This document shows positions 1-64,000 of a stretch of 64,000 nucleotides of DNA, in pieces. A model generated the notes under the pieces. That model was not told the origin of the DNA. It did not search any database and worked only from the letters and a program-made list of their open reading frames with translations. The position numbers and the translations under genes were made by a program. Within the stretch, counting starts at the first letter, position 1. Every line of letters begins with the position of its first letter. Origin of the DNA: Armatimonadota bacterium (GTDB lineage Bacteria > Armatimonadota > UBA5829 > DTJY01); the NCBI GenBank assembly GCA_023511795.1, contig JAIMAU010000011.1:1-64000 (forward strand), given 5' to 3'.

Positions 1-47
1 TTATTAAGGAGATAAAACTTGCAGATAACAATTTTTCAGAAACTGAT

Positions 48-1985
48 TTAAAATTTGCTTTTTATATAGATACTTTTATTTTTAATTTTAAAGGAATAAA
101 AAACATTTTTATATAACAAATAAATCATTTGTCTCGCAAATAAACCTGGAAAAAATCGAGCTAAAAGACCATTTTGTGGAACAGCGGCTCTTGCAAACCG
201 AACTTTCCAACCAAACCTCTGGCATACATCCATGAAATCCTTGTGGGTCCATAACCTCACATGTTCCTTCATATGGTATAACACGTCAGTAATAGGCACC
301 CTGCCAAAAAGCAACCGGAGCCTGTGCTGCCAATAGCCACAATTTGGAATTGAGACAACTATTTTATTGGATATGGTAAACATCTTTGCGATAGCATCTT
401 CAGCATCAGGGATGTGTTCGATGACCTGAAGCATGGTTACTACGTCAAAATGCATATTGCAAAAAAGCTCATTTTCGTTAAAGAAAGGTATTTCCCTTGG
501 GAAGTCAGCTGGTCTGCAAACATCGCAACCTGCTATATTCTTATAACCTTTGCTTTTAAGATAGCTCAGAAACTCTCCACTGCCGCATCCATAATCCAAA
601 ATATTATCCGCAGGCCGAATAATATTTGCCGCAATTTCAAACCTTGGATAGAAAGCCCTCGAACTTCCATCCTCGATACGGCGGTTCCAATAATCATTAT
701 AGGTTGGAATAGGGTCGATAGGAGCCTTTCGGCTGATGTATCTGGCGCATTGAATTACTGCCTTTAATGGCCTAAGAAACCTTCTAACTATAGGCCGTAC
801 AAGCCTACGTGCGCCTGGAATGGGATCTTTCCAACTGAAAACAGCCTCATTAAAGTAGAAATAAGGCTTAAGCCTTTCCCAAAGCGAAACCTTCCATTCA
901 GGATTATTTCGCCTCCATCTCCAATCCTCCCAGTCGCCGAGGATGTCAATCCAATACCTACCGCCATCACGCTGCCTAGCAGTAAACAAATGCTGACCTG
1001 TGCTGAGAAGATATTGCTGAAGTGGAAGGTTTACGCCTTTTAATGCCGCCATGCCAATCCAAAAATCTAGACGCGGATTAAGTTCGATAAATTGCCATTT
1101 CCCTTCATTCTTATTCCAAATAAACTCAATGCCACCAGGCCCAACGTACTCAATAGCTTTTAAGAACCGCTCAGTTAAACTATATATCTCAGGGATGTAA
1201 TCAGACTCACCAACTGTGCATGTACCGAAATCAGCAGGCCACTGACGAACCTTGCGTCCAATAAAAACTGCCGGGATAGAATGGTCTTCTGCCGCTACGA
1301 ATTTTATCGTTGGGAGCTCGCGATTGGATACAAATAGATATTCCTGCACAAAATAGGCTATTTCTGCTTCCTCCACCATTGCCGCCTTTTCAAGCAATTC
1401 CTGGCGGTTGTTAACTTTTGCTGCTTTCGAGCCAAATAGATGTTGAAACTTTCCTGTATTGATGAGCTTTCTGCCTCTAAACGTGAACCTAGCCACCAAA
1501 GGTTTAATTATTGCCGGGAAGGTGTCCCACTCTAATAGCTGATTCCTTGATGGGTTTGTTAACGTTAGCGGAAGTGGCACTCCCGCCTGTTCAGCAAACT
1601 TGAGCATATGTTCTTTATTAAAGAATCGATCAAGCTTATCAAGAGGCAGGTAAGGATATAGACATACTGGCGAAAGTTCAGCCTGATAAAGACTTACAAT
1701 ATATGCAAAAACATCCTCTGCCATAAAGAGCACCGGTTTTGATTCTTGGTTTTTCCCATATTCAACGAGCCATTGGACAAAAGCCTCATGGTCCTTAAGT
1801 GGATCGGGAACAATGTGTCGTTCTACAACATAGCGTGAATAGAAACTGTCACACTTAGCCGGGTTAGCAGCAACTACGGGAATGCCAGCAAGTCCAAGAG
1901 ATTGAATATGCCCATAACCGGCGACTGTGCCAGCAGGAAAAACAATAGCCTTTGATTCCCTAGAAAACTTCGGCAGGTTATTCAT
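48..1985 (-). CDS. ATP-grasp ligase fused to MetW-like methyltransferase
   Basis: A 645-residue, apparently cytoplasmic, two-domain protein. Residues 1 to about 350 resemble carboxylate-amine-ligase ATP-grasp enzymes: an N-terminal Rossmann-like segment (AGTVAGYGHIQSLGLAG), a nucleotide-binding core, and a metal-binding end segment FIELNPRLDFWIG. After a basic linker, residues about 430-610 form a class I SAM methyltransferase with motif I ILDYGCGSGEF near residue 462 and a MetW-like block SIPNCGYWQHRLRLLFG. The ATG follows a GGGGGAT Shine-Dalgarno. It is the last gene of the exopolysaccharide operon, so a role in decorating a sugar or lipid intermediate (amide-forming ligation plus methylation) is inferred. 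Substrates cannot be read from sequence, and both domains could instead act on an amino acid or peptide. Confidence 0.8.
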   Translation of the reverse strand: MNNLPKFSRESKAIVFPAGTVAGYGHIQSLGLAGIPVVAANPAKCDSFYSRYVVERHIVPDPLKDHEAFVQWLVEYGKNQESKPVLFMAEDVFAYIVSLYQAELSPVCLYPYLPLDKLDRFFNKEHMLKFAEQAGVPLPLTLTNPSRNQLLEWDTFPAIIKPLVARFTFRGRKLINTGKFQHLFGSKAAKVNNRQELLEKAAMVEEAEIAYFVQEYLFVSNRELPTIKFVAAEDHSIPAVFIGRKVRQWPADFGTCTVGESDYIPEIYSLTERFLKAIEYVGPGGIEFIWNKNEGKWQFIELNPRLDFWIGMAALKGVNLPLQQYLLSTGQHLFTARQRDGGRYWIDILGDWEDWRWRRNNPEWKVSLWERLKPYFYFNEAVFSWKDPIPGARRLVRPIVRRFLRPLKAVIQCARYISRKAPIDPIPTYNDYWNRRIEDGSSRAFYPRFEIAANIIRPADNILDYGCGSGEFLSYLKSKGYKNIAGCDVCRPADFPREIPFFNENELFCNMHFDVVTMLQVIEHIPDAEDAIAKMFTISNKIVVSIPNCGYWQHRLRLLFGRVPITDVLYHMKEHVRLWTHKDFMDVCQRFGWKVRFARAAVPQNGLLARFFPGLFARQMIYLLYKNVFYSFKIKNKSIYIKSKF

Positions 1986-2129
1986 TTAATCCCCCAGTAA
2001 AATTTCTTTCTCCGTTGGAAAATCCATGTTAAAAGCAAGCCTTATAAAATTTCATTTTTCTATGTCTCTCAATGTTAAAAACAATTGCGGGAAAGGCGTG
2101 CGGCAATTTTGCTAAGAGTTGGCTATTCA

Positions 2130-3335
2130 TCAGGCTTGAAATGCCCGACGGACAGCCAGAATTACGGTATTAACATCCTCTTCAGTCAATTTGGCTGAAA
2201 GCGGAAATGAAATCGTCCGGCGTGAAACTTCCAAAGCATTTGGAAAGTCCTCCGGCCGATAACCGAATGTCTCGGCGTAATATGGGTGCAAATGCAAGGA
2301 TACAAAGTGGATTCCCGTGCCAATATTCATTTTGTGCAACCGTTGTTGAAATTCATCTCTTGAGATATCAATCTCATCGATGCGCAGTAGTGGCGTGTAA
2401 AGATGTCTTGCATGAACAGTATCTCTTTCTTCAGGTGGTGGAAGATCCATCGGCAAACTTGAGAACTCTCTGTTGTAAGTTTCCCATATTTCTTTTCGTC
2501 GGCGATGGTATTCAGCTATTTTTCTTAATTGATGGAATCCTATTGCAGCTTGAATATCCATCATATTGTACTTATAACCCGGGGCAACCACCTGATAATG
2601 CTTGAACCCGTCGTCAGAATAGCGCTTCCATGCGTCCTTGCTCAGCCCATGCAAGCTGTAGATGCGAATGGCATCTGCCCATTCGTCGTTATTGGTAGTT
2701 ACCATCCCGCCTTCGCCGGTGACAATGTTCTTCGTCACGTAGAAGCTGAAACAAGTTAGATCTCCTATATTGCCAATCTTCTGTCCATGATACCACGCTT
2801 CAATTGCATGCGCTGCATCCTCGATAACAATAAGGCCATGCTTTTTTGCAATCTTCATAATCTTATCCATATCGCACGGCCGGCCTGCAAAATGCACGGG
2901 AATAATAGCTTTTGTGCGTTCAGTGATTGCACTCTCAATCAAAGCAGGATTTATGTTCATCGAAGGCAGTTCGATATCCACGAAAACAGGCTTTGCGCCT
3001 ACATGAATTATTGAATTAGCGGTCGCGGCGAAGGTCATTGGTGTAGTGATGACTTCGTCACCAGGACCAACGCCACTAACTAGAAGAGAAAGATGAAGCC
3101 CCGCGGTGCACGAGTTTAACGCAATGGCATGTTTACAACCGATGTAGTCACGAAAGTCAGATTGAAACTTTGCAACCTTTGGTCCAGTTCCTAGCCAGCC
3201 ACTTTTTAGACTGGCTACAACTTCTTCAATCTCGTCCTCTTCTATCCTCGGGCTACCAAAAATAAGGTAGTCAGGCCGCACTGGCTCCTCGGTTAATATT
3301 TCTTTTTCCTCAAATCCGGCAATTTTGTTTTTCAT
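2130..3335 (-). CDS. DegT/DnrJ/EryC1/StrS sugar aminotransferase
   Basis: A 401-residue PLP-dependent aminotransferase of the DegT/ArnB/PglE type, which converts keto-sugar nucleotides to amino-sugar nucleotides. Visible hallmarks are the N-terminal PRIEEDEIEEVVASLKSGWLGTGP segment shortened here to its typical SGWLGTGP turn, the cofactor aspartate in VIEDAAHA, and the Schiff-base lysine at about residue 202 in SFYVTKNIVTGEGGM. Length is normal for the family. It starts 11 nt after the upstream UDP-sugar dehydrogenase stop and has no strong Shine-Dalgarno, so it is probably translated by coupling. With that dehydrogenase it would supply an amino- or uronic-type sugar precursor for the polysaccharide. 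The exact sugar is unknown. Confidence 0.9.
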   Translation of the reverse strand: MKNKIAGFEEKEILTEEPVRPDYLIFGSPRIEEDEIEEVVASLKSGWLGTGPKVAKFQSDFRDYIGCKHAIALNSCTAGLHLSLLVSGVGPGDEVITTPMTFAATANSIIHVGAKPVFVDIELPSMNINPALIESAITERTKAIIPVHFAGRPCDMDKIMKIAKKHGLIVIEDAAHAIEAWYHGQKIGNIGDLTCFSFYVTKNIVTGEGGMVTTNNDEWADAIRIYSLHGLSKDAWKRYSDDGFKHYQVVAPGYKYNMMDIQAAIGFHQLRKIAEYHRRRKEIWETYNREFSSLPMDLPPPEERDTVHARHLYTPLLRIDEIDISRDEFQQRLHKMNIGTGIHFVSLHLHPYYAETFGYRPEDFPNALEVSRRTISFPLSAKLTEEDVNTVILAVRRAFQA

Positions 3336-3346
3336 GGTTTAGTAAT

Positions 3347-4570
3347 TTAGCTAACCCTAATAGTTCGGCCTTTTACCCAAATACCTCTTGTATCCATCAA
3401 CCTTCCATTGCCAAACTTTTCGCGCAAGCGGTCTATATCCAAGCTTTTGAACTCATCATGATCTACTAGTAGGAGCAAACAATCGGCGCTATCTAGTGCC
3501 TCGTTGAGAGACACAAGTACCAAGCCATTGAGATTTTCCACATATGGGTCAACTACATACAGCTCATATCCCTTTTCCTTAAGGCTGTATATAATGCGCA
3601 GTGCAGGGCTTTCACGAGTATCGCCTACATTGGCTTTATATGCTGCTCCTAAACAAGCAATCTTTGCGCCAGGTGGAACCACTGACTCAACCCACGATAT
3701 TATTCGCTCTGGCATTGAGTCATTAAGTTGCCTCGCTGCTTTTATAAGAGCGGTAGCTTCGGGCACGCTTTCCACAAGAAACCACGGGTCAACCGCTATA
3801 CAATGACCGCCAACACCAGGACCGGGGTTTAGTATGTTTACACGCGGATGTTTGTTTGCAAGATCAATTACTTCCCAAACATTGGCTCCTAATTGCTGGG
3901 AAATCAACGAAATTTCATTAGCAAAAGCTACGTTCACATCTCTAAATGCGTTCTCGACAAGCTTTACGATTTCGGCGGTGATTAAGTTGGTAATATACAT
4001 ATCTGCACGGACAAACCTGCGATAAAATCTTGCTGCACGGACTGCTGATTCAGTATTTAAACCACCAATCACACGATCGTTGTTCATTAGCTCAATTATT
4101 ATTTTCCCTGGGAGTACCCGTTCTGGGCAATAAGCCACATAAAAATCCTTTCCGGCGCTCAAACCCGATTCTTCTAGAATTGGAATAACAACATTACTCG
4201 TAGTGCCAGGCGGCACAGTCGACTCCACGATAACTAACGCGCCATTTTGAAGGTTTTCGGATATCATTTGGGCAGCATGAGTAACGCAGTTTAAGTCGGC
4301 GGTCTTATCTTCTTTTATTGGCGTGGGAACTGCAATCAAGAAAACATCAGCCGGACATGGAGAACTGCTGACCGTCAACGAACCATCAGCAATTACGCGA
4401 GCAACTGATGCCTGAAGCTCTGGCTCGGCAATATGTGCGCGCCCGGCAGAAAGGCAATCGATTACATTGGGATCTATGTCCACTCCTCTGACTTTGTAAC
4501 CACTTGAAGCTGCTAACGTGGCCGTAGGAAGCCCTATATACCCAAGTCCCAGCACACAAATCTGCTCCAT
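3347..4570 (-). CDS. UDP-N-acetyl-D-mannosamine dehydrogenase-like (WecC/UDP-glucose DH family)
   Basis: A 407-residue NAD-dependent nucleotide-sugar 6-dehydrogenase. The Rossmann motif GLGYIGLPTATLAASSG opens the protein, the conserved VESTVPPGTT loop and KLVENAFRDVNVAFANE helix follow, and the catalytic cysteine lies at about residue 257 in GPGVGGHCIAVDPWF. The GGHCIAVDP form is characteristic of the ManNAc/GlcNAc-oxidising (WecC/WbpA) branch rather than UDP-glucose dehydrogenase (GICxPKD). Its ATG directly follows the TGA of the Wzz-like gene, and the Shine-Dalgarno AAGGAGGT lies inside the last codons of that gene, indicating tight translational coupling. It probably makes a UDP-N-acetyl-hexosaminuronic acid for the exopolysaccharide. 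Confidence 0.92.
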   Translation of the reverse strand: MEQICVLGLGYIGLPTATLAASSGYKVRGVDIDPNVIDCLSAGRAHIAEPELQASVARVIADGSLTVSSSPCPADVFLIAVPTPIKEDKTADLNCVTHAAQMISENLQNGALVIVESTVPPGTTSNVVIPILEESGLSAGKDFYVAYCPERVLPGKIIIELMNNDRVIGGLNTESAVRAARFYRRFVRADMYITNLITAEIVKLVENAFRDVNVAFANEISLISQQLGANVWEVIDLANKHPRVNILNPGPGVGGHCIAVDPWFLVESVPEATALIKAARQLNDSMPERIISWVESVVPPGAKIACLGAAYKANVGDTRESPALRIIYSLKEKGYELYVVDPYVENLNGLVLVSLNEALDSADCLLLLVDHDEFKSLDIDRLREKFGNGRLMDTRGIWVKGRTIRVS

Positions 4571-6010
4571 TCAGACCTCCTTCTTACGAGGTTGCTTTTG
4601 TGGAATCCCTTTAGCTTTTCTAATTTCGCCTGACGTACCTGCAAAGCCTTCTTGAACGATAGCTATGAACACGCCACCAAAAAGTCCCAACACCAGGCTC
4701 GCGAGAAAGAACAGCTTCACCGAAGGCTTCGCAGGGCCAGTCGGAACAACCGGCTTGTCCACAACAATAAATGTCTCTGCATTCCGCTCCTCATTTACAC
4801 GAGCTTTAGCATACTCGGCCAAGAGCGTCATGTAAACCGTTTCTGCAGCCTTAAGATCTCGTAGTAACCTTCCATATTCCACTTCTAACGGAGGCAGATT
4901 GGATAATTGCCGTTCAATCTTTGCCATTGCCGAATTAAGCGCGGATTTTCTAGATTCTAAACCTTCGCCGTTAATTTCCAATAAAACTAATTGCTTGACT
5001 AGTTCCTGATGTGCTGGGCTTGTGCTTCCAGCCTTCCCAGCTATGATATGCGAAACTTCTTCTTGTATCCTATCGTAAGTCTTTTTGATTTCCTGGTCCA
5101 AAGCAACTACATCCGGGTGGTTTTCGGTGAAATCCTCCAGCAACGTTGCGCGCCTGACCTCCAACTTGGCAAGGTTGGCTTTAAGTTCTGAAATGACGGG
5201 ATTATCCATGACAGCCTCGGGTGAAAGCTCAGAAGGTGCGCCGGCTGTCCATGTGGCTCGTGCGCGGGCGATTTGCCCTTGTGCTTCCTGAAGAGCAATC
5301 TCAGCCTGTATCTGCTGTGATGCTAGTTCGAGCGCTTGGTTGGCGTACAGCGAAGCTTTGTCTGGCGGTATTAGCGTCGGATTTGCTTTTTGGAACTTCT
5401 CAAGCCGCTCTTCGGCTTTAGCTAGCTCGTTCTTCGAGCGCTGCAGCTGACTCTCAATGAACATTCGGTTGGTTCGCCCTAGTAACCGCGAGTTCATTTG
5501 GTCAAACAGCTGAAGCTCGCTAAGATAACAATTTGCGATATCAGCTGCAAGGCGCGCGGCAGCCTCGCCAACTTCGCTTTTGCTTATATGGCCTTTAAGC
5601 CAGGAAGTAGGCACATCGCATGTGATGTTCAATCCGCCTTCTTTTGGCGTTTCGATGTAAAGATTATCTTGCAAATCTTTATAGGTCAATCCGTACCGAT
5701 TCAAATTAAGACGTTTGCAGATGTTCTCATTCACGGTGCGGCTACGAAGAACGGTAATGCAAACGTTTCGCCCAGCAAGCGAAGGAGACTCACCAAGTAA
5801 CGGTATACCGCCAACAAGAGAAGCAAGTTGTGAACTTAACGCGTTAGTGCGAGGTTCGGGGAAAAGAAGCGTTGCCTTGCCCTGATATGTGCGGGGCACG
5901 ATTGCGAACACTATGCCTGAAATAATCATCACAGCAACAAGTATCCCAAGCACGGTCCGCTTGCGCCGCTTTAACACATATAAGTAGTCAGCAAGGTTTA
6001 TCTCGTCCAT
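4571..6010 (-). CDS. Wzz-type polysaccharide chain-length determinant protein
   Basis: A 479-residue inner-membrane polysaccharide co-polymerase of the Wzz/GumC class. Residues about 16-38 form the first membrane helix after a basic RRKRT segment; a long periplasmic part with heptad-like coiled coil (about 170-400) follows; a proline-rich segment VVPTGPAKPSVKL leads into the second membrane helix (about 432-455). The basic C-terminus has no tyrosine-kinase Walker motifs, so it is the kinase-less form. It lies 14 nt after the SLBB export gene with a GGAAGG Shine-Dalgarno. It is expected to control chain length and to connect polymerisation with the outer-membrane exporter. Confidence 0.88.
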   Translation of the reverse strand: MDEINLADYLYVLKRRKRTVLGILVAVMIISGIVFAIVPRTYQGKATLLFPEPRTNALSSQLASLVGGIPLLGESPSLAGRNVCITVLRSRTVNENICKRLNLNRYGLTYKDLQDNLYIETPKEGGLNITCDVPTSWLKGHISKSEVGEAAARLAADIANCYLSELQLFDQMNSRLLGRTNRMFIESQLQRSKNELAKAEERLEKFQKANPTLIPPDKASLYANQALELASQQIQAEIALQEAQGQIARARATWTAGAPSELSPEAVMDNPVISELKANLAKLEVRRATLLEDFTENHPDVVALDQEIKKTYDRIQEEVSHIIAGKAGSTSPAHQELVKQLVLLEINGEGLESRKSALNSAMAKIERQLSNLPPLEVEYGRLLRDLKAAETVYMTLLAEYAKARVNEERNAETFIVVDKPVVPTGPAKPSVKLFFLASLVLGLFGGVFIAIVQEGFAGTSGEIRKAKGIPQKQPRKKEV

Positions 6011-6024
6011 TGGCCTTCCAACGC

Positions 6025-7647
6025 CTAGAGACGGCGGAATAATGTAATTAGGCTTAAGCTAGAAAATACCATTTGCATCGCATCACGCCAGCCTCCTATA
6101 AACTTAGAAGGCACGTAAATAATATCGCCAGGTTCAAGCACGGGATTACTCTTAACTGATCCCTTAATAATTGCTTGCTTGGCGTTGACCTTCATGATTA
6201 TAGGTTTTTCAAAGCCGCCGCGGACAATGCTAACTTCTGTTAGCTTGGCTATATCTGTAGTGCCACCAGCATCTCCCAGATAGTCAACCAATCTTCGGTT
6301 GGGGCTATATATATATGACCCCGGTTGCTTGACCTCACCGAACACGTGAATTTTGTCGGCAAGTGCAGGAAGTACTAGCGAATCTCCATTTTGCAGTACA
6401 ACATCTTCCGTGTCGTCATTTTGCAAAAGAAGGCGTTCGAGATCAACAGGAATATTCTTCAAGACGCCGTTCTCAAAGCGCTCGATTCGTGCTCGTTTGA
6501 GATCAGCTTGTGGAGTGACCCCTCCGGTTGCCGTAATAACATTTTTAACAGTCTGACCTTGCTTAAGGAAGTAAATTCCACTTTTGTTTTCGATATCAGT
6601 CGTCGTTGAACCAGGGGCGCGCTGGTATACTCCATCGCCTTTGAATTCTCCAATCAACCGTACTATAGGTTGGAATGCAGAAATCGAGGGGACCACCAAA
6701 ACATCTCCTGGCTTAAGTGCAATATCATCCGTCTTTGAGAGCAGATTTACATTTATCGCAAACTTTCGTCCATCTTCGCCAATTCGTTCGATGAAAGCCT
6801 TGTCCTGAGCAGCAGCAGGGGTAGTTCCAAGCGCCAAGCTTATGAGGTCGGAAACGCAAAACTTGTCTTTATTCCCATCAAGTGGAACCATTTCGTATCT
6901 GCCCGGACGCGTGACTTCGCCTGTTACCTCGAGATAGTCGGTCACAGCAGGAACATGCAAGGTGTCGCCAGGTTCAAGACATACGTCATTTTGCGCATTA
7001 CCTGTTACAATTATTTTGTAGAGGTCAACAATTTTTCTTGTGCCATTTCTGATGACCTCGATTCGCCGAGTCGAACCTGTTGGCTTAATTTGCGCCTGAA
7101 GAGCAGCAAGGCTTGCAGTACATACTGCCGGCAGTATTCGTGGGCCAGCATTCTCAACCTCGCCGCTTATCCATACATTGATTGTGCGGACATCCGAAAC
7201 CGTGACCGAAACTTCAAAATTTCTGATATACGTACTCAATCGCTGGCGTAAAGTGTCTTCAAGTTCAGAAACCGTTTTTCCAGCTGCTTGTATTTTGCCA
7301 GCCAAAGGAAGATAGATATCTCCTCCAGGTGTAACCGTCACCTCATCAGGAGATTCGCCTGCCTTAGCATCCGGACGCGCTTTGTAGCCGAGTGTCGCCT
7401 TACCCTGGACATTAATACTAAGCGTGTCCCCTGGCCCTATGCGGTATTCCGGTCCAGAGAAAGCGGCAGGTATCCATTCGTTAAGATTTCCCAGTACGCA
7501 TTTGACTCGGTCGCCTGGGGGAGATTCTGGAGTACTCTGTGGGGGAGGGTTTATCAGTAACAAATCCTCGGACGCGGCGAATGATGAAACGCCGAGGAGT
7601 AACAAGAGGCAAATTTTAGAAAGCAATCCTGTGATTTGTCCGCGCAT
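6025..7647 (-). CDS. Outer-membrane polysaccharide export protein with SLBB domains (Wza-like)
   Basis: A 540-residue secreted protein with a signal peptide (hydrophobic core LLLLLGVSSFAAS). A polysaccharide-export (Poly_export) domain begins with YRIGPGDTLSINVQGKA at about residue 65 and runs through VWISGEVENAGPRI. Several SLBB beta-grasp modules follow, each starting with a V-x-G-E-v-x-x-P-G type strand: LEVTGEVTRPGRY, RLIGEFKGDGVY and HVFGEVKQPGSY. The C-terminal SSLSLITLFRRL may be a short amphipathic or membrane-inserting tail. It is longer than Wza because of the extra SLBB units. As first gene of the operon behind a strong promoter, it should form the outer-membrane channel for the polymer. 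Confidence 0.9.
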   Translation of the reverse strand: MRGQITGLLSKICLLLLLGVSSFAASEDLLLINPPPQSTPESPPGDRVKCVLGNLNEWIPAAFSGPEYRIGPGDTLSINVQGKATLGYKARPDAKAGESPDEVTVTPGGDIYLPLAGKIQAAGKTVSELEDTLRQRLSTYIRNFEVSVTVSDVRTINVWISGEVENAGPRILPAVCTASLAALQAQIKPTGSTRRIEVIRNGTRKIVDLYKIIVTGNAQNDVCLEPGDTLHVPAVTDYLEVTGEVTRPGRYEMVPLDGNKDKFCVSDLISLALGTTPAAAQDKAFIERIGEDGRKFAINVNLLSKTDDIALKPGDVLVVPSISAFQPIVRLIGEFKGDGVYQRAPGSTTTDIENKSGIYFLKQGQTVKNVITATGGVTPQADLKRARIERFENGVLKNIPVDLERLLLQNDDTEDVVLQNGDSLVLPALADKIHVFGEVKQPGSYIYSPNRRLVDYLGDAGGTTDIAKLTEVSIVRGGFEKPIIMKVNAKQAIIKGSVKSNPVLEPGDIIYVPSKFIGGWRDAMQMVFSSLSLITLFRRL

Positions 7648-7726
7648 AATAAACCGGGAATTCAGCGTTTTGGCAACTGTCGCATCCTTTTGACAAGCCT
7701 CTTAAGCCACCCAGGTTAACGCAAAA

Positions 7727-7756
7727 AGTATAACACGACGCTTCTTAGGGTGTCAA
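7727..7756 (-). promoter_or_regulatory. Sigma-70-type promoter of the exopolysaccharide operon
   Basis: On the minus strand a TTGACA -35 box (7756-7751) is followed after 18 nt by a TATACT -10 box (7732-7727). Transcription would start near 7720, about 70 nt before the SLBB gene at 7647, and can run through all five minus-strand genes to position 48. This is a by-eye match. Confidence 0.75.
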
Positions 7757-7771
7757 CTAGACTACTGCCTA

Positions 7772-9505
7772 CTACTGTCTTTTTATTGTAAACGGAGTTA
7801 GTCCCTCTACGCTCGCGGTAACTTCGCCGGAAGCGCCTTGTTCCCAAGTGATTGAAAAAGAGGCCTTGCCATCGGCATTTGTATTTTTCCACGGCTGGTC
7901 AGAGGCGCCACCGGTAACTTTGACTGAAACCATGCAATCCTGCATCGGTTTTCCAGCGGCATCGATGACTAAAACATTAAGGATACTCTTATTAGCATCA
8001 CCCGAAGGATCTGGAATTAGTTCTGCAACGAGTTTGCCCGTCTCCTTTGAAATTACCTCAATAGGTAGAGACGCGGTTTTGCCATCTAACTTTACAACAA
8101 TCTCAGTCTCACCAACTCTTCCGGCATGGAGGACTCCTCCCTGGTCCACGAAGTTTGTAACGCCGTTCATGCTCCAGATTGCCTTTTCCGCTAACTTTGG
8201 GTCAATAGGCTGGCCAGATGAATCTACAAGGCTTAGGCGGACAGTTGATCCAGCTACTATGGGAACTGATGGGGCTGAGATAGTAAATTCGGGAACGTCG
8301 AAATCCTCAGCCTCTTCGGCAAAGACAGCGAGCGCATTGGGAAGCGGACGAAGCCAGCCATCCGAGGGGCTATTGAGCGTGCCAAACCACGTAGAAAGGG
8401 TTGTTGAACCGCCGCCATCGAGATTCATTGCATCAACGCATCCTATGGAAAGCATTAGTTCCGCAAGGTCCTTCAAAGGCATGCCGGTGCTTACCTCTTG
8501 CCTGCCATCAACTGTAACTAGCACAAGTTTTCCATCTGCTGTTACGCCGAGTGCCGAGCGAGGGTGCGTAACGGTAACAAATTTGGAATCCAGCGTTAGG
8601 TTTTCCTTTTCAGCTTCTAAGCTTATTTTGCCATTACGAACAAGCCTGGGAGTACCACCAGTGGCCTCTATGACCTTTTCCCAACCGGTTGTCGTTTCAC
8701 CTTTGACATTGAACTGCAAAGTCAACTCTACACCTTCTTTTAAATTCTCTTTAATAAAGTCCGAACCCGTGCCTCTACCAGAAAGCACGATGCCGTTTTC
8801 AGGTATAGGAGTATCACCAGCGTCGGGGCGGACGTTGGTGACAGTACCCTTTAAAGGAACACCAAGCCTAATGGGGAGGTCGGGTGAAATTACCACTGCC
8901 TCTGAGCCATTTGACTCCGTGCATGTGCTCTTGAAAAACTTCGGCGTATAGACAACCATCTCGTGGTCGCCCCGGGGCCGATTTATGCCCCTTATCGGAA
9001 ACCACTTGCCATCGGGGAGAGTGATTCGAGCATCAAATTCGAGGCGGTCGAATAGGTACTGACCATCGGATGTAATGCCAAACATTGTTCGATTTGGATA
9101 TGGTTCGCTGATGAGCTCTCCTCCGCTAATGTGAAGACCGAGTGGGTCGCCGGTCCAATTGCAAAAATCGGTATTTAGAACAGCAATTGCACGAAGGCGC
9201 TTAGCCATGGAGCCGATTGTCTCACGGCCATTTGTCTTGTCGAGACCCCAAACACAATCACCACCAAGTACCATTTTAATTTTAACTCCAGGGGCTTTAG
9301 GGTCAACTTTTACAATATTTATGATTCTTGGAATAGTTTTATCATTGGGGCCAGAACATTCTTTTACAATCTGAGTTAGCACCACACCCGGCGCTAACTC
9401 TTTTGTCCATTCTCCTGCATACAAGCTGCACGCAGTAAGCACCAAAAGGGCAAGCGCCAATAAAGAATGTGGAAGCCTAAACAAAACACGTCTTTTTGAA
9501 AACAT
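7772..9505 (-). CDS. Secreted phosphodiester glycosidase (NAGPA-domain) protein with Ig-like C-terminus
   Basis: A 577-residue exported protein with signal peptide (LLALALLVLTACSLYAG). Residues about 60-370 match the NAGPA/phosphodiester-glycosidase fold named for the mammalian mannose-6-phosphate uncovering enzyme: RAIAVLNTDFCNW, THPRSALGVT and the hallmark NLDGGGSTTL. The remaining part looks like bacterial Ig-like beta-sandwich modules (VPIVAGSTVRLSLVDSSG and PDPSGDANKSILNVLVIDA). The alternative reading of ACSLYAG as a lipobox is weak. An AAGGAG Shine-Dalgarno precedes the ATG. It lies downstream of the GlmL-type genes and upstream of the exopolysaccharide promoter. A role in hydrolysing sugar-1-phosphodiester bonds in surface glycans is likely but inferred. 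Confidence 0.82.
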   Translation of the reverse strand: MFSKRRVLFRLPHSLLALALLVLTACSLYAGEWTKELAPGVVLTQIVKECSGPNDKTIPRIINIVKVDPKAPGVKIKMVLGGDCVWGLDKTNGRETIGSMAKRLRAIAVLNTDFCNWTGDPLGLHISGGELISEPYPNRTMFGITSDGQYLFDRLEFDARITLPDGKWFPIRGINRPRGDHEMVVYTPKFFKSTCTESNGSEAVVISPDLPIRLGVPLKGTVTNVRPDAGDTPIPENGIVLSGRGTGSDFIKENLKEGVELTLQFNVKGETTTGWEKVIEATGGTPRLVRNGKISLEAEKENLTLDSKFVTVTHPRSALGVTADGKLVLVTVDGRQEVSTGMPLKDLAELMLSIGCVDAMNLDGGGSTTLSTWFGTLNSPSDGWLRPLPNALAVFAEEAEDFDVPEFTISAPSVPIVAGSTVRLSLVDSSGQPIDPKLAEKAIWSMNGVTNFVDQGGVLHAGRVGETEIVVKLDGKTASLPIEVISKETGKLVAELIPDPSGDANKSILNVLVIDAAGKPMQDCMVSVKVTGGASDQPWKNTNADGKASFSITWEQGASGEVTASVEGLTPFTIKRQ

Positions 9506-9584
9506 AGCAGGACTCCTTATCTAAGAACTTAATTTAAGAAGCCAGTTGTCTTCTATGAGTCACAACCTTAAAAAAGTCGAAAAA

Positions 9585-10706
9585 CTATTCTTGGATTATC
9601 TCAACATTCGCGCGTGGAACCGTAACATCCTCGCCGTTCTCGAGCTTGGCTTTTAGGGTTCGAACCTTCGCCCCCGATTCAATTAATACTGGTTCAGGTG
9701 GCAATGCTACTACCTCGCCAAGCATGCCAAAATAAGGCTCGCGAATAATACGTATCCTTGTTCCCAATTCCAGAGTTTGCTCAGCCGAGGAATCTACGCT
9801 GGCAACAACAATGTTTTTAATAGGCACGATTATTTCGGGACGGATTACTCCAGCGCGTATTTGGGTTGCACCATTAATTGATGCCTGCCGCCCTTCGAGC
9901 GATTTAAGAAGCTCAAAAGTACGATGTGCCATTCGCATTACACCGAAGCCCTCGGTTGCAATTAGCGTTGTTGGGATTTCCTCATGTCCTGTGATGGCAA
10001 CGCCTATGTCGTAACCAAGGTAATCAACAAGGTCTTTGTCGATAATTCCACCAACCACTATTCCTGCGACTCCAATTCCGGCGGCTTTTCTTATGGCCAT
10101 ACCAGTAATATTAGCGCCCGCGACTATTACCTTTCCGGCGAGATCATCAGTGATTGAATCCTCGTCTACAATTTCACCAGGTTGAGCTACTACTACCTTA
10201 ATTTCTCCCAGACGCTCTCCGCCCACTCCGAAGATTCCCTGTATAAGCGCACCAGTGGTCTCGACTACGACGCCTTCCTCCGGCAAAACCTCAACGATAT
10301 CGCCTTCTATATAAGCCTTGACCTCAACCAATGTTGGCTTGTATCGAATGCCTATATGCCCAGAGATTGGCGAGATCATCTCAACCGTGCCAGCAATTGG
10401 GGACTTGCACTCGTTTCTGAACAGGCCGAAGAAAGATCGGCTCTCAGCGAGGACCGTCCCGGGTTCGACTTCGTCGCCAATGGCAACCTTAAGTACGCGC
10501 TCAACCTCCGATGGCTCAATCCCTAGATACTCTGCCACGCGAACGGTCTGCATTACGCCGGGAAGTTCTGTTCGGGCGACAACTGTGTCAGGCAAGACGT
10601 GGTCGCCAACCTTTACGTTAACTTCTCCTTTTAGAGGCAGGCGCCTTGTTTTGCGTATTGTCGTTTTCGAACTAACTTTAAGTCCTGGTGTATATGCTGT
10701 TCCCAT
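9585..10706 (-). CDS. Barrel-sandwich/KOW-type partner of the GlmL-family ATPase, function unknown
   Basis: A 373-residue cytoplasmic protein with no signal peptide or membrane segment. The N-terminal about 150 residues read as repeated barrel-sandwich (biotinyl-lipoyl/RnfC-like) beta modules: KGEVNVKVGDHVLPDTVVAR, VAIGDEVEPGTVLAES and SPISGHIGIRYKP. A central segment rich in glycine and valine (IVAGANITGMAIRKAAGIGV) resembles a small alpha/beta binding domain. The C-terminus (RIIREPYFGMLGEVVALPPE) resembles a KOW-like beta barrel. It starts 3 nt after the GlmL-type gene, whose last codons carry its GGAG Shine-Dalgarno, so the two proteins are made together and probably act together. I do not know a defined function. 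Confidence 0.6.
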   Translation of the reverse strand: MGTAYTPGLKVSSKTTIRKTRRLPLKGEVNVKVGDHVLPDTVVARTELPGVMQTVRVAEYLGIEPSEVERVLKVAIGDEVEPGTVLAESRSFFGLFRNECKSPIAGTVEMISPISGHIGIRYKPTLVEVKAYIEGDIVEVLPEEGVVVETTGALIQGIFGVGGERLGEIKVVVAQPGEIVDEDSITDDLAGKVIVAGANITGMAIRKAAGIGVAGIVVGGIIDKDLVDYLGYDIGVAITGHEEIPTTLIATEGFGVMRMAHRTFELLKSLEGRQASINGATQIRAGVIRPEIIVPIKNIVVASVDSSAEQTLELGTRIRIIREPYFGMLGEVVALPPEPVLIESGAKVRTLKAKLENGEDVTVPRANVEIIQE

Positions 10707-10709
10707 GCT

Positions 10710-12530
10710 TTACTCCGGTCTTAGCCCTAATGCCTCCATCCATTCTCGCAACTTGGCAATGCGTTTATCATCCTCCGAAGGAATAACCAGCGGACGGCCC
10801 CGTGCATCTATTATCAGACCGACCACTCCGCCCTCAACCTCGACAGTGTGCAAGCGACCTCGCCCTGAGCCAACATCAAAACCTCTGGCAGGAGTAATCA
10901 CAACTTCTGCTTTTTCACCAACGCCTAATGGAATCACCTTGATGCTTCCGAATGGAATGGCATAGGTCTTTGCTTCACACTCTTGTGATTTTCGGTATCT
11001 GACTGCTATGGTGCATGCCGTCTGCCCCTCCTTGCCGATACCTACGGGAACGATTGAGGTTCCTAATTTGATGAGGCAATCACGCTCAAAAACTTGAGAC
11101 GCCGCCTGGGGCATGATAGTCGAGAGTATTCCGAGCTGGGGCATCATAAATATCGAATCCACTGCCAACATTGTTACCCCCTCAGGTTGATAGGCATCAA
11201 GCATCATAAGAGCAGCCTCTGCCCTCCTCGGAGCGTGGCTTAGGATTCCACCACTGCCGACAATCATATCGAGGTCCATCAAATGAACAAGTGTTTTGCC
11301 CGTACCTTCTTGGCTAATAGCATCGGCGATTGTTCGGACTTGCTGGACGCCCTTGAGCTCACGGGCAAGCGATTTATGATGTTCAAATGCAAGCCTGAGG
11401 GCCTCGCGTGCGACTGCCTGCTCAATATAAAGATCGCGAAGAGTCTGGGGAATCGTTGTTGGTCGAATCATCTTGTTACGAAGTTGATTCCTTACATACC
11501 CCTCATCGGCAAGGAATGGAATCCAGCGACGGATATTTTCTATCCCGGCTTCGGCGAGGACGTTGCAAATGGAGTAGCTCATGCCAAGGTTTGCGCTAAC
11601 AGTGCGAGTAAATACACCAGAAAAAACGGAAAACACATCAGTTGTCGCACCACCGATATCAACTGCTAGTACATTGATTTTCTCCTGCTCGGCAATAGTT
11701 TGTATTATTTTGCCGACAGCATTCGGGGTGGACATGATTCCAGAGCTTGTCCAAGTCATCAGCTTGCTGTAGCCAGGAGCTTGTTGCATAACGTGCTGGA
11801 GGAATAGCTCATGAATTGCCTCGCGTGCTGGTTGAAGGTTCTCGCGGTCGAGAGTTGGACGCAGATTAGGCACGACACGGAGGTCAACGCGGTCGCCAAG
11901 TATCTGCTTGACTGCTTCCACAGCATCCTTATTCCCCGCATAGATTACTGGAAGTTTAACGCCAATCCCAAGTCTTGGCTTTGGGTCGGCGGAAATAAGC
12001 ATTTCAGCTATGTCAACCAGGTGTTTGACCGTCCCACCATCAGTGCCGCCAGACATTAGTATCATATCGGGCCTGAGCTGACGAATGCGTTCGACCTTTT
12101 GATACTCCTTGCGCCCGTCGTCAATGGCTATAGTATCCATGATAATCGCCCCTGCTCCGAGCGCTGCCCTTTGAGCACTTTCGGCGCTCATCATTTTCAC
12201 AACGCCCGCAACGGTCATTTGGAGGCCGCCGCCTGCGCTGGATGTAGACAGATACATGTCTACGCCTACATCATTTTTTGTGGGTACTTGAATTTTAATT
12301 CCTTCTCCAGGATTCGACCCCTCGAAAAGTATTTTTCGGCCAGAAAGTTCTTCGACCTCGCGAACAGCATTCACTACCCCGACTGTTACATCGTCAAACG
12401 GAGCTTCAACAGTCGTGGGAGCTTCGCCGCGAACCACAAGTCGGTATTCATCGCCTTGTTTTTCAATGAGAATTGCTTTTGTAGTAGTACTCCCGCAATC
12501 GGTTGCCAAGATTGTTTTGACTTCTGCCAT
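10710..12530 (-). CDS. Glutamate mutase MutL/GlmL-family ASKHA ATPase
   Basis: A 606-residue protein of the MutL/GlmL family, whose founding members sit between the two subunits of adenosylcobalamin-dependent glutamate mutase in clostridia. It has the actin/hexokinase-like phosphate-1 loop ATDCGSTTTKAI at the N-terminus and a second phosphate-binding motif AVDIGGATTDVFSV around residue 290. Other conserved stretches are LMSGGTDGGTVKHLVD and VGSGGILSHAPR. Length is usual for the family. No glutamate mutase subunit (GlmS or GlmE) is in the window. The gene follows a small helix-turn-helix gene and overlaps functionally with the downstream barrel-sandwich gene. An ATP-driven activase or chaperone role is a family-based guess. 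Confidence 0.85.
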   Translation of the reverse strand: MAEVKTILATDCGSTTTKAILIEKQGDEYRLVVRGEAPTTVEAPFDDVTVGVVNAVREVEELSGRKILFEGSNPGEGIKIQVPTKNDVGVDMYLSTSSAGGGLQMTVAGVVKMMSAESAQRAALGAGAIIMDTIAIDDGRKEYQKVERIRQLRPDMILMSGGTDGGTVKHLVDIAEMLISADPKPRLGIGVKLPVIYAGNKDAVEAVKQILGDRVDLRVVPNLRPTLDRENLQPAREAIHELFLQHVMQQAPGYSKLMTWTSSGIMSTPNAVGKIIQTIAEQEKINVLAVDIGGATTDVFSVFSGVFTRTVSANLGMSYSICNVLAEAGIENIRRWIPFLADEGYVRNQLRNKMIRPTTIPQTLRDLYIEQAVAREALRLAFEHHKSLARELKGVQQVRTIADAISQEGTGKTLVHLMDLDMIVGSGGILSHAPRRAEAALMMLDAYQPEGVTMLAVDSIFMMPQLGILSTIMPQAASQVFERDCLIKLGTSIVPVGIGKEGQTACTIAVRYRKSQECEAKTYAIPFGSIKVIPLGVGEKAEVVITPARGFDVGSGRGRLHTVEVEGGVVGLIIDARGRPLVIPSEDDKRIAKLREWMEALGLRPE

Positions 12531-12626
12531 CTATGGTCTCCGTACCCGAAGGTAGGTTTCTTCGATGGCACATTCTACCACAGGGAAATTGGTGATGCAA
12601 CGTTTAGAATGAGGATGTATAGGCGT

Positions 12627-13088
12627 TTATGATGCTCTTTCGGCCTGCTCTTCTTCTTCACACTGTTGGCGTCGGAGGGTTCGAATGAGCCAATCGCGGA
12701 ATATTGCCGCTTCGACTGTTTTTCCGATTCCCTCAGCTCGATTTTTGCCTATAAGCGCAAGCATCTGAACATGATGTTGCCCACGTTTATTTCCTTCGCG
12801 TTCGAACTGCTTGTACGCTTCATCGAGCATTCGGACGGATTCTTGTGCAGCTGCGGGGTCTTTGAACCGAAGAACACCCGAGAGTCGTCTGGCTTCTTCT
12901 GAATATGTACGACCGCTCGTAGTTACATATAGATTCTCATATTCGACCGGTCGGCCAGACTTGATGAGTACATTCGCCACATAACTACGGTCGGTATTTA
13001 AAGCATCGGCTATTGCTTCCACATCGAGACCACGGTCATACAGCTCAATTATTCGCTCTTTTTTGGTAACTTTCTGCTGAGTCTCCAT
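12627..13088 (-). CDS. Small helix-turn-helix protein of unknown function
   Basis: A 153-residue soluble protein. Residues about 8-45 look like a helix-turn-helix of the homeodomain-like/Trp-repressor class (RIIELYDRGLDVEAIADAL then RSYVANVLIKSG). The rest is mostly helical and charged (ARRLSGVLRFKDPAAAQESV, HHVQMLALIGKNRAEGIGKT). It sits 96 nt upstream of the GlmL-type gene in the same direction, so it may be first gene of that operon and could regulate it. I do not recognise a named family; it could equally be a nucleic-acid-associated structural protein. Confidence 0.6.
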   Translation of the reverse strand: METQQKVTKKERIIELYDRGLDVEAIADALNTDRSYVANVLIKSGRPVEYENLYVTTSGRTYSEEARRLSGVLRFKDPAAAQESVRMLDEAYKQFEREGNKRGQHHVQMLALIGKNRAEGIGKTVEAAIFRDWLIRTLRRQQCEEEEQAERAS

Positions 13089-13122
13089 CGCTCTTTCACA
13101 ACCCTAAGCTGTCGATTCAAAA

Positions 13123-13151
13123 ATTATAGACTTTCTCTAACTTCTTTGGAA
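13123..13151 (-). promoter_or_regulatory. Possible promoter for the HTH-GlmL operon
   Basis: Minus-strand TATAAT (13128-13123) lies 35 nt upstream of the ATG at 13088. A poor -35 candidate, TTCCAA (13151-13146), is at 17 nt spacing. The -10 is perfect but the -35 matches only about half of the consensus. Confidence 0.3.
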
Positions 13152-13300
13152 TAATACCCAAATTTGGGAACTAGGACGACGGAAAAAACGTATTGAAAGT
13201 AGAAGAACTGATTACAGAACCTTTTTCTCCTTTCAGAGCAACACCGACTGCAATTGTCATAGCTTAGCGTCCAGGATGTTATCGTAGAACCTCCCGACGA

Positions 13301-13332
13301 AACCCTGCCGGCCAAAAAAGACCGGCAGGGTT
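13301..13332. terminator. Perfect 11-bp hairpin, probable terminator or structured RNA end
   Basis: AACCCTGCCGG (13301-13311) and CCGGCAGGGTT (13322-13332) are perfectly complementary with a 10-nt A-rich loop. It lies 10 nt beyond the stop of the minus-strand PpiC gene. On the minus strand no U-run follows; on the plus strand ATTTCTTTGTTT follows, so as a Rho-independent terminator it reads better for plus-strand transcription, for which no gene is apparent. Confidence 0.5.
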
Positions 13333-13342
13333 ATTTCTTTGT

Positions 13343-14608
13343 TTATTCTGAACCTCTTATCAAATTGAAAATCGCCGTTTGATAGCGTCTGAGATTGACT
13401 TTGATTGTCGCATCCCTCCATGCTTGCTGCATTAATCGGCCCAAATCGTTAGCCGACTTGCCTTTCTCAAGCATTAGTTTTTGACGGATGTGCATGCGCA
13501 CGTCTTCTATGGGCCTAACTACAGCTTCTTTCTTATCCAACACTTTGAAGATAACGTACTCGCCGCCGCCTGCCTCAATTGGGTCAGTCCATTGACCAAC
13601 AGGTGTGCCCAATACGATATCCTGAACTTCCTTGGGCACTTCCTGGCTGCCGCGCGTGATTGGTCTCCTTAGGCGTCCGCCTACCTTTGCCGAAACTTTG
13701 TCATCCGACAACTCCAATGCCACTTCGCCGAAATCTTTGCCCTCCCTTAACATCTGGGCGGCTTTATCTGCAATGTCCTTGTTTTTCGCAAAAATAGCGG
13801 CAACGACAGCTTGCTCAGGTGCGGTGAATTCTTCAGCTTTGTGTTGGTTATAGTATTCCTCTACCTCCTTATCAGTTACTACAACACCCTTAGTAGCAAG
13901 GTTATACTGCGTTTGCTGAATGCGAATCATCTCCCTCATCTCGTCTTGAGTTAGGCTTCCTTCTGTAAATTGGCGTGCAATCTCAGGAATCTTAATGGTT
14001 GCCTGCCAAGCTTCCTCGATTTGCTCAGCAGTAGGAACGACACTCTCCCTTTTCGCAAGCTTTACCTGGAGGCATTCACTTATTAGGTCTCTTAAAACCG
14101 ATAAGCCACTAATATTTCCCTCAACGCTTAATGGAATGCGCTCAAGACGCCGGTAATAATCACGACTGCTAATCGGTTGGCCATCCACGATTGCAACCGG
14201 TGGCATGATTTGGAGCATTACGTCATTTAGCCAATCGTTTAAGCTTTCTGCGCCAAATTCCGTGGGGGCATTGAAGATAAAAAGTCGAGATTTTGCAACT
14301 GCGATGCCTAAAGTTCGATTTGCTAGCTTAGGTTTGCATACACGCACTAGCCCCCAAGGCGTATCACAATTAACGGTATAAACCCAACCCATGCCAAGAC
14401 CCATCTTGGTTTTGTAGAACGCCCAAACCTCAGTCGGTTTTGCATTCGCTGGCAAGTTATATTCAAACACGCTAGCACCGCCACGCAGGTCCTGATTGGC
14501 AAGCTTTGCTGCAGGGTATTGGGGAATCTCAGCCGACGCATCCGCCGCTAACACGGAGTTTATGCCAAACGCTAGCAATATCAACGCACAAAGCGAAAAT
14601 AACTTCAT
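13343..14608 (-). CDS. Exported PpiC/SurA-type peptidyl-prolyl isomerase with extra N-terminal domain
   Basis: A 421-residue secreted foldase. A signal peptide (LCALILLAFGINSVLAA) is followed by about 115 residues unlike SurA or PrsA (YPAAKLANQDLRGGASVFEY onward). A SurA_N-like helical region starts at about residue 140 (VDGQPISSRDYYRRLERIP). A parvulin domain (about 250-350) contains ARQFTEGS, KDFGEVALELSDDKVSAKVG and VGQWTDPIEAGGGEYVIFKV. It should assist folding of exported or outer-membrane proteins in the periplasm. A GGAGGT Shine-Dalgarno lies 8 nt before the ATG. It stands alone, with a hairpin just after its stop. Confidence 0.87.
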   Translation of the reverse strand: MKLFSLCALILLAFGINSVLAADASAEIPQYPAAKLANQDLRGGASVFEYNLPANAKPTEVWAFYKTKMGLGMGWVYTVNCDTPWGLVRVCKPKLANRTLGIAVAKSRLFIFNAPTEFGAESLNDWLNDVMLQIMPPVAIVDGQPISSRDYYRRLERIPLSVEGNISGLSVLRDLISECLQVKLAKRESVVPTAEQIEEAWQATIKIPEIARQFTEGSLTQDEMREMIRIQQTQYNLATKGVVVTDKEVEEYYNQHKAEEFTAPEQAVVAAIFAKNKDIADKAAQMLREGKDFGEVALELSDDKVSAKVGGRLRRPITRGSQEVPKEVQDIVLGTPVGQWTDPIEAGGGEYVIFKVLDKKEAVVRPIEDVRMHIRQKLMLEKGKSANDLGRLMQQAWRDATIKVNLRRYQTAIFNLIRGSE

Positions 14609-14946
14609 TTGCTCTTACCTCCAAATTAATGCATACAACATGGATTATTCCTGAATGACAAAAGAATTCCTTTTACCAGGATATGGAAGTTAAATCGAAG
14701 GACTAATCTAAACAATCATCCAATAAATTTTGCAGATTTTACTCTGGGCACAATAATTGTGGCAATGCGGTCTGCTGAGATTATAGCCAATTCAACATGT
14801 CCAATATTAATCTAGATGATTCCATCAGCAAATGCAATATATAACGAACTTGCCAACCGTCGAGACGTATGACAGCCGCTTGCATCCCATTCGCTTTGCA
14901 TTGGCTAAGTTGGCAAGATTGTAATTAGTGATTGGAGGTTACAAAT
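14609..14946. other. Divergent intergenic region between the foldase and esterase genes
   Basis: About 340 nt of AT-rich sequence without a convincing gene. It must hold the start signals for both flanking genes. No clear sigma-70 promoter stands out, although TTGCAT (14896-14901) with TGTAAT (14920-14925) at 18 nt is a weak plus-strand candidate. A perfect 9-bp inverted repeat is present at 14849-14917. Confidence 0.5.
14849..14917. repeat. Spaced 9-bp inverted repeat, possible operator
   Basis: CTTGCCAAC (14849-14857) and GTTGGCAAG (14909-14917) are exact inverted copies separated by 51 nt, about 30 nt upstream of the esterase-like gene. This could be a looping operator pair or chance. Confidence 0.35.
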
Positions 14947-17013
14947 TTGGACTTAATGAAAGTAGGTTCATTTTTGTCGGCTACCATAATTGCCATTTGT
15001 TTGTTCACATACGCAATTGCCACCGAAGAAAGGAGTATGCCTTTGAATCCATATGATATTGGTAGCATCCATGATAACCGATGTGAGGAAATTCGGCATT
15101 TGGATATGATATACTCGTTCGCCGCCCCTACAACAAAGGAGGCATGGGCCGAGCGAGCGAAATACCTGCGCGAACAAATACTCACAGGCGCAGGGCTCCT
15201 TCCAACGCCAGAAAAGACGCCTCTCAATGCGCGCATTTTTGGACGAATCGAGCGCGACAACTACTCTATTGAAAAGGTTTATTTCGAGAGTTTTCCAGGC
15301 TTTTATGTAACAGGCAACCTTTTCCGGCCGCTTGGCAAGAAGGGACCATTCCCGGCAGTTCTAAACACCCATGGCCACTGGAGCGATGGCAGATTAGTGC
15401 ACAGAGAGGAAACCTCAATTCCCGGCAGATGTATTAATTTTGCAAAGCAAGGATACATCGCATTTGCCTATGATATGATTGGCTTCCTAGACTCTAAACA
15501 AGTTGAACACCGACTTGGCCAACTTGATGGCGAACGTGAGCATCTGTGGGGCATCAGCATCGGCGGCCTGCAACTTTGGAACAGCATTAGGGCGGTTGAC
15601 TTCCTACTTTCTTTGCCCGATGTGGATAAGAACCGCATTGCATGCACCGGGGCATCCGGGGGTGGCACGCAAACCTTCCTCTTAACAGCGGTTGACGACC
15701 GTGTGAAATTTTCAGCACCTGTTAACATGATATCCTCCACAATGCAGGGCGGCTGTCAATGTGAAAACCCACCGCTCATTAGGCTTGACACAAACAACAT
15801 GGAGATTGGTGCGCTAGCCGCTCCCCGCCCACTTCTTCTTGTCTCCGCCACTGGCGACTGGACTGTAAAGACGCCGACAGTCGAGTTCCCTGCGATTAAA
15901 AGCGTCTACAAGCTTCTTGGTGCAGAGGATAAAGTGGCATATGTTCAGTTCGATGCACCCCATAACTACAACAAAGACAGCCGTGAAGCTGTATATGCTT
16001 GGTTTGGACGTTGGATTTTAGGCAACCCAGACCCATCAGCATTCAAGGAGCGCCCTTTTGAAATTGAAAAACCCGAAGATATGCTTGTTTTCGCAAAAGA
16101 GCCGCGGCCTGCAAATGCTCTGGATGCCAAAGGAATTATCGAGAACCGCATAGAGGCAGCGAAAAAACAGCTTGAAACAATGAAACCATACGACGAGGAA
16201 AGTTTAAAGCTGTTTCGAAAAACGTTTAGCGTGCCATTCAAATATTGTCTTGCCGCTGTGATGCCCAAAAATGCCGAAGTTATAGCTGAACCACGCGGAA
16301 CCTTTATTTTTTGCAACTTCAAGGGCGAAAAGCTTGTGTTTGGACGCAAGGGAAAAGGTGACCAAATTCCAGCCTGCCTCATTCACCCCAACTCAACCGC
16401 AAGAAAGCCTCACGCGGCACTAATCGTTGGAAGCTCCAAGAGCGACATTCTTATCAATCATGAGACACTCGTCCGCATTCTCCTCGACAAGGGCACAACT
16501 GTTCTTACGATAGACTGCTTTAACACTGGAGAAGCAATTTGTGAAAATCCTAACCGAACAAAGTATAAATTCTTTTCTACGTATAACCGCACCGATACCG
16601 CAAATCGTGTCCAGGATATCTTAACTGCTCTATCTTACCTACAAAACATGAAAGATATATCATCAGTCAGTCTTGTTGGAATTGGTGAGGCGGGTCCCTG
16701 GTGCATGCTTGCTAGGGCTCTCGCTGAAAGGGTGCAAAAAACTATTATAGATGTAAATGGCTTTGACTCATCCAATGATCAAGCTTTCGTTGAAAAGCTT
16801 TTCGTACCATGTCTCAGAAGAGCAGGTGATTTTCAAACGGCAGGTGCACTAATTTGCCCTGGCTGGCTATTTATACACAATACAAGGGGCTTCTTCAAAA
16901 CAGACTGGGTTGAGGACGTCTACCGTGCCGCTGGAGCATTGTCTTCTCTAAAAATTCGGGGCACAAAGGCTACCGACGCCGAAATTGCCGACTGTGCTGC
17001 CTGTGCTCAATAA
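14947..17013 (+). CDS. Secreted acetyl-xylan-esterase-like alpha/beta hydrolase with two hydrolase-like halves
   Basis: An exported hydrolase of about 688 residues. I place the start at TTG 14947, 7 nt after the GGAGGT at 14934-14939; an in-frame TTG at 14932 lies upstream of that SD and cannot use it. A signal peptide (FLSATIIAICLFTYAIA) follows. The first half is an alpha/beta-hydrolase of the acetyl-xylan-esterase/dienelactone-hydrolase type: nucleophile Ser about 237 in GASGGGTQ, acid Asp about 304 in ATGDWTVKTP and His about 339 in APHNYN. The second half (about 450-688) resembles another alpha/beta-hydrolase (ALIVGSSKSDILIN, VSLVGIGEAGPWCMLA) lacking the Ser, so probably inactive. It likely deacetylates plant or microbial polysaccharides outside the cell. 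Confidence 0.82.
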   Translation: MDLMKVGSFLSATIIAICLFTYAIATEERSMPLNPYDIGSIHDNRCEEIRHLDMIYSFAAPTTKEAWAERAKYLREQILTGAGLLPTPEKTPLNARIFGRIERDNYSIEKVYFESFPGFYVTGNLFRPLGKKGPFPAVLNTHGHWSDGRLVHREETSIPGRCINFAKQGYIAFAYDMIGFLDSKQVEHRLGQLDGEREHLWGISIGGLQLWNSIRAVDFLLSLPDVDKNRIACTGASGGGTQTFLLTAVDDRVKFSAPVNMISSTMQGGCQCENPPLIRLDTNNMEIGALAAPRPLLLVSATGDWTVKTPTVEFPAIKSVYKLLGAEDKVAYVQFDAPHNYNKDSREAVYAWFGRWILGNPDPSAFKERPFEIEKPEDMLVFAKEPRPANALDAKGIIENRIEAAKKQLETMKPYDEESLKLFRKTFSVPFKYCLAAVMPKNAEVIAEPRGTFIFCNFKGEKLVFGRKGKGDQIPACLIHPNSTARKPHAALIVGSSKSDILINHETLVRILLDKGTTVLTIDCFNTGEAICENPNRTKYKFFSTYNRTDTANRVQDILTALSYLQNMKDISSVSLVGIGEAGPWCMLARALAERVQKTIIDVNGFDSSNDQAFVEKLFVPCLRRAGDFQTAGALICPGWLFIHNTRGFFKTDWVEDVYRAAGALSSLKIRGTKATDAEIADCAACAQ

Positions 17014-17082
17014 TTTTATAAAACGGCAGCTACAGTGCAGCCGTCGTGAGTACCCAATGCATTTGCAATTATTAAAAAATAA

Positions 17083-17117
17083 AGGGTTCGCAGGCTCAAA
17101 GTTCTCCCGCAAACCCT
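17083..17117 (-). terminator. Rho-independent terminator for the MFS gene
   Basis: On the minus strand AGGGTTTGCGGG (17117-17106) pairs with CCTGCGAACCCT (17094-17083), a 12-bp stem with two G-U wobble positions. It is followed by a U-rich tract (TTATTTTTTAAT) just downstream, 20 nt after the MFS stop. Confidence 0.8.
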
Positions 17118-17137
17118 AATAATCACGAATTCTTTTT

Positions 17138-18457
17138 CTAAGATGAATTATCGTCGCTCAAAAAAGGACTTGCTAAACCTTCTTCCAACTTTGTGGTAAC
17201 TTCCGACGTCACTTCTGCCTCGGCTTGAGCAGAAGCTGCTGATTCAGCCGGGGTAAGCTTAACAGCTTTGTAACCACCCTCAAGCTTATGAATGACATAG
17301 AAGACCGCCATGACAACAGTCAGAATGGCAGGAAGAATTGCTGCATGCCTCAAAGCGCCAACGACCCCGAATTTTTCATACCAGCCTCCAAAGATTGGTT
17401 GGGCAAAACCAGCAGAAGCCATTCCCGCGGCGCCCATCAAACCCATAAGCAGCGCCCCACCCTCGGGGAACCGCTCTGATGTGTATCCTAACATTGTAGG
17501 CCAGAAGTAGCAAATGCCTGCAGAGAAAACCGTCGCTGCCAAAAACGCCATTACTGGTCCCTTAGCCATACTAAGCGCAATCAAACCTATGAAAGAAACA
17601 ATTGACGAAAGTAGCAACACACCGATGGGCGACAATTTATGCACTACAGGACCTGCAAACACACGTCCTATCAGCATTACAAAGCTAATCCACCCAAGAA
17701 CAAGGGTCCCGACCTTAATTCCGCTATTTTTCATCATCTCAGCTATCCACTGATTCGTGCCTAGCTCGGTTGCCGCACTCAACCACATACAAATCCAAAA
17801 AACCAAATACAAGGAGAAAATGGAGCGCCACATTCGAGCAGTTGATACTCCAGATTGGACGCGCTCAGTAGGCGGGAGCTTAAGCCCGATGAACATTGCG
17901 CCGTATAAAAGCGTGGGGATGAAAAGTACGCCCGTCTTAATCTGCCAACTTGCTTGGAAAAGCGACATAATATAAGCAATAATTGTCCCTATTACGATTC
18001 CGCCGGGCCACCAAGCATGCAATGCATTCAGCTTGGCAGTCTTGTCCTCGGGATACAACGTAGCTACCAGAGGATTGACAGCACCCTCAATAAAACCGTT
18101 TCCAAAACCGATTAGCAAGGTTCCTATGGCTAACATTTGAATACTGTTAGCAAAGACAGTCCCACTAATGCCAGCCATGTGCAGTATCCATGCGCATACT
18201 AGCAGTGTTTTCATCCCGAGCCAGTCGCAAACAATCCCACTAAAGGCGATTGCAATCGTGAAGCCCCAGAATGCACCGACAATCGCCCATCCAATCGCAT
18301 CCGGTGTCGCGTTAAACTGCTTCATAAAATCGCCGAGAGTGTCACCGCGAATACCAAATGCGATTGCGCTTACTACCAGCGCAATACAACTTGCAGCAAA
18401 TAACTCTGAGCGAGCGCTCGCAACATAACTTGATGAGCTTGAAGCTTTTGTACTCAA
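17138..18457 (-). CDS. Major facilitator superfamily transporter
   Basis: About 439 residues with roughly 12 membrane helices, for example ELFAASCIALVVSAIAFGI, AIVGAFWGFTIAIAFSGIVC and VMAFLAATVFSAGICYFWP. The start chosen is TTG 18457, since GGAGGG (18469-18464) lies exactly 6 nt before it and the protein then begins just before helix 1. An in-frame start at 18547 would add a 30-residue tail with no similarity to the family. The layout resembles sugar or nucleoside permeases of the FucP/NHS type. The C-terminus is acidic and serine-rich. It stands alone, divergent from the sigma-factor operon. The substrate is unknown; the nearby esterase suggests a sugar. Confidence 0.85.
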   Translation of the reverse strand: MSTKASSSSSYVASARSELFAASCIALVVSAIAFGIRGDTLGDFMKQFNATPDAIGWAIVGAFWGFTIAIAFSGIVCDWLGMKTLLVCAWILHMAGISGTVFANSIQMLAIGTLLIGFGNGFIEGAVNPLVATLYPEDKTAKLNALHAWWPGGIVIGTIIAYIMSLFQASWQIKTGVLFIPTLLYGAMFIGLKLPPTERVQSGVSTARMWRSIFSLYLVFWICMWLSAATELGTNQWIAEMMKNSGIKVGTLVLGWISFVMLIGRVFAGPVVHKLSPIGVLLLSSIVSFIGLIALSMAKGPVMAFLAATVFSAGICYFWPTMLGYTSERFPEGGALLMGLMGAAGMASAGFAQPIFGGWYEKFGVVGALRHAAILPAILTVVMAVFYVIHKLEGGYKAVKLTPAESAASAQAEAEVTSEVTTKLEEGLASPFLSDDNSS

Positions 18458-18623
18458 TTTTTTCCCTCCGTGTCCGAATGAGTTCGCCAGCAACTTGGTT
18501 GCACCCGCCAAATAGCCCTTTTGTAGGCACAAATTGCGGGTCTGCAACTTCTTAGCGCTTAAATTCTCTTAAATTGATAAGATTTCCTCCTTGTATAATT
18601 CAAATTTTGCTGAAGTAAAGTTG

Positions 18624-18632
18624 TGGTATAAT
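18624..18632 (+). promoter_or_regulatory. Extended -10 promoter of the ECF sigma operon
   Basis: TGGTATAAT at 18624-18632 is an exact extended -10 element about 53 nt before the sigma gene. No good -35 lies at 16-18 nt. A second TATAAT lies at 18594-18599. An ECF-type autoregulated promoter is not evident. Confidence 0.5.
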
Positions 18633-18685
18633 TCGAGAACCATAAAAAATACGGATGCTATTCTCTACAGCAAGAGTCAAAATTA

Positions 18686-19288
18686 ATGATTAAGCCGGCT
18701 GATAAAAGCAAAATGGAGATGCCCGATTCCGAGTTTGTGCGGTTAGCAAAGCAAGGAAATACCTTGGCCTTTGAAAATTTATACCGGCGCTATAACGCCA
18801 AGATTTATAATTTCTCAAGGCTAATTGTTGGACACGAAGAGGATGCTGAAGATGCAACTCAAGAAGCTTTTGTACGCGCATGGAATGCTCTTGAGCAATT
18901 ACGAGAAAGCGATTCGTTCAACGTATGGCTTCATCGTATCGCACTAAATGTTTGCAAAGATCTCCTAAAGAAACGTGCAAAAGCTTCGACAAATACAATA
19001 AAAATAACTTCGGATGATGAAAACAAAATTGAAGAAGCCCATATCGCTGGCAGGGAGCCTGACCCTTCTTCAAAGTTTGAAATTGAAGAAAAAAGGCGTG
19101 TAGTGGCAAGGGCAATTGAGGCATTAAGCCCAGAACACAGGCTTGTAGTTATAATGCACCATTTGGAAGGCATGGATATCGAGAGCATAGCCAAAATTCT
19201 TGGCACAAGGCGCGGCACTGTAATGTCGAGGCTCGCGCGAGCAAGAGAGGTCCTCCGGCGCAAGCTTGCGCCATATGTAGAACCATAG
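18686..19288 (+). CDS. ECF-family RNA polymerase sigma factor
   Basis: A 200-residue group 4 sigma factor. Region 2 contains ENLYRRYNAKIYNFSRLIVG and the -10-recognition helix DAEDATQEAFVRAWNAL. A linker rich in charged residues follows, then region 4 with LSPEHRLVVIMHHLEGM and the -35-binding helix IAKILGTRRGTVMSRLARAR. Only regions 2 and 4 are present, as usual for ECF factors. The anti-sigma gene follows 40 nt downstream, and two secreted proteins complete the operon, so the trigger is presumably in the envelope. A start at the ATG 18686 has only a weak Shine-Dalgarno; an internal ATG about 9 codons later is possible. Confidence 0.93.
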   Translation: MIKPADKSKMEMPDSEFVRLAKQGNTLAFENLYRRYNAKIYNFSRLIVGHEEDAEDATQEAFVRAWNALEQLRESDSFNVWLHRIALNVCKDLLKKRAKASTNTIKITSDDENKIEEAHIAGREPDPSSKFEIEEKRRVVARAIEALSPEHRLVVIMHHLEGMDIESIAKILGTRRGTVMSRLARAREVLRRKLAPYVEP

Positions 19289-19328
19289 AGCCAATAATAA
19301 ATATGCCATAAGCCAAAGATTCTCGACC

Positions 19329-19853
19329 ATGCAAAAAACAAAATTAAGAGCACTTATGGGAAAGACCATGAAAGAATCGCAGAATAGAGAATGCACTGAA
19401 ATAGCTTCTAAATTGGCTGATTACTCAGTTGGCGGCTGCAATGCGCGGCTTCGCCGCAAGATTGAAAACCATGTCGCTTCATGCTCAAAATGTGCACGAG
19501 AGCTCGAGTCTCTAGCCCGCACTGCAAGCCTAATACAAGAGGCTGGGCTAGAGAAAGCTCCTGATGCATGGAATGCAATCGTGGGCCGTCTCCAGCCGAA
19601 ACCTTTGCATACAAGAATTGCCAACCCGATTTGGTGGTTTGCGCGACACAAACTTCATTCGGCGGCCGCTGCAGGCGCAGTTTTGATTACCATTGGCATC
19701 TTGCTATTTACAAGTATTCAAAATATACCAGAAATCGGAGCCAACACATATTTTGCGCGTCACGCTACTATGAGCTGGAATGAACCCTTTGCAGATAAGG
19801 CCGTCCTAGGGTTGGTGAGTTGTATCGAACTAAAAAAGGAGGGATCGCTGTGA
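19329..19853 (+). CDS. Membrane anti-sigma factor with zinc-finger (zf-HC2) domain
   Basis: A 174-residue single-span protein. The N-terminal cytoplasmic part has the anti-sigma zinc motif H-x3-C-x2-C in NHVASCSKCARELE, preceded by a cysteine-containing helix (RECTEIASKLADYS). One membrane helix lies at about residues 110-130 (AAAAGAVLITIGILLFTSI) and a short outer tail follows. The true start could be ATG 19368, which puts the anti-sigma domain at the N-terminus and has a GGGAAAG before it. The stop TGA overlaps the GTG of the next gene (GTGA at 19850-19853). It should hold the ECF factor inactive until an envelope signal. Confidence 0.85.
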   Translation: MQKTKLRALMGKTMKESQNRECTEIASKLADYSVGGCNARLRRKIENHVASCSKCARELESLARTASLIQEAGLEKAPDAWNAIVGRLQPKPLHTRIANPIWWFARHKLHSAAAAGAVLITIGILLFTSIQNIPEIGANTYFARHATMSWNEPFADKAVLGLVSCIELKKEGSL

Positions 19854-20857
19854 GGAAGATTTGTGGATGGGCCCTAATCATTGCAACTTTCGTCATCCCG
19901 CAATTCGCTCTCGCAGCGATGTCTGCGCATGAAATAGTGGAAAAAACTTATTCTGCCGAGAAAAAAGCAACACTTCAAGGAATAAAGTTCGTTTCTATCC
20001 AGGTGGGCAAGGCGCCGGTGTCTTCGAAAGTCAGGGTATACCGAAGTCAAGGTCGTTCACGAATGGAATTCCTTACTGGCCCAACAGCTGGCACAATCAT
20101 TATTGAAAGCAATAACTCAATAATTACGATTTCTGCAAAGCAGAAAATGCCAGCCGCTTGTTTGCAGCATAAGACAGGAGATTACCTTGGTCAGCTTTTT
20201 AAAAATTATGTGCCAAAGCTTGTCGGCTCGCAAAGCATAGCAGGCCGTAACTGCTACATAATCAAGCTTGAGCCGAAGTTTAGCGGCAATCCTACAAGCA
20301 AGATTTGGGTAGACAAGGAAAAATACATCATCCTGAGGACCGACTGGTATGGCTTAAATGGCAAACTTTTTAGTCTCAGCCGGTACGATAGCATAGATTT
20401 TTCCGCTAGGCCGCCTGACTCTCTATTCACCGCCCCAATTAAGCCTGAAAGTTCGGCTGTCTGTAGAAGCACTATGAACATAAATGAAGTTCGCAAGGCG
20501 GTGGGATTTACGCCACTAAAACCAAAATATCTCCCAACAGGTTACATATTTGATGGGTACTACATACAAACTTCACCCTGCGGTATATCATTCGCGGCCC
20601 TAAAATACGCAAATGGCCTAAACACTATTTCGGTTTTCGAAAGCAAGTGCCCATGTGCTGGTCCGGGATGCATGGCAGACAATCGCGGACAAAAGCGCAG
20701 GTTTGGCCGTGGAGCAAGATGTGGCCCAAATGGATGCATTTTAGCTGACCGTCCACACGCAAGAATGTTTCAAACAAGGGTTGGCGACATTACAATCGCC
20801 GTTGTAGGTGACGCACCCACGTCTGAGCTTGTGAAAATTGCTGAGAGTGTCAAGTAG
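19850..20857 (+). CDS. Secreted RseB/LolA-like protein with Cys-rich insert
   Basis: About 335 residues. The start is GTG 19850, placed 6 nt after an AAAGGAGGG Shine-Dalgarno and overlapping the anti-sigma stop. A signal peptide (RKICGWALIIATFVIPQFALA) then a LolA/MucB-RseB-like half-barrel domain (AHEIVEKTYSAEKKATLQG, IWVDKEKYIILRTDWYG) follow. The C-terminal domain (about 215-335) resembles the second domain of RseB-type regulators (LPTGYIFDGYYIQT, TRVGDITIAVVGDAP). It carries an unusual cysteine cluster, CPCAGPGC and CGPNGC, that could bind metal or form disulfides. RseB proteins shield anti-sigma factors in the periplasm, so a sensing or modulating role in this operon is inferred. Confidence 0.72.
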   Translation: MRKICGWALIIATFVIPQFALAAMSAHEIVEKTYSAEKKATLQGIKFVSIQVGKAPVSSKVRVYRSQGRSRMEFLTGPTAGTIIIESNNSIITISAKQKMPAACLQHKTGDYLGQLFKNYVPKLVGSQSIAGRNCYIIKLEPKFSGNPTSKIWVDKEKYIILRTDWYGLNGKLFSLSRYDSIDFSARPPDSLFTAPIKPESSAVCRSTMNINEVRKAVGFTPLKPKYLPTGYIFDGYYIQTSPCGISFAALKYANGLNTISVFESKCPCAGPGCMADNRGQKRRFGRGARCGPNGCILADRPHARMFQTRVGDITIAVVGDAPTSELVKIAESVK

Positions 20858-20926
20858 TTTTTAGGAATGCAAAACGATTTACATCAGTCTAATAAATAGC
20901 AAAACTTCAAACCCAGGAGGATTGAA

Positions 20927-21586
20927 ATGAGAACAAGAACGTATGTTTTAGTAGCATTTCTGATAATCCTAGCGCTTGCAGCAACGCTCGCATACGCCTA
21001 TGGCCCAGGTCGCAGCGGCCCGAGAATGGCTGGTCCACCAGCAGGCTGTCCACGCATGGGGATAGGTCCTGTAGGTGGAGGCGCATGGTGGATGACAGCC
21101 CAGCCAAAAACTCCCGAGGAAAAAGCCTTCATAGACAAAGTCCGAGGATTGCATGAAGAGATTCGGACCAAACAGTTTGAGCTAGCGCGACTTCGAAACC
21201 AAAAGGGAACTGAAAAGCAAATCGCCAGCCTTGAGAATGAAATCGCCAAATTGCGCACCCAACTTCATGAGACCCTATGGAACAATCGTGAACTAGCAAT
21301 GAAGTTAGGCGCAGGACCAGGTGTAGGAGCAACCCTGCCTGGCTGTGGAATATGGTGTAAAGGCTACCCAGGAGCATGCGAACAATGCCCGTTCAAAGAT
21401 GAGTGCCCTTGTTATGGCAAGCAGGCTGGCAAACGCATCCAAGGCTATGTTTGTCCCAGAATATGCGCTCCTTGCTGCAATGGCGCTCCAGGGCAATGTG
21501 CAAACTGTCCATACAAAGATCAGTGCCCTTGTCCATATAAAGGAAAACCAGCCCCTGAAGTGCGACAAGGTCCTCCTGCAAAATAA
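20927..21586 (+). CDS. Secreted helical protein with duplicated Cys motif (possible metal or redox sensor)
   Basis: A 219-residue exported protein. A signal peptide (YVLVAFLIILALAATLAYA) is followed by a Gly/Pro-rich segment. A helical hairpin (about 65-125: EEKAFIDKVRGLHEEIRTKQ, QIASLENEIAKLRTQLHETL) is in the style of CpxP/Spy/ZraP-type periplasmic proteins, without a clear LTxxQ motif. The C-terminus holds 14 cysteines in two copies of a pattern C-x3-C-x6or10-C-x2-C-x5-C-x-C, with near-identical cores CEQCPFKDECPC and CANCPYKDQCPC. A canonical AGGAGG SD precedes the ATG. It is the last gene before a strong terminator and is likely an effector or sensor of the ECF operon. I do not recognise a named family. 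Confidence 0.65.
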   Translation: MRTRTYVLVAFLIILALAATLAYAYGPGRSGPRMAGPPAGCPRMGIGPVGGGAWWMTAQPKTPEEKAFIDKVRGLHEEIRTKQFELARLRNQKGTEKQIASLENEIAKLRTQLHETLWNNRELAMKLGAGPGVGATLPGCGIWCKGYPGACEQCPFKDECPCYGKQAGKRIQGYVCPRICAPCCNGAPGQCANCPYKDQCPCPYKGKPAPEVRQGPPAK

Positions 21587-21620
21587 CAGGACGTTTTAAG
21601 CATCAATTAAGACCTCTAAA

Positions 21621-21656
21621 TAAAGCCTATCGTCTTGCAACGATAGGCTTTATTTT
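21621..21656 (+). terminator. Rho-independent terminator of the ECF operon
   Basis: TAAAGCCTATCGT (21621-21633) pairs perfectly with ACGATAGGCTTTA (21640-21652), a 13-bp stem and 6-nt loop, followed by TTTT. It lies 34 nt after the last stop. Confidence 0.92.
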
Positions 21657-21732
21657 AATGCAAACCTGCAACTTCGAAATATTACTTACTTCCTTTGGAG
21701 GAAAAAAGGTCGTCATCTAGAATTAAGAAGGT

Positions 21733-22902
21733 ATGAAAGAGCTAACAAGACTCTTATTGCTAATCCTTGCTGTTAGTTTCTACCCGCCCCACCCGGTTGC
21801 GAAAGGAGAAGCTATTCGCATGAGAAAGGTGAAAGACCTTATCATCTATCGAGATGACATGTATTATTGTGCATTTCCTTCGTTAGTAGTCCGAAAGAAC
21901 GGTGAAATTTTATGTACGTTTCGGCGGGCGCCAAACCGGAAGCTTTTGTGGGGCGGCAAGTATAGCCATACCGACCCCAATAGCTACCTTGTTCTAGTTC
22001 GGTCGAAAGATGGCGGTGAAACATGGACCAAAGAGCCCGAGCTTATCTACGCTCACCCACTAGGAGGTTCTCAGGATCCTTGCATGATACAGCTTAAGGA
22101 TGGATCAATTGTTTGCTCAAGTTATGCTTGGGCGTTATTGCCACCCGAGGGCGTTGAAAAACATCAAAAGACTTTAAGTCATCCGCCATTTGGATTCCTG
22201 GGGGGTTATATCATGCGCTCGGACGACGGCGGCAAAACTTGGAAAGGCCCGTTTATACCGCCACCAGTTCCAGAAGACAAAACGCTAGACGTGCTAGGTA
22301 AGCCCTGCCCCGCTTACAATCGAGGCGCTATGATTCAGCGTAATGACGGAAAGCTGTACTGGGCCGTTGCTGCAAACGAAGGAAAACGCGACCGACTAAC
22401 GTCTGTCCATCTTATGACTTCGTCGGACCGCGGCGAGACATGGGAATACGTTTGCCCAATTGCTAAGGACAGCAAGATTACACTCAATGAATCATCGCTG
22501 GTTGAAACAGCAAAAGGTGACATAGTTTGCTTTATACGAACGGCAAACTTTAATGATCATCTGGTAATCTCGCGTTCGACAGACGGCGGCAAGAGTTTCA
22601 AATGGGAAGATGGCAAAATCATTGGCCATCCATATCATGCAATACGATTAAAGGATGGGCGTGTGTTTTTAGTCTATGGCTATCGACATGAGCCATATGG
22701 GGTACGCGCGAGACTGCTGAATCCCGACTGCACCAATGTTGCCGAGGCACCGGAACTCGTTATCCGCGATGACGGAGGCAATGGGGATCTTGGGTACCCA
22801 TGGGCGGCGCTACTTCCAGACGGGCGAATTCTCGTCGCATACTATTTCAACCAATCAGACGGCCCCAGGTTTATTGCAGGAAGCATAATTGAAATAAATT
22901 AA
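21733..22902 (+). CDS. Secreted sialidase/BNR-repeat family protein
   Basis: A 389-residue beta-propeller protein of the sialidase superfamily. A signal peptide (ELTRLLLLILAVSFYPPHP) is followed by Asp-box repeats S-x-D-x-G-x-T-W: RSKDGGETW, RSDDGGKTW, SSDRGETW and RSTDGGKSF. An N-terminal arginine in FRRAPNR and the glutamate in ITLNESSLVETAKG would fit the sialidase active-site arrangement. Typical bacterial exo-sialidases also need an Arg triad and Tyr/Glu pair, which I cannot fully assign. It may cleave sialic-acid-like or other terminal sugars, or act on a different glycan. It has its own transcription unit after a terminator. Confidence 0.8.
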   Translation: MKELTRLLLLILAVSFYPPHPVAKGEAIRMRKVKDLIIYRDDMYYCAFPSLVVRKNGEILCTFRRAPNRKLLWGGKYSHTDPNSYLVLVRSKDGGETWTKEPELIYAHPLGGSQDPCMIQLKDGSIVCSSYAWALLPPEGVEKHQKTLSHPPFGFLGGYIMRSDDGGKTWKGPFIPPPVPEDKTLDVLGKPCPAYNRGAMIQRNDGKLYWAVAANEGKRDRLTSVHLMTSSDRGETWEYVCPIAKDSKITLNESSLVETAKGDIVCFIRTANFNDHLVISRSTDGGKSFKWEDGKIIGHPYHAIRLKDGRVFLVYGYRHEPYGVRARLLNPDCTNVAEAPELVIRDDGGNGDLGYPWAALLPDGRILVAYYFNQSDGPRFIAGSIIEIN

Positions 22903-22970
22903 CCCCGAATTCAAGCTAAGCCAAACGCTAAGAGTCTCAATTACCTAAATATCCAACCCACAGCTAGCAT

Positions 22971-24947
22971 TCATGGTTCGGGCATCTTTGCAGATAACAT
23001 CCTCAGGAAGTTTTCTGGCAAGTTGACACCAAGCTTTTGGAGCTCATGAACCTGCTTCCAAACCGCAGCATATTGGCATTTTACGAATAGCACACCCACA
23101 AGCCGCCTGCGAGCTTCGATGTCGTCTGGTTTTTCTTTAATTGCCAGCTCTAGCTCCCGGATGGCATCATCGAACTTCCCCAACTTTGCAAAGGCAATTC
23201 CTAGATTGTAGTGCAAATTTGGTAGGTGGGGGTCAATTCGCATAGCTTTTAGGTAGTGTGCTATTCCCTCTTCCACTCGGCTCTGACTAACCAAAAGGAC
23301 ACCAAGATTTGTGAGTGCCTCGGCGAAATCCGGTTCAATGCGAATTGCCTCTCTATAATTTGCTATGGCCTCATCGGTTCTCCCCAAATCGGCAAGCACA
23401 TCGGCCAAGATGCAGTGAACTTTCGCATCGTTCGGCCTAAGCCTAAGACACTCATAGTAATGAGCAACAGCCTCGTCAGTCCTCCCATCCTTCACAAGCG
23501 AATCGGCAAGAGCTTGATGTGCATCTGCATCCATAGGCCTAAGCTTAAGCGCAACTTCGTAATGAGGAATTGCCTCGGCATGACGCTCTTTCTCGGCAAG
23601 GGCCAACGCAAGATTAAAGTGCGCTATGAAGTTGTCCTTTGTAACTGCCACTGTACGGCCAAATAGCGTTACAGGATTTCTCCAGTAACCAACTTGGACC
23701 CAGGAAGCAATTATAAATGCGATTAGAGCAGCAATACCAACAAAAGGCAAAACAGAAGAAAGGAATAAAAATCGGAGAGGAGCTTTTTCTTCCCCAAGCT
23801 CACACCTTCCAATTTTTGCCTTTGAACAACCAGCCACATCTGGTATTCCCCAAGCAATCAATATAAAGATACCAATAAGCGGAATGTACGTATACCTATC
23901 TGCCATCGCCTGTGAGCCAACTTGGACAAGACCAATGACGGGTACAAGCGTGCCAAGGTACCAAAGCCATCCCACGCCGAGGTAAGGATATTTTCGCATA
24001 GCTCGCAGGATAATCACAGTCAAGCAGAAAAGCACAAATGCTGAAATAATTACCTCCCAAGTAGGTAACGAATCCTCAGAATGTGGATAGAACACAGCTA
24101 GTCTCTGTGGCCAAATGGCTTTAAGGATATAGCTGACGTAGGAGACTAGTGCATTTGCCAACCTCACATTAAGAGGCAGGCTGTTCATCACGCGAGTAGT
24201 TCCACCTGCTTCTTGGGCAAGGTAAGTTATAAAACATGAAATTGCAGATAAGCAAAAAAGAGGGATTTTCTCCAATACGAGACTTTTAATCCCGCCTCTT
24301 GACATAATAATTGACGGAAAATTAGCGAATTTCCACCTATTTAGGGGCCAGTAATCTAAGAGGAGTAACACAAAAGGAAGGGTAACAATCATAGGCTTAG
24401 CCATAAGGCCAATAGCAAAGAATATGAATATCGGGATGTAGGTCTTAATTCCAGGACGCAGAGCATATCGAACATACGCCAAAATCGCCAGCATCCCGAA
24501 AAGGGCGCTTAATACATCCTTGCGCTCCGAAACCCATGCCACCGACTCTACATGGAGCGGATGAACTCCAAACAGAGCAGCTACGAAGCCGCTTTTCCAA
24601 ACCGAGCCAGTCAACCTAAGAAGCAGGCCAAACAACAATATTGTGTTTATGGTATGAAACAACAAATTCTGAATATGGTGTCTGCCAGCATCAAGCCCAA
24701 AGAGTTGGCAGTCAAGCATATGGCTCATCCATGTTATGGGATGCCAGTTTGCCGCATAAAAAGCCGTGAAGCACCACTTGACTGCACCAGCGCTGAGTCC
24801 TCTATGCAGATGCACATTAGTTTGGATATACTGCGCATCATCAAAAAGAAACTCATATCCTAAGATGCGCCAATAAACAGCAACTACAACAAACACTAGG
24901 AGAACTGCAACAATATAGGCTTGATAATTGCCCTTCAATCTACGCAT
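22971..24947 (-). CDS. TMTC/DUF1736-like GT-C membrane protein with TPR repeats (array member 8)
   Basis: 658 residues from ATG 24947; an upstream in-frame start at 25091 would run through the preceding gene's coding end and is rejected. The first about 430 residues are roughly 11 membrane helices with TMTC-family marks: an Asp pair in the first outer loop (YEFLFDDAQYIQTN), ANWHPITWMSHMLD, HPLHVESVAWVSERKDVLS, GLMAKPMIVTLPFVLLLLDY and MADRYTYIPLIGI. The C-terminal about 200 residues are six TPR repeats plus the array-typical cap LRMLSAKMPEP. TMTC proteins in animals are O-mannosyltransferases; a polyprenyl-phosphate-sugar-dependent transferase is inferred here. It is the last gene of an eight-member tandem array. 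Confidence 0.8.
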   Translation of the reverse strand: MRRLKGNYQAYIVAVLLVFVVVAVYWRILGYEFLFDDAQYIQTNVHLHRGLSAGAVKWCFTAFYAANWHPITWMSHMLDCQLFGLDAGRHHIQNLLFHTINTILLFGLLLRLTGSVWKSGFVAALFGVHPLHVESVAWVSERKDVLSALFGMLAILAYVRYALRPGIKTYIPIFIFFAIGLMAKPMIVTLPFVLLLLDYWPLNRWKFANFPSIIMSRGGIKSLVLEKIPLFCLSAISCFITYLAQEAGGTTRVMNSLPLNVRLANALVSYVSYILKAIWPQRLAVFYPHSEDSLPTWEVIISAFVLFCLTVIILRAMRKYPYLGVGWLWYLGTLVPVIGLVQVGSQAMADRYTYIPLIGIFILIAWGIPDVAGCSKAKIGRCELGEEKAPLRFLFLSSVLPFVGIAALIAFIIASWVQVGYWRNPVTLFGRTVAVTKDNFIAHFNLALALAEKERHAEAIPHYEVALKLRPMDADAHQALADSLVKDGRTDEAVAHYYECLRLRPNDAKVHCILADVLADLGRTDEAIANYREAIRIEPDFAEALTNLGVLLVSQSRVEEGIAHYLKAMRIDPHLPNLHYNLGIAFAKLGKFDDAIRELELAIKEKPDDIEARRRLVGVLFVKCQYAAVWKQVHELQKLGVNLPENFLRMLSAKMPEP

Positions 24948-24991
24948 TTCGGAAGTAATTTGCCAGTCAATTGTATAGTTTTTTAATGTCT

Positions 24992-26794
24992 TTATTGTAC
25001 ACCAGGCTCGGGCATTTTGGCAGACAGCACTTTGAGTAAACTTTGGGACGGCCGTCCACCATTTTGGCGGCACAGAGCGATTTCCCTCCATGCTTCTGCA
25101 TAGTTTCCATTAAGATAAAGTACTTCGGCAAGGTTTTCATGAATGTCTGGAAGATGCGGATTAATCCTAATAGCTTTCCTAAAGCAATTGATAGCGTCGG
25201 CATACATTCCTTTTTGAGCAAGCGCCACGGCAAGGTTGTTCTGAAGCATTGGATCACTAGGCCGAACCCGCACAGCGGCCTCGTATTCCCTCAAAGCTTC
25301 TTCCACCTTCCTTTGCTTAAGGAAGATATTTCCAAGATTTACATGGGCTCGCGCCTGATTGGGCTCAACCCGCAACGACGCACGATAGAATAAGACAGCC
25401 TCGTCAAAACGTCCCTCCTCTTCAAGTGCCGCGCCAAGATTATTGTATGCGAAATAATTGCCTTTCGTCACCCTCAATGAATGCTGGAACAGCCTAACTC
25501 CATCATGCCAATAGCAAACCTGAACCCATGTGCAAACAGCAAAAACTGCCAGCGAAATAACAGATGCGGCCGGTAAAATGGTTTGCGGGCGAATTTGGCT
25601 TCTGCCATTTGCCACTGACATCAGACTATTACCACAAAAACATCCAACCAAGTTGGGCACACCCCATGCAATCACTATGAAAAGACCAATAAGCGGGACG
25701 TATGTAAACCGGTCAGCCATGGCATGAGCGCCGAACTTCACTATACCGGACACAGGTATAAGCGTGCCAGCGTACCATAACCACCCAACGGCAATGTATG
25801 GGTGCCGTCGAAAACTGAGACAAGCCAAAAGCGTTATGCATAATAGTGCCAATCCCGCACCTATCAATTGCAAAGTAGGAATTGTCGCGCCGGGATGCGG
25901 ATAAAAAACAGCCAAGTCTCTTGGCCAGAACATTTTCACAATGTAAACAACATACGACACCGTTGCGTTTGCTATTCTAACGCCAAGCGAGAATTCTGGA
26001 CGCACATCAAGCGCATCTCCCTTCTCTTGGGCAACGTATGCAATAACACTTACAACCGCTGAGAGCAGAAAAAGGGGAATTTTTTCAACCACAAGTTTTG
26101 AAGATAAAGCATTTGCCTGGGTTTGTCGGTCAGCAAAGCCTGTAGCTTTCTCTTTTGGAGGGATGTTCGAACAAAAAATCCGCCCAATTGGCCAATAATC
26201 AAGCAGAAGGAGCACAAAGGGAAGAGTCACTACCATTGGCTTCGACATCAGGCCAAAGGTAAAGAAAACAACGACGAGAGCATATCTGCTGAATTTCGGA
26301 ACTTTGCCATATTCGACGTAAGCCAATATTGAAAGTAAGAAGAAAAATGTGCTTAGAACATCCTTTCTCTCCGCAATCCACGCTACCGACTCCACATGAA
26401 GCGGGTGGATACCAAAAAGAGCAGCAACCAATGCACTTCTCCAGATTGAAAGGGTTGCGGTTTTGAGCACCAAAAGGAGCAAAATTGTATTTAGGATGTG
26501 AAATAGCAGATTAGTAAGGTGGTATCCAAGAGGGTTCAATCCCCAGATATGATAATCCAACATGTAGGAAAGCCAGACTAATGGATGCCAAAAGCATTGG
26601 TCGAAGGTCATGAAAGCCCACTTGATATTCTCGAGCGTTAATCCTGCTTTCACATGGTCATTCTGCGTCACATAGACAACATCATCGCAGTTTATAAATT
26701 TGGCGCCTAGTATTAGGGAAAATGCCACTGCTGTGAGTATTAAAAGAAAAAGTGCAATTATAAAATTAAGCCGGTGATTTGACCGCTTTCCCAT
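24992..26794 (-). CDS. TMTC/DUF1736-like GT-C membrane protein with TPR repeats (array member 7)
   Basis: 600 residues from ATG 26794, chosen because membrane helix 1 (NFIIALFLLILTAVAFSLIL) follows directly; the longer form to 26926 overlaps the upstream gene. Family marks are FINCDDVVYVTQN, CFWHPLVWLSYMLDY, HPLHVESVAWIAERKDVLS, GLMSKPMVVTLPFVLLLLDY and MADRFTYVPLIGLF. Only four or so TPR repeats are present (about 470-580), making it the shortest of the array. It ends in the shared cap with LKVLSAKMPEP. A central loop is longer than in its neighbours (PPKEKATGFADRQTQANALS). Its stop is 44 nt before the next array start. Same inferred role as its paralogues; the differing loop and repeats suggest a different acceptor or sugar. 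Confidence 0.8.
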   Translation of the reverse strand: MGKRSNHRLNFIIALFLLILTAVAFSLILGAKFINCDDVVYVTQNDHVKAGLTLENIKWAFMTFDQCFWHPLVWLSYMLDYHIWGLNPLGYHLTNLLFHILNTILLLLVLKTATLSIWRSALVAALFGIHPLHVESVAWIAERKDVLSTFFFLLSILAYVEYGKVPKFSRYALVVVFFTFGLMSKPMVVTLPFVLLLLDYWPIGRIFCSNIPPKEKATGFADRQTQANALSSKLVVEKIPLFLLSAVVSVIAYVAQEKGDALDVRPEFSLGVRIANATVSYVVYIVKMFWPRDLAVFYPHPGATIPTLQLIGAGLALLCITLLACLSFRRHPYIAVGWLWYAGTLIPVSGIVKFGAHAMADRFTYVPLIGLFIVIAWGVPNLVGCFCGNSLMSVANGRSQIRPQTILPAASVISLAVFAVCTWVQVCYWHDGVRLFQHSLRVTKGNYFAYNNLGAALEEEGRFDEAVLFYRASLRVEPNQARAHVNLGNIFLKQRKVEEALREYEAAVRVRPSDPMLQNNLAVALAQKGMYADAINCFRKAIRINPHLPDIHENLAEVLYLNGNYAEAWREIALCRQNGGRPSQSLLKVLSAKMPEPGVQ

Positions 26795-26835
26795 GAGAAA
26801 CACACGAAATGAAATGTTTTTAAAAAAAACAAAGA

Positions 26836-27285
26836 CTATTGCTTTGACATTTTGAGTGAAAGCGCTTTGAGAAAATCTGCTGGGGGTTTTAATCCATACT
26901 TTTCGCTCAGACGCGCCTCCTTCCACGCCTCGGCATACTCTCCTTTATAGTATAGCGCCACAGCCAGGTTATTGTGAGCTTCCGCTAAATCGGGCTTAAT
27001 CTCAAGAGCCTTGCGATACTCAAGTATCTCTTCATCGAGCCTTCCTTGCTCTCCAAGAAGGCTTCCGAGATTTAGATGGATAATCGCATCGCCAGGTTTG
27101 ATTCGCAGAAGCCTACGGTAAAGAACTATTGCCTCCTCAGATTCGCCTCGGTCTGCAAGGAGGTCTGCCAATTTTCGCATGGCCACTATATGATTAGGAT
27201 TGATGCGCAGAGCCTCGCGATAATGCTCAACAGCTTCGCCAAATTTACGCTGATGGGCTAAGGCTAGGGCGAGACTGACATGCAC
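26836..27285 (-). pseudogene. C-terminal TPR part of a frameshifted TMTC-like gene (array member 6)
   Basis: This reading frame encodes about four TPR repeats (AVEHYREALRINPNHIVAMR, EEAIVLYRRLLRIKPGDAII, EILEYRKALEIKPDLAEAHN) and the array cap FLKALSLKMSKQ. It has no membrane part. It continues the adjacent upstream frame exactly if one base is added near 27316-27320, giving a normal 693-residue paralogue. It is therefore not an independent gene unless an internal start is used; no clear Shine-Dalgarno precedes its first Met codon. Confidence 0.8.
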
Positions 27286-28916
27286 GTCGGGATCCTCTGG
27301 TTGGAGCGCAATTGCTTTTTGTGGTATGAAACTGCTTCTTCAATACGTCTTTCTCGAATAAGGAGATTTGCAAGATTGTAGTACGCTCCAATGTAGGAAG
27401 GATCATACTTAATTGCCTCTAAGAAATAGTCAATCGCTTTGTCAATTTTTCCCTCTTTTTCAGCAACCAAACCAAGGTTATTGTATGCCCTGGCTCCTGG
27501 TCTAAGTTCGACAGCGCGCATGAGGTATGCCTTCGCTTCGTTGATTCTGCCCTCCCTAATCAGAACGCCAGCGAGATTGACCATCGCAATAGAGTTGCCG
27601 TGTGTTACACCTACTGCACGTTTGAAAAGCGCAATGCTGTTCTGCCAATAACCAGTTTGAACCCAAGAACAGATTCCAAAGGCAATAAAAACAATGATGG
27701 CTGTGATTGGAAGAATAGAAAAACGAAAGAAACGAAAACAAGAAACTTGCTCTTTCTCTAATTCTCCTTTTTTGCCATCAATCCTAATGCACCCAGCCAG
27801 TTCGGGTAGTCTCCATGCAATCACAACAAAGAGCCCAATCATAGGTATATATGTGAACCGGTCTGCCATTGCATGGGCTCCGATTTGCACAAAACCAATC
27901 ACGGGTACCAACGTCCCCAGATACCAAGCCCATCCTACTCCCATATAGGGCCCCCGGCCTGTAAGTCTGAGCACAATAATGGAGAGAAAAATCAATAGGA
28001 AGATAGCGCCAATAACTTGCAAAATAGGAATTGTATCCCGAGGATGAGGATAAAGAACGCCCAAATTGGTAGGCCAAATCATTTGGCGTATATACGCAAT
28101 GTATGACACGGCGGCGTTTGCGAGTCTGATACCCAATGACATCTTATCCAGCGAACTTAACGCCCCACCTCTTTCCTGAGCAATATATGCGATGATGGAT
28201 GATAAGATGGAAAGGATGAACAAAGGCACTTTCTCAAAGATTAACCTTTTATTACTCAGTCGAGTACAAACCAAATTAGAGGAACAACGGGAGAACAATG
28301 TGCGACCTAAGGGCCAATAATCAAGCAGAAGGAGAACGAAGGGAACAGTAACTAGCATTGGCTTTGACATCAGCCCCAGCACAAAAAATATTATTACTGG
28401 AATATAAGTTTTAATCCTTGGGAATTGGACGTACCGCACATATGCCCACATAGTGAGCATCCAGAAGAAACTACTCAGCACATCTTTCCTTTCGGCAACC
28501 CACGCTACCGACTCCACTCTTAGGGGATGCAATGCAAACAAGCCAGCGACAAAAGCACTTCGTTCGGCAGAACCGGTCATTTGCTTGAGGACCCCGAAAA
28601 GTAGAAGAGTGTTCGCGATGTGGAGAAGAAGATTGGTTAGATGGTAACCTGCCGGCTTCAAGCCATAGAGCTCATGGTCAAGCATAAATGAAAGCCATGT
28701 CAATGGCTGCCAAGTAGCAGCATAGACAGCGGTAAAAGCCCATTTCAGACTTTCGGCATTGAGCCCACGCTGAACAAAGAAGTTTTGCGTGACATACAGA
28801 TTGCCATCATAGTCGGTGAATTCTGCTGTCAGGACTCTGCAGAAAGCCCCGAATATGGCAATTACCAACAGTGAACACAATATAAAGTTCAGCCGCTTGC
28901 CTGGAGAGCTCAACAT
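27264..28916 (-). CDS. N-terminal GT-C part of a frameshifted TMTC-like TPR protein (array member 6)
   Basis: 550 residues as read. The membrane half is intact: FTDYDGNLYVTQNFF in the first outer loop, ATWQPLTWLSFMLDHELYG, HPLRVESVAWVAERKDVLS, GLMSKPMLVTVPFVLLLLDY and MADRFTYIPMIGLF. Two to three TPR repeats follow, then the frame runs into nonsense after EEAVSYHKK. Adding one base in the A5 run of the mRNA (plus-strand T5 at 27316-27320) restores KAIALQPEDPDVHVSLALAL and joins the C-terminal part. The slip site reads C-AAA-AAG, so a programmed -1 shift is conceivable, but a homopolymer deletion or sequencing error is simpler. Note that its first loop has YDG rather than the DD of its paralogues. 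Confidence 0.78.
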   Translation of the reverse strand: MLSSPGKRLNFILCSLLVIAIFGAFCRVLTAEFTDYDGNLYVTQNFFVQRGLNAESLKWAFTAVYAATWQPLTWLSFMLDHELYGLKPAGYHLTNLLLHIANTLLLFGVLKQMTGSAERSAFVAGLFALHPLRVESVAWVAERKDVLSSFFWMLTMWAYVRYVQFPRIKTYIPVIIFFVLGLMSKPMLVTVPFVLLLLDYWPLGRTLFSRCSSNLVCTRLSNKRLIFEKVPLFILSILSSIIAYIAQERGGALSSLDKMSLGIRLANAAVSYIAYIRQMIWPTNLGVLYPHPRDTIPILQVIGAIFLLIFLSIIVLRLTGRGPYMGVGWAWYLGTLVPVIGFVQIGAHAMADRFTYIPMIGLFVVIAWRLPELAGCIRIDGKKGELEKEQVSCFRFFRFSILPITAIIVFIAFGICSWVQTGYWQNSIALFKRAVGVTHGNSIAMVNLAGVLIREGRINEAKAYLMRAVELRPGARAYNNLGLVAEKEGKIDKAIDYFLEAIKYDPSYIGAYYNLANLLIRERRIEEAVSYHKKQLRSNQRIPTCMSVSP

Positions 28917-29006
28917 AGTTCATGATGGAAACGAGCAATACAACGCCTAATAGTAGCCCGAAGTATAAGCTAATCTCATCCTTTCAATATTTGGAAAATA
29001 CCTATT

Positions 29007-31067
29007 TCATTTAATTTTGCGTCCTGACAACTTTTTAGAAAGCGCTTTAATGAAGTCAGGGTTTGGCTTGATTCCATATTTCTGGGCAAGCTCCACTTCC
29101 TTCAAGGCAGACGCATAATTGCCTTTTTCAAAAAGTACCACTGCAAGGTTATTGTGTGCCTCAGCGAGGTCGGGCTTTATGTAGATTGCCTTCCGATATG
29201 CGCTTTCCGCGTCATCCAATTTGCCTTTGCGCTTATACATTAGCCCCAAACAATAATAAACATTTGGGTCGCTCGGATTCGTTTTCGATAATTTCAGGAA
29301 ATGCGATATCGCTTCGTCAAGCTTCCCTTGGCGCGCTAGAACCAACGCAAGGTTGTACCTTGCCACGGCGAAATCCGGGTCTAGATGCAAAGCCATTGAA
29401 TAGCGCATGACGGCGGCATCAAGCATTCCTAAACGCTCAACCACGGCGCCCAAATTATTCTGCGCCTCAGCTGAGTTCGGATGGTCTGCAGCTATATCGC
29501 TGTATACATCCATAGCCTCAACGTACCTGCCTGCCTGCACCAGGGCTTCCCCCAATTTATCACGGGCGTACTCATAACTCGGATTCAGCTTTATTGCCTC
29601 CCTGAACTGAACTACCGCATCATTGTACCTACCCATTTCCATAAAGCTATATCCCATATTAGCTGGACCCTCGGCGGTAATTGGCGGAACCGGATACGGC
29701 ACAAGCAAAACAAGGGCAGATGGGATAACGCATAGAGCAGCCACGGTTAACACTTTCAAATTTCTTGAACAAAATGAATCTATAATGCGAACTACGCCAA
29801 AGCCAGCCAAAACCGCCAAAGCAGGCACCGCTGGCGCTCTATACCTGGAAGAGACAAAGAAAACCAGCAGACCAACAAACACACTAAGAGCATAAATTGC
29901 AAGCAATCCTGATTCCCTTATACCTTCTCGGCGTGATAAGACATAGCCGAGCACACCCAAACCAAAAATCGCCCAAAAAGGAATAAAAAGAGCTCGGAGC
30001 GCGGGCACGAACTTCCGCTCAAGGTAAAAATTATAATTACACGGCGCTTCCCTGTTGTGGACAGACCAAACGACTTTTTTCCCGAAGAGGCAGATATATG
30101 CTACCGGGTGCTCACGGATGAAACTCAATCCACGTCCAAGCCAGTAAGCAGAAGACTCGGATGCAGTCACCTCCCTCCCGAGCGCTTTTGTTGCCAGCGC
30201 CATTTCCTCTTTTTGCTGCTCCATAATAGAAGTTGTTAATCCGGACGGAATAGCACAAATTCCTATGGCCTCTGGGTTATTCCCATGCCAGAAAGTCATG
30301 CCGTAATTGGTTGAGATGGGTACAAATTCCCCACTTACCGCATAGTTTCGCGCTGTCACTGGCAACATAGCAAGTGAAATCCCTGCTAGCAACGGGATGA
30401 ATATTCTTGAAAAATTACGATACTTATTAAAGTAGAGCCAAACTAAAACAAATACGATAAAGATAGACATAACAGGCCGACATATCGCAGATAAGCCTAG
30501 CAAAATTCCAACGACAAGAAATTTAAAAGGCGAGGGCTGGTCACAAGCTAACAAAAGAAGGAACATTGACGACAAACTTAGAGTTATTCCGAGGGTCTCG
30601 CTTAGAAGCTTGGACTCCAAATACGCGACTGGTGCATAGAAAAGGAGTAACATCATTGACACAATGCCAACCCAATGGCCAAATAATCTTCTGCCGAGCA
30701 GGTAGACAAGCATGATATTGAAGACGCCCAAAATTGCCTGAAAAATATAGACCACTACCAGCTTGTGACCGGCGATTCCATAAATCATCGCAAGCAAATA
30801 GGGATACAACGGCGCAAGGTAAAATGGCAACTGCCCATAGCCTTTCCCTGCGGTGATTCTCTGCGCCCAGGAGTCATAATATGATGAGTCACCCACCAAC
30901 ACAGAGTAGTACGGAATGTGAGCCTTGTATTGAATAAGATAGATAATTCGAAAGGTCACTGCCACTACCAATACCAAAGTAATCACAAGCCACTCTTGGC
31001 GACTGAGCTTTCCTATGGCGGGCTTGGAATCCGGATGTAGAACTTTCTTTCGCTTTGTGGCAGGCAT
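29007..31067 (-). CDS. GT39/ArnT-like GT-C membrane protein with TPR repeats (array member 5)
   Basis: 686 residues from ATG 31067 (11 nt after GGAGGG; an in-frame TTG three codons earlier is too close to it). The N-terminal about 440 residues are a GT39/PMT-2-like polytopic domain: an acidic first loop with VGDSSYYDSWAQRITAGKGY, FYLAPLYPYLLAMIYG, a PVAYLESKLLSETLG helix and VGLLVFFVSSRYRAPAVPAL. The C-terminal 230 residues hold six or so TPR repeats and the shared cap ending FIKALSKKLSGRK. The first loop Asp followed by YYD is where GT-C enzymes place their catalytic acid. It is expected to move a sugar from a lipid carrier to an acceptor at the outer face of the inner membrane. The acceptor is unknown. 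Confidence 0.8.
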   Translation of the reverse strand: MPATKRKKVLHPDSKPAIGKLSRQEWLVITLVLVVAVTFRIIYLIQYKAHIPYYSVLVGDSSYYDSWAQRITAGKGYGQLPFYLAPLYPYLLAMIYGIAGHKLVVVYIFQAILGVFNIMLVYLLGRRLFGHWVGIVSMMLLLFYAPVAYLESKLLSETLGITLSLSSMFLLLLACDQPSPFKFLVVGILLGLSAICRPVMSIFIVFVLVWLYFNKYRNFSRIFIPLLAGISLAMLPVTARNYAVSGEFVPISTNYGMTFWHGNNPEAIGICAIPSGLTTSIMEQQKEEMALATKALGREVTASESSAYWLGRGLSFIREHPVAYICLFGKKVVWSVHNREAPCNYNFYLERKFVPALRALFIPFWAIFGLGVLGYVLSRREGIRESGLLAIYALSVFVGLLVFFVSSRYRAPAVPALAVLAGFGVVRIIDSFCSRNLKVLTVAALCVIPSALVLLVPYPVPPITAEGPANMGYSFMEMGRYNDAVVQFREAIKLNPSYEYARDKLGEALVQAGRYVEAMDVYSDIAADHPNSAEAQNNLGAVVERLGMLDAAVMRYSMALHLDPDFAVARYNLALVLARQGKLDEAISHFLKLSKTNPSDPNVYYCLGLMYKRKGKLDDAESAYRKAIYIKPDLAEAHNNLAVVLFEKGNYASALKEVELAQKYGIKPNPDFIKALSKKLSGRKIK

Positions 31068-31115
31068 TCGTGGCAAAACCCTCCACGAAGGTTGTTAACG
31101 TTAGTCAACTAGAGC

Positions 31116-31145
31116 AGTGTAATCGATAAACACCCATGGTGTCAA
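31116..31145 (-). promoter_or_regulatory. Internal promoter upstream of array member 5
   Basis: Minus-strand TTGACA (31145-31140), 18-nt spacer, TACACT (31121-31116). It lies in the 165-nt gap before the gene starting at 31067, the widest gap in the array, so the last four members may be transcribed separately. Confidence 0.5.
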
Positions 31146-31232
31146 ACGAGACTAACCTTGGCGTCTTCTATTTAACTTGCATGGGATCAAAAGATTTGCG
31201 GATAATATTTCTGAATATCTCTGGCGGTGCAA

Positions 31233-33251
31233 TTACTCACTCGCAGGCTTTGGCATTTTTTGTGATAGCGCCTGAATAAAATGTGAATTTGGCTCCATGC
31301 CATACCTTCTTGCAAGAATGACCTCACGCCATGCTTTGGCATAATCCCCAGTTCTAAAATAAGCCACAGCCAAATTGTTGTGTGCTTCGGCTAGGTCAGG
31401 TTTGAGCCTAATCACCTCGAGGTATTCGTAAATTGCATTCTTGGCCCTGCCAGCTTGATAAAGAACGTTGCCAAGCGACAAGCGAATTTTTGGGTCTTCC
31501 GGCTCCAAAGCAACAGCAGCCGAGTAATGTTCAATTGCCTCATCAAGCTTACCTTTCTGAGCTAGCGAATCGGCAAGCAGAACGTGCGCGATTGCAAAGT
31601 TAGGTGCAATCCTCACAGCCTCATAAAACTCCATGATAGCCTCGTCCTCATTGCCCTGCTGTTTAAGCGCCATTCCAAGGTTCTTATGTGCCATAACATC
31701 CCTGGGATTTACAGCAAGAACCTGTCTAAACTCCTCAATCGCCTCGTCAAGCTTCCCCTGCCTGGCAAGGGCAATCCCTAGGTTATTTCGCACATATGTA
31801 TAGTCAGGTTTCATATCCAGCGCCCGCTCAAATTGGGATATTGCCTCATCAAGCTTGCCTATGGCCAGGTAACTAACGCCAAGATTTCCTGGGCCTTCAG
31901 GCGTTACAGCAGGGATTGGGTAAGGAACAAAAGACAGCGCCAAGATTGGAATCACACAACCAGCCAGCCCCACTAACACACCAATGTCTCGCTCCCGAGT
32001 AGCTCTCAGCGCTTGGACAACCCCAAACCCGGCAAATATCGCCAGCGCCGGTACTGCTGGTGCTCTGTATCTAGAACTAACTGAAAAGATAACCAGGCTA
32101 AGGAATATGGAAACCACATAAAGAGCAACTAAGCTTGTCTCTCTAGGCATGCCTTTTAAAGGCCCTCGAAGGAAACCAAAGAGTGCTAAGCCGGCGAGCA
32201 AAGGGAACGGCAAAACTAAAAAACGCAGTATGGGTACAATTTCTTGCTCAAGGTAAAAGTTATAGCTACATCTTGATTCCCTATTGTGGAGAGACCAAAC
32301 CACCTTGCGCATTAGAAGCCATAAAAATTCCCCCGGGTGGTTGCGAATAAACTTAATACCTTGCCCAAACCAATATGTAGCAGATTCAGACTGTTTCACC
32401 GGATGGCCGAGAGCTTTAGCCGCAAGAGCCATTTCTTCTTCGCGCTGGGCACCTATCGAACCGCTGAATCCCGGAAGCGGCGCAGAAACGCCGTTTGCGT
32501 ACTCGTTATTTCCCTGAGCAAAGACGATGCCTCCATTTGACGAAATCAAGACAAAGTCATTACCAATAAAGTAGTTTCGCAGAGTGACCGGCAATATCGC
32601 TAATACAACTCCAAGCACCATTGGAAGAACACTTTTTGCTAAGGAACCCGTTTTCCGCTGTGATAGGAATACCCATCCAATAAATATGGCAGCAGTTATT
32701 AACGCATTCGCCCTGCACACCGCACTCAGACCGAGGAGGATTCCACAAACAAAGAATTTTGGCACGCTTTGCCGCTCGAGAACAATTAACAATAAAAGAA
32801 TGGACCCAAGATTCAACGCTACCGAGAGCGTCTCGGTCATAATCTTTGGTTCAAGATAGATTAGAGGTCCATAAAAGAGCATAAAGATAATCGCGAAAAT
32901 TCCCGAAGTATGTCCCAAAAGCTTTCGTGCAATCAAGTAGACCATGCACGTGTTAAGGACTCCCAGTATCATTTGAAAAACATAAACCAAAGCTAGGTTG
33001 TGGCCGAAAACCATGTATACCAACGCAAGCACATATGGGTAAAGCGGCGCCATGTAGAAAGGCATAGGACCAAATCCCTTTCCACTCGCCACCCTTTGCG
33101 CCCAGACATCATAATAGTAGGAGTCCACAATCACTTGGCTAAAATATGGCGCATTAGCTTTGTATTGGAGAAAGTAAACAACCCTGAGAAGGATTGCCAA
33201 GAAAAGAACAGCTCCAAGTGCGAGGTTCATCTTCCGGCGTTCAGTAGACAT
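31233..33251 (-). CDS. GT39/ArnT-like GT-C membrane protein with TPR repeats (array member 4)
   Basis: 672 residues from ATG 33251; an upstream in-frame start at 33293 is possible. It is clearly paralogous to its two B-type neighbours: VIVDSYYYDVWAQRVASGKG, FYMAPLYPYVLALVYM, GPLIYLEPKIMTETLSV and FSVSSRYRAPAVPALAIFAG. An interior loop with VWSLHNRESRCSYNFYLEQE is near-identical in all three B-type genes. Seven or so TPR repeats (about 455-655) include EAISQFERALDMKPDYTYVR and EAIEEFRQVLAVNPRDVMAH, followed by the shared cap FIQALSQKMPKP. Inferred role as for its paralogues: a lipid-linked-sugar-dependent transferase with a TPR docking domain. Confidence 0.8.
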   Translation of the reverse strand: MSTERRKMNLALGAVLFLAILLRVVYFLQYKANAPYFSQVIVDSYYYDVWAQRVASGKGFGPMPFYMAPLYPYVLALVYMVFGHNLALVYVFQMILGVLNTCMVYLIARKLLGHTSGIFAIIFMLFYGPLIYLEPKIMTETLSVALNLGSILLLLIVLERQSVPKFFVCGILLGLSAVCRANALITAAIFIGWVFLSQRKTGSLAKSVLPMVLGVVLAILPVTLRNYFIGNDFVLISSNGGIVFAQGNNEYANGVSAPLPGFSGSIGAQREEEMALAAKALGHPVKQSESATYWFGQGIKFIRNHPGEFLWLLMRKVVWSLHNRESRCSYNFYLEQEIVPILRFLVLPFPLLAGLALFGFLRGPLKGMPRETSLVALYVVSIFLSLVIFSVSSRYRAPAVPALAIFAGFGVVQALRATRERDIGVLVGLAGCVIPILALSFVPYPIPAVTPEGPGNLGVSYLAIGKLDEAISQFERALDMKPDYTYVRNNLGIALARQGKLDEAIEEFRQVLAVNPRDVMAHKNLGMALKQQGNEDEAIMEFYEAVRIAPNFAIAHVLLADSLAQKGKLDEAIEHYSAAVALEPEDPKIRLSLGNVLYQAGRAKNAIYEYLEVIRLKPDLAEAHNNLAVAYFRTGDYAKAWREVILARRYGMEPNSHFIQALSQKMPKPASE

Positions 33252-33356
33252 CTTTCTTATGTTCTTATTCACCATGCACTTTCTGGAAAGCACTTTTTGA
33301 AACCATGCTAGCGTGCGGTCAAAATTGCAAATCTGGCATTAACGCCAACTATGCTT

Positions 33357-35204
33357 TTACTCGGGCTCCTGCATCATGCTCGCGAGTGCCCGGATAAAAG
33401 AAGGATCACATGTTCCACCATTTTTATGACAAAGGCGGACTTCGCGCCAAGCACCAGAGTAATCACCTGTAACAAAGAGTGCAACTGCCAGGTTATTGTG
33501 TGCCTCAGCGTTGAATGGGTTAAGACGAAGTGATTTGGCAAAACTTGATACGGCTTCTGCAAATTTTTGCTGTCGAGCAAGCGCCATCCCAAGCCCGAAA
33601 TAGGCAGACCAATCGCTTGGATTGATAGTAATCGCTTTCTTATACTCTGCCTCAGCTTCTTGAAGTCTACCTTGCCGAAGAAATGCCTCCCCAAGATTCT
33701 TATGGGCAACCGCAAAACCAGGCTTCATTTTGAGAGCTTCTCTAAACTGCTGGATTGCCTTATCGGTTTGACCGTTTATCAGATAACTCACTCCAAGGTC
33801 CATGGGCGCCTCAGGTGTCACACGCGGAATTGGATAGCGCACGAGCGATGGGAGGAAAGCGCCAACCAAACAGCATAGTGCCACTGTGAACATCATTATG
33901 TTCCGTTCGCGCCCATAATTCACCATTTCTGCAAGCCCGTAGCCAGCGAAAATTCCTAGAAAAGGCACGGCAGGAAGGCGGTAACGCGACGTGACAAAGA
34001 AAGCTAAAAGCACAATAAACGTGGAAAGCACATACAACGAGACAAGCATAGCCTCTTTCTTGGCTTTTTCTGCAAGAGACCGCAAAAAACCAAAGACACC
34101 CAACCCAAAAATGAGCGCAAAAGGTACGGGCAACCACCGCAGAAATGGAACAAGCTGCTTCTCAAGATACAAATTATAGCTACATGGAGATTCTTGATTG
34201 TGGAGGGACCAGATGAACCTACGGCCAGTAAGCTTGGCAAACAAGAGCGGCTTTCCCCAAATAAATCCTAGCCCTTGTTTAAGCCAATATGCCGATGCTT
34301 CTGAAGGTTTAAGTTGCCGACCAAGCCTTCTACTCGCTATTGCTATTTCCTCAGCCTGCTGGTCCATTATCGAGCCAGTAAAGCCCGGCAGAACCACCAT
34401 GCACGCCCCATCTGCTTGCCTATTATTTCCTTGGGCGAATGTGACTCCTACATTCGTTGAGATGAGAGCAAAGTCTTTCCCTATGAACTGATTGCGCCCC
34501 GCAACAAAGAGTAACGGAACCATAAGCCCAACAAGTACCCAAAGGACAGCACTTTGCCCTTTCTCGACCCGCGACCACCAAAGCCAGCCAAGCACCAAAA
34601 TTGCCGTGAGAAGCGCGGTTGGCCTGCAGACTGCAGTTAATCCTAGAGCAAAGCCAACTACCAAGTACTTCCAAGCGGCAGGTTTATCCACCGCTTTTAG
34701 CAAAATTAATACAGATGCTAGGCTCAGGGTAATAGCTAAAGTCTCGCTCAGTATTTTGGCCTCAAAAAACATCAGGGGTGCATAAAGAGCAAGGATAATA
34801 ATGGCAAGCAAGCCCGAGATATGGCCGAATAGCCGACGTCCTACCAAATAAACAAGCGCCAAATTCAATACACCAAGTACTGCTTGGAAAGCGTAAACAA
34901 CGGCAAAATTTCGACCAACGCCCATATAGATTAACGCGAGAAAATACGGGTAAAGTGGCGCAAGATAGAAAGGCTTTGAGCCATACCCTATTCCTCTTGC
35001 TATCCTCTGCGCCCAATCATCATAATACTGTGAGTCCACTACCAAGCCTGAGTAATATGGAACGTTAGCCTTGTACTGAACAAGATAGGCAACTCGGAGC
35101 AGTGCACACAGTAGAAGCACGATACATAAAGCTATAACTTGCCTGTTAGTAACAGCTACGGTACTTGAAACGACCTCTTTCTTCTTGCGCTTCTTACTCG
35201 GCAT
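33357..35204 (-). CDS. GT39/ArnT-like GT-C membrane protein with TPR repeats (array member 3)
   Basis: 615 residues from ATG 35204, giving a very basic N-terminus (PSKKRKKKEV) before helix 1; a GTG at 35237 is an alternative. Marks of the B-type: VVDSQYYDDWAQRIARGIGY, FYLAPLYPYFLALIYMG, PLMFFEAKILSETLAI and FFVTSRYRLPAVPFLGIFAG. It has only four TPR repeats (KAIQQFREALKMKPGFAVAH, EAEAEYKKAITINPSDWSAY), fewer than the other two B-type proteins. Its C-terminal cap is divergent (FIRALASMMQEPE). It starts about 40 nt after the TMTC-like gene upstream. Function is inferred from family only. Confidence 0.8.
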   Translation of the reverse strand: MPSKKRKKKEVVSSTVAVTNRQVIALCIVLLLCALLRVAYLVQYKANVPYYSGLVVDSQYYDDWAQRIARGIGYGSKPFYLAPLYPYFLALIYMGVGRNFAVVYAFQAVLGVLNLALVYLVGRRLFGHISGLLAIIILALYAPLMFFEAKILSETLAITLSLASVLILLKAVDKPAAWKYLVVGFALGLTAVCRPTALLTAILVLGWLWWSRVEKGQSAVLWVLVGLMVPLLFVAGRNQFIGKDFALISTNVGVTFAQGNNRQADGACMVVLPGFTGSIMDQQAEEIAIASRRLGRQLKPSEASAYWLKQGLGFIWGKPLLFAKLTGRRFIWSLHNQESPCSYNLYLEKQLVPFLRWLPVPFALIFGLGVFGFLRSLAEKAKKEAMLVSLYVLSTFIVLLAFFVTSRYRLPAVPFLGIFAGYGLAEMVNYGRERNIMMFTVALCCLVGAFLPSLVRYPIPRVTPEAPMDLGVSYLINGQTDKAIQQFREALKMKPGFAVAHKNLGEAFLRQGRLQEAEAEYKKAITINPSDWSAYFGLGMALARQQKFAEAVSSFAKSLRLNPFNAEAHNNLAVALFVTGDYSGAWREVRLCHKNGGTCDPSFIRALASMMQEPE

Positions 35205-35243
35205 AGTAACCCTCATGCCATATTCAGAAAATAACACTTTAAC

Positions 35244-37262
35244 TTAATTAGGCGCGATTGATATCTCATGATGAGGTTTAAATTTTCTATATTTGCTGTT
35301 AATTATCCTTACAAGCTCTGGATTTGGGGCATAACCATATTTACGGCAGAGTTCAATTTCATGCAAGGCCTCAGCATGCTTCCCATGCACAGCTAGAATT
35401 ACTGCAAGGCCATAGTGTGCCTCCGCCATTTGCGGCTGAATGGAAATTGCACGATGCAAATGCTTTTCCGCACTGCGGAAGTCACGCTTCTGAATAAACA
35501 ATAAGCCTAGGTTGCACAAGACATCCGCGTCCAATGGGTTGAGGCGCAAAGCCTCTTTATAGTGGGCAACGGCGTCATTAAAACGACCAATTTCGGAGAG
35601 GAGGAGCGCCAAATTGTAGTGAGCCTCCGCATAGTTTGGATTCGCAGCGATTGCTTTTTGATATTCTTCAATTGCCTCGTTGATTTTCCCTTTGCTAGCA
35701 AGAATAGAAGCAAGGTTGTTGTGTGCTTCGGCAAAGTCAGGCTTTATCTGAACAGCGGCAATGTAATGTTCGACCGCCTCCCCAATACTGCCAACCTCCT
35801 TCAGCGCACGCCCAAGATTTAAATGTGCAAACGGATACAGAGGTTCGATTTCTAGCGCTCTTGAGTACCAAATAATCGCATCATCAATCTGATTCAAGCG
35901 TTCATACGCGAGCCCCAGGTTGTTGCATGCCAATGCATTGTTGGATGTAACCGCAATTGCACGCTTGAATAATTTGATATTATCATGCCAGTAACCAACT
36001 TGTATCCAGGCGCACAAGGCAAAAGCTATTATGCAGGCGCAGGCAGTGAATATAAGAATAGGCGACCTCTTATTTTCGCTTTCATTGCTTGCCTCATCCA
36101 ACCATGCTCTACATATCAAATCCGGAAGCCCCCAAGCAATCATTATGAAAAGACCAATCAGCGGCACATATGTGAATCTATCTGCCATGGAAAACATGCC
36201 AACTTGCACGAAGCCAATCACTGGTACCAGGGTGCCAAGATACCAGAGCCACCCAACGCCCATGTAAGGCATTTTTTTAGAAGACCGCAAGGCAAACACA
36301 GAGACTAACAACAGAATAACACCTGCTGCAATAGCCTGCCAAATTGGAAGGTTATGGCCAGGGTGTGGGTAGAATGCAGAAAGATTTCGTGGCCAGATCA
36401 TCTTCCATATGTAACCTGCATAGGAAATAATGGCGTTCCCAAAACGGATGCCAAATGTAAATCCGCCACTCAGTGCATTGTTCGATTCCTGCATCACATA
36501 CGCTAAAACCGAAAATACCGCTGAAAGGATAAATAAAGGTATCTTTTCAATCACTAGTCGCGAAACTGGTGTTTTCTTGTCCTCTGAAGAACTAGTCGGT
36601 TGCGGGAACCGGACAAAGGCAGTGCGCTGGAGTGGCCACCAGTCAAGAAGCAGGAGGAGAAATGGAAGCGTAACAAGCATTGGCTTGGACATCAAACCAA
36701 GGACGAAAAATACAATTACGGATAAGTAAGTCCTAACACGCGGCAAATGAACATATCGCAAATATGCCAAGAGTGTAAGCATCCAGAATAAAGTGCTCAG
36801 AAGATCTTTTCTCTCAGCCACCCATGCTACCGATTCTACATGAAGTGGGTGAATGGCGAACAATCCCGCGACAAAGGCACTACGCCAGACTGATTTCGTA
36901 GCTTTTGACAGGAAGCTAAATAGCAACAAGGTATTGAATATATGTAGCAATAGGTTTGTAAGGTGAAAACCCCTCGGCGACGAGCCTTGAAGCTTGACAT
37001 CCACCATATAAGAAAGCCAAACGATGGGATGCCAAAATCCAGCATAGTTTGTTGTTAGTGCCCATTTAATGTCATCAAGAGTCGGTGGATGCTGGAGACG
37101 AGGATTCTCCACGATATAAGCTTGGTCATCAAAAACAAAGCCGTGGCCCTGCACTTGCCAAAAGGTAGCGATTGTCAAAATAACAAGAAGCAAGCCAAGT
37201 ATTATATTGACACGCCAAAATTTAGGACTTTCTTTATTTTCGACTTGTGGTTCTCGAAACAT
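35244..37262 (-). CDS. TMTC/DUF1736-like GT-C membrane protein with TPR repeats (array member 2)
   Basis: 672 residues from ATG 37262, which has AAGG 9 nt upstream; a TTG at 37277 that overlaps the previous stop is an alternative without SD. Family marks: HGFVFDDQAYIVENPRLQ, GFWHPIVWLSYMVDVKLQG, HPLHVESVAWVAERKDLLS, GLMSKPMLVTLPFLLLLLDW and MADRFTYVPLIGLFIMIAWG. About seven TPR repeats occupy residues 440-650 (DAIIWYSRALEIEPLYPFAH, EAIEEYQKAIAANPNYAEAH). The C-terminal cap is partly changed (LVRIINSKYRKFKP). Its start overlaps or abuts the stop of array member 1, so the two are co-translated. Confidence 0.8.
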   Translation of the reverse strand: MFREPQVENKESPKFWRVNIILGLLLVILTIATFWQVQGHGFVFDDQAYIVENPRLQHPPTLDDIKWALTTNYAGFWHPIVWLSYMVDVKLQGSSPRGFHLTNLLLHIFNTLLLFSFLSKATKSVWRSAFVAGLFAIHPLHVESVAWVAERKDLLSTLFWMLTLLAYLRYVHLPRVRTYLSVIVFFVLGLMSKPMLVTLPFLLLLLDWWPLQRTAFVRFPQPTSSSEDKKTPVSRLVIEKIPLFILSAVFSVLAYVMQESNNALSGGFTFGIRFGNAIISYAGYIWKMIWPRNLSAFYPHPGHNLPIWQAIAAGVILLLVSVFALRSSKKMPYMGVGWLWYLGTLVPVIGFVQVGMFSMADRFTYVPLIGLFIMIAWGLPDLICRAWLDEASNESENKRSPILIFTACACIIAFALCAWIQVGYWHDNIKLFKRAIAVTSNNALACNNLGLAYERLNQIDDAIIWYSRALEIEPLYPFAHLNLGRALKEVGSIGEAVEHYIAAVQIKPDFAEAHNNLASILASKGKINEAIEEYQKAIAANPNYAEAHYNLALLLSEIGRFNDAVAHYKEALRLNPLDADVLCNLGLLFIQKRDFRSAEKHLHRAISIQPQMAEAHYGLAVILAVHGKHAEALHEIELCRKYGYAPNPELVRIINSKYRKFKPHHEISIAPN

Positions 37263-37273
37263 GCAAAACGCCT

Positions 37274-39301
37274 TCAAGGCTTGAGAAGTTTAGCCTCAAG
37301 GAGCTTAACCAAATTTGGATTAGGAGCGCCCCCATACTTTCGGCACAACATAACCTCTTGCCATGCATTTGAATACTTGCCCTGCAAATAAAGAACAAGA
37401 GCAAGACCCTCATGTGGCTCAGGTCGGTTAGGCTCAATCTCTAAAACTTTATTGTAACATACTTCTGCTTCTTTGAGCCTGCCCAGCTTCGACAAAGTCA
37501 TTCCCAAAGCATTCCATGCGCCTGAGTGATTGGGTTTCAACTGCACAGCTTTCCTAAATTGGTCAACTGCCCCCTCAAGCTTCCCCTGGTCCAAAAAAGC
37601 AAGCCCCATTCTATAGTAGTCCTCTGCTGTCGTTGCAGAACCGCCAACTAGACTTCTAAGCAGTCTTTTAAGGTTCCTTTGCGCGGCAGCGTATGTGGGG
37701 TCAAGTTGAATGGCTTTTTCAAATTCATCTTTTGCCTGGCTGGAATTGCCCATTTTCGCGAAAACAACGCCCAAATTATTGTGCACAATTGCAGATTTTG
37801 GATTTATTTTCAATGCAAGCATGTACTGCTCAAAAGCTTCTTGAAGCCTTCCTTTTGCTTCAAGGCTTATGCCCAGATTGATATAGGCGTCAAAATACCT
37901 AGGAGCTATCTCCAAAGCCTTTCGATAAAAAGGTATTGCCTGGTCGTGTCTTTCTTTTTTTGCAAGCGCCAGCCCTAGCGCGTTGAGAGCAAAGTAGTTC
38001 CTATGTGATATCTGGAGCGCTCGGCTGAATAGCGTGATGTTATTGCGCCAGTAACCAATTTGGATAAGAGTTGAAATCATGAAAGCGATGAGGCACAAGC
38101 CCCCTGTGATTGGGAGGACGCTGTAACGACGAAAAGCATGAAGCGGAAGCTTTTCGTTCCTATTCGCTGCCAATTTCCCATTTACACCCGCAAATTCAAA
38201 TAGGCTGGGGACTCCCCATGCAACTACCACAAATATTCCTATTAATGGTATGTATGTGTATCTATCCGCCATCGCCTGTCCGCCCACTTGTATAATGCCG
38301 ATGACTGGAATAAGCGTTAATAAATACCAAAACCACCCGAACACCAAGTAAGGATGTTTTCTTGCCGTTCGGAAAGCTAACGCCGTTATGGCAATTATAA
38401 ACAATCCCGACAGAATGCCTTTCCAAGTCAGCTGTTTCAGCTCAGGGTATGGGTAGTATATAGCCAAGCGAGCAGGCCAGAACATATGAAATAAATAGCC
38501 AATATACGATAGGAAGGCATTAAGAATGCGACTTGGCAGTGAGGAAACATTAAGGACAGACATTGCCCCACCCGATTTTTGCGCGACAAACGTCACAACA
38601 CCAGAGGCCAGCGCCAATATAAACAATGGAATTTTCTCGATTAACAAGCCTCTAATTTTGCTTGGAAAACAATTTAACGAAGAACTACCAATAAACCCCA
38701 TGCGCCCAATAGGCCAAAAATCCAAGAGAAGAAGCACAAGCGGGAGCGTTACAAGCATTGGTTTGGACATGAGGCCTAGTACATATAGCACAATCATCAA
38801 AATGTACGTACATGTTGTGGGAAATTTCACATACCTAGCGTACGCCAAAAGGATAAGCATGAAAAACAAAGTACTCAAGACATCTTTTCTTTCAGCTATC
38901 CATATGACCGATTCCAAGCGAAGCGGGTGTACGGCAAACAGTGCGGCAACGAAAGCACTTCTCCACACATAGCCGGTTAGCCGTACCAGCAAGATGAATA
39001 AAAAGAAAGCATTTGCCGAATGAATTAACAGATTAGATAGCCGGTGCCCCCAAGGCTTCAAGCCATAAATACTGCAATCAACCATGTGCGCCATCCAAGT
39101 GAGAGGATGCCAGTTAGCAGCGTACATTGACTTAAAAGACCAAACCAATCCATTGGCGGTGAGCCCCTGGCGGACATGGAAATTTTGGAGCAGATACTGT
39201 TCATCATCATAGACAAATTGATTGTAAAGGGCTGGGGAAAAGACAGCAAAAGTTCCTATTATAATAATAAGACCAATTTTGAGAATAAGGCGTTCATTCA
39301 T
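37274..39301 (-). CDS. TMTC/DUF1736-like GT-C membrane protein with TPR repeats (array member 1)
   Basis: 675 residues, the first gene of the array. Helix 1 (IGLIIIIGTFAVFSPAL) is followed by an Asp pair in the first outer loop (NQFVYDDEQYLLQNFHV), ANWHPLTWMAHMVDCSIYG, HPLRLESVIWIAERKDVLS, GLMSKPMLVTLPLVLLLLDF and MADRYTYIPLIGIFVVVAWG. Six TPR repeats are split by an insert (RLLRSLVGGSATTAEDYYR). The cap VKLLEAKLLKP ends the protein. About 87 nt of leader separate it from a good minus-strand promoter that overlaps the pgi promoter. An O-glycosyltransferase with a cytoplasmic or periplasmic TPR docking surface is the working guess. Confidence 0.8.
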   Translation of the reverse strand: MNERLILKIGLIIIIGTFAVFSPALYNQFVYDDEQYLLQNFHVRQGLTANGLVWSFKSMYAANWHPLTWMAHMVDCSIYGLKPWGHRLSNLLIHSANAFFLFILLVRLTGYVWRSAFVAALFAVHPLRLESVIWIAERKDVLSTLFFMLILLAYARYVKFPTTCTYILMIVLYVLGLMSKPMLVTLPLVLLLLDFWPIGRMGFIGSSSLNCFPSKIRGLLIEKIPLFILALASGVVTFVAQKSGGAMSVLNVSSLPSRILNAFLSYIGYLFHMFWPARLAIYYPYPELKQLTWKGILSGLFIIAITALAFRTARKHPYLVFGWFWYLLTLIPVIGIIQVGGQAMADRYTYIPLIGIFVVVAWGVPSLFEFAGVNGKLAANRNEKLPLHAFRRYSVLPITGGLCLIAFMISTLIQIGYWRNNITLFSRALQISHRNYFALNALGLALAKKERHDQAIPFYRKALEIAPRYFDAYINLGISLEAKGRLQEAFEQYMLALKINPKSAIVHNNLGVVFAKMGNSSQAKDEFEKAIQLDPTYAAAQRNLKRLLRSLVGGSATTAEDYYRMGLAFLDQGKLEGAVDQFRKAVQLKPNHSGAWNALGMTLSKLGRLKEAEVCYNKVLEIEPNRPEPHEGLALVLYLQGKYSNAWQEVMLCRKYGGAPNPNLVKLLEAKLLKP

Positions 39302-39376
39302 TCGGCAACCAAGCTTTCAAGTCTAGCAAAGAGAATTTTCGTAAGGGAAAAGAAAATCTTTCAAAGCCTAATCATT

Positions 39377-39404
39377 TTGACTTACCTTTGCTACAGTATA
39401 GTAT
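39377..39404 (+). promoter_or_regulatory. Promoter of pgi, overlapping a divergent promoter
   Basis: TTGACT (39377-39382), 16-nt spacer, TAGTAT (39399-39404). Its -10 overlaps the -10 of the minus-strand promoter, and the two -35 boxes are mirror images. Confidence 0.6.
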
Positions 39405-39422
39405 CCTAACGAAGGAAGTCAA
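39395..39422 (-). promoter_or_regulatory. Promoter of the GT-C/TPR array
   Basis: Minus-strand TTGACT (39422-39417), 16-nt spacer, TATACT (39400-39395). Transcription would begin near 39388, about 87 nt before array member 1. Confidence 0.65.
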
Positions 39423-39496
39423 CCAAAATATGTTGAATATCTGGGCGTTGGTATAGTCTTCGACTCATCCTAAAAACTATAATTAATGGTGATGGA

Positions 39497-40885
39497 ATGG
39501 AAAACATAATAACTGTAGATGTTGGTCACTTAATCAATGCAAAAGACATTTCAAATTTCCTCTCCGAATCCGAAATACGTAACCTCGCCAAAAATAACGC
39601 TTCTGCCTTTGAAGAAGTACGGGCATCGCTGCAAGACTATTCCCTTCCAATCAGTCGAGCTTGGACCTCAGGCTCTACGATTCAAGAGACAAAACTGGTT
39701 GCCCAAGAATTAAAAGAGAAGTATCAGAACGTACTTCTGATAGGCATCGGCGGCTCAACCCTCGGATTCAGGTCAACGCTTCAATTCCTAAAAGGGCCTT
39801 TCTATAATCTCTTTGGCTCGCCTCGCATGTTCGTGCTCGACAATGTGGACGCCGTTTTGGCCGAACAGCTGGCTGATTTACTTGATTTCAGAAAGACCGC
39901 CTTGGTGTATATAAGTAAATCAGGCTCCACACCTGAACCAGCTGCGAATTTCTTGTATTTTTATAAAAAGTATAAGGATGCGGGCGGGAATCCCTCCGAT
40001 ATAGCCATCATTTGCGACAAAAAGAACAACGGAATCAATCACATAGCCCAGGAACTCAGGTGCCACCTATTGCATATTCCAGGTGATCTTCCCGGCAGAT
40101 ATAGTGTACTTTCACCAGCGGGCCTCCTACCCGCTGAACTCGTAGGCATCGACTCCGATGGCCTCGTAAAGGGTGCAACAAAAATACACGAGGCAATAGT
40201 TGGCAAATACAACAATGAAAATGCAATTCTAATGTTAGGGTCAGCCCTTGCGGCACTTGCAGACAAAGGTAAGAAAATCCATGTTTTATTTAACTACGGC
40301 AATGTGCTTTCGGAATTTGGGCTGTGGTTTGAACAACTTTGGGCAGAAAGCCTGGGCAAAGAGACTTCAATAACAGGGGAAGTTGTTCATTCAGGTACAA
40401 CTCCTTTTGCGGCGCTTGGTGCAACAGACCAACATTCTGTACTCCAATTGTTCAAAGAGGGGCCGAACGACAAAGTCTACGGCTTCGTCACCATTGATTC
40501 ATGGCCTGCCTCCACCAAACTGACAAATGAATTCCCTTCTGAAGTCGAGTATGCCTATTTCGGGGGCCACACGCTTAGCGATTTGCTCAAAGTAGAGCAG
40601 CTCTCAACCGAGATGAGCCTTGTAAAAGCTGGACGGCCTTGCTACCGACTGATACTCCGCGACATCTCCGAACCAACCATTGGCGGCCTATTCTATTTCA
40701 TGGAGACGCTAACCATATTCGTGGCAAAGCTCTGGCATGTCAATCCATTTAATCAACCGGGCGTAGAGGAAGGCAAAAACATGACCTATGCCCTTATGGG
40801 ACGGGCGGACTTTGCACCAAAGCGGCAGGAATATGAAAAAGCGTTGGAAACATTCATGAATCAAAGTTACCCATTGACATTGTAG
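39497..40885 (+). CDS. pgi: Glucose-6-phosphate isomerase
   Basis: A 462-residue cytoplasmic enzyme interconverting glucose-6-phosphate and fructose-6-phosphate. It shows the SIS-type phosphate-binding loop LLIGIGGSTLGFRS, the second SIS strand ALVYISKSGSTPEPAANF, the catalytic region GATDQHSVLQLFKEGP and the C-terminal signature VNPFNQPGVEEGK. It belongs to the shorter bacterial/archaeal-like PGI branch (about 450 residues) rather than the 550-residue E. coli type. The upstream Shine-Dalgarno is weak (GGTGATGGA). It is divergent from the glycosyltransferase array and shares its promoter region; fructose-6-phosphate feeds nucleotide-sugar synthesis, so co-regulation would make sense. Confidence 0.95.
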   Translation: MENIITVDVGHLINAKDISNFLSESEIRNLAKNNASAFEEVRASLQDYSLPISRAWTSGSTIQETKLVAQELKEKYQNVLLIGIGGSTLGFRSTLQFLKGPFYNLFGSPRMFVLDNVDAVLAEQLADLLDFRKTALVYISKSGSTPEPAANFLYFYKKYKDAGGNPSDIAIICDKKNNGINHIAQELRCHLLHIPGDLPGRYSVLSPAGLLPAELVGIDSDGLVKGATKIHEAIVGKYNNENAILMLGSALAALADKGKKIHVLFNYGNVLSEFGLWFEQLWAESLGKETSITGEVVHSGTTPFAALGATDQHSVLQLFKEGPNDKVYGFVTIDSWPASTKLTNEFPSEVEYAYFGGHTLSDLLKVEQLSTEMSLVKAGRPCYRLILRDISEPTIGGLFYFMETLTIFVAKLWHVNPFNQPGVEEGKNMTYALMGRADFAPKRQEYEKALETFMNQSYPLTL

Positions 40886-40942
40886 TTTCGGATTTGCAAA
40901 GGAGGAACAAAGCTCATCCATAGTGAAAATCAATGATGGAGC

Positions 40943-40995
40943 AGAAGTCCGGCCCAAAAAACCGACAGGACGGTCAGATGCCGGGCTTCTTTTTT
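40943..40995 (+). terminator. Rho-independent terminator after pgi
   Basis: AGAAGTCCGGC (40943-40953) pairs with GCCGGGCTTCT (40980-40990), an 11-bp stem with one G-U pair. Inside is a smaller stem ACCG/CGGT (40961-40964 with 40971-40974). TTTTTT follows at 40990-40995. Confidence 0.88.
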
Positions 40996-41035
40996 GAATA
41001 CAATAACCTATTTAGTAGTGTTAGAGGGGGTATCA

Positions 41036-42592
41036 ATGAAACGACCCGAGTTTAGAAACGAAGCATTCCAAGACTTCTCGAACCCTGAGACCCGCGAGAA
41101 AATGCAAAAAGCGATTGCAGAGGTAGAAAAAACATTTGGCCGCGAGTATGACTTAGTAATCGGCGGCAAGCATGTAAAAGCAAAGGATCAATTCGCCTCA
41201 CACAATCCGTCCAATCCCGACGAAGTGCTGGGCCTTTTTCAACTAGGCACGCCAGAAGTTGGCATTAAAGCAATTGAGGCGGCGCTAAAGGCCTTCGAGA
41301 CATGGCGGTTCACTTCGGCAGAAAAAAGAGCAGAATTTTGCTTCCGCCTGGCCGACAAACTTCGCCAAAGGAGAAACATGTTCGCCGCTTGGCTCATACT
41401 TGAGGTCGGAAAATCATGGGTTGAAGCAGATGCCGACATTGCAGAAGCCATTGACCTAGTCGAATTTTACGGCCATGAGGCGTTAAGATATGGTGCACCC
41501 CAGCCAGTGACCCCTTACCCTGGCGAGGTACCCAGCCTCCGCTACATCCCGCTCGGCGTTGGAGTTGTAATACCACCATGGAACTTTCCTGTCGCAATAA
41601 TGGCAGGTATGACGACAGCAGCTTTTGCCGCAGGAAACACAGTGGTACTAAAACCATCGAGTCAAGCTCCGGGCTGTGCAACCAAATTCATGGAGGTATT
41701 GGAAGAGCTGGACCTACCGCCAGGGGTAGTGAATCTCGTCACTGGTCCCGGGGGGAAACTAGGCGAAGCGCTTGTGGCGCACCCGAAAACTAGGTTCATC
41801 TCATTCACCGGTTCAAAGGAAGTTGGCCTTAGGATAAACGAACTTGCTGCCAGGCACCAGCCTGGTCAGATATGGATTAAACGCGTAGTTGCCGAAATGG
41901 GAGGAAAAAATGCCATCATCGTAGACAGCGAGGCGAATCTAGCTTCGGCAATCGAGGGTGTAACAGTTTCCGCATACGGCTATCAGGGCCAAAAATGCTC
42001 CGCATGCTCACGTGCCATCGTGCTAAAGGAAGTATATGACGACTTTGTAGACGGCCTTGTCGAGCGGGTGAAAAAAATTACAGTAGGCGACGTCAGAAAC
42101 CCTGATAATTATATGGGGCCAGTAATCAGCCTAGATGCCATGTCTACAATACTTGACTACATTGAGATTGGTAATCGTGAGGGGAAACTAATACTCGGCG
42201 GCAAGAAAATTGAGGAGCTGCCCGGCTACTTTATCGAACCCACGATTTTTGAGGGAGTCGACCGAAACGCCGTTATAGCCCAAGAAGAAATATTTGGTCC
42301 AGTGCTGGCAATTATCAAAGCCAAGAATTTCGACGATGCTCTCGATATCGCAAATTGCACGGAATATGGACTCACTGGGTCTGTTTATTCGACTAACAGA
42401 AAGAAATTGGAGAAGGCTGCCGATTTGTTCCACGTAGGGAATCTTTACTTCAATCGGAAGTCAACAGGCGCAATGGTTGGAGCACATCCCTTCGGTGGAT
42501 TCAATATGTCCGGCACAGATTCAAAAGCCGGGGGACGTGACTATCTGCTTTTGTTCAGCCAGGCAAAGAGCATATCCGAGAAGATAGTCTAA
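41036..42592 (+). CDS. L-glutamate gamma-semialdehyde (1-pyrroline-5-carboxylate) dehydrogenase
   Basis: 518 residues from ATG 41036, which has AGAGGGGG just upstream; an earlier in-frame start at 40994 falls inside the terminator. It is an NAD-dependent aldehyde dehydrogenase of the RocA/PutA-C type, oxidising glutamate semialdehyde to glutamate in proline and arginine breakdown. The catalytic Cys is at about residue 321 in GYQGQKCSACSRAI, the general-base Glu at about 287 in VAEMGGKNAI, and the nucleotide-binding strand reads IPPWNFPVAI. GFNMSGTDSKAGG near the end is typical of the RocA branch. It stands alone; no proline dehydrogenase gene is in the window. Confidence 0.92.
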   Translation: MKRPEFRNEAFQDFSNPETREKMQKAIAEVEKTFGREYDLVIGGKHVKAKDQFASHNPSNPDEVLGLFQLGTPEVGIKAIEAALKAFETWRFTSAEKRAEFCFRLADKLRQRRNMFAAWLILEVGKSWVEADADIAEAIDLVEFYGHEALRYGAPQPVTPYPGEVPSLRYIPLGVGVVIPPWNFPVAIMAGMTTAAFAAGNTVVLKPSSQAPGCATKFMEVLEELDLPPGVVNLVTGPGGKLGEALVAHPKTRFISFTGSKEVGLRINELAARHQPGQIWIKRVVAEMGGKNAIIVDSEANLASAIEGVTVSAYGYQGQKCSACSRAIVLKEVYDDFVDGLVERVKKITVGDVRNPDNYMGPVISLDAMSTILDYIEIGNREGKLILGGKKIEELPGYFIEPTIFEGVDRNAVIAQEEIFGPVLAIIKAKNFDDALDIANCTEYGLTGSVYSTNRKKLEKAADLFHVGNLYFNRKSTGAMVGAHPFGGFNMSGTDSKAGGRDYLLLFSQAKSISEKIV

Positions 42593-42599
42593 AAATTAG

Positions 42600-42628
42600 T
42601 TGATATTTCGAAATTTATAGGGTATAAT
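42600..42628 (+). promoter_or_regulatory. Sigma-70 promoter of the RRM gene
   Basis: TTGATA (42600-42605), 17-nt spacer, TATAAT (42623-42628). It predicts an untranslated leader of about 150 nt. The leader holds two small hairpins, TAGCC/GGCTA (42717-42730) and GGGAC/GTCCC (42755-42768), the latter just upstream of the ribosome site. Confidence 0.85.
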
Positions 42629-42784
42629 GTTTAAGGCAAGCATGTATTGAGCCTCGAGTGTGTTTGATTCGTGCTGCGAACTGTTCTTTCTCTCGGGATC
42701 GTTCGGCGCAATGAATTAGCCCCGTGGCTAAAAAGCTTGCTGATTTCAATACGCGGGACAATGGTCCCAGAAAGAGGAGAGCAG

Positions 42785-43114
42785 TTGGCAGTAAAGTCAC
42801 TGTATGTAGGCAATTTGTCCTACCAAACCACGGAAGAGGAACTTGGAAGCCTCTTTGAGCCGTGGGGTCCTGTTAGCGATGTAAGAATCGTTGCTGGACG
42901 CGGATTCGGATTCGTAGACATCCCTGAGGAAAACGCTGGGGATGCAATCGAGCAGACGAACGGCAAAGAATACCAGGGCCGGACGCTCACCGTAAACGAG
43001 GCTAGGCCGAGAGAGAGCCGAGGCGGTGGGTTCGGCGGTGGTCGTGGCGGCTTCGGTGGTGGAAACCGAGGCGGCGACCGTGGCCGAGGGCGCGAGCGCC
43101 GAGAGCGCTGGTAA
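42785..43114 (+). CDS. Bacterial RRM (RNA-recognition motif) RNA-binding protein
   Basis: 109 residues from TTG 42785, 5 nt after the AGAGGAG at 42773-42779. A longer form from 42671 would start inside the leader and is rejected because the family begins directly with the RRM. RNP2 (SLYVGNL, about residues 5-11) and RNP1 (RGFGFVDI) are intact in one RRM domain of about 80 residues. The C-terminal tail is rich in Gly and Arg ([18 protein letters not shown]), like glycine-rich RNA-binding proteins of cyanobacteria. Those are often cold-induced; the long structured leader would fit temperature control, but that is inference. A strong terminator follows. Confidence 0.92.
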
Positions 43115-43142
43115 GCCTATTATAGCTTAGTCTGATTCCGAG

Positions 43143-43180
43143 AAAAAGGGAAGGTTTTCAAACCTTCCCTTTTTTCTTTT
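43143..43180 (+). terminator. Rho-independent terminator after the RRM gene
   Basis: GGGAAGGTT (43148-43156) pairs with AACCTTCCC (43161-43169) with a 4-nt loop, flanked by AAAAA before and TTTTTTCTTTT after. Confidence 0.93.
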
Positions 43181-43246
43181 TTGGGCCGCCAACGGGACCG
43201 TGCAATTTAACTTGCCAAATGCGCAAGCTAACCAGTAAAAATACAG

Positions 43247-43275
43247 TTGACACATTCCAAACTGAAAGCTATACT
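43247..43275 (+). promoter_or_regulatory. Strong sigma-70 promoter of the repeat surface-protein gene
   Basis: TTGACA (43247-43252), exact 17-nt spacer, TATACT (43270-43275). About 80 nt of leader and an AGGAGG Shine-Dalgarno (43351-43356) precede the ATG at 43364. Confidence 0.88.
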
Positions 43276-43363
43276 GTAATTGGTTGCTTCCCCATTCCTG
43301 CAGGCTTCTATTGCCTATTATCTCCCCCGGGATTAACCATTAAAATTTTTAGGAGGCATTAAA

Positions 43364-44404
43364 ATGAACCGAATTTTCCCAGTACTGCTCGTTACATTAG
43401 GGATTCTTGCGTTTATCTTGCCATCAACTGCTAGCGTGCCGACAATGATTTCGTATCAAGGCAAGTTGACCGATGCCGCAGGCAACCCATTGAACGGCAC
43501 CTACAACCTTTCCTTTGCAATATACAACGACGCAACTGCAGGCTCTTTGCTTTGGACAGAGACTCAAAACAACGTGCAAGTAAGCCAAGGGTTATTCAAT
43601 GTACTCTTGGGGTCGGTCAACCCCCTCCCCGACAGTGCTTTCACAGGACTGACGTGGCTTCAAACCTCAGTAGAAGGGAATATTCTGACACCGAGGGTCA
43701 GAATTGTCAGCGCCGGATATGCACTTCGTTCAAAAAAAGCAGAGGAAGTAACACCTCCGCTAATCCTCTTGGGAGCAATTGATTCTCCCAATTCCCTTAT
43801 TTCTGCCACAAACTCCGGAACAGGACCAGCTGGTAGCTTCCGGTCTGAGGGAGGCCATGGTTTGGTAGTTACAACAACCGCAAAAAGCGGCGCCAGCGCG
43901 TATTTTGGCGTAGACAACGCAACAAGCAGTGCCACGTCGCTACAGGCAGCAAACGTGGCACTGGGAAAGGCAGGGGATTTTAGCATTTATAATTCTTCAA
44001 ATAGCTCACCTGCAATATACGCCTATACTAATGGACTGGGGCCAGCTTTAAGAGCCCAAGCTACCGGAAGCGGATTTGCAGGCGAATTGTTGGGTTCTGC
44101 ATTTGTAACCGGAAATCTAGGAGTAGGTACGAGTAATCCAACATCTAGGCTTGATATTGCTGGCACGGCACAAATGACGGGTTTCAAACTCACTACGGGA
44201 GCAACAAACGGATATGTGCTTAAGTCTGATGGAACGGGCAATGGCACATGGCAAGCAGACGGACTAAACCTTCCATTTTCCACAACATTTTCTAGCAGTT
44301 CCACGCTATTCTGGCTCAGAAACAGTGGCTCGGGAGGAGTGATATATGCCAACAGCCAAGGTGCCGGAGACGCAATATACGCCTTGTCTTCTGGAACTGG
44401 TTAA
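43364..44404 (+). CDS. Secreted repeat-rich surface protein, N-terminal part (interrupted by in-frame TAA)
   Basis: 346 residues as read. A signal peptide (FPVLLVTLGILAFILPSTAS) is followed by a domain common in secreted proteins of Armatimonadetes-like and other environmental bacteria (ISYQGKLTDAAGNPLNGTYN then LTPRVRIVSAGYALRSKKA). Then come loose repeats of the type G-T-G-x-A-G-x-F (NSGTGPAGSFRSEG, ALGKAGDFSIYNSSN), and a phage-tail-fibre-like unit GNLGVGTSNPTSRLDI. The frame stops at TAA 44402-44404 in the middle of a repeat, and the same frame continues the repeats directly after it. It is probably a surface or fibre protein; function unknown. Confidence 0.7.
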   Translation: MNRIFPVLLVTLGILAFILPSTASVPTMISYQGKLTDAAGNPLNGTYNLSFAIYNDATAGSLLWTETQNNVQVSQGLFNVLLGSVNPLPDSAFTGLTWLQTSVEGNILTPRVRIVSAGYALRSKKAEEVTPPLILLGAIDSPNSLISATNSGTGPAGSFRSEGGHGLVVTTTAKSGASAYFGVDNATSSATSLQAANVALGKAGDFSIYNSSNSSPAIYAYTNGLGPALRAQATGSGFAGELLGSAFVTGNLGVGTSNPTSRLDIAGTAQMTGFKLTTGATNGYVLKSDGTGNGTWQADGLNLPFSTTFSSSSTLFWLRNSGSGGVIYANSQGAGDAIYALSSGTG

Positions 44405-44959
44405 GCAGGAAGCTTTTCAATAAACAGCGCCAGCAACTCAAATGCTTTGTTTGCGTCTACTAATGGAAGCGGGCACGCAGTGAGTGCTATTAATACAGGC
44501 ACAGGGAATGCAGGCAACTTCCAGATTAATAACACCAATAGTTCTTCAAATGCCTTGTACGTAACCACAAACGGCAGCGGCGATGCAATTTACGCATTCT
44601 CAGTATCGGGTAGAGCCGGGTATTTCAACGGCGATGTGTACGTCGCAGGAGACCTGACCTTCCCTAGCGGCAAGCCTAGTGTGCCTATAGCCTATGGAAT
44701 CGTCAATTCAGACGGAACGTTACAGGCGGGCACTTCAGGCGTAAGCAGCACCTGGGATTCTGCAAACCAAGAGTATAGAATCACTATCCCCGGTGGGTAC
44801 AGCACCCTAACCCACGTTGCAGTTGCAAACGTTGTGGGGTTAACAGGGCCCAGATTTGCCATGGTTAGCTCGGCTTCAAGCAAGCTAATAGTGACTATCT
44901 TTAACTTGTCTGACGCAAAATCCCAAGGAATTTTCAATTTCGTTGTTTATAAACCTTAG
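44405..44959 (+). pseudogene. C-terminal continuation of the interrupted surface protein
   Basis: In the same frame as the preceding gene, 185 codons follow the TAA without a gap: AGSFSINSASNSNALFAST, then TGTGNAGNFQINNTNSSSN and a C-terminal domain (SDGTLQAGTSGVSSTWDSAN, HVAVANVVGLTGPRFAMVSS). There is no promoter or Shine-Dalgarno in between, so it is not likely a separate gene. Full-length product would be 531 residues. Stop read-through, a recent nonsense mutation or a base error are all possible. Confidence 0.7.
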
Positions 44960-45013
44960 CTAAAAACAGGATAAGCTGAATATATTTACTCTTTGGGCCC
45001 ATTATTGTTTTTC

Positions 45014-45042
45014 TTGCATTTTATTCTTCTTCAGTGTATAAT
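45014..45042 (+). promoter_or_regulatory. Sigma-70 promoter of the radical SAM gene
   Basis: TTGCAT (45014-45019), 17-nt spacer, TATAAT (45037-45042). It gives a leader of about 27 nt before the ATG at 45076. Confidence 0.82.
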
Positions 45043-45075
45043 AGGGCTAGCTCACCAAATAAACGTGAGGAAAAG

Positions 45076-46038
45076 ATGGAAGGCATTCTTGTCGCTACGT
45101 ACCGCTGCAACGCACGGTGCCATATGTGCAATACCTGGCAATTTCCAACAAGCCCCGAACAGGAAATGGATCCAAAGTACTATGAACGGTTTCCTAGACT
45201 TAAGTTCTTGAATATCACAGGCGGCGAACCATTTCTTCGCGAAGACCTTGAAGAGATTGTAAACATTGTTAAGCCAAAATGCGACCGAATATGCATAAGC
45301 ACAAATGGCTACTTCACAGAGAGGATTGTTGCACTTGCGGAAAAATTCAAAGGAGATATTGGCATACGCATCAGCATCGAAGGTCTTCCCGCGGCGAACG
45401 ACGAACTTCGCGGCATCAAAGACGGCTTTGACCACGGCTTGCGCACGCTTTTGCAACTTAAGCGCATGGGAATGAAAGATATCGGTTTTGGAATCACCGT
45501 TTCCGACCGAAACGCAAAGGATCTATTAGAACTTTATGAGCTGGCAAAGCATCTTAAAGTAGAGTTTGCCACTGCAATTGTTCACAATTCCTATTACTTC
45601 CACAAATTTGACAACGAGATTACAAAAAAAGAAGAAATAACGGAATCTTTCACCGAACTGATTCGCGAGCTTTTTAAAACCAAAAGACTGAAAAATTGGT
45701 ACAGAGCTTACTTCAATCACGGCATCATAAACTATGTAAATGGCGGCAAGCGCCTATTGCCTTGCAATATGGGAACAGATGTCTTTCTCTGCGAGCCCTG
45801 GGGCGATATTAAGCCTTGTAACGTGCTTGATGAGGTCATGGGCAATATTAAGGAGCAAACGTTCGAGGAGATATGGGCTAGCCCACGAGCAGAAGAAGTT
45901 CGCAAGATGGCATCCAATTGTGGGAAACGATGCTGGATGATAGGAAGCGTCGCCCCAGAGATTAAAAAGCGAAAATGGTACGTCCTAAAATGGATACTCA
46001 AGAATAAATGGAACTATAAGCCTTGTTTCGACGATTAA
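45076..46038 (+). CDS. Radical SAM protein with SPASM-like C-terminus
   Basis: 320 residues from ATG 45076, preceded by GTGAGGA; a longer frame from 45034 lies over the promoter. The iron-sulfur cluster motif CNARCHMC (Cys 11, 15, 18) opens the protein, followed by the SAM-contact motif NITGGEPFLRED and ISIEGLPAANDELRG. The C-terminal part has Cys-rich SPASM/twitch features: CNMGTDVFLCEPWGDIKPC and ASNCGKRCWM. Such enzymes modify peptides, or act on sugars and amines in surface-polymer pathways. No small precursor-peptide gene is apparent next to it. It neighbours a GT-C gene on the opposite strand, so a glycan role is possible but unproven. Confidence 0.88.
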   Translation: MEGILVATYRCNARCHMCNTWQFPTSPEQEMDPKYYERFPRLKFLNITGGEPFLREDLEEIVNIVKPKCDRICISTNGYFTERIVALAEKFKGDIGIRISIEGLPAANDELRGIKDGFDHGLRTLLQLKRMGMKDIGFGITVSDRNAKDLLELYELAKHLKVEFATAIVHNSYYFHKFDNEITKKEEITESFTELIRELFKTKRLKNWYRAYFNHGIINYVNGGKRLLPCNMGTDVFLCEPWGDIKPCNVLDEVMGNIKEQTFEEIWASPRAEEVRKMASNCGKRCWMIGSVAPEIKKRKWYVLKWILKNKWNYKPCFDD

Positions 46039-46061
46039 TAAAAGCATTCGAATACAGGTCG

Positions 46062-47702
46062 CTAAAAGCGCCAAACAGGCCAGCCGTGTTTTGCAATAGC
46101 ATCATCCACCTCACGGCTCGGCACCAAATATAGAACCAGCAAACGATATCCTCCATGGAGAGGTATCTCCAACATTCTTGAGCCAGCCGGAATAGACTTC
46201 AAAGTTTCTCCGCCATGGAGTATTCGACGGAAAAAATGAGGGATGTATTCACGTGCTGTTTCGCCTGGCCCAATGAGAAGCGGATGGTTGATAACAAGAT
46301 TAACTCTACGCTTTAACATATAATCCACAGTAGCCAACCTTTGGTGGCCTGGATAGTCCCCAATTACCGTTCCATACCTCGCCACCCAGTGGTCATTAAT
46401 CCCAAGCATATCGAGCGACTGCAATTCAGAGTAGTATGGAATTGCACCTGCAGGCGTAACACCAATTAACACCTTAGAGCCCTTTGGTAAAGCCTCGCGG
46501 AGCGCTAAGCCCATCTCAATCCAACCAGGCTGGCCATTCCTGCCAATAACATATTCGTATTGTTCGGGTATGGTGCTAATTCCATTCTCGTTCAAACCAG
46601 TCTGATAGAAAGTTCGGCCGACAGTCATATATTGCAAAGAGCCTGACAAAACCAAAGCAACAAGCGCGACCTGAACTGCCTTTTGCTTTATGAACACACA
46701 TGAAACCCAAACAATCAGCACGAATATGAACGGCATCACAGGCACAATAAAGCGAAACTCCATAAAATCTCCGCCAACCTTCACAACATACGCTAGCCAG
46801 ACAAGCGTTACGACTGCTGGCATAGCCAGGCGCGAGTTCATATTTTTTGCTGCTGCAATTACCAGTAGAGGGAAGACAAATAGCCAATATGATGAAAAAA
46901 ATGCATACACATATTTAAGTCCGCGAATAGGCGAAGTGATAGAAGACGCCTTTGCGTAGAAGGTATTTGGCAAAACCTCACCATAATAACCAATCTTCCA
47001 AAATACCCATGCGCCTATAATCACAACAATTGGACCTATCAGTGCAAAAAGCAAAGCTACTTTCCTGTTACTCTTCTCGCGCAAAATAAGGTAACCGCCA
47101 ACCCCAAGCCAAACGGCCACAGGAAGAGCCGAGTCGGGCCTTGTAAGAACTGCCAGCGCGGATATAAGCGATAGAAATAACGTGCGCCCAACCTTGAACG
47201 ACCCTTGTTTCATCGAACCTACAGCAAGATACACAGCGATTACAAAAAAGGCAGTCTGCATTTGCGTCTCAAGACCGCCAGTAGCATAACAGCTGAACGA
47301 ATAGTTCGTGCCAAGCAAAACAAGAGTGAGTATACCGAGCCAGTGTGACTCCAGAAGCGAAACTGCCAACTTATAGGTGAATGCTAACGTGAGAGCAAAG
47401 AAGGCCATCCCCATAAAGAACGAGAAAGTGACAGGATCATGCTTCAGATAGTGGGGAATCGCCATTGCAAGCGTCCACAGGAAGTTTGTGTAACCTTCCA
47501 GCCGCTCACCATAATTCCAAACTAAGCCATTGCCTTCTGCTAAGTTACGCGCATAGCGGAAGGATATAAAGGCATCATCCTGAATGAACCTGTTTGCCCA
47601 AGCGAAAAACAACAGGGCAACAAAAACAACAAACAACACACATCGAAAATCGATTTTTGATAGACGTTTGAACATTCTTCCCAACATAGCCGCTTGTATC
47701 AA
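46062..47702 (-). CDS. Stand-alone GT-C family membrane glycosyltransferase
   Basis: 546 residues from TTG 47702, which has GGAG 7 nt upstream; ATG codons at 47687 and 47675 lack a well-spaced Shine-Dalgarno. About ten membrane helices, with the first outer loop NRFIQDDAFISFRYARNLAE carrying the acidic pair expected of GT-C enzymes, and GLVWNYGERLEGYTNFLWTL typical of an AftB/ArnT-related family. The large C-terminal outer domain contains LQSLDMLGINDHWVARYG and VIGDYPGHQRLATVDYML. Unlike the eight array members it has no TPR repeats. It probably transfers a sugar from a polyprenyl-phosphate donor to a surface glycan. Confidence 0.82.
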   Translation of the reverse strand: MIQAAMLGRMFKRLSKIDFRCVLFVVFVALLFFAWANRFIQDDAFISFRYARNLAEGNGLVWNYGERLEGYTNFLWTLAMAIPHYLKHDPVTFSFFMGMAFFALTLAFTYKLAVSLLESHWLGILTLVLLGTNYSFSCYATGGLETQMQTAFFVIAVYLAVGSMKQGSFKVGRTLFLSLISALAVLTRPDSALPVAVWLGVGGYLILREKSNRKVALLFALIGPIVVIIGAWVFWKIGYYGEVLPNTFYAKASSITSPIRGLKYVYAFFSSYWLFVFPLLVIAAAKNMNSRLAMPAVVTLVWLAYVVKVGGDFMEFRFIVPVMPFIFVLIVWVSCVFIKQKAVQVALVALVLSGSLQYMTVGRTFYQTGLNENGISTIPEQYEYVIGRNGQPGWIEMGLALREALPKGSKVLIGVTPAGAIPYYSELQSLDMLGINDHWVARYGTVIGDYPGHQRLATVDYMLKRRVNLVINHPLLIGPGETAREYIPHFFRRILHGGETLKSIPAGSRMLEIPLHGGYRLLVLYLVPSREVDDAIAKHGWPVWRF

Positions 47703-47734
47703 TTCTCTGCTCCAAGCTTAGATACCTTCCATAG

Positions 47735-47764
47735 TTGCCCATTGTAAGTAATATCCACTATAAT
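47735..47764 (+). promoter_or_regulatory. Sigma-70 promoter of the pectate-lyase-like gene
   Basis: TTGCCC (47735-47740), 18-nt spacer, TATAAT (47759-47764). The ATG lies 42 nt downstream of the -10, with AGAGG as Shine-Dalgarno. Confidence 0.7.
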
Positions 47765-47805
47765 GGCTAGAAATCCACGAATTAACTTCAAATAAAGAGG
47801 TAAAT

Positions 47806-49518
47806 ATGAAGGTGCTTGTTCTATGTCTTGCAACATTTTCAATCATAGCATCAACCGTGCATGCTCAGCAAAGTTCACCTTTGAATACCCTTAATGTTCG
47901 GGACTTTGGAGCGAAAGGTGACGGAGTTACCGATGATACTCCCGCATTCGAAGCAGCGCTCAAAGCCGCCGGCGAAAGCGGCACAACCGTCTTCGTTCCC
48001 ATTGGCAACTATCTAATAAAATCGCACATCAAAATACCAAACAATACTACGCTCGAAGGTGTATGGAAGATTCCCACAGCATTCAGTCAACACAAAGGAA
48101 GCACTTTGCTTGCAGTTGAGGGCGAGAATTCAGAAGATGGGCCAGCGTTTATCACCCTCGGCGCCAACTCAACAATCAAAGGAATTACAGTTTTCTATCC
48201 AAACCAGAAGCCAGACTCCATCAAGAAATATCCATGGTGTATTTCCTGCGCTGGTGGAGACAATCCCTCTATCATTGACTGCCTGCTAGTAAATCCATAC
48301 CAAGGTGTGGACTTTGGCACGAATCCATCTGGTCGGCATTATATACGCGGCTTGTATGGCCAACCTCTTAGGCGAGGTATTTTTGTTGATAAATGTTATG
48401 ACATCGGCCGAATCGAAAACGTCCACTTCTGGCCTTTCTGGAACTGGGATGAAACAACCGGCATCAGGGAATGGATGACAAGAAATAGCGAGGCATTTAT
48501 TTTTGCCCGCACAGATTGGGAATATGTGTTCAATACTTTTTGTTTTGGCTATTGTATTGGCTACCGATTTATCAGCAAAGAAAACGGGCCAATGAACGGC
48601 AACCTGCTTGGAATTGGTGCAGATGCATGCAACATCGCCGTCCTCGTGGAACAAACTCAGCCGCCAGGGCTACTCATCACAAATGGCGAATTTGTCAGCT
48701 TCCTCGGCGAAAAGCCAACAGAAGTCGTGGTAAAAGCCTCGCATACTGGCGTTGTATCATTCCAAAACTGCTCATTTTGGGGACCGGCGCACCAAATCGC
48801 TAGAATTGCAGGCACGGGCACCATCTCCTTCAGTAACTGCAACTTCTGCCAATGGGATGCCGAAGGGAAAAATATTCCAGCGATAGAAACCTTTGGCGGC
48901 AATTTGCTCGTAAATGGCTGCAACTTCATGTCAAAAGGGCGGCAAGTTGCACTTCGCGGTCAAACAAAGTCAGCTGTAATCACAGCAAACCGCATGGCTG
49001 GCCAAGAAGCCATCGCCAATCCTGCAAAGGCGAACCTTCAATGCGGATTGAATGCCGCAGAAATCCCACCGGCCAGGCCAAAGGAGGAACGCGGGGCAAT
49101 CGTCATTGATGACACAGACTCCCCGCCAGCAGTCTCGTTCTCAGGCAAGTGGTACATGACGCCAAACACTGAGAGCCAGCAAATCGGCTACTACCTCGGC
49201 ACTCGCTGGGCATGGAAAGGCACAGGAGATGCAAAAGCTGTCTTCAGACCGAACATCCCCAAAACAGGAAGCTATGCCGTCTATGCATGGTTTGGACCCG
49301 ATCCGATCTCCGATCATGCCTCAAACGCACCTGTGGAGATTCGCTCAGCTGATGGATTGCACAAAACAAGTGTTAACCTTCGCCAAATGAAAGGTGAATG
49401 GTTCAGGCTCGGAACTTTCCGCTTTGAAAAGGGAAGTAAAGGATCGATAGAGTTCAGCAATGATGCTGATGGGAACGTTTTGGCAGATGCGGTCAAATTT
49501 GTCCCCGTCAAGCAATAG
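47806..49518 (+). CDS. Secreted pectate-lyase-superfamily protein with golvesin/Xly-like C-terminal domain
   Basis: A 570-residue exported protein. A signal peptide (VLVLCLATFSIIASTVHAQ) is followed by the pectate-lyase-superfamily N-terminal hallmark NVRDFGAKGDGVTDDTPAFE and a long right-handed beta-helix region with asparagine-rich turns (SNCNFCQWDAEGKNIPA). The C-terminal about 130 residues (IVIDDTDSPPAVSFSGKWY, SYAVYAWFGPDPISDH, ADAVKFVP) match the golvesin/Xly carbohydrate-binding-like module. It likely binds or cleaves an acidic or complex polysaccharide; catalytic residues cannot be assigned. Own promoter; opposite in direction to the hydrolase genes that follow. Confidence 0.83.
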   Translation: MKVLVLCLATFSIIASTVHAQQSSPLNTLNVRDFGAKGDGVTDDTPAFEAALKAAGESGTTVFVPIGNYLIKSHIKIPNNTTLEGVWKIPTAFSQHKGSTLLAVEGENSEDGPAFITLGANSTIKGITVFYPNQKPDSIKKYPWCISCAGGDNPSIIDCLLVNPYQGVDFGTNPSGRHYIRGLYGQPLRRGIFVDKCYDIGRIENVHFWPFWNWDETTGIREWMTRNSEAFIFARTDWEYVFNTFCFGYCIGYRFISKENGPMNGNLLGIGADACNIAVLVEQTQPPGLLITNGEFVSFLGEKPTEVVVKASHTGVVSFQNCSFWGPAHQIARIAGTGTISFSNCNFCQWDAEGKNIPAIETFGGNLLVNGCNFMSKGRQVALRGQTKSAVITANRMAGQEAIANPAKANLQCGLNAAEIPPARPKEERGAIVIDDTDSPPAVSFSGKWYMTPNTESQQIGYYLGTRWAWKGTGDAKAVFRPNIPKTGSYAVYAWFGPDPISDHASNAPVEIRSADGLHKTSVNLRQMKGEWFRLGTFRFEKGSKGSIEFSNDADGNVLADAVKFVPVKQ

Positions 49519-49552
49519 AGAGAAATACTTCACGCCCATTGATAGTGGATAA

Positions 49553-51178
49553 CTAATCTAATGGAACCAGCTCAGCTTCAGCAACCATAAACCAAGGTGG
49601 CATGCCTAAAGTACCCTGATTCTCAATCATTTGGATGCTAAGCATATTTTCATCAGTTTTTAGGGCTGAGGCAGGAACATCAAACTCCTTTGTCTCAAAG
49701 TTAGTCATCGAAAAGTTGGCAGGCCCCTGATATATCACATAACCATTGAGTCGGATGCAAATTTTGCCATTGATGCCCAAATCATCGTTTCTGGCCATAA
49801 GCTTGAGCCTTGCTCCTCCTTTGGGCACCGTTCCAAGCCACAATTCAGTATGCATCTCGTCTTTGCCAGTTTGTTTCGCATATACATAATTGACTTGATA
49901 GCCAAATTTCAGACAGCCGAAGAGGGAAGCCGCCCCTCCTTCGAAGTCAAGTCCGGTTGCCTTGAGCGGAGAGGAAATACGACGGTCAGCCACCATCCTT
50001 TCCAGCAAAGCAATGTCCTGCTCCACTGTATCGCGAACATCCTCCCACAAATTTTTCAGAGAAGGCTGGGCTAAAAAGGCAGCTCTTAATGCGCGATACT
50101 TAGGCAATTGTTTCAATGCCTGTTTGCGGTCGCCCAATGCCGGTTGTGGCGGCCAATTCTTCTCGCCCCAAAAAGAACACCCATACAGCTCGACCAACAG
50201 GCGAATTGCACGTTGTTGTTCCAGCGGATAGCTTTGTATTAGCTTCTCCATAGCCGCCTGGGGGTCGTAGTGCTCTGGATCATTAAGATAGGCAGCGGTA
50301 GTAGCCAATGGTATTGTTGAGGCATACCATTGCTTCATTGGATTGGCGATATAGCCTGAGACTGCGCTCGCAAGATCAGCAGAACGGTTCTTCAGTGGAG
50401 AAAGGAGCGGCCGCCAAGGGAACATATCATTCACCGGATAGTTATCCCAAACAAATGGTTTTCTGCGAATCCACTTCGCCACCAGTCTAGCATTGTCAGC
50501 AGTGATTGAGGCCGAACAGCATTGGGGGCCAGTCCAAAACATCATTACTTCGTTATCAATCCCCTTTCCAATCGCCTCAACATAATCCATATGTCGCTCC
50601 ATATCAGCTGTAAGGTAGGCACTGGGGCAAAATATTAGCTTTGGACGAGGCTTGAGTTCCTTCATGCTATTCCAGAGACGATTGACGAAGTATACTTGAG
50701 CTGCGGCAAGGCTACCGAACTTGTCTTTGTCCTCTGGCTGAAGTTCACGGTTTATGTCATCTAGGCATAGGGCAAACCATCGCACTCCGGCAGCATGCAT
50801 AATTTTTACTTTGTTGAGTGCTATCTCAAAGTCAGAATCGCTCGAATATACTAGCGGTGGATTGCTCCAAATACCAGGGTTGAAGGAGAGGCATATATCC
50901 ACTCCAAGCTTGCGCCCTTCTTCGGCTAGTTTCCCTATCGCCTTCTGTTCATCTGGTGTATACTGAGAGCGCCAGCGCATTCCACTAGCGGGGAACGAAG
51001 AATAACAAATCATCAGAAAGTTTAGATTATGCTCAGCAAGCCAGGGAAGTGCTAGTTGGTACTTCTCTATTCCTTCCCACCACAGGCCCTTTATGCCCCG
51101 AATTTTGAACTGCTCGGCATCCAGAGTCGGGACGGTGGAAACAAACAAAAGCAACATAATTAGTACTTTAATCTTCAT
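49553..51178 (-). CDS. Secreted GH84-like (beta-N-acetylglucosaminidase / hyaluronidase-type) protein
   Basis: 541 residues from ATG 51178; a longer frame to 51259 overlaps the upstream gene. A signal peptide (KVLIMLLLFVSTVPTLDA) precedes a TIM-barrel that matches the NAGidase/GH84 pattern: RGIKGLWWEGIEKYQLALPW, CLSFNPGIW and the Asp pair D140-D141 in FALCLDDIN at the position of the catalytic aspartates of O-GlcNAcase-type enzymes. The C-terminal part (about 410-540) looks like a beta-sandwich (ARNDDLGINGKICIRLNGYV). The stop-to-start gap to the gene upstream is 19 nt, so the two form an operon. It may remove GlcNAc from proteins or glycans; the match is by pattern only. Confidence 0.68.
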   Translation of the reverse strand: MKIKVLIMLLLFVSTVPTLDAEQFKIRGIKGLWWEGIEKYQLALPWLAEHNLNFLMICYSSFPASGMRWRSQYTPDEQKAIGKLAEEGRKLGVDICLSFNPGIWSNPPLVYSSDSDFEIALNKVKIMHAAGVRWFALCLDDINRELQPEDKDKFGSLAAAQVYFVNRLWNSMKELKPRPKLIFCPSAYLTADMERHMDYVEAIGKGIDNEVMMFWTGPQCCSASITADNARLVAKWIRRKPFVWDNYPVNDMFPWRPLLSPLKNRSADLASAVSGYIANPMKQWYASTIPLATTAAYLNDPEHYDPQAAMEKLIQSYPLEQQRAIRLLVELYGCSFWGEKNWPPQPALGDRKQALKQLPKYRALRAAFLAQPSLKNLWEDVRDTVEQDIALLERMVADRRISSPLKATGLDFEGGAASLFGCLKFGYQVNYVYAKQTGKDEMHTELWLGTVPKGGARLKLMARNDDLGINGKICIRLNGYVIYQGPANFSMTNFETKEFDVPASALKTDENMLSIQMIENQGTLGMPPWFMVAEAELVPLD

Positions 51179-51197
51179 TGCGTTGTTTCCCAATTTT

Positions 51198-53933
51198 TTA
51201 CTCGTACCTAACAATGAGTTTGACCGGCCTTCCAGCAGCCGAAACCTCAATTGTTTCACCTTTATATTTGTTAATCTTCAAACCATTTAGGTAGACCGCC
51301 TTAATTGGCTTGAATTTTGGATGGCGCAAGGTGACAAGAATCCTCTTGGGTGGCTTACGCGCAGGCGGAGTAATGCTCACTTCTATTTGTCCCTCGCTGA
51401 CCTTCGATACGATACGGAACGAAACATTCCCAAAGTAAGTTGGCGCCCGTCTTACCTCAACCACCTTACCATCCTCAAGCCATGCCCGAGGAACGGCCTC
51501 GGCGATGTGGAGATCATCACCTTCTTCGCGAAGAAGCATCATGCGGAGCGTCCGAAGTTGCTGGGTTGCAGAATAAAGATGCGGAAGCGTCCACATATTC
51601 GAGCCGTTGACTGCAAACGTGCATTCGACCCCCGAGTAAGTATCACGTGTCATCCCATAGGCAAGCATTCCGTAGAAGCCTAGTATGACCTTCCTTGGAT
51701 CACCACGCTTCAGCTGTGTGAGAAGGTAACCGTATGTATATGCATGGTCTATGCCGCCGGTTTGAAACTTGCAAACGCCCGCTATTAGTCCGTTCTTTCT
51801 TTCTATGAAATCGGTTATCCAATAGGCACGCTTGTCATTAGCTGGCAAAAACTCAGATTCTAGAAGACAACAAGCAACCAAACCATAATAATCTCCGCCG
51901 GTATAGCCGCTTGACTTTAGGAGTCGGTGATTTTCTGGCACAAGTGGAAGTACTGTTCTGCCTTCAAACTCGATAGCAGCTGCATCCATTGAGGCTAGAA
52001 TATCTGCACGGTATGCCTCGGCTTCCTTTCGGAATCGCTCTGCCTCTTCCTTCATCCCAACAGCCTCGAGGGCGGCTGATGCTTTTTCAAGGCCAACACA
52101 GCAGTAGGCGTCCGAAAAGTAGTTAACCTCTGGCTCAGAGTAATCGCAGTATGGGCGGAACTTGATTAGGCCCTTGGTGATTCCTTCCTTTGGTGCTTCT
52201 TTTCGCTTGCGTATGAGCCAATCGCCAATTTTAACAATATTGGGCGCAACTCGGCTGAGCCACCCTTTATCGCCCGTGAAATTATAATGCTCCACAAGCG
52301 CGATAGGAAGCGTTCCCATATCGGGCAAGCCAAAGTTCTGCGTATACAAGCCGTCGGGTTGCTGGAAATGCAAGATGGAATCCAGGTAGCGCTCTGCTTT
52401 GTCGTGCAAGCCATACATGTCAAGGGCAATGTAGTGGAGCGTACAGCTATACCCGTAGTTCTCTTCGTAGAACCCAATTCCATCGTGTGGCTCGTAAATG
52501 CCGTTTATTTTATCCACGTTGAGCTGAGAATACGCAAGCCATGCCCTATAAGCATCATTTATTCTCTGTTCGGGAACCTCAAAAACCGCAACCCTGTTTA
52601 GAAGCCGCCGCCAAAATTCTGCTACCTCATTTAAGGCAGCATTATACTCTGAAATAGAGATTTTTGAGATATCCTTTGCATCCGGCCATCCCATTTTCAT
52701 GCAAGCGATTTGTAAGTCTTGAGAAGATTCTTCGGATGTCAGCTCGAACTGATGACGTTCTCCATTAGCCACTAGAGTAATAGAATCAGGAATTTTGGCA
52801 TTCTTTTTTAGCCGACGTGCCTCCAAGCATATGAAAGCAACAAGCGATGTATCAGGACTCATACCCTCAGACCAGCCAAAGACGGTCTGCTGGTACTCAA
52901 TATCACTTCGTCGGGTAGTTAGGGTTAATACGGGAATATACCCGCTTAGCCACTTTCTCTCGATTGGGGTTTTCTCATCGCCAAATGGAACCCCTGGGTT
53001 GCCAATCTCGATCCATGCAATTGGCGGCTGGTTGTAATTGAGCTGTAAACGCCCAAGGTGGTCAATAGCAATGTCTGTCGGATGCTCTGGGACGCCCACT
53101 GCCTCTTTCGGATATTTCATTTTCGGGTAGAACTTCGCCACTTTCTCGAACGTTGGATCATCTTTCCCGCGAAGAATAATCTTGCCCACTGGGTCCAAGC
53201 CAGATTCACTAAGCGACCTTCTTTCAGCGGGCTTAAGCGCGAGATGCTTGGGCGAAGTCTTTTCTACTTGAATATCTGAAATCTCCGATGTTACCCAAGG
53301 CCCACGATCTAAGTAATCATTGTCAAGGTCGGGATTCGAGTAATTAGGCTTATCATTTGAAAACCCTTTTCCAACGACCAGCGAAGCTGGGGCTCCACTT
53401 AGCTGAGCAGGACGGTGAATGACGCGGAGTGTTTTCCATTTTTTACAGTCCTCGGAAATCGAATAACGGAGAACATCTTTCCCCAGCTCAATGCGCAAGT
53501 AATGCGGAAGTAGATGGTCGCACGGCTCAAGGTAACTCTCTAGAGTAAAACCTTCGAGAGTCTCGGCGGCATAGAACCGATTGATGCCGTCCGGCCCGCT
53601 TATCATACCCATTTGACACCAATTTGCCGTATTCCAGACAAGGAAAATGGAAGTACACCAACTTATTCCTGCGGGCGACGAAGGTTTAATACGTGCTTTT
53701 ACAGTAACATTGTCTACGCCAAGCTGCCGAGAGATATGCGCATAAGTATGAAGATTTGCCCTAATTTCCGCAACGCCATCCTTTAAAACAATTTCATTCC
53801 CTTTTGAAACGTGAAGATGCCATGAAGAATCTAACTTCCCACCTTTAAAACTCTCGTGCAAGATTAACTCACCAGCTAAGGATGCTTTATAGACCATGCA
53901 GACCAAGGGCAATAGTAGAATTATTCTAATCAT
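51198..53933 (-). CDS. Large secreted protein with ConA-like N-terminus and (alpha/alpha)6 glycosidase-like domain
   Basis: 911 residues. A signal peptide (IILLLPLVCMVYKASLAG) is followed by a concanavalin-like beta-sandwich (about 20-200: ELILHESFKGGKLDSSWHLH, YLRIELGKDVLRYSISEDCK). A middle beta domain leads to an (alpha/alpha)6 toroid-like region at about 450-800 (FYEENYGYSCTLHYIALDMY, FGLPDMGTLPIALVEHYNFT, NGSNMWTLPHLYSATQQ), as in GH78-, GH63- or GH15-like enzymes. A final beta domain closes it. Candidate acids are in the EENYGYSC stretch, but no family-specific catalytic motif can be named. The AAGGAGAG SD is strong. It is probably an exo-acting glycosidase on plant-type glycans. Confidence 0.68.
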   Translation of the reverse strand: MIRIILLLPLVCMVYKASLAGELILHESFKGGKLDSSWHLHVSKGNEIVLKDGVAEIRANLHTYAHISRQLGVDNVTVKARIKPSSPAGISWCTSIFLVWNTANWCQMGMISGPDGINRFYAAETLEGFTLESYLEPCDHLLPHYLRIELGKDVLRYSISEDCKKWKTLRVIHRPAQLSGAPASLVVGKGFSNDKPNYSNPDLDNDYLDRGPWVTSEISDIQVEKTSPKHLALKPAERRSLSESGLDPVGKIILRGKDDPTFEKVAKFYPKMKYPKEAVGVPEHPTDIAIDHLGRLQLNYNQPPIAWIEIGNPGVPFGDEKTPIERKWLSGYIPVLTLTTRRSDIEYQQTVFGWSEGMSPDTSLVAFICLEARRLKKNAKIPDSITLVANGERHQFELTSEESSQDLQIACMKMGWPDAKDISKISISEYNAALNEVAEFWRRLLNRVAVFEVPEQRINDAYRAWLAYSQLNVDKINGIYEPHDGIGFYEENYGYSCTLHYIALDMYGLHDKAERYLDSILHFQQPDGLYTQNFGLPDMGTLPIALVEHYNFTGDKGWLSRVAPNIVKIGDWLIRKRKEAPKEGITKGLIKFRPYCDYSEPEVNYFSDAYCCVGLEKASAALEAVGMKEEAERFRKEAEAYRADILASMDAAAIEFEGRTVLPLVPENHRLLKSSGYTGGDYYGLVACCLLESEFLPANDKRAYWITDFIERKNGLIAGVCKFQTGGIDHAYTYGYLLTQLKRGDPRKVILGFYGMLAYGMTRDTYSGVECTFAVNGSNMWTLPHLYSATQQLRTLRMMLLREEGDDLHIAEAVPRAWLEDGKVVEVRRAPTYFGNVSFRIVSKVSEGQIEVSITPPARKPPKRILVTLRHPKFKPIKAVYLNGLKINKYKGETIEVSAAGRPVKLIVRYE

Positions 53934-54098
53934 CAGCTAGCTCTCCTTGGGATAAATTGCGAAATAATACACATCGGGTATTACTAACAATCCAATCCAT
54001 CTACCATCTATGAGTCAAAAAAGGCAAATAGGAGAACATGTACTCACTTTGCCGACCACGGAACCAAACATTAAAGGGCCAGCATGAAGCTCATTTCA

Positions 54099-55943
54099 CT
54101 ACCTCTCAATTGCCGCCTTTTTCGCAATGATTGGCTTCAGCTTCTCTGGCGGGAATTTAGGTTTCCTATCGTAGGTATAAAGTCCATTGACCTCTTGCTC
54201 TACATCCGTAAGCTGGGTATAGCAGAAACCAGCGATGTGTGGATTTTCGAGAAGCACCTTTGCAAGTCCCCTATAGCGCTCAATGAACTCCTTTTCAGTT
54301 TTCGGGCGATCTCCATAACCCCACGCCTTGTCGTCCTTTTGTCCGGGGTTCCACCAAATTCCGCCGTACTCGCTAACGACGACCGGCTGGCCAGTATATG
54401 GCGGCTCGAACTTTGGGTCATTGCGCGCTAGGGTCTCGGTCTTCGGGTCTTTGCCAAAGGGGCTGTATCGCTCGGCAAATGACTTAGGATTTTGGTCATA
54501 ATCGTGGAGGTCCCAGATATCCGTTACGACGTGTGTATAACCGCTGGCATCAATGAATGGGCGCGAAGGGTCAAGACGCTTTGTTAGACTATAAAGTTCG
54601 CGGAAGAAAACTGGAAGATATCGATCATAGCTGGAATGCGCCTCGTTCAGAGGCATCCATACAATAATCGCGGGATGGTTCCTATCGCGCAAGACGACCT
54701 CCGTCCATTCGCGGATAAAGTTCTCGCGTGCTTGGGGATGATTTGCAATTGAGCAACCCCAGTCGGGGAATTCGCCCCACAGGATGTATCCAAGCTTGTC
54801 CGCCCAATAGAGGGTGCGCGGTTCGAAGACTTTTTGATGGAGGCGGGCACCATTGAATCCATAAGCCATGCTCCTCTGAATATCTGCCTTGAGTTCGGCA
54901 TCCGACGGCGCCGTATAGATTCCACCTGGCCAGAAGCCTTGGTCTAAAATAAGACGCATGAATACAGGCTTGCCATTGATGAGCACACGGTCGCCATCAA
55001 TGCGCACGTCCCGCAAGCCAAAATAGGACATCACTTCATCAGTAACCTTTCCATCCTTAAGGAGGCAAAGGCGCAGGTCGTAGAGAAACGGACGCCCAGG
55101 CCACCACAGCTTAGGCCTAGGTATACTGATAGTAAGCACATTCTGTCCACTGATTTGCTTAAGGCTCTCGGAGCGAACTTCTTTTCCACCAGCAAGCACC
55201 TTTGCCTCAAGTGAAATTTCCTTCGCAGGATTTGTGATTCCGATTTCAAGCGCGACCCGACCATTCAGCGCATCAGGCCAAATTGCTAGCGATGAGATGT
55301 ACGTCTCCGGCACAGCCTCGAGCCAAACCGTCTGCCAAATTCCAGTTGTGCGCGTATACATGCATCCATACGATTCAAGCCGATGGCTTTGTTTACCTGA
55401 GGGTTGGAACCCGGTGCGCAATTCGTCTACGGCATACACCACAAGCTCATTCTCGCCATTCATATCAACCACATCGGTGACATCCGCACTAAACGGAGTA
55501 TAGCCGCCTCTGTGATGGGCAACTTCATGTCCATTGACCCAAACGCGAGCCTCATAGTCCACAGCACCGAAATGAAGAAGCAGGCGTCTGCCTTGAAGCG
55601 CCTTGTCTACCTTGAAATGCCGGCGGTACCACACAGCGTTCATGAAATCTGTCACGCCAATTCCTGAAAGCTTGCTCTCTGGGCAAAATGGCACGAGAAT
55701 CTCAGATGGGAAGTCGTGACCAGTATACCAGCCCTTTTCCATGCCTGACTTTTCATTGTCTATAGCGAACCGCCACTTGCCGTTTAAATTCTGCCAAGCC
55801 GCCCTCATAAAATCTGGCCTAGGATGCTCTGGTCTAGGAATGTCATACATTTGCTTTTTTGCTCCTTTGACGTAGTCTGACTTTGCGGCTGTTAAGCCAA
55901 ATACCACAAAAACTATTAGCGTTGAAATAGCAAACTTGTCCAT
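54099..55943 (-). CDS. Secreted glycoside hydrolase family 2 enzyme (beta-galactosidase/glucuronidase type)
   Basis: 614 residues from ATG 55943; a TTG at 55961 is an alternative without SD. A signal peptide (FAISTLIVFVVFGLTAAKS) is followed by the GH2 sugar-binding jelly-roll (AAWQNLNGKWRFAIDNEKSG, LLLHFGAVDYEARVWVNGHE), an Ig-like domain and a TIM barrel. Catalytic residues are both visible: acid/base Glu434 in WMPLNEAHSSYDR and nucleophile Glu525 in VVSEYGGIWWN. The short length without the extra C-terminal domains is typical of exported GH2 members of environmental bacteria. Substrate (galactoside, glucuronide or mannoside) cannot be assigned. It is probably first gene of a minus-strand glycan-degradation set. 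Confidence 0.88.
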   Translation of the reverse strand: MDKFAISTLIVFVVFGLTAAKSDYVKGAKKQMYDIPRPEHPRPDFMRAAWQNLNGKWRFAIDNEKSGMEKGWYTGHDFPSEILVPFCPESKLSGIGVTDFMNAVWYRRHFKVDKALQGRRLLLHFGAVDYEARVWVNGHEVAHHRGGYTPFSADVTDVVDMNGENELVVYAVDELRTGFQPSGKQSHRLESYGCMYTRTTGIWQTVWLEAVPETYISSLAIWPDALNGRVALEIGITNPAKEISLEAKVLAGGKEVRSESLKQISGQNVLTISIPRPKLWWPGRPFLYDLRLCLLKDGKVTDEVMSYFGLRDVRIDGDRVLINGKPVFMRLILDQGFWPGGIYTAPSDAELKADIQRSMAYGFNGARLHQKVFEPRTLYWADKLGYILWGEFPDWGCSIANHPQARENFIREWTEVVLRDRNHPAIIVWMPLNEAHSSYDRYLPVFFRELYSLTKRLDPSRPFIDASGYTHVVTDIWDLHDYDQNPKSFAERYSPFGKDPKTETLARNDPKFEPPYTGQPVVVSEYGGIWWNPGQKDDKAWGYGDRPKTEKEFIERYRGLAKVLLENPHIAGFCYTQLTDVEQEVNGLYTYDRKPKFPPEKLKPIIAKKAAIER

Positions 55944-56052
55944 CAAATGATCACTCGCCAACTATTTGAGATACTAGCGGATATTATAACCACATGTTAT
56001 TTATGAATCAATGTGCTTAAGAATTTGCAGGCATCGGCATGCTTGCTCTTGA

Positions 56053-56084
56053 TTGACTTCGAAACCAAATTCAAGTAATATAAT
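56053..56084 (+). promoter_or_regulatory. Promoter of tRNA-Arg
   Basis: TTGACT (56053-56058) followed at 17 nt by TAATAT (56076-56081), with TATAAT overlapping it at 56079-56084. The tRNA begins only 9 nt after the latter, so the primary transcript has a very short 5' leader. Confidence 0.65.
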
Positions 56085-56092
56085 ATTTGAAC

Positions 56093-56167
56093 GCCCCGGT
56101 AGCTCAGGGGATAGAGCGCGGGCCTCCGGAGCCCGGTGCACAGGTTCGATTCCTGTCCGGGGCGCCA
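56093..56167 (+). tRNA. tRNA-Arg, anticodon CCG, CCA encoded
   Basis: A full cloverleaf is visible: acceptor GCCCCGG/CCGGGGC, D-stem GCTC/GAGC, anticodon stem CGGGC/GCCCG with loop CTCCGGA (anticodon CCG at 56126-56128), 4-nt variable loop, T-arm ACAGG-TTCGATT-CCTGT, discriminator G and an encoded CCA (56165-56167). It decodes CGG. Its 3' end is only 3 nt from the stop of the convergent minus-strand gene. Confidence 0.97.
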
Positions 56168-56170
56168 ATT

Positions 56171-57310
56171 TTATTTATAGCTACCGAATTCCTCAGCAGC
56201 GTTAATCATCGCACGAATATTTTCATCTGGCGTATCGCGTCCACATTGGTCTCCGGTTGAAAGAATAAAACCACCGCCTTCGCCTGCATCCCTTATTGCC
56301 TGCTTTGACGCTTGGAATACATCGTCGTATGTTCCCATGAGCATGAGTTCAACCGTATTCAAATTGCCCTTGAGAACCAACCGGTTGCCATATTTTTCTT
56401 TCAGCCCTCGGAGATTACAGTCGCCCATTGGGGGTGCCTCCAATGGGTCAATCACATCGAGGTCGGTTTCTTCGGCACATATTTTGACGAGTTCTGCTTC
56501 GGGCCCGCATGAATGAACGTGGCTCACTATTCCAGCATTCTTGCAGAGTCGAGTGACCTCCTGCACCACAGGCAACGAGACATCGCGAAATATTTCGATG
56601 TTCTGCCAAACAAGCGTCCCAGAACCACCACAGCTCACATAATCTGGGCGAACCTGCATGTGAAGGATATTTTCGAACCTTCTACGGGAGTTTTCAATTA
56701 TCTTTCTTGACCGCTCACGCACAACTTCAGGGTTATCGAAATACTCGTAGATAGCGGCATCGCTCCCAACGACCACGCTTGTTCCACAGGTGATGCCAAC
56801 AACTCCAAAGTCGCCCATCATTTCATAAGCCAACTTGAACAACTCTTCGCCTGTGGGCCATTCTTTTATATCCTCAATTGGTTCCCACTTATCTGGCATC
56901 TCGGGAAGGCCAAGCTTGCTAAAGTGGACGCCGCCCGTCGGCGGATTATCACGTGGGTAAACTGTAACTAGTGGAAACCAGGTGCGCTTTCCGTCCTCAT
57001 CGCGAAACGAACGGGTGATAATTCTTTCATAAGTCTTCTCGACAATCACTGTCTTGACTTGATCATCGGGAGGGCTCGCCTCATCGGGGAATATAACATT
57101 GACCTGGTAGTCTAGAAAACCATCGAAGCCAAAGTACTTCACAGCATCAATGTACGCTTTCCAAAGGGGAGGGTTCTGATAGAGATAGATATCCCAAAAT
57201 GGCTTCCCAGTTAGGCGCGCGGGAATCATATTTGACATATCTGGCGCAACCGGCACCCTATCTGGTATGCCATGCCTCATGGTCACCAACATTCGTTGTT
57301 TTGGCGTCAT
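56171..57310 (-). CDS. Uroporphyrinogen-decarboxylase-family protein (MtaA/CmuA/UroD-like)
   Basis: 379 residues from ATG 57310, 6 nt after GGAGGG (57322-57317); an in-frame extension to 57508 crosses the promoter and is rejected. The UroD-like barrel is shown by TPKQRMLVTMRHGIPDRVPV, DMSNMIPARLTG, VVGSDAAIYEYFDNPE, GGSGTLVWQNIEIFRDVSLP, HVHSCGPEAELVK and the C-terminal STGDQCGRDTPDENIRAM. The HSCG element resembles the zinc-cysteine sites of methylcobalamin:coenzyme M methyltransferase relatives, so a corrinoid-dependent methyl transfer is more likely than porphyrin decarboxylation. Corrinoid partner genes are not adjacent. It is divergent from the fluoride-riboswitch operon. Confidence 0.82.
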   Translation of the reverse strand: MTPKQRMLVTMRHGIPDRVPVAPDMSNMIPARLTGKPFWDIYLYQNPPLWKAYIDAVKYFGFDGFLDYQVNVIFPDEASPPDDQVKTVIVEKTYERIITRSFRDEDGKRTWFPLVTVYPRDNPPTGGVHFSKLGLPEMPDKWEPIEDIKEWPTGEELFKLAYEMMGDFGVVGITCGTSVVVGSDAAIYEYFDNPEVVRERSRKIIENSRRRFENILHMQVRPDYVSCGGSGTLVWQNIEIFRDVSLPVVQEVTRLCKNAGIVSHVHSCGPEAELVKICAEETDLDVIDPLEAPPMGDCNLRGLKEKYGNRLVLKGNLNTVELMLMGTYDDVFQASKQAIRDAGEGGGFILSTGDQCGRDTPDENIRAMINAAEEFGSYK

Positions 57311-57328
57311 CTGGGTCCCTCCGGTTTC

Positions 57329-57358
57329 AATATAACTTTCTGCTTTTAAAACCGTCAA
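57329..57358 (-). promoter_or_regulatory. Promoter of the UroD-like gene
   Basis: Minus-strand TTGACG (57358-57353), 18-nt spacer, TATATT (57334-57329). The start point would fall about at the ribosome site, giving a very short leader. Confidence 0.7.
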
Positions 57359-57382
57359 CCCTTGATTTACTTCACATACAAC

Positions 57383-57411
57383 TTGCTTTTTCAAAATTGT
57401 TGTGGTATCAT
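57383..57411 (+). promoter_or_regulatory. Promoter of the fluoride-riboswitch operon
   Basis: TTGCTT (57383-57388), 17-nt spacer, TATCAT (57406-57411). The predicted start near 57418 is just before the riboswitch aptamer, as expected for a cis-acting leader. Confidence 0.72.
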
Positions 57412-57422
57412 TCATATGAAAA

Positions 57423-57469
57423 GGGGATGGAGTCCCCCAGAATCGTCTAGAACGACTGATGACTCCTGC
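57423..57469 (+). promoter_or_regulatory. Fluoride riboswitch aptamer (crcB motif)
   Basis: The segment fits the crcB-motif consensus closely. P1 is GGGG (57423-57426) with CCCC (57435-57438) closing the GGGGATGGAGTCCCCC element, which matches GGnGAUGGnnUnCnCC. A second stem TCGT/ACGA (57443-57446 with 57452-57455) is followed by CTGATGACTCCTGC (57456-57469), matching CUGAUGnnnCCUnC. The loop GGAGTC (57429-57434) is exactly complementary to GACTCC (57461-57466), forming the family's pseudoknot. Published family members bind fluoride and turn genes on. Here the switch precedes a dynamin-like GTPase, not crcB or CLC-F. Confidence 0.93.
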
Positions 57470-57499
57470 AAGGGCAAAAAAAATCCAAAGTTCCTCGGC

Positions 57500-57561
57500 G
57501 GGAGTCACGTTTTTATAAATAGACGTTTAACTCCCTCCAAGGCTAAAAGAGGGAGTTTTTC
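57500..57561 (+). terminator. Riboswitch expression platform: terminator with alternative antiterminator
   Basis: Terminator: AACTCCCTC (57529-57537) with GAGGGAGTT (57549-57557), then a T-run to 57560. Antiterminator: GGGAGT-c-ACGT (57500-57510) can pair with ACGT-tta-ACTCCC (57523-57535), destroying the terminator. Anti-antiterminator: TGACTCC (57460-57466) of the aptamer can pair with GGAGTCA (57501-57507). When fluoride forms the pseudoknot, that strand is occupied and the antiterminator is free, so the logic is ON with fluoride. The 3' terminator arm AGGGAG (57550-57555) is also the Shine-Dalgarno of the next gene, giving a second level of control. Confidence 0.82.
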
Positions 57562-57564
57562 GTT

Positions 57565-59409
57565 TTGGGCGAAGTATTGAAACATGGCAAACTTGAAATA
57601 AAAAGTAACAGCATCTCACCCGAGGGGGAAAACCTCGAGCAAACGGCTCTGGCAATCGCACAGGCACAGAATATTTTGGAAGAAGCCGGACCCTCTTATG
57701 ATTCATACTTAGAGAGGCTTCAGCTACTAAAGCAACGACTAAATGAAGAGCGGTTCCATTTGGCAGCGCTTGGCCAATTCAAACGCGGCAAGAGCACCCT
57801 CCTCAATGCCCTTCTCGGCGCTGATGTGCTTCCCACATCCGTCATTCCTGTTACAGCAATACCAACCTTCGTGCAGTACGGGCCGAAATATACTGCAAAA
57901 GTTAGATTCATAAATGGCGAAACAGAAGACATGATTGCCGAAGGGACAACCGAACAGCTTGCGGAATTCCTTGCAAAATATGTCACTGAGGAAAGAAATC
58001 CCCGCAACCGTCTAGGAGTTCACGAGGTAGTATTAGAATACCCATCTTCATTACTTCAGCAAGGGGTTGTATTAATTGACACGCCTGGAATTGGCTCAAC
58101 GTTCCGCCACAACACCGAGGCAACTTTGAACTTTCTCTCACAGTGCGATGCTGCACTTTTTATTATTTCTCCTGACCCCCCCATTACAGAAGTCGAAATC
58201 GACTTTTTGAAAGAAGTCCTGGCTAAGACAACAAACACATTCTTCATTCTAAACAAAGCAGATTACCTCTCAGGCGAAGAGCTTTCAAAGACGGTCGAGT
58301 TCCTCAAGCAGGCTTTGAAAGACCACGCTGGAATCGATAACAATATCAAAATATTTTGCGTCTCAGCCCGGGATGGACTTCGGGCAAAGCTATCGGGAGA
58401 TGAAGCAGGCTGGGTCAAAAGCGGAATGCAAGCAGTGCAAAAGCACCTTGTTGAATTTCTAGCAAACCAAAAATCATCAGCCCTGCGAAAAGCTATCTCT
58501 AAAAAAGCAAGCACCGTTATATCAGACGCCGTTCTCCACATCGGTATTTCTCTTGCATCGCTCCGTATACCTCTCGACAAGCTTGAGGAGCGAATGCGGC
58601 TACTTCAGAAAAAACTTGATGAGGTAGAAACCCAGCGGCTAGCCCAGTTAGACATCATAGAAGGCGATAGAAAAAGAATGATTGCTCTTTTGGAAGACCA
58701 AGCCGAGCATCTGCGGAAGAAAGCAAAGTCTCGGCTATTAGAAATTGTGCGTACAAATTGCTCTAACGGTGCTGTGCTCAACGAAGACGAAATCTACAAA
58801 GAATTAGCGGAAGCAGTTCCGGTGTTGTTTGAGCACGAACTTGGCGAACTATCGAGAACATTGGGAAAGAGGGCGCATGAAGTATTTGTACGGCATAAGC
58901 ACAACGCTAATGAACTCACAGAAAGCATTCGCAAAGCGGCGGCAGAGTTGTTCAACGTTCCATATCACAAGCAGGATGAAGGCGAAGATTTCGAGGTCAA
59001 GCGGCGACCCTACTGGATTACGCATCAATGGAGCTATTCACTAAGCCTTCTACCGGAAAACTTTATCGACAGGTTCCTCCCAGTGCGAATTCGTCGCTCC
59101 CGTGCAATTCGCAGGCTATATAATCAGATAGAAACCATAGTGATGCAGAACGTCGAAAATGTCCGCTGGCCGACCCTTCAAAACCTCGAAGATACATTCC
59201 GCAAATTTGCAAACCAGATTACACAGCAGTATCGCGAAGTTGCCACAGCCACTCGCGATGCCATAGAGGAAGCCTATCGGCAGCGCAAGGAACAAGCGGA
59301 AGCAGTTCAATCTGACATAGCTAAGCTCGAAACAACTCAATACAGATTGGGTGAAATTTTAAAAGAGCTAGAATTATTCATTGATTCAACACAAATTAAC
59401 TGTTCATAG
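57565..59409 (+). CDS. Dynamin-like GTPase downstream of a fluoride riboswitch
   Basis: 614 residues from TTG 57565, 9 nt after the AGGGAG that doubles as terminator arm. A dynamin-family GTPase: P-loop GQFKRGKSTLLNALLG (70-85), switch II DTPGIGS (172-178) and NKAD (230-233). Upstream of the P-loop is a helical arm (about 25-62). After the GTPase come long helical, coiled-coil stretches (about 330-460 and 560-610: LDKLEERMRLLQKKLDEVET, RQRKEQAEAVQSDIAKLETT) and a basic patch RFLPVRIRRSRAIRRLYNQ that could contact membranes. No obvious membrane helix. Bacterial dynamin-like proteins remodel or repair membranes. Being under a fluoride-type riboswitch, a role in membrane damage or ion stress is inferred. 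Confidence 0.88.
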   Translation: MGEVLKHGKLEIKSNSISPEGENLEQTALAIAQAQNILEEAGPSYDSYLERLQLLKQRLNEERFHLAALGQFKRGKSTLLNALLGADVLPTSVIPVTAIPTFVQYGPKYTAKVRFINGETEDMIAEGTTEQLAEFLAKYVTEERNPRNRLGVHEVVLEYPSSLLQQGVVLIDTPGIGSTFRHNTEATLNFLSQCDAALFIISPDPPITEVEIDFLKEVLAKTTNTFFILNKADYLSGEELSKTVEFLKQALKDHAGIDNNIKIFCVSARDGLRAKLSGDEAGWVKSGMQAVQKHLVEFLANQKSSALRKAISKKASTVISDAVLHIGISLASLRIPLDKLEERMRLLQKKLDEVETQRLAQLDIIEGDRKRMIALLEDQAEHLRKKAKSRLLEIVRTNCSNGAVLNEDEIYKELAEAVPVLFEHELGELSRTLGKRAHEVFVRHKHNANELTESIRKAAAELFNVPYHKQDEGEDFEVKRRPYWITHQWSYSLSLLPENFIDRFLPVRIRRSRAIRRLYNQIETIVMQNVENVRWPTLQNLEDTFRKFANQITQQYREVATATRDAIEEAYRQRKEQAEAVQSDIAKLETTQYRLGEILKELELFIDSTQINCS

Positions 59410-59441
59410 CTCAAGCAACATTGAGCCAAAGGAAGCCAAAC

Positions 59442-60128
59442 ATGCGCTCACGTAAAGTCTCGAAACATACTACATATTATGAACTGCTTGATGCGATCAG
59501 TAACGCCCCACACTGCCCTTTATGTGAGGTTGAAGCAAACAGCATCAAATGCTACTTTGATTCACTATTGCACGAGGGTGTGAACGACAATGGGGTTCGC
59601 GAGGCTTTGATTCGTTCCCAAGGCTATTGCCAACGCCATGCACACTACCTTCGAAACCACGGGAAGGGCTTTGAAATTGCTATTTTGTACCAAGACCAGG
59701 TCAAACAATTTCTGCGAAGGCTCGACGAACTTCAAGCAATCCCATCTATGATAATTCGAAAAGGCAAAAGAGCTTGGCGGCAGCCGGACGGAGAATGTCC
59801 GGCATGTCGCATGCAGTACGAATGCCGAAACCGATTTGGAAGTACCCTAATCGAATGGCTTGATGACCAAGAAATGAGAAGGGCTCTTGAAAAAAGCCAT
59901 GGGCTATGTGTTCCGCATTTCTTTGCTCTATTAGATTTAGCTGCGGACGCAAACTCAAGAAACTTATTAATCGAACTGCAACGTGCTAAAACAAATCTGC
60001 TTCTACACGAATTAGAAGAATTCTGCCGCAAACATGATTACCGCTTTAGCCATGAGAAGTTCGGCAAAGAATCAGACTCATGGTCCCGAGCAATCATAAT
60101 GATGGTTGGCAAGGATGGCGTTTTTTGA
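59442..60128 (+). CDS. DUF6062-like protein with duplicated Cys/His motif
   Basis: 228 residues from ATG 59442, preceded by AAGGAAG; an in-frame TTG at 59421 lies before that SD. Two similar halves each carry C-x2-C and a later C-x3-H: HCPLCEVEANSIKCYFDSLL with GYCQRHAHYL, and ECPACRMQYECRNRF with GLCVPHFFALLDLA. The spacing suggests two structural zinc sites or redox-active cysteines. The rest is helical and soluble. It lies 32 nt after the dynamin-like gene in the same direction and should be co-transcribed under the riboswitch. It resembles the DUF6062 family; its biochemical role is unknown. Confidence 0.72.
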   Translation: MRSRKVSKHTTYYELLDAISNAPHCPLCEVEANSIKCYFDSLLHEGVNDNGVREALIRSQGYCQRHAHYLRNHGKGFEIAILYQDQVKQFLRRLDELQAIPSMIIRKGKRAWRQPDGECPACRMQYECRNRFGSTLIEWLDDQEMRRALEKSHGLCVPHFFALLDLAADANSRNLLIELQRAKTNLLLHELEEFCRKHDYRFSHEKFGKESDSWSRAIIMMVGKDGVF

Positions 60129-60248
60129 ATTTAGAAGATTCCAAACATTTAGACGACGCGCCTTTTGTACAAAACTACAGAACGTATTGAAATCATCCAA
60201 AGATTACTATCGAATCCAGTACCTTGGCCCTTTTAAGAGGAATTGAAA

Positions 60249-60470
60249 ATGGCACCGAACAACGCCTTTATTGCAATAGGATTGGCGCTGAGTGTTTTGG
60301 CTGCACTAGCAGCTTTCTTGATTACTTATGAAGAATGGTCCCATCACTATACCAGCCATAGGCAGCCACTTAAGTTTGCGCTCGAAGCAGCTGTAGTTGC
60401 ATTTGTTGTCTTCTCAGTCCTTACGATTCTTGCAGCCGCTTTCGTCTGCCGATTGGTGCAAAACGGATAA
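60249..60470 (+). CDS. Small two-helix membrane protein
   Basis: 73 residues from ATG 60249, 7 nt after AGAGGA. Two membrane helices: AFIAIGLALSVLAALAAFLI and ALEAAVVAFVVFSVLTILAAA, joined by a polar HHYTSHRQPLKF loop. It has neither the length (about 125 residues, four helices) nor the motifs of a Fluc/CrcB fluoride channel. It follows the DUF6062-like gene after 120 nt and may be part of the same unit. It could be a membrane anchor for the dynamin-like protein; no family recognised. Confidence 0.6.
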   Translation: MAPNNAFIAIGLALSVLAALAAFLITYEEWSHHYTSHRQPLKFALEAAVVAFVVFSVLTILAAAFVCRLVQNG

Positions 60471-60519
60471 AAGGCGGATGCAGTTTTAAAACTAAAATAA
60501 AATTATCAATGAGAATGAT

Positions 60520-60963
60520 ATGAACAGCAAATTCCCAGATATTAGCGAAGCCCATAAGCGTGGCATTGCGATAACTTTAGCAATCCTCGATGAAGTGCTC
60601 TGCGAGATTGAGCAATGGGCAAATGGCCGAGAGATAAGCTCTATTCTTTTCAAAGAGCACAACACCCTTTCAAGCCAGCAGCGGCAAAAAATATTATCGG
60701 AAGTTATGCGGATGAAAAATCTGCTACTAGAATTACAACAGACCCTGCTACTTGAGCCATCTATTCAAAACGCAAAAACAGCTATTCGGAGCAGATGTGC
60801 TTGGCTATGGGAACACCTGGTCGAGCTTAAGTCTGAGCACCTCCGTCGATACGGAGAAATATCCAAAAAATTGGCAGAATACCTCGACCCAAAAACTGAG
60901 CTACTAATTCAGGGTATAGTGAATATTTTGGATTTACTTAAATCCCAAAAAAGCGGAAGCTGA
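60520..60963 (+). CDS. Small soluble helical protein, function unknown
   Basis: 147 residues from ATG 60520, with a poor Shine-Dalgarno (GAGAATGAT). The sequence is almost entirely helical and charged (ILDEVLCEIEQWANGREISS, KILSEVMRMKNLLLELQQTL, KTAIRSRCAWLWEHLVELKS), with heptad-like leucines. No signal peptide or membrane helix. It is last in the plus-strand set after the riboswitch and ends 17 nt from the convergent tonB stop. I do not recognise it. A helical partner of the dynamin-like GTPase is a guess. Confidence 0.6.
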   Translation: MNSKFPDISEAHKRGIAITLAILDEVLCEIEQWANGREISSILFKEHNTLSSQQRQKILSEVMRMKNLLLELQQTLLLEPSIQNAKTAIRSRCAWLWEHLVELKSEHLRRYGEISKKLAEYLDPKTELLIQGIVNILDLLKSQKSGS

Positions 60964-60980
60964 AAACAAACGAAGCCTTG

Positions 60981-61952
60981 CTAATGAGCGTTTGGATTCA
61001 GCTTGAACCGAACGCGGAAGGTAATTACAGCAGGAATCGGGTTGCCATCTTTTAGTGCGGGAGAAAATTTGGCAAGCTTCATATATTCTATAGCTGCGCG
61101 GTCGAGGATTTCGCTACCCGAGGAAACAGCGACTTCTACTTGTTTAGGTCTACCATCTATATCGATTTTTGTGCGGAGCACCACTGTGCCTTGCCGTCCC
61201 TCCTGTCGTGCAAGTTCTGGGTATGGTGGGTCTTTCCATTCCAACAACTTTGGGCCACATGTAGGCCCCTCGGGAGGAGTTGATTTTTCAAGCGTTACGA
61301 CCTTTGATGGCGGAGGCGGCGGAGGAGGTGGTTCGGCTTCTGACACTTTCTTTGGGTTAGGAGGCACCACAGGTTCTCCCCCTTGTTGCATCGTTCCACT
61401 TCCGTCGGGATTATCTCCGAAGGGACCGGCCCCAACTGCATTTCCAGTTCCACCTAAACCATACTCACCTGGAGTGCTCGACGCCAAAGAGTCGGTGCGC
61501 GTGAATACCTCAGGAGTAGCAATAACGGGGACGCCTGCTTGCGATTGTGAAGCAAAGCATTTTGCAGGAATCGAAGCCATTTGGGCTGTTATCTCGTTAT
61601 TGCAAGGCTTAGGAGGATTCCTAAGTGCTTCATCCGGCAGCACAATGTGACCACGCTTTGGTGAAGCCAGCGATTTTCCTAACCTGACGGGCGCGATTAT
61701 GTTTGGTGTCTGCGAAAGCTGCGCTTGCTGGTAGGGCTGGGGTAGAGGCGGCTTCCTCATTTGAATCAGTTCAACATTCAATCTTGGAGGAGGACCTTCC
61801 AAATGTCGCAAGCTAGCTTCAACACTCTTCGGCTCGCCGAAAAGCCCCCAGAGCTGAACTATAGCCAATGCGAAAGCATGAAGTACTACTGACCCCAAGA
61901 ACGCAAGCGCAATATTCCGATGTTTTTTAATTTTGGCAGTAAAATTTGCCAT
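60981..61952 (-). CDS. tonB: TonB-family energy transducer
   Basis: 323 residues. An N-terminal membrane helix (NIALAFLGSVVLHAFALAIV) is followed by a long periplasmic linker with Pro-rich runs (EPPPPPPPPSKV) and Gly-rich segments. The C-terminal TonB domain reads WKDPPYPELARQEGRQGTVV, then EILDRAAIEYMKLAKFSPAL and PVITFRVRFKL-like strand. It should couple the proton-motive force from ExbB/ExbD to outer-membrane receptors. The linker is longer than in E. coli TonB. It begins 9 nt after exbD, last gene of the minus-strand operon. No TonB-dependent receptor is in the window. Confidence 0.92.
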   Translation of the reverse strand: MANFTAKIKKHRNIALAFLGSVVLHAFALAIVQLWGLFGEPKSVEASLRHLEGPPPRLNVELIQMRKPPLPQPYQQAQLSQTPNIIAPVRLGKSLASPKRGHIVLPDEALRNPPKPCNNEITAQMASIPAKCFASQSQAGVPVIATPEVFTRTDSLASSTPGEYGLGGTGNAVGAGPFGDNPDGSGTMQQGGEPVVPPNPKKVSEAEPPPPPPPPSKVVTLEKSTPPEGPTCGPKLLEWKDPPYPELARQEGRQGTVVLRTKIDIDGRPKQVEVAVSSGSEILDRAAIEYMKLAKFSPALKDGNPIPAVITFRVRFKLNPNAH

Positions 61953-61961
61953 TGGAACTTA

Positions 61962-62459
61962 TTATCGGTCCTTTGATTTTGATTGGGTATAAACACCACG
62001 TTGCTGGCGAGCATCCCTGCTATTAATTTCCTCAGTAGCCAGGGATACATGATGCAAACCAACTAGCCGAGCGGCATCCATTACCCAAATTACAGAGCCA
62101 TACGAGGCTTTTTTATCTGCCCGGATGACAACCACCTTCTGCGGTTGCGGAAGTTTTCGGGCGGCGCTCATTAAAGCATTAACGAGATCCGCAGGGCGAA
62201 CAGGCCGACCACCCATCAACATATGCCCTTGTTCGTTGATGGTTACAGTGATTTCACCCGATGTTTCAGCCTTGCGTGTACTAGTGACGGCGGGCGGAAG
62301 GTTAACTTTCATCGACGGCTCAGCAATGAAAAACGTAGCCGTCACCATAAAAATGATGAGTAGCACCAACATCACATCGGTCAAAGGGGTGATGTTTATA
62401 TCTGTAATTAAGCTATTTTCGTGTTTTATATTCCAGTCGTTCTGCCGCATCTTTACCAT
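61962..62459 (-). CDS. exbD: ExbD/TolR-family biopolymer transport protein
   Basis: 165 residues. One N-terminal membrane helix with the essential aspartate in the family motif: DINITPLTDVMLVLLIIFMV. The periplasmic part (PSMKVNLPPAVTSTRKAETS, VVIRADKKASYGSVIWVMD) is a normal TolR/ExbD domain, followed by a polar C-terminal tail (SRDARQQRGVYTQSKSKDR). The ATG at 62459 lies inside exbB, a 47-nt overlap; a second ATG three codons later is possible. With ExbB it forms the proton-driven motor for TonB. Confidence 0.92.
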   Translation of the reverse strand: MVKMRQNDWNIKHENSLITDINITPLTDVMLVLLIIFMVTATFFIAEPSMKVNLPPAVTSTRKAETSGEITVTINEQGHMLMGGRPVRPADLVNALMSAARKLPQPQKVVVIRADKKASYGSVIWVMDAARLVGLHHVSLATEEINSRDARQQRGVYTQSKSKDR

Positions 62460-63048
62460 TCGAGACTAGAAGGTCAAGCAACTCCAACCCGGCAATCTCC
62501 TCTCGGTGCAAAATTCGCCTCTGCCAAATTACAAACGCGTTGTATGCAATTACCGCAATGATTGCGACAAATAATCCCGCCGCGGTGGCAACAAGTGCCT
62601 CGGATATCCCTGTGGCTACGACAGCAGGTCCCGCTGCACCCACCCGGCCAATATCCCTAAAGGCGCGAATGATGCCTAATACGGTGCCAAAAAGTCCAAT
62701 GAAAGGTGCGATGCTGCCAATGGTGCCAACTATTCCTAGGTATGAGTTTAGCCTCAAATTCTCCTCACCAAGAACAGTTTGAAGGCGATTCTCCAAAACC
62801 TCCCGGGGTTCTCCTCTTGAATTAATAAGCACTTCCATTGCTCGATTGGCAGGACCAGGGTGCTTTAACCAATTCATAGCGTCCTTTTCTCCGGCCAGCA
62901 CCGCCTTTGCCCAAGCTAGAGCTTCTTCGATATTGCAGTCCACCTTAAAGAAGACAAACAAGCGCTCCAGAGTTACCGCAATTGTCAACAGCGAACATAG
63001 CCCAAGCGGGTACATTACGATTCCACCATGTTTTAGTAACTCGAACAT
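62413..63048 (-). CDS. exbB: ExbB/TolQ/MotA-family proton channel protein
   Basis: 211 residues with three membrane helices. Family marks are PLGLCSLLTIAVTLERLFVF at the N-terminus, GTIGSIAPFIGLFGTVLGII in the second helix with the conserved Thr, and ISEALVATAAGLFVAIIAVI in the third. Short cytoplasmic loop as in ExbB. It starts 31 nt after a methyltransferase gene and overlaps exbD. It is the proton-conducting stator of the TonB system. Assignment as TolQ is less likely because a TonB, not TolA, follows. Confidence 0.92.
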   Translation of the reverse strand: MFELLKHGGIVMYPLGLCSLLTIAVTLERLFVFFKVDCNIEEALAWAKAVLAGEKDAMNWLKHPGPANRAMEVLINSRGEPREVLENRLQTVLGEENLRLNSYLGIVGTIGSIAPFIGLFGTVLGIIRAFRDIGRVGAAGPAVVATGISEALVATAAGLFVAIIAVIAYNAFVIWQRRILHREEIAGLELLDLLVSNGKDAAERLEYKTRK

Positions 63049-63079
63049 TATCTAGTTTGCCTCCCTATATTTAAACTGC

Positions 63080-63673
63080 TCAAGGTCTCCTGCCGCGCGC
63101 CAAATAGAATTCAGGTTCGTCGATAACCTCAACATCAATAAGATTTACCGAAGCCAAAAGAACTGACATCACATCCGGAGGAGGCACCCTATCCTCCTCC
63201 ACTGGACCACCAACTTCGCGGTGGAGTTTGTTTACCGCCTCACGACCAATGGGATGCGAAACTACCAGGACTCCTCCAGGTCGAAGCACGCGAACCATTT
63301 CGCGCAGACTGCGAACCTTATTATTAAAATGTGGAAGGGCCGCATTACAAATAACACGGTCGAACTGAGCATCTTGGAACGGCGCATCATGCACGTCAGC
63401 TTCAATTAACTTTACATTGCAGGGGAACCCCTTAAACCTCGCAGCATTCAGCATTTCATGGGACAGGTCAAATGCGACAATGCTACCGGAAGGTCCAACT
63501 GCACGAAGTAAATGAGGAATTAACACGCCCGTTCCAGTTCCCACGTCAAGTACGGATTGACCACATTGAATTTCGGCGAGCATAACTACCCGCTCAAGCC
63601 GCACTTCCTCCTCTGGATGCCTAGTAAAATCCCATTCTTTTGCATGCTGATTAAAGAAATACTTTCTGTCCAT
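63080..63673 (-). CDS. Class I SAM-dependent methyltransferase
   Basis: 197 residues. Motif I SVLDVGTGTGVLIPHLL (about 42-58), an acidic VAFDLSHEML at motif II, and VICNAALPHFNNKVRSL with EMVRVLRPGGVLVVSHP at the motif IV/post-IV region. It belongs to the UbiE/type-11 class. Its first 23 nt overlap the end of an ABC-transporter ATPase gene, and exbB follows after 31 nt, so it is embedded in an uptake operon. Methylation of a siderophore, corrin or metal-bound ligand is possible; the sequence does not decide. Confidence 0.85.
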   Translation of the reverse strand: MDRKYFFNQHAKEWDFTRHPEEEVRLERVVMLAEIQCGQSVLDVGTGTGVLIPHLLRAVGPSGSIVAFDLSHEMLNAARFKGFPCNVKLIEADVHDAPFQDAQFDRVICNAALPHFNNKVRSLREMVRVLRPGGVLVVSHPIGREAVNKLHREVGGPVEEDRVPPPDVMSVLLASVNLIDVEVIDEPEFYLARGRRP

Positions 63674-64000
63674 CTTCCGTTATTACCTCAGCCTCAAGTC
63701 CAAAACGTTGAAGAGCTTCTTTGTCGCGCAATAACTCGGGCATTGAAATATCTGAAACTAATGCACCGTCCACAAGCACAAGAGCTCTGGTGCAAAGACA
63801 ACGTGCGAAACTTAGATCATGGGTGGCTATTAGCTGTGCACAAGGCAATTGAAGCAGGGTACTCGCAAGCGCCGCACGTCCGGGTGCATCGAGACTATTA
63901 GTGGGCTCATCTAAAGCAAGCACCGAAGGTTGAAGCACAAGTATGCTAGCCAGCGCCGCTCGCCGACGTTCGCCAGAGCTGAGTTCGTGGGCAGATTTGT
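63651..64000 (-). CDS. CbiO/EcfA-like ABC transporter ATPase (5' end outside window)
   Basis: Only the C-terminal about 115 residues are present, from the window edge. The frame runs open to position 64000 on the minus strand. The ABC signature ELSSGERRRAALASIL, Walker B VLALDEPTNSLD and switch histidine LIATHDLSFA are all visible, followed by a typical short C-terminal tail (ISMPELLRDKEALQRFGLEA). The tail and signature fit the cobalt/nickel or vitamin ECF-transporter ATPases (CbiO/EcfA). It overlaps the methyltransferase start by 23 nt. With the TonB set this suggests uptake of a metal or cobalamin. Confidence 0.82.
   Translation of the reverse strand, partial: KSAHELSSGERRRAALASILVLQPSVLALDEPTNSLDAPGRAALASTLLQLPCAQLIATHDLSFARCLCTRALVLVDGALVSDISMPELLRDKEALQRFGLEAEVITEDGQKVFL

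Follow-up and report, generated by a model that had tools for sequence, protein, structure and literature searches.

A fluoride riboswitch precedes a four-gene operon led by a dynamin-like GTPase in the window (i.e., the whole 64,000-nucleotide stretch of Armatimonadota DNA that was analyzed). The best overall explanation, to which we give a probability of roughly 0.85, is that fluoride switches this operon on and that, across many bacteria and some methanogenic archaea, the GTPase subfamily belongs to the fluoride regulon as a dedicated component, with a job that most likely lies at the membrane. The evidence comes from the riboswitch itself, from the genes that follow it, and from the recurrence of the aptamer-GTPase order in distant genomes.

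Fluoride aptamer

The elements of the aptamer are the following.

57414-57475, forward strand: fluoride riboswitch aptamer (crcB motif), Rfam RF01734
57429-57434, forward strand: 5' strand of the pseudoknot, GGAGUC, located in the sequence, pairing with 57461-57466
57461-57466, forward strand: 3' strand of the pseudoknot, GACUCC, located in the sequence, pairing with 57429-57434

The first-pass annotation had described a crcB-motif aptamer with a 6-bp pseudoknot and proposed a covariance-model search as a check. When this search was run, RF01734 matched over its full length at 57414-57475 of the forward strand. Its 48.9 bits exceed the gathering score of 34, and the E-value is 1.5e-12 when 601 bases are searched and 1.6e-10 for the window as a whole. 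The description therefore stands: the loop-to-tail pseudoknot is intact, with GGAGUC and GACUCC both found, and the conserved core bases are present. The span originally given, 57423-57561, comprises the aptamer and the terminator, the Rfam model beginning 9 nt earlier.

In an alignment with 25 related aptamers, the window's aptamer has every invariant column. The pseudoknot helix is paired in 98.7% of cells across these 25 aptamers, and the three aptamer helices in 92.8%, versus 86.8% when shuffled, with 23 double changes observed versus 7 in shuffles. The aptamer is present in a single copy in the 3.09-Mb assembly, and it and one tRNA are the only Rfam matches over the cut-off in the 64 kb. 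Matches to CRISPR and anti-hemB models in the 601-base search were dismissed, as their scores fall below the cut-off. In the genus g20, the aptamers (L028:1501-1582 and L029:1501-1581) carry one more hairpin, located between P1 and P3, and their loop is shifted (GGAGGUCCGCC with GGCUCC), which makes them a variant fluoride aptamer.

Leader and predicted switch mechanism

The leader contains four further elements.

57383-57411, forward strand: possible sigma-70-type promoter, identified by eye (TTGCTT at 57383-57388, a 17-nt spacer, TATCAT at 57406-57411)
57461-57506, forward strand: predicted anti-aptamer hairpin of the fluoride-free state, GACUCCUGC (57461-57469) with GCGGGAGUC (57498-57506), from the minimum-free-energy fold
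57500-57535, forward strand: predicted antiterminator helix of the fluoride-bound state, GGGAGU (57500-57505) with ACUCCC (57530-57535), from constrained folds
57529-57564, forward strand: intrinsic terminator, stem AACUCCCUC with GAGGGAGUU, then UUUCGUU

The putative promoter, immediately ahead of the aptamer, is weakly supported, with 8 of 12 consensus positions and a score under the scan threshold, and it is kept in the sister species. The leader has a folding energy of -61.7 kcal/mol, versus -41.1 kcal/mol for shuffled sequences (z of -5.2). The terminator stem occupies 57529-57557 and is followed by the U-run; its 3' arm carries the Shine-Dalgarno-like GAGGGAG at 57549-57555. The predicted anti-aptamer hairpin sequesters the 3' strand of the pseudoknot. 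The anti-aptamer, antiterminator and terminator overlap in shared segments, and the expression platform is predicted to be exclusive with the ligand-bound fold. The sister species' leader has an identical terminator and few changes overall, all of which are outside the stems.

Without fluoride, the aptamer tail GACUCC would pair with GGGAGUC (57500-57506), and the freed ACUCCC (57530-57535) would form the terminator, burying the likely ribosome-binding site and leaving the operon off. With fluoride, the pseudoknot would retain the tail, GGGAGUC would pair with ACUCCC, the terminator would be blocked, and the operon would be made. Given the exclusive pairings and the ribosome site inside the terminator's 3' arm, the predicted direction is ON with fluoride. 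Judging from the RNA class, it is very likely that fluoride induces the operon.

Of the 53 linked leaders, 6 have a terminator (1.1 expected by chance), namely those of the window's genus and a few others; with such a count, a terminator leader was rejected as a conserved part of the system. Anti-aptamer 6-mers are not enriched across loci either (3 seen, 2.1 expected). In many linked leaders elsewhere, the AGGAG ribosome site of the GTPase lies 14-150 nt past the aptamer. Since AGGAG is complementary to the aptamer's CUCCU tail, this suggests translational control by the aptamer at those loci.

Operon and host genome

The operon consists of four genes on the same strand.

57565-59409, forward strand: dynamin-like GTPase, 614 aa from TTG 57565 (PF00350, E = 1.4e-30; G1, G3 and G4 motifs; structural model; Foldseek)
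59421-60128, forward strand: DUF6062 protein (PF19538, E = 8.7e-23, 81.4 bits against a cut-off of 27)
60243-60470, forward strand: orf3, small putative membrane protein of about 75 aa, with homologues in L031 and L095
60520-60963, forward strand: orf4, helical protein of 147 aa with no family match and with homologues in other fluoride operons

This agrees with the gene list first proposed, in which Dynamin_N (PF00350) and DUF6062 (PF19538) are followed by two small proteins. The operon begins at most 90 nt after the aptamer, both here and in the sister species, and is followed by convergent TonB/ExbD/ExbB-type genes.

The reported absence of crcB and CLC-F from the window extends to the whole assembly: six-frame family searches for CrcB (PF02537) and CLC (PF00654) returned no match in the 3.09-Mb, 97.6%-complete assembly, while the same searches were positive in 10 and 12 of 14 control genomes. 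The genome's sole Na+/H+ exchanger is on another contig, without an aptamer, and shares about 24-31% identity with fluoride-linked antiporters. Among the 151 relatives, CrcB occurs in 77, and it occurs in none of G000, G001, G003 and G012. The claim that the riboswitch controls this operon instead of a fluoride channel is thus correct for this genome, but it does not extend to the GTPase generally, which shares operons with CrcB, the Na+/H+ antiporter and enolase elsewhere.

Dynamin-like GTPase

It is uncertain whether the GTPase starts at TTG 57565 or at TTG 57577. Its motifs are GQFKRGKS (G1), DTPG (G3) and NKAD (G4), and the motif residues are invariant among 70 homologues. The AlphaFold model (pLDDT of 87.7) shows a GTPase head together with helices as long as 70 residues, and both the model and Foldseek show the dynamin-superfamily architecture of a large GTPase head followed by a helical neck and stalk. 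The best Foldseek matches in the PDB, over most of the length, are Nostoc BDLP and mycobacterial IniA; further matches include the Campylobacter dynamin pair, SynDLP and mitofusins. The superpositions give TM-scores of about 0.5 and a large rmsd, values to be expected of hinged proteins, so that the family is clear and the conformation is not. At the far end of the model, an aromatic loop at about residues 463-500, modelled with low confidence, contains conserved Pro, Tyr and Trp residues, of which W484 is invariant. This loop is a candidate for the membrane tip.

DUF6062, orf3 and orf4

The likelier start of the DUF6062 protein is ATG 59442, which gives 228 aa, and its match to PF19538 spans the full length of the family. 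Two CxxC plus GxCxxH repeats form putative metal sites, with eight Cys/His columns invariant in 18 homologues. Its model is all-helical (pLDDT of 88.9); no fold match was found in the PDB, nor any sequence match, and the literature search found no publication that names DUF6062. Among the relatives, 29 of 42 DUF6062 genes are downstream of an aptamer, in 22 of the 33 genomes that have DUF6062. In genome G094, a single 896-aa frame (L084:945-3635) has the GTPase in front and DUF6062 behind, and the same genome carries two further aptamer-linked DUF6062 loci.

Homologues of orf3 occupy the same place in the sister species (L031, 99% identity) and follow an aptamer-linked GTPase in L095 (47%). 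Homologues of orf4 occur in the fluoride operons L035, L042, L098, L112, L122 and L165, and orf4 is distant kin of the 158-aa proteins in fluoride operons L049, L074 and L090 (hhalign, 96%). Orf4 and the 158-aa proteins form an unnamed helical family that, within these data, seems to be confined to fluoride operons.

Aptamer-GTPase linkage

The aptamer is present in 65 of the 151 relatives. Homologous GTPases are directly downstream of it in the sister species G001 (94% identity) and in G012 (52%), G005 (45%) and G011 (47%), which represent three families of the class. Other families have more distant GTPase homologues, of about 27% identity, within their fluoride operons (G056, G057, G061, G077, G094, G095, G115, G139 and G146). 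In these 151 relatives, 14 of the 17 best-scoring GTPases lie at most 8 kb downstream of a same-strand aptamer, compared with 0 of the 27 next, more distant dynamin-like matches. CrcB follows the GTPase in G005, and the order in G146 is aptamer, enolase, GTPase. The search of related genomes that had been suggested along with the initial annotation thus recovered the aptamer-GTPase order in the sister species (L031) and in two further families (L032, L033 and L034), with no inserted owner gene.

Beyond the relatives, 80 loci from named genomes were fetched with a GTPase profile, by protein only, these being the nearest 80 to the query among the matches listed. They were scanned for aptamers by means of a covariance model based on the 25 related ones. 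In 50 of these best 80 loci among the matches listed, an aptamer ends at most 650 nt upstream of the GTPase on the same strand, a proportion that is no frequency for all bacterial dynamins, given that the loci are those nearest to the query. The remaining loci have an aptamer within 5 kb (9), elsewhere in the locus (4), or none (17); the aptamer-like match in L151, of 19.9 bits, was excluded from the links. By chance, far fewer than one of the 80 loci would be expected to have an aptamer so positioned, an estimate based on one or two aptamers per few Mb. The Rfam model at its cut-off confirms nine rechecked GTPase loci of the linked set, as well as a tenth recheck, plasmid locus L172.

The 50 linked loci are 40 bacterial and 10 archaeal and cover at least 16 named phyla, with eight loci having no phylum. 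The linked GTPases are diverged, with about 35-50% identity, and linkage is clustered on the tree (6 changes, versus 14.8 in shuffles). The aptamer-less loci mostly belong to one Desulfuromonas/Geobacter-type clade, which stands apart in the tree, has a different gene neighbourhood, and serves as an internal negative control. The loci of this clade (L149-L155, L158, L159, L163, L166 and L169) have conserved cysteine-synthase-like and ribonuclease-G-like neighbours, as judged by eye. Hosts that are named strains include Moorella sulfitireducens, with a linked operon, and Lichenicola cladoniae. Together with the high RF01734 score, the conservation of the order in relatives and in many other phyla supports the original claim that the riboswitch controls the GTPase operon, and we are nearly sure that the GTPase belongs to the fluoride regulon. 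Given that the linkage recurs in at least 16 bacterial and archaeal phyla, the GTPase seems to be a component of the microbial response to fluoride that has been overlooked.

Operon partners

Known fluoride genes accompany the GTPase in its operons: CrcB, Na+/H+ antiporter, UspA, enolase, MutS domain V and DUF190, several of which were verified against Pfam. The antiporter and UspA occur with it in L102 and L122, enolase in L109, L133, L136 and L112, CrcB and DUF190 in L099, L133 and L164, MutS-domain pairs in L094 and L164, and an MFS transporter in L099 and L102. In L112 (Omnitrophota), a single run contains aptamer, GTPase, enolase, an unnamed gene, orf4, MFS, antiporter, UspA, two DUF190 genes and CrcB.

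In the cultured alphaproteobacterium Lichenicola cladoniae (L172, plasmid NZ_CP053712.1), a dynamin, an aptamer, an annotated CrcB and UspA adjoin; the aptamer points at crcB, with the dynamin divergent. In this lichen bacterium, the fluoride gene group (CrcB, UspA, antiporter and dynamin) is flanked by IS elements. A dense fluoride island, with many separately switched genes, is seen in L144 (a Candidatus Acidiferrales MAG), where eight aptamer-like matches within 10 kb (625-9882), including six on the forward strand that score at least 37 bits, surround an aptamer-linked GTPase.

Function and alternative explanations

HF passes through membranes, and both pH and membrane properties are upset by fluoride (PMC11139923); those relatives whose function is known serve in the tethering, fusion or protection of membranes (PMC8844932, PMC6104087). 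In the explanation that we favor, the GTPase would undergo GTP-driven assembly on the cytoplasmic membrane via the tip of its helical stalk, and would keep the membrane tight or repair it during the entry of HF and the disturbance that fluoride causes in the cell; DUF6062 would be its metal-binding partner. A membrane-remodelling response to fluoride, as initially proposed, is what the fold and family would suggest, and the chance that the GTPase protects the membrane is, in our estimate, just short of even. A wider version is offered tentatively: in many bacteria and methanogens, a dedicated dynamin-like membrane machine induced by fluoride, made of the GTPase and often of DUF6062 and an orf4-type helper, may protect cells independently of export, and it may be the main riboswitch-controlled defence in the window's genus, where known exporters are absent.

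Rather than acting on the bilayer itself, the GTPase might organise, assemble or gate fluoride, proton or MFS transporters, given that CrcB, the Na+/H+ antiporter and MFS share its operons (e.g., L099, L102, L112, L133 and L164). However, the partner transporter varies by locus and is absent from the window's operon, and in a genome with no CrcB or CLC whose single antiporter lies elsewhere, aptamer-less, we find such a role unlikely. It is likewise doubtful that the GTPase is overproduced because fluoride inactivates it, an idea put forward for enolase and pyrophosphatase. By mimicking the transition state, GDP combined with aluminium or magnesium fluoride is known to lock GTPases, and enolase is often a neighbour of this one. 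Overproduction of inhibited enzymes is, moreover, an already known fluoride response (PMC11139923). Yet the more distant dynamins of the same genomes are not under fluoride control, and DUF6062 and orf4 travel with the GTPase, which suggests a dedicated module instead of one replaced enzyme.

DynA contributes to membrane surveillance against antibiotics and to phage resistance (PMC8844932), and the GTPase weakly resembles LeoA-type models; it could thus be a fluoride-induced general envelope or acid-stress factor, akin to phage or antibiotic protection of the DynA or LeoA type. We give this little credence, as fluoride aptamers and fluoride genes accompany this subfamily far more than any other context does. 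A specifically anti-phage reading was set aside, the LeoA-type matches being weak and no defence neighbours having been seen. Fluoride aptamers often regulate exporters, and the lack of an exporter in this genome could mean that the GTPase is a mere bystander downstream, or that the aptamer was once another gene's. This is highly improbable and already contradicted by the order kept across phyla and two domains of life, with the operon starting no more than 90 nt away from the aptamer in both this genome and that of the sister species; the divergence of the linked proteins speaks against recent transfer of one cassette.

Significance and comparison with known systems

Fluoride resistance is usually put down to export and to a few inhibited or ion-balancing enzymes. 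That a dynamin-like GTPase goes with fluoride riboswitches in bacteria and archaea alike suggests the membrane itself to be part of both the problem and the cure. Such a GTPase would give bacterial dynamins, whose natural triggers are to our knowledge mostly not known, a defined chemical on-signal, and would give the DUF6062 and orf4 families a first role. The named-strain hosts, Moorella sulfitireducens and Lichenicola cladoniae, render the link between GTPase and fluoride testable.

The known targets of fluoride riboswitches include exporters, Na+/H+ antiporters, pyrophosphatase, HAD phosphatases and enolase (PMC11139923), as well as mutS, K+ or Cl- transport and formate hydrogen lyase (PMC2864571). 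No dynamin is among the targets in these two reviews and one more, and among the publications searched, none joins the fluoride riboswitch with a dynamin. While the aptamer class is known, the dynamin-like target is therefore provisionally new, given that the supplement of the primary 2012 target list (Baker 2012), which was not covered, may hold such a row.

Among characterized proteins, BDLP of Nostoc (2j68/2j69) is the closest, being both the best Foldseek match (2j69, E = 7.4e-22) and the best profile match (E = 3.7e-49), with a predicted GTPase head and long helical stalk in common. Nevertheless, identity is 17%, and the window's GTPase is shorter, is under fluoride control and differs in its tip sequence. 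IniA of Mycobacterium (6j72/6j73) shares the fold across most of the length (E = 5.6e-21 for 6j72) and is likewise drug- or stress-induced, but it is 20% identical, and its induction is by cell-wall drugs instead of by a riboswitch. DynA of Bacillus subtilis is of the same dynamin family; unlike the window's GTPase, it is two-headed, and its 1187-position model was matched in part only. The DUF6062 family (PF19538) has no characterized relative and is tied here to fluoride aptamers. The riboswitch resembles the known fluoride riboswitch (RF01734) in its aptamer, its pseudoknot and its terminator-type expression platform; in contrast with the known targets, what it precedes is a dynamin-like GTPase operon.
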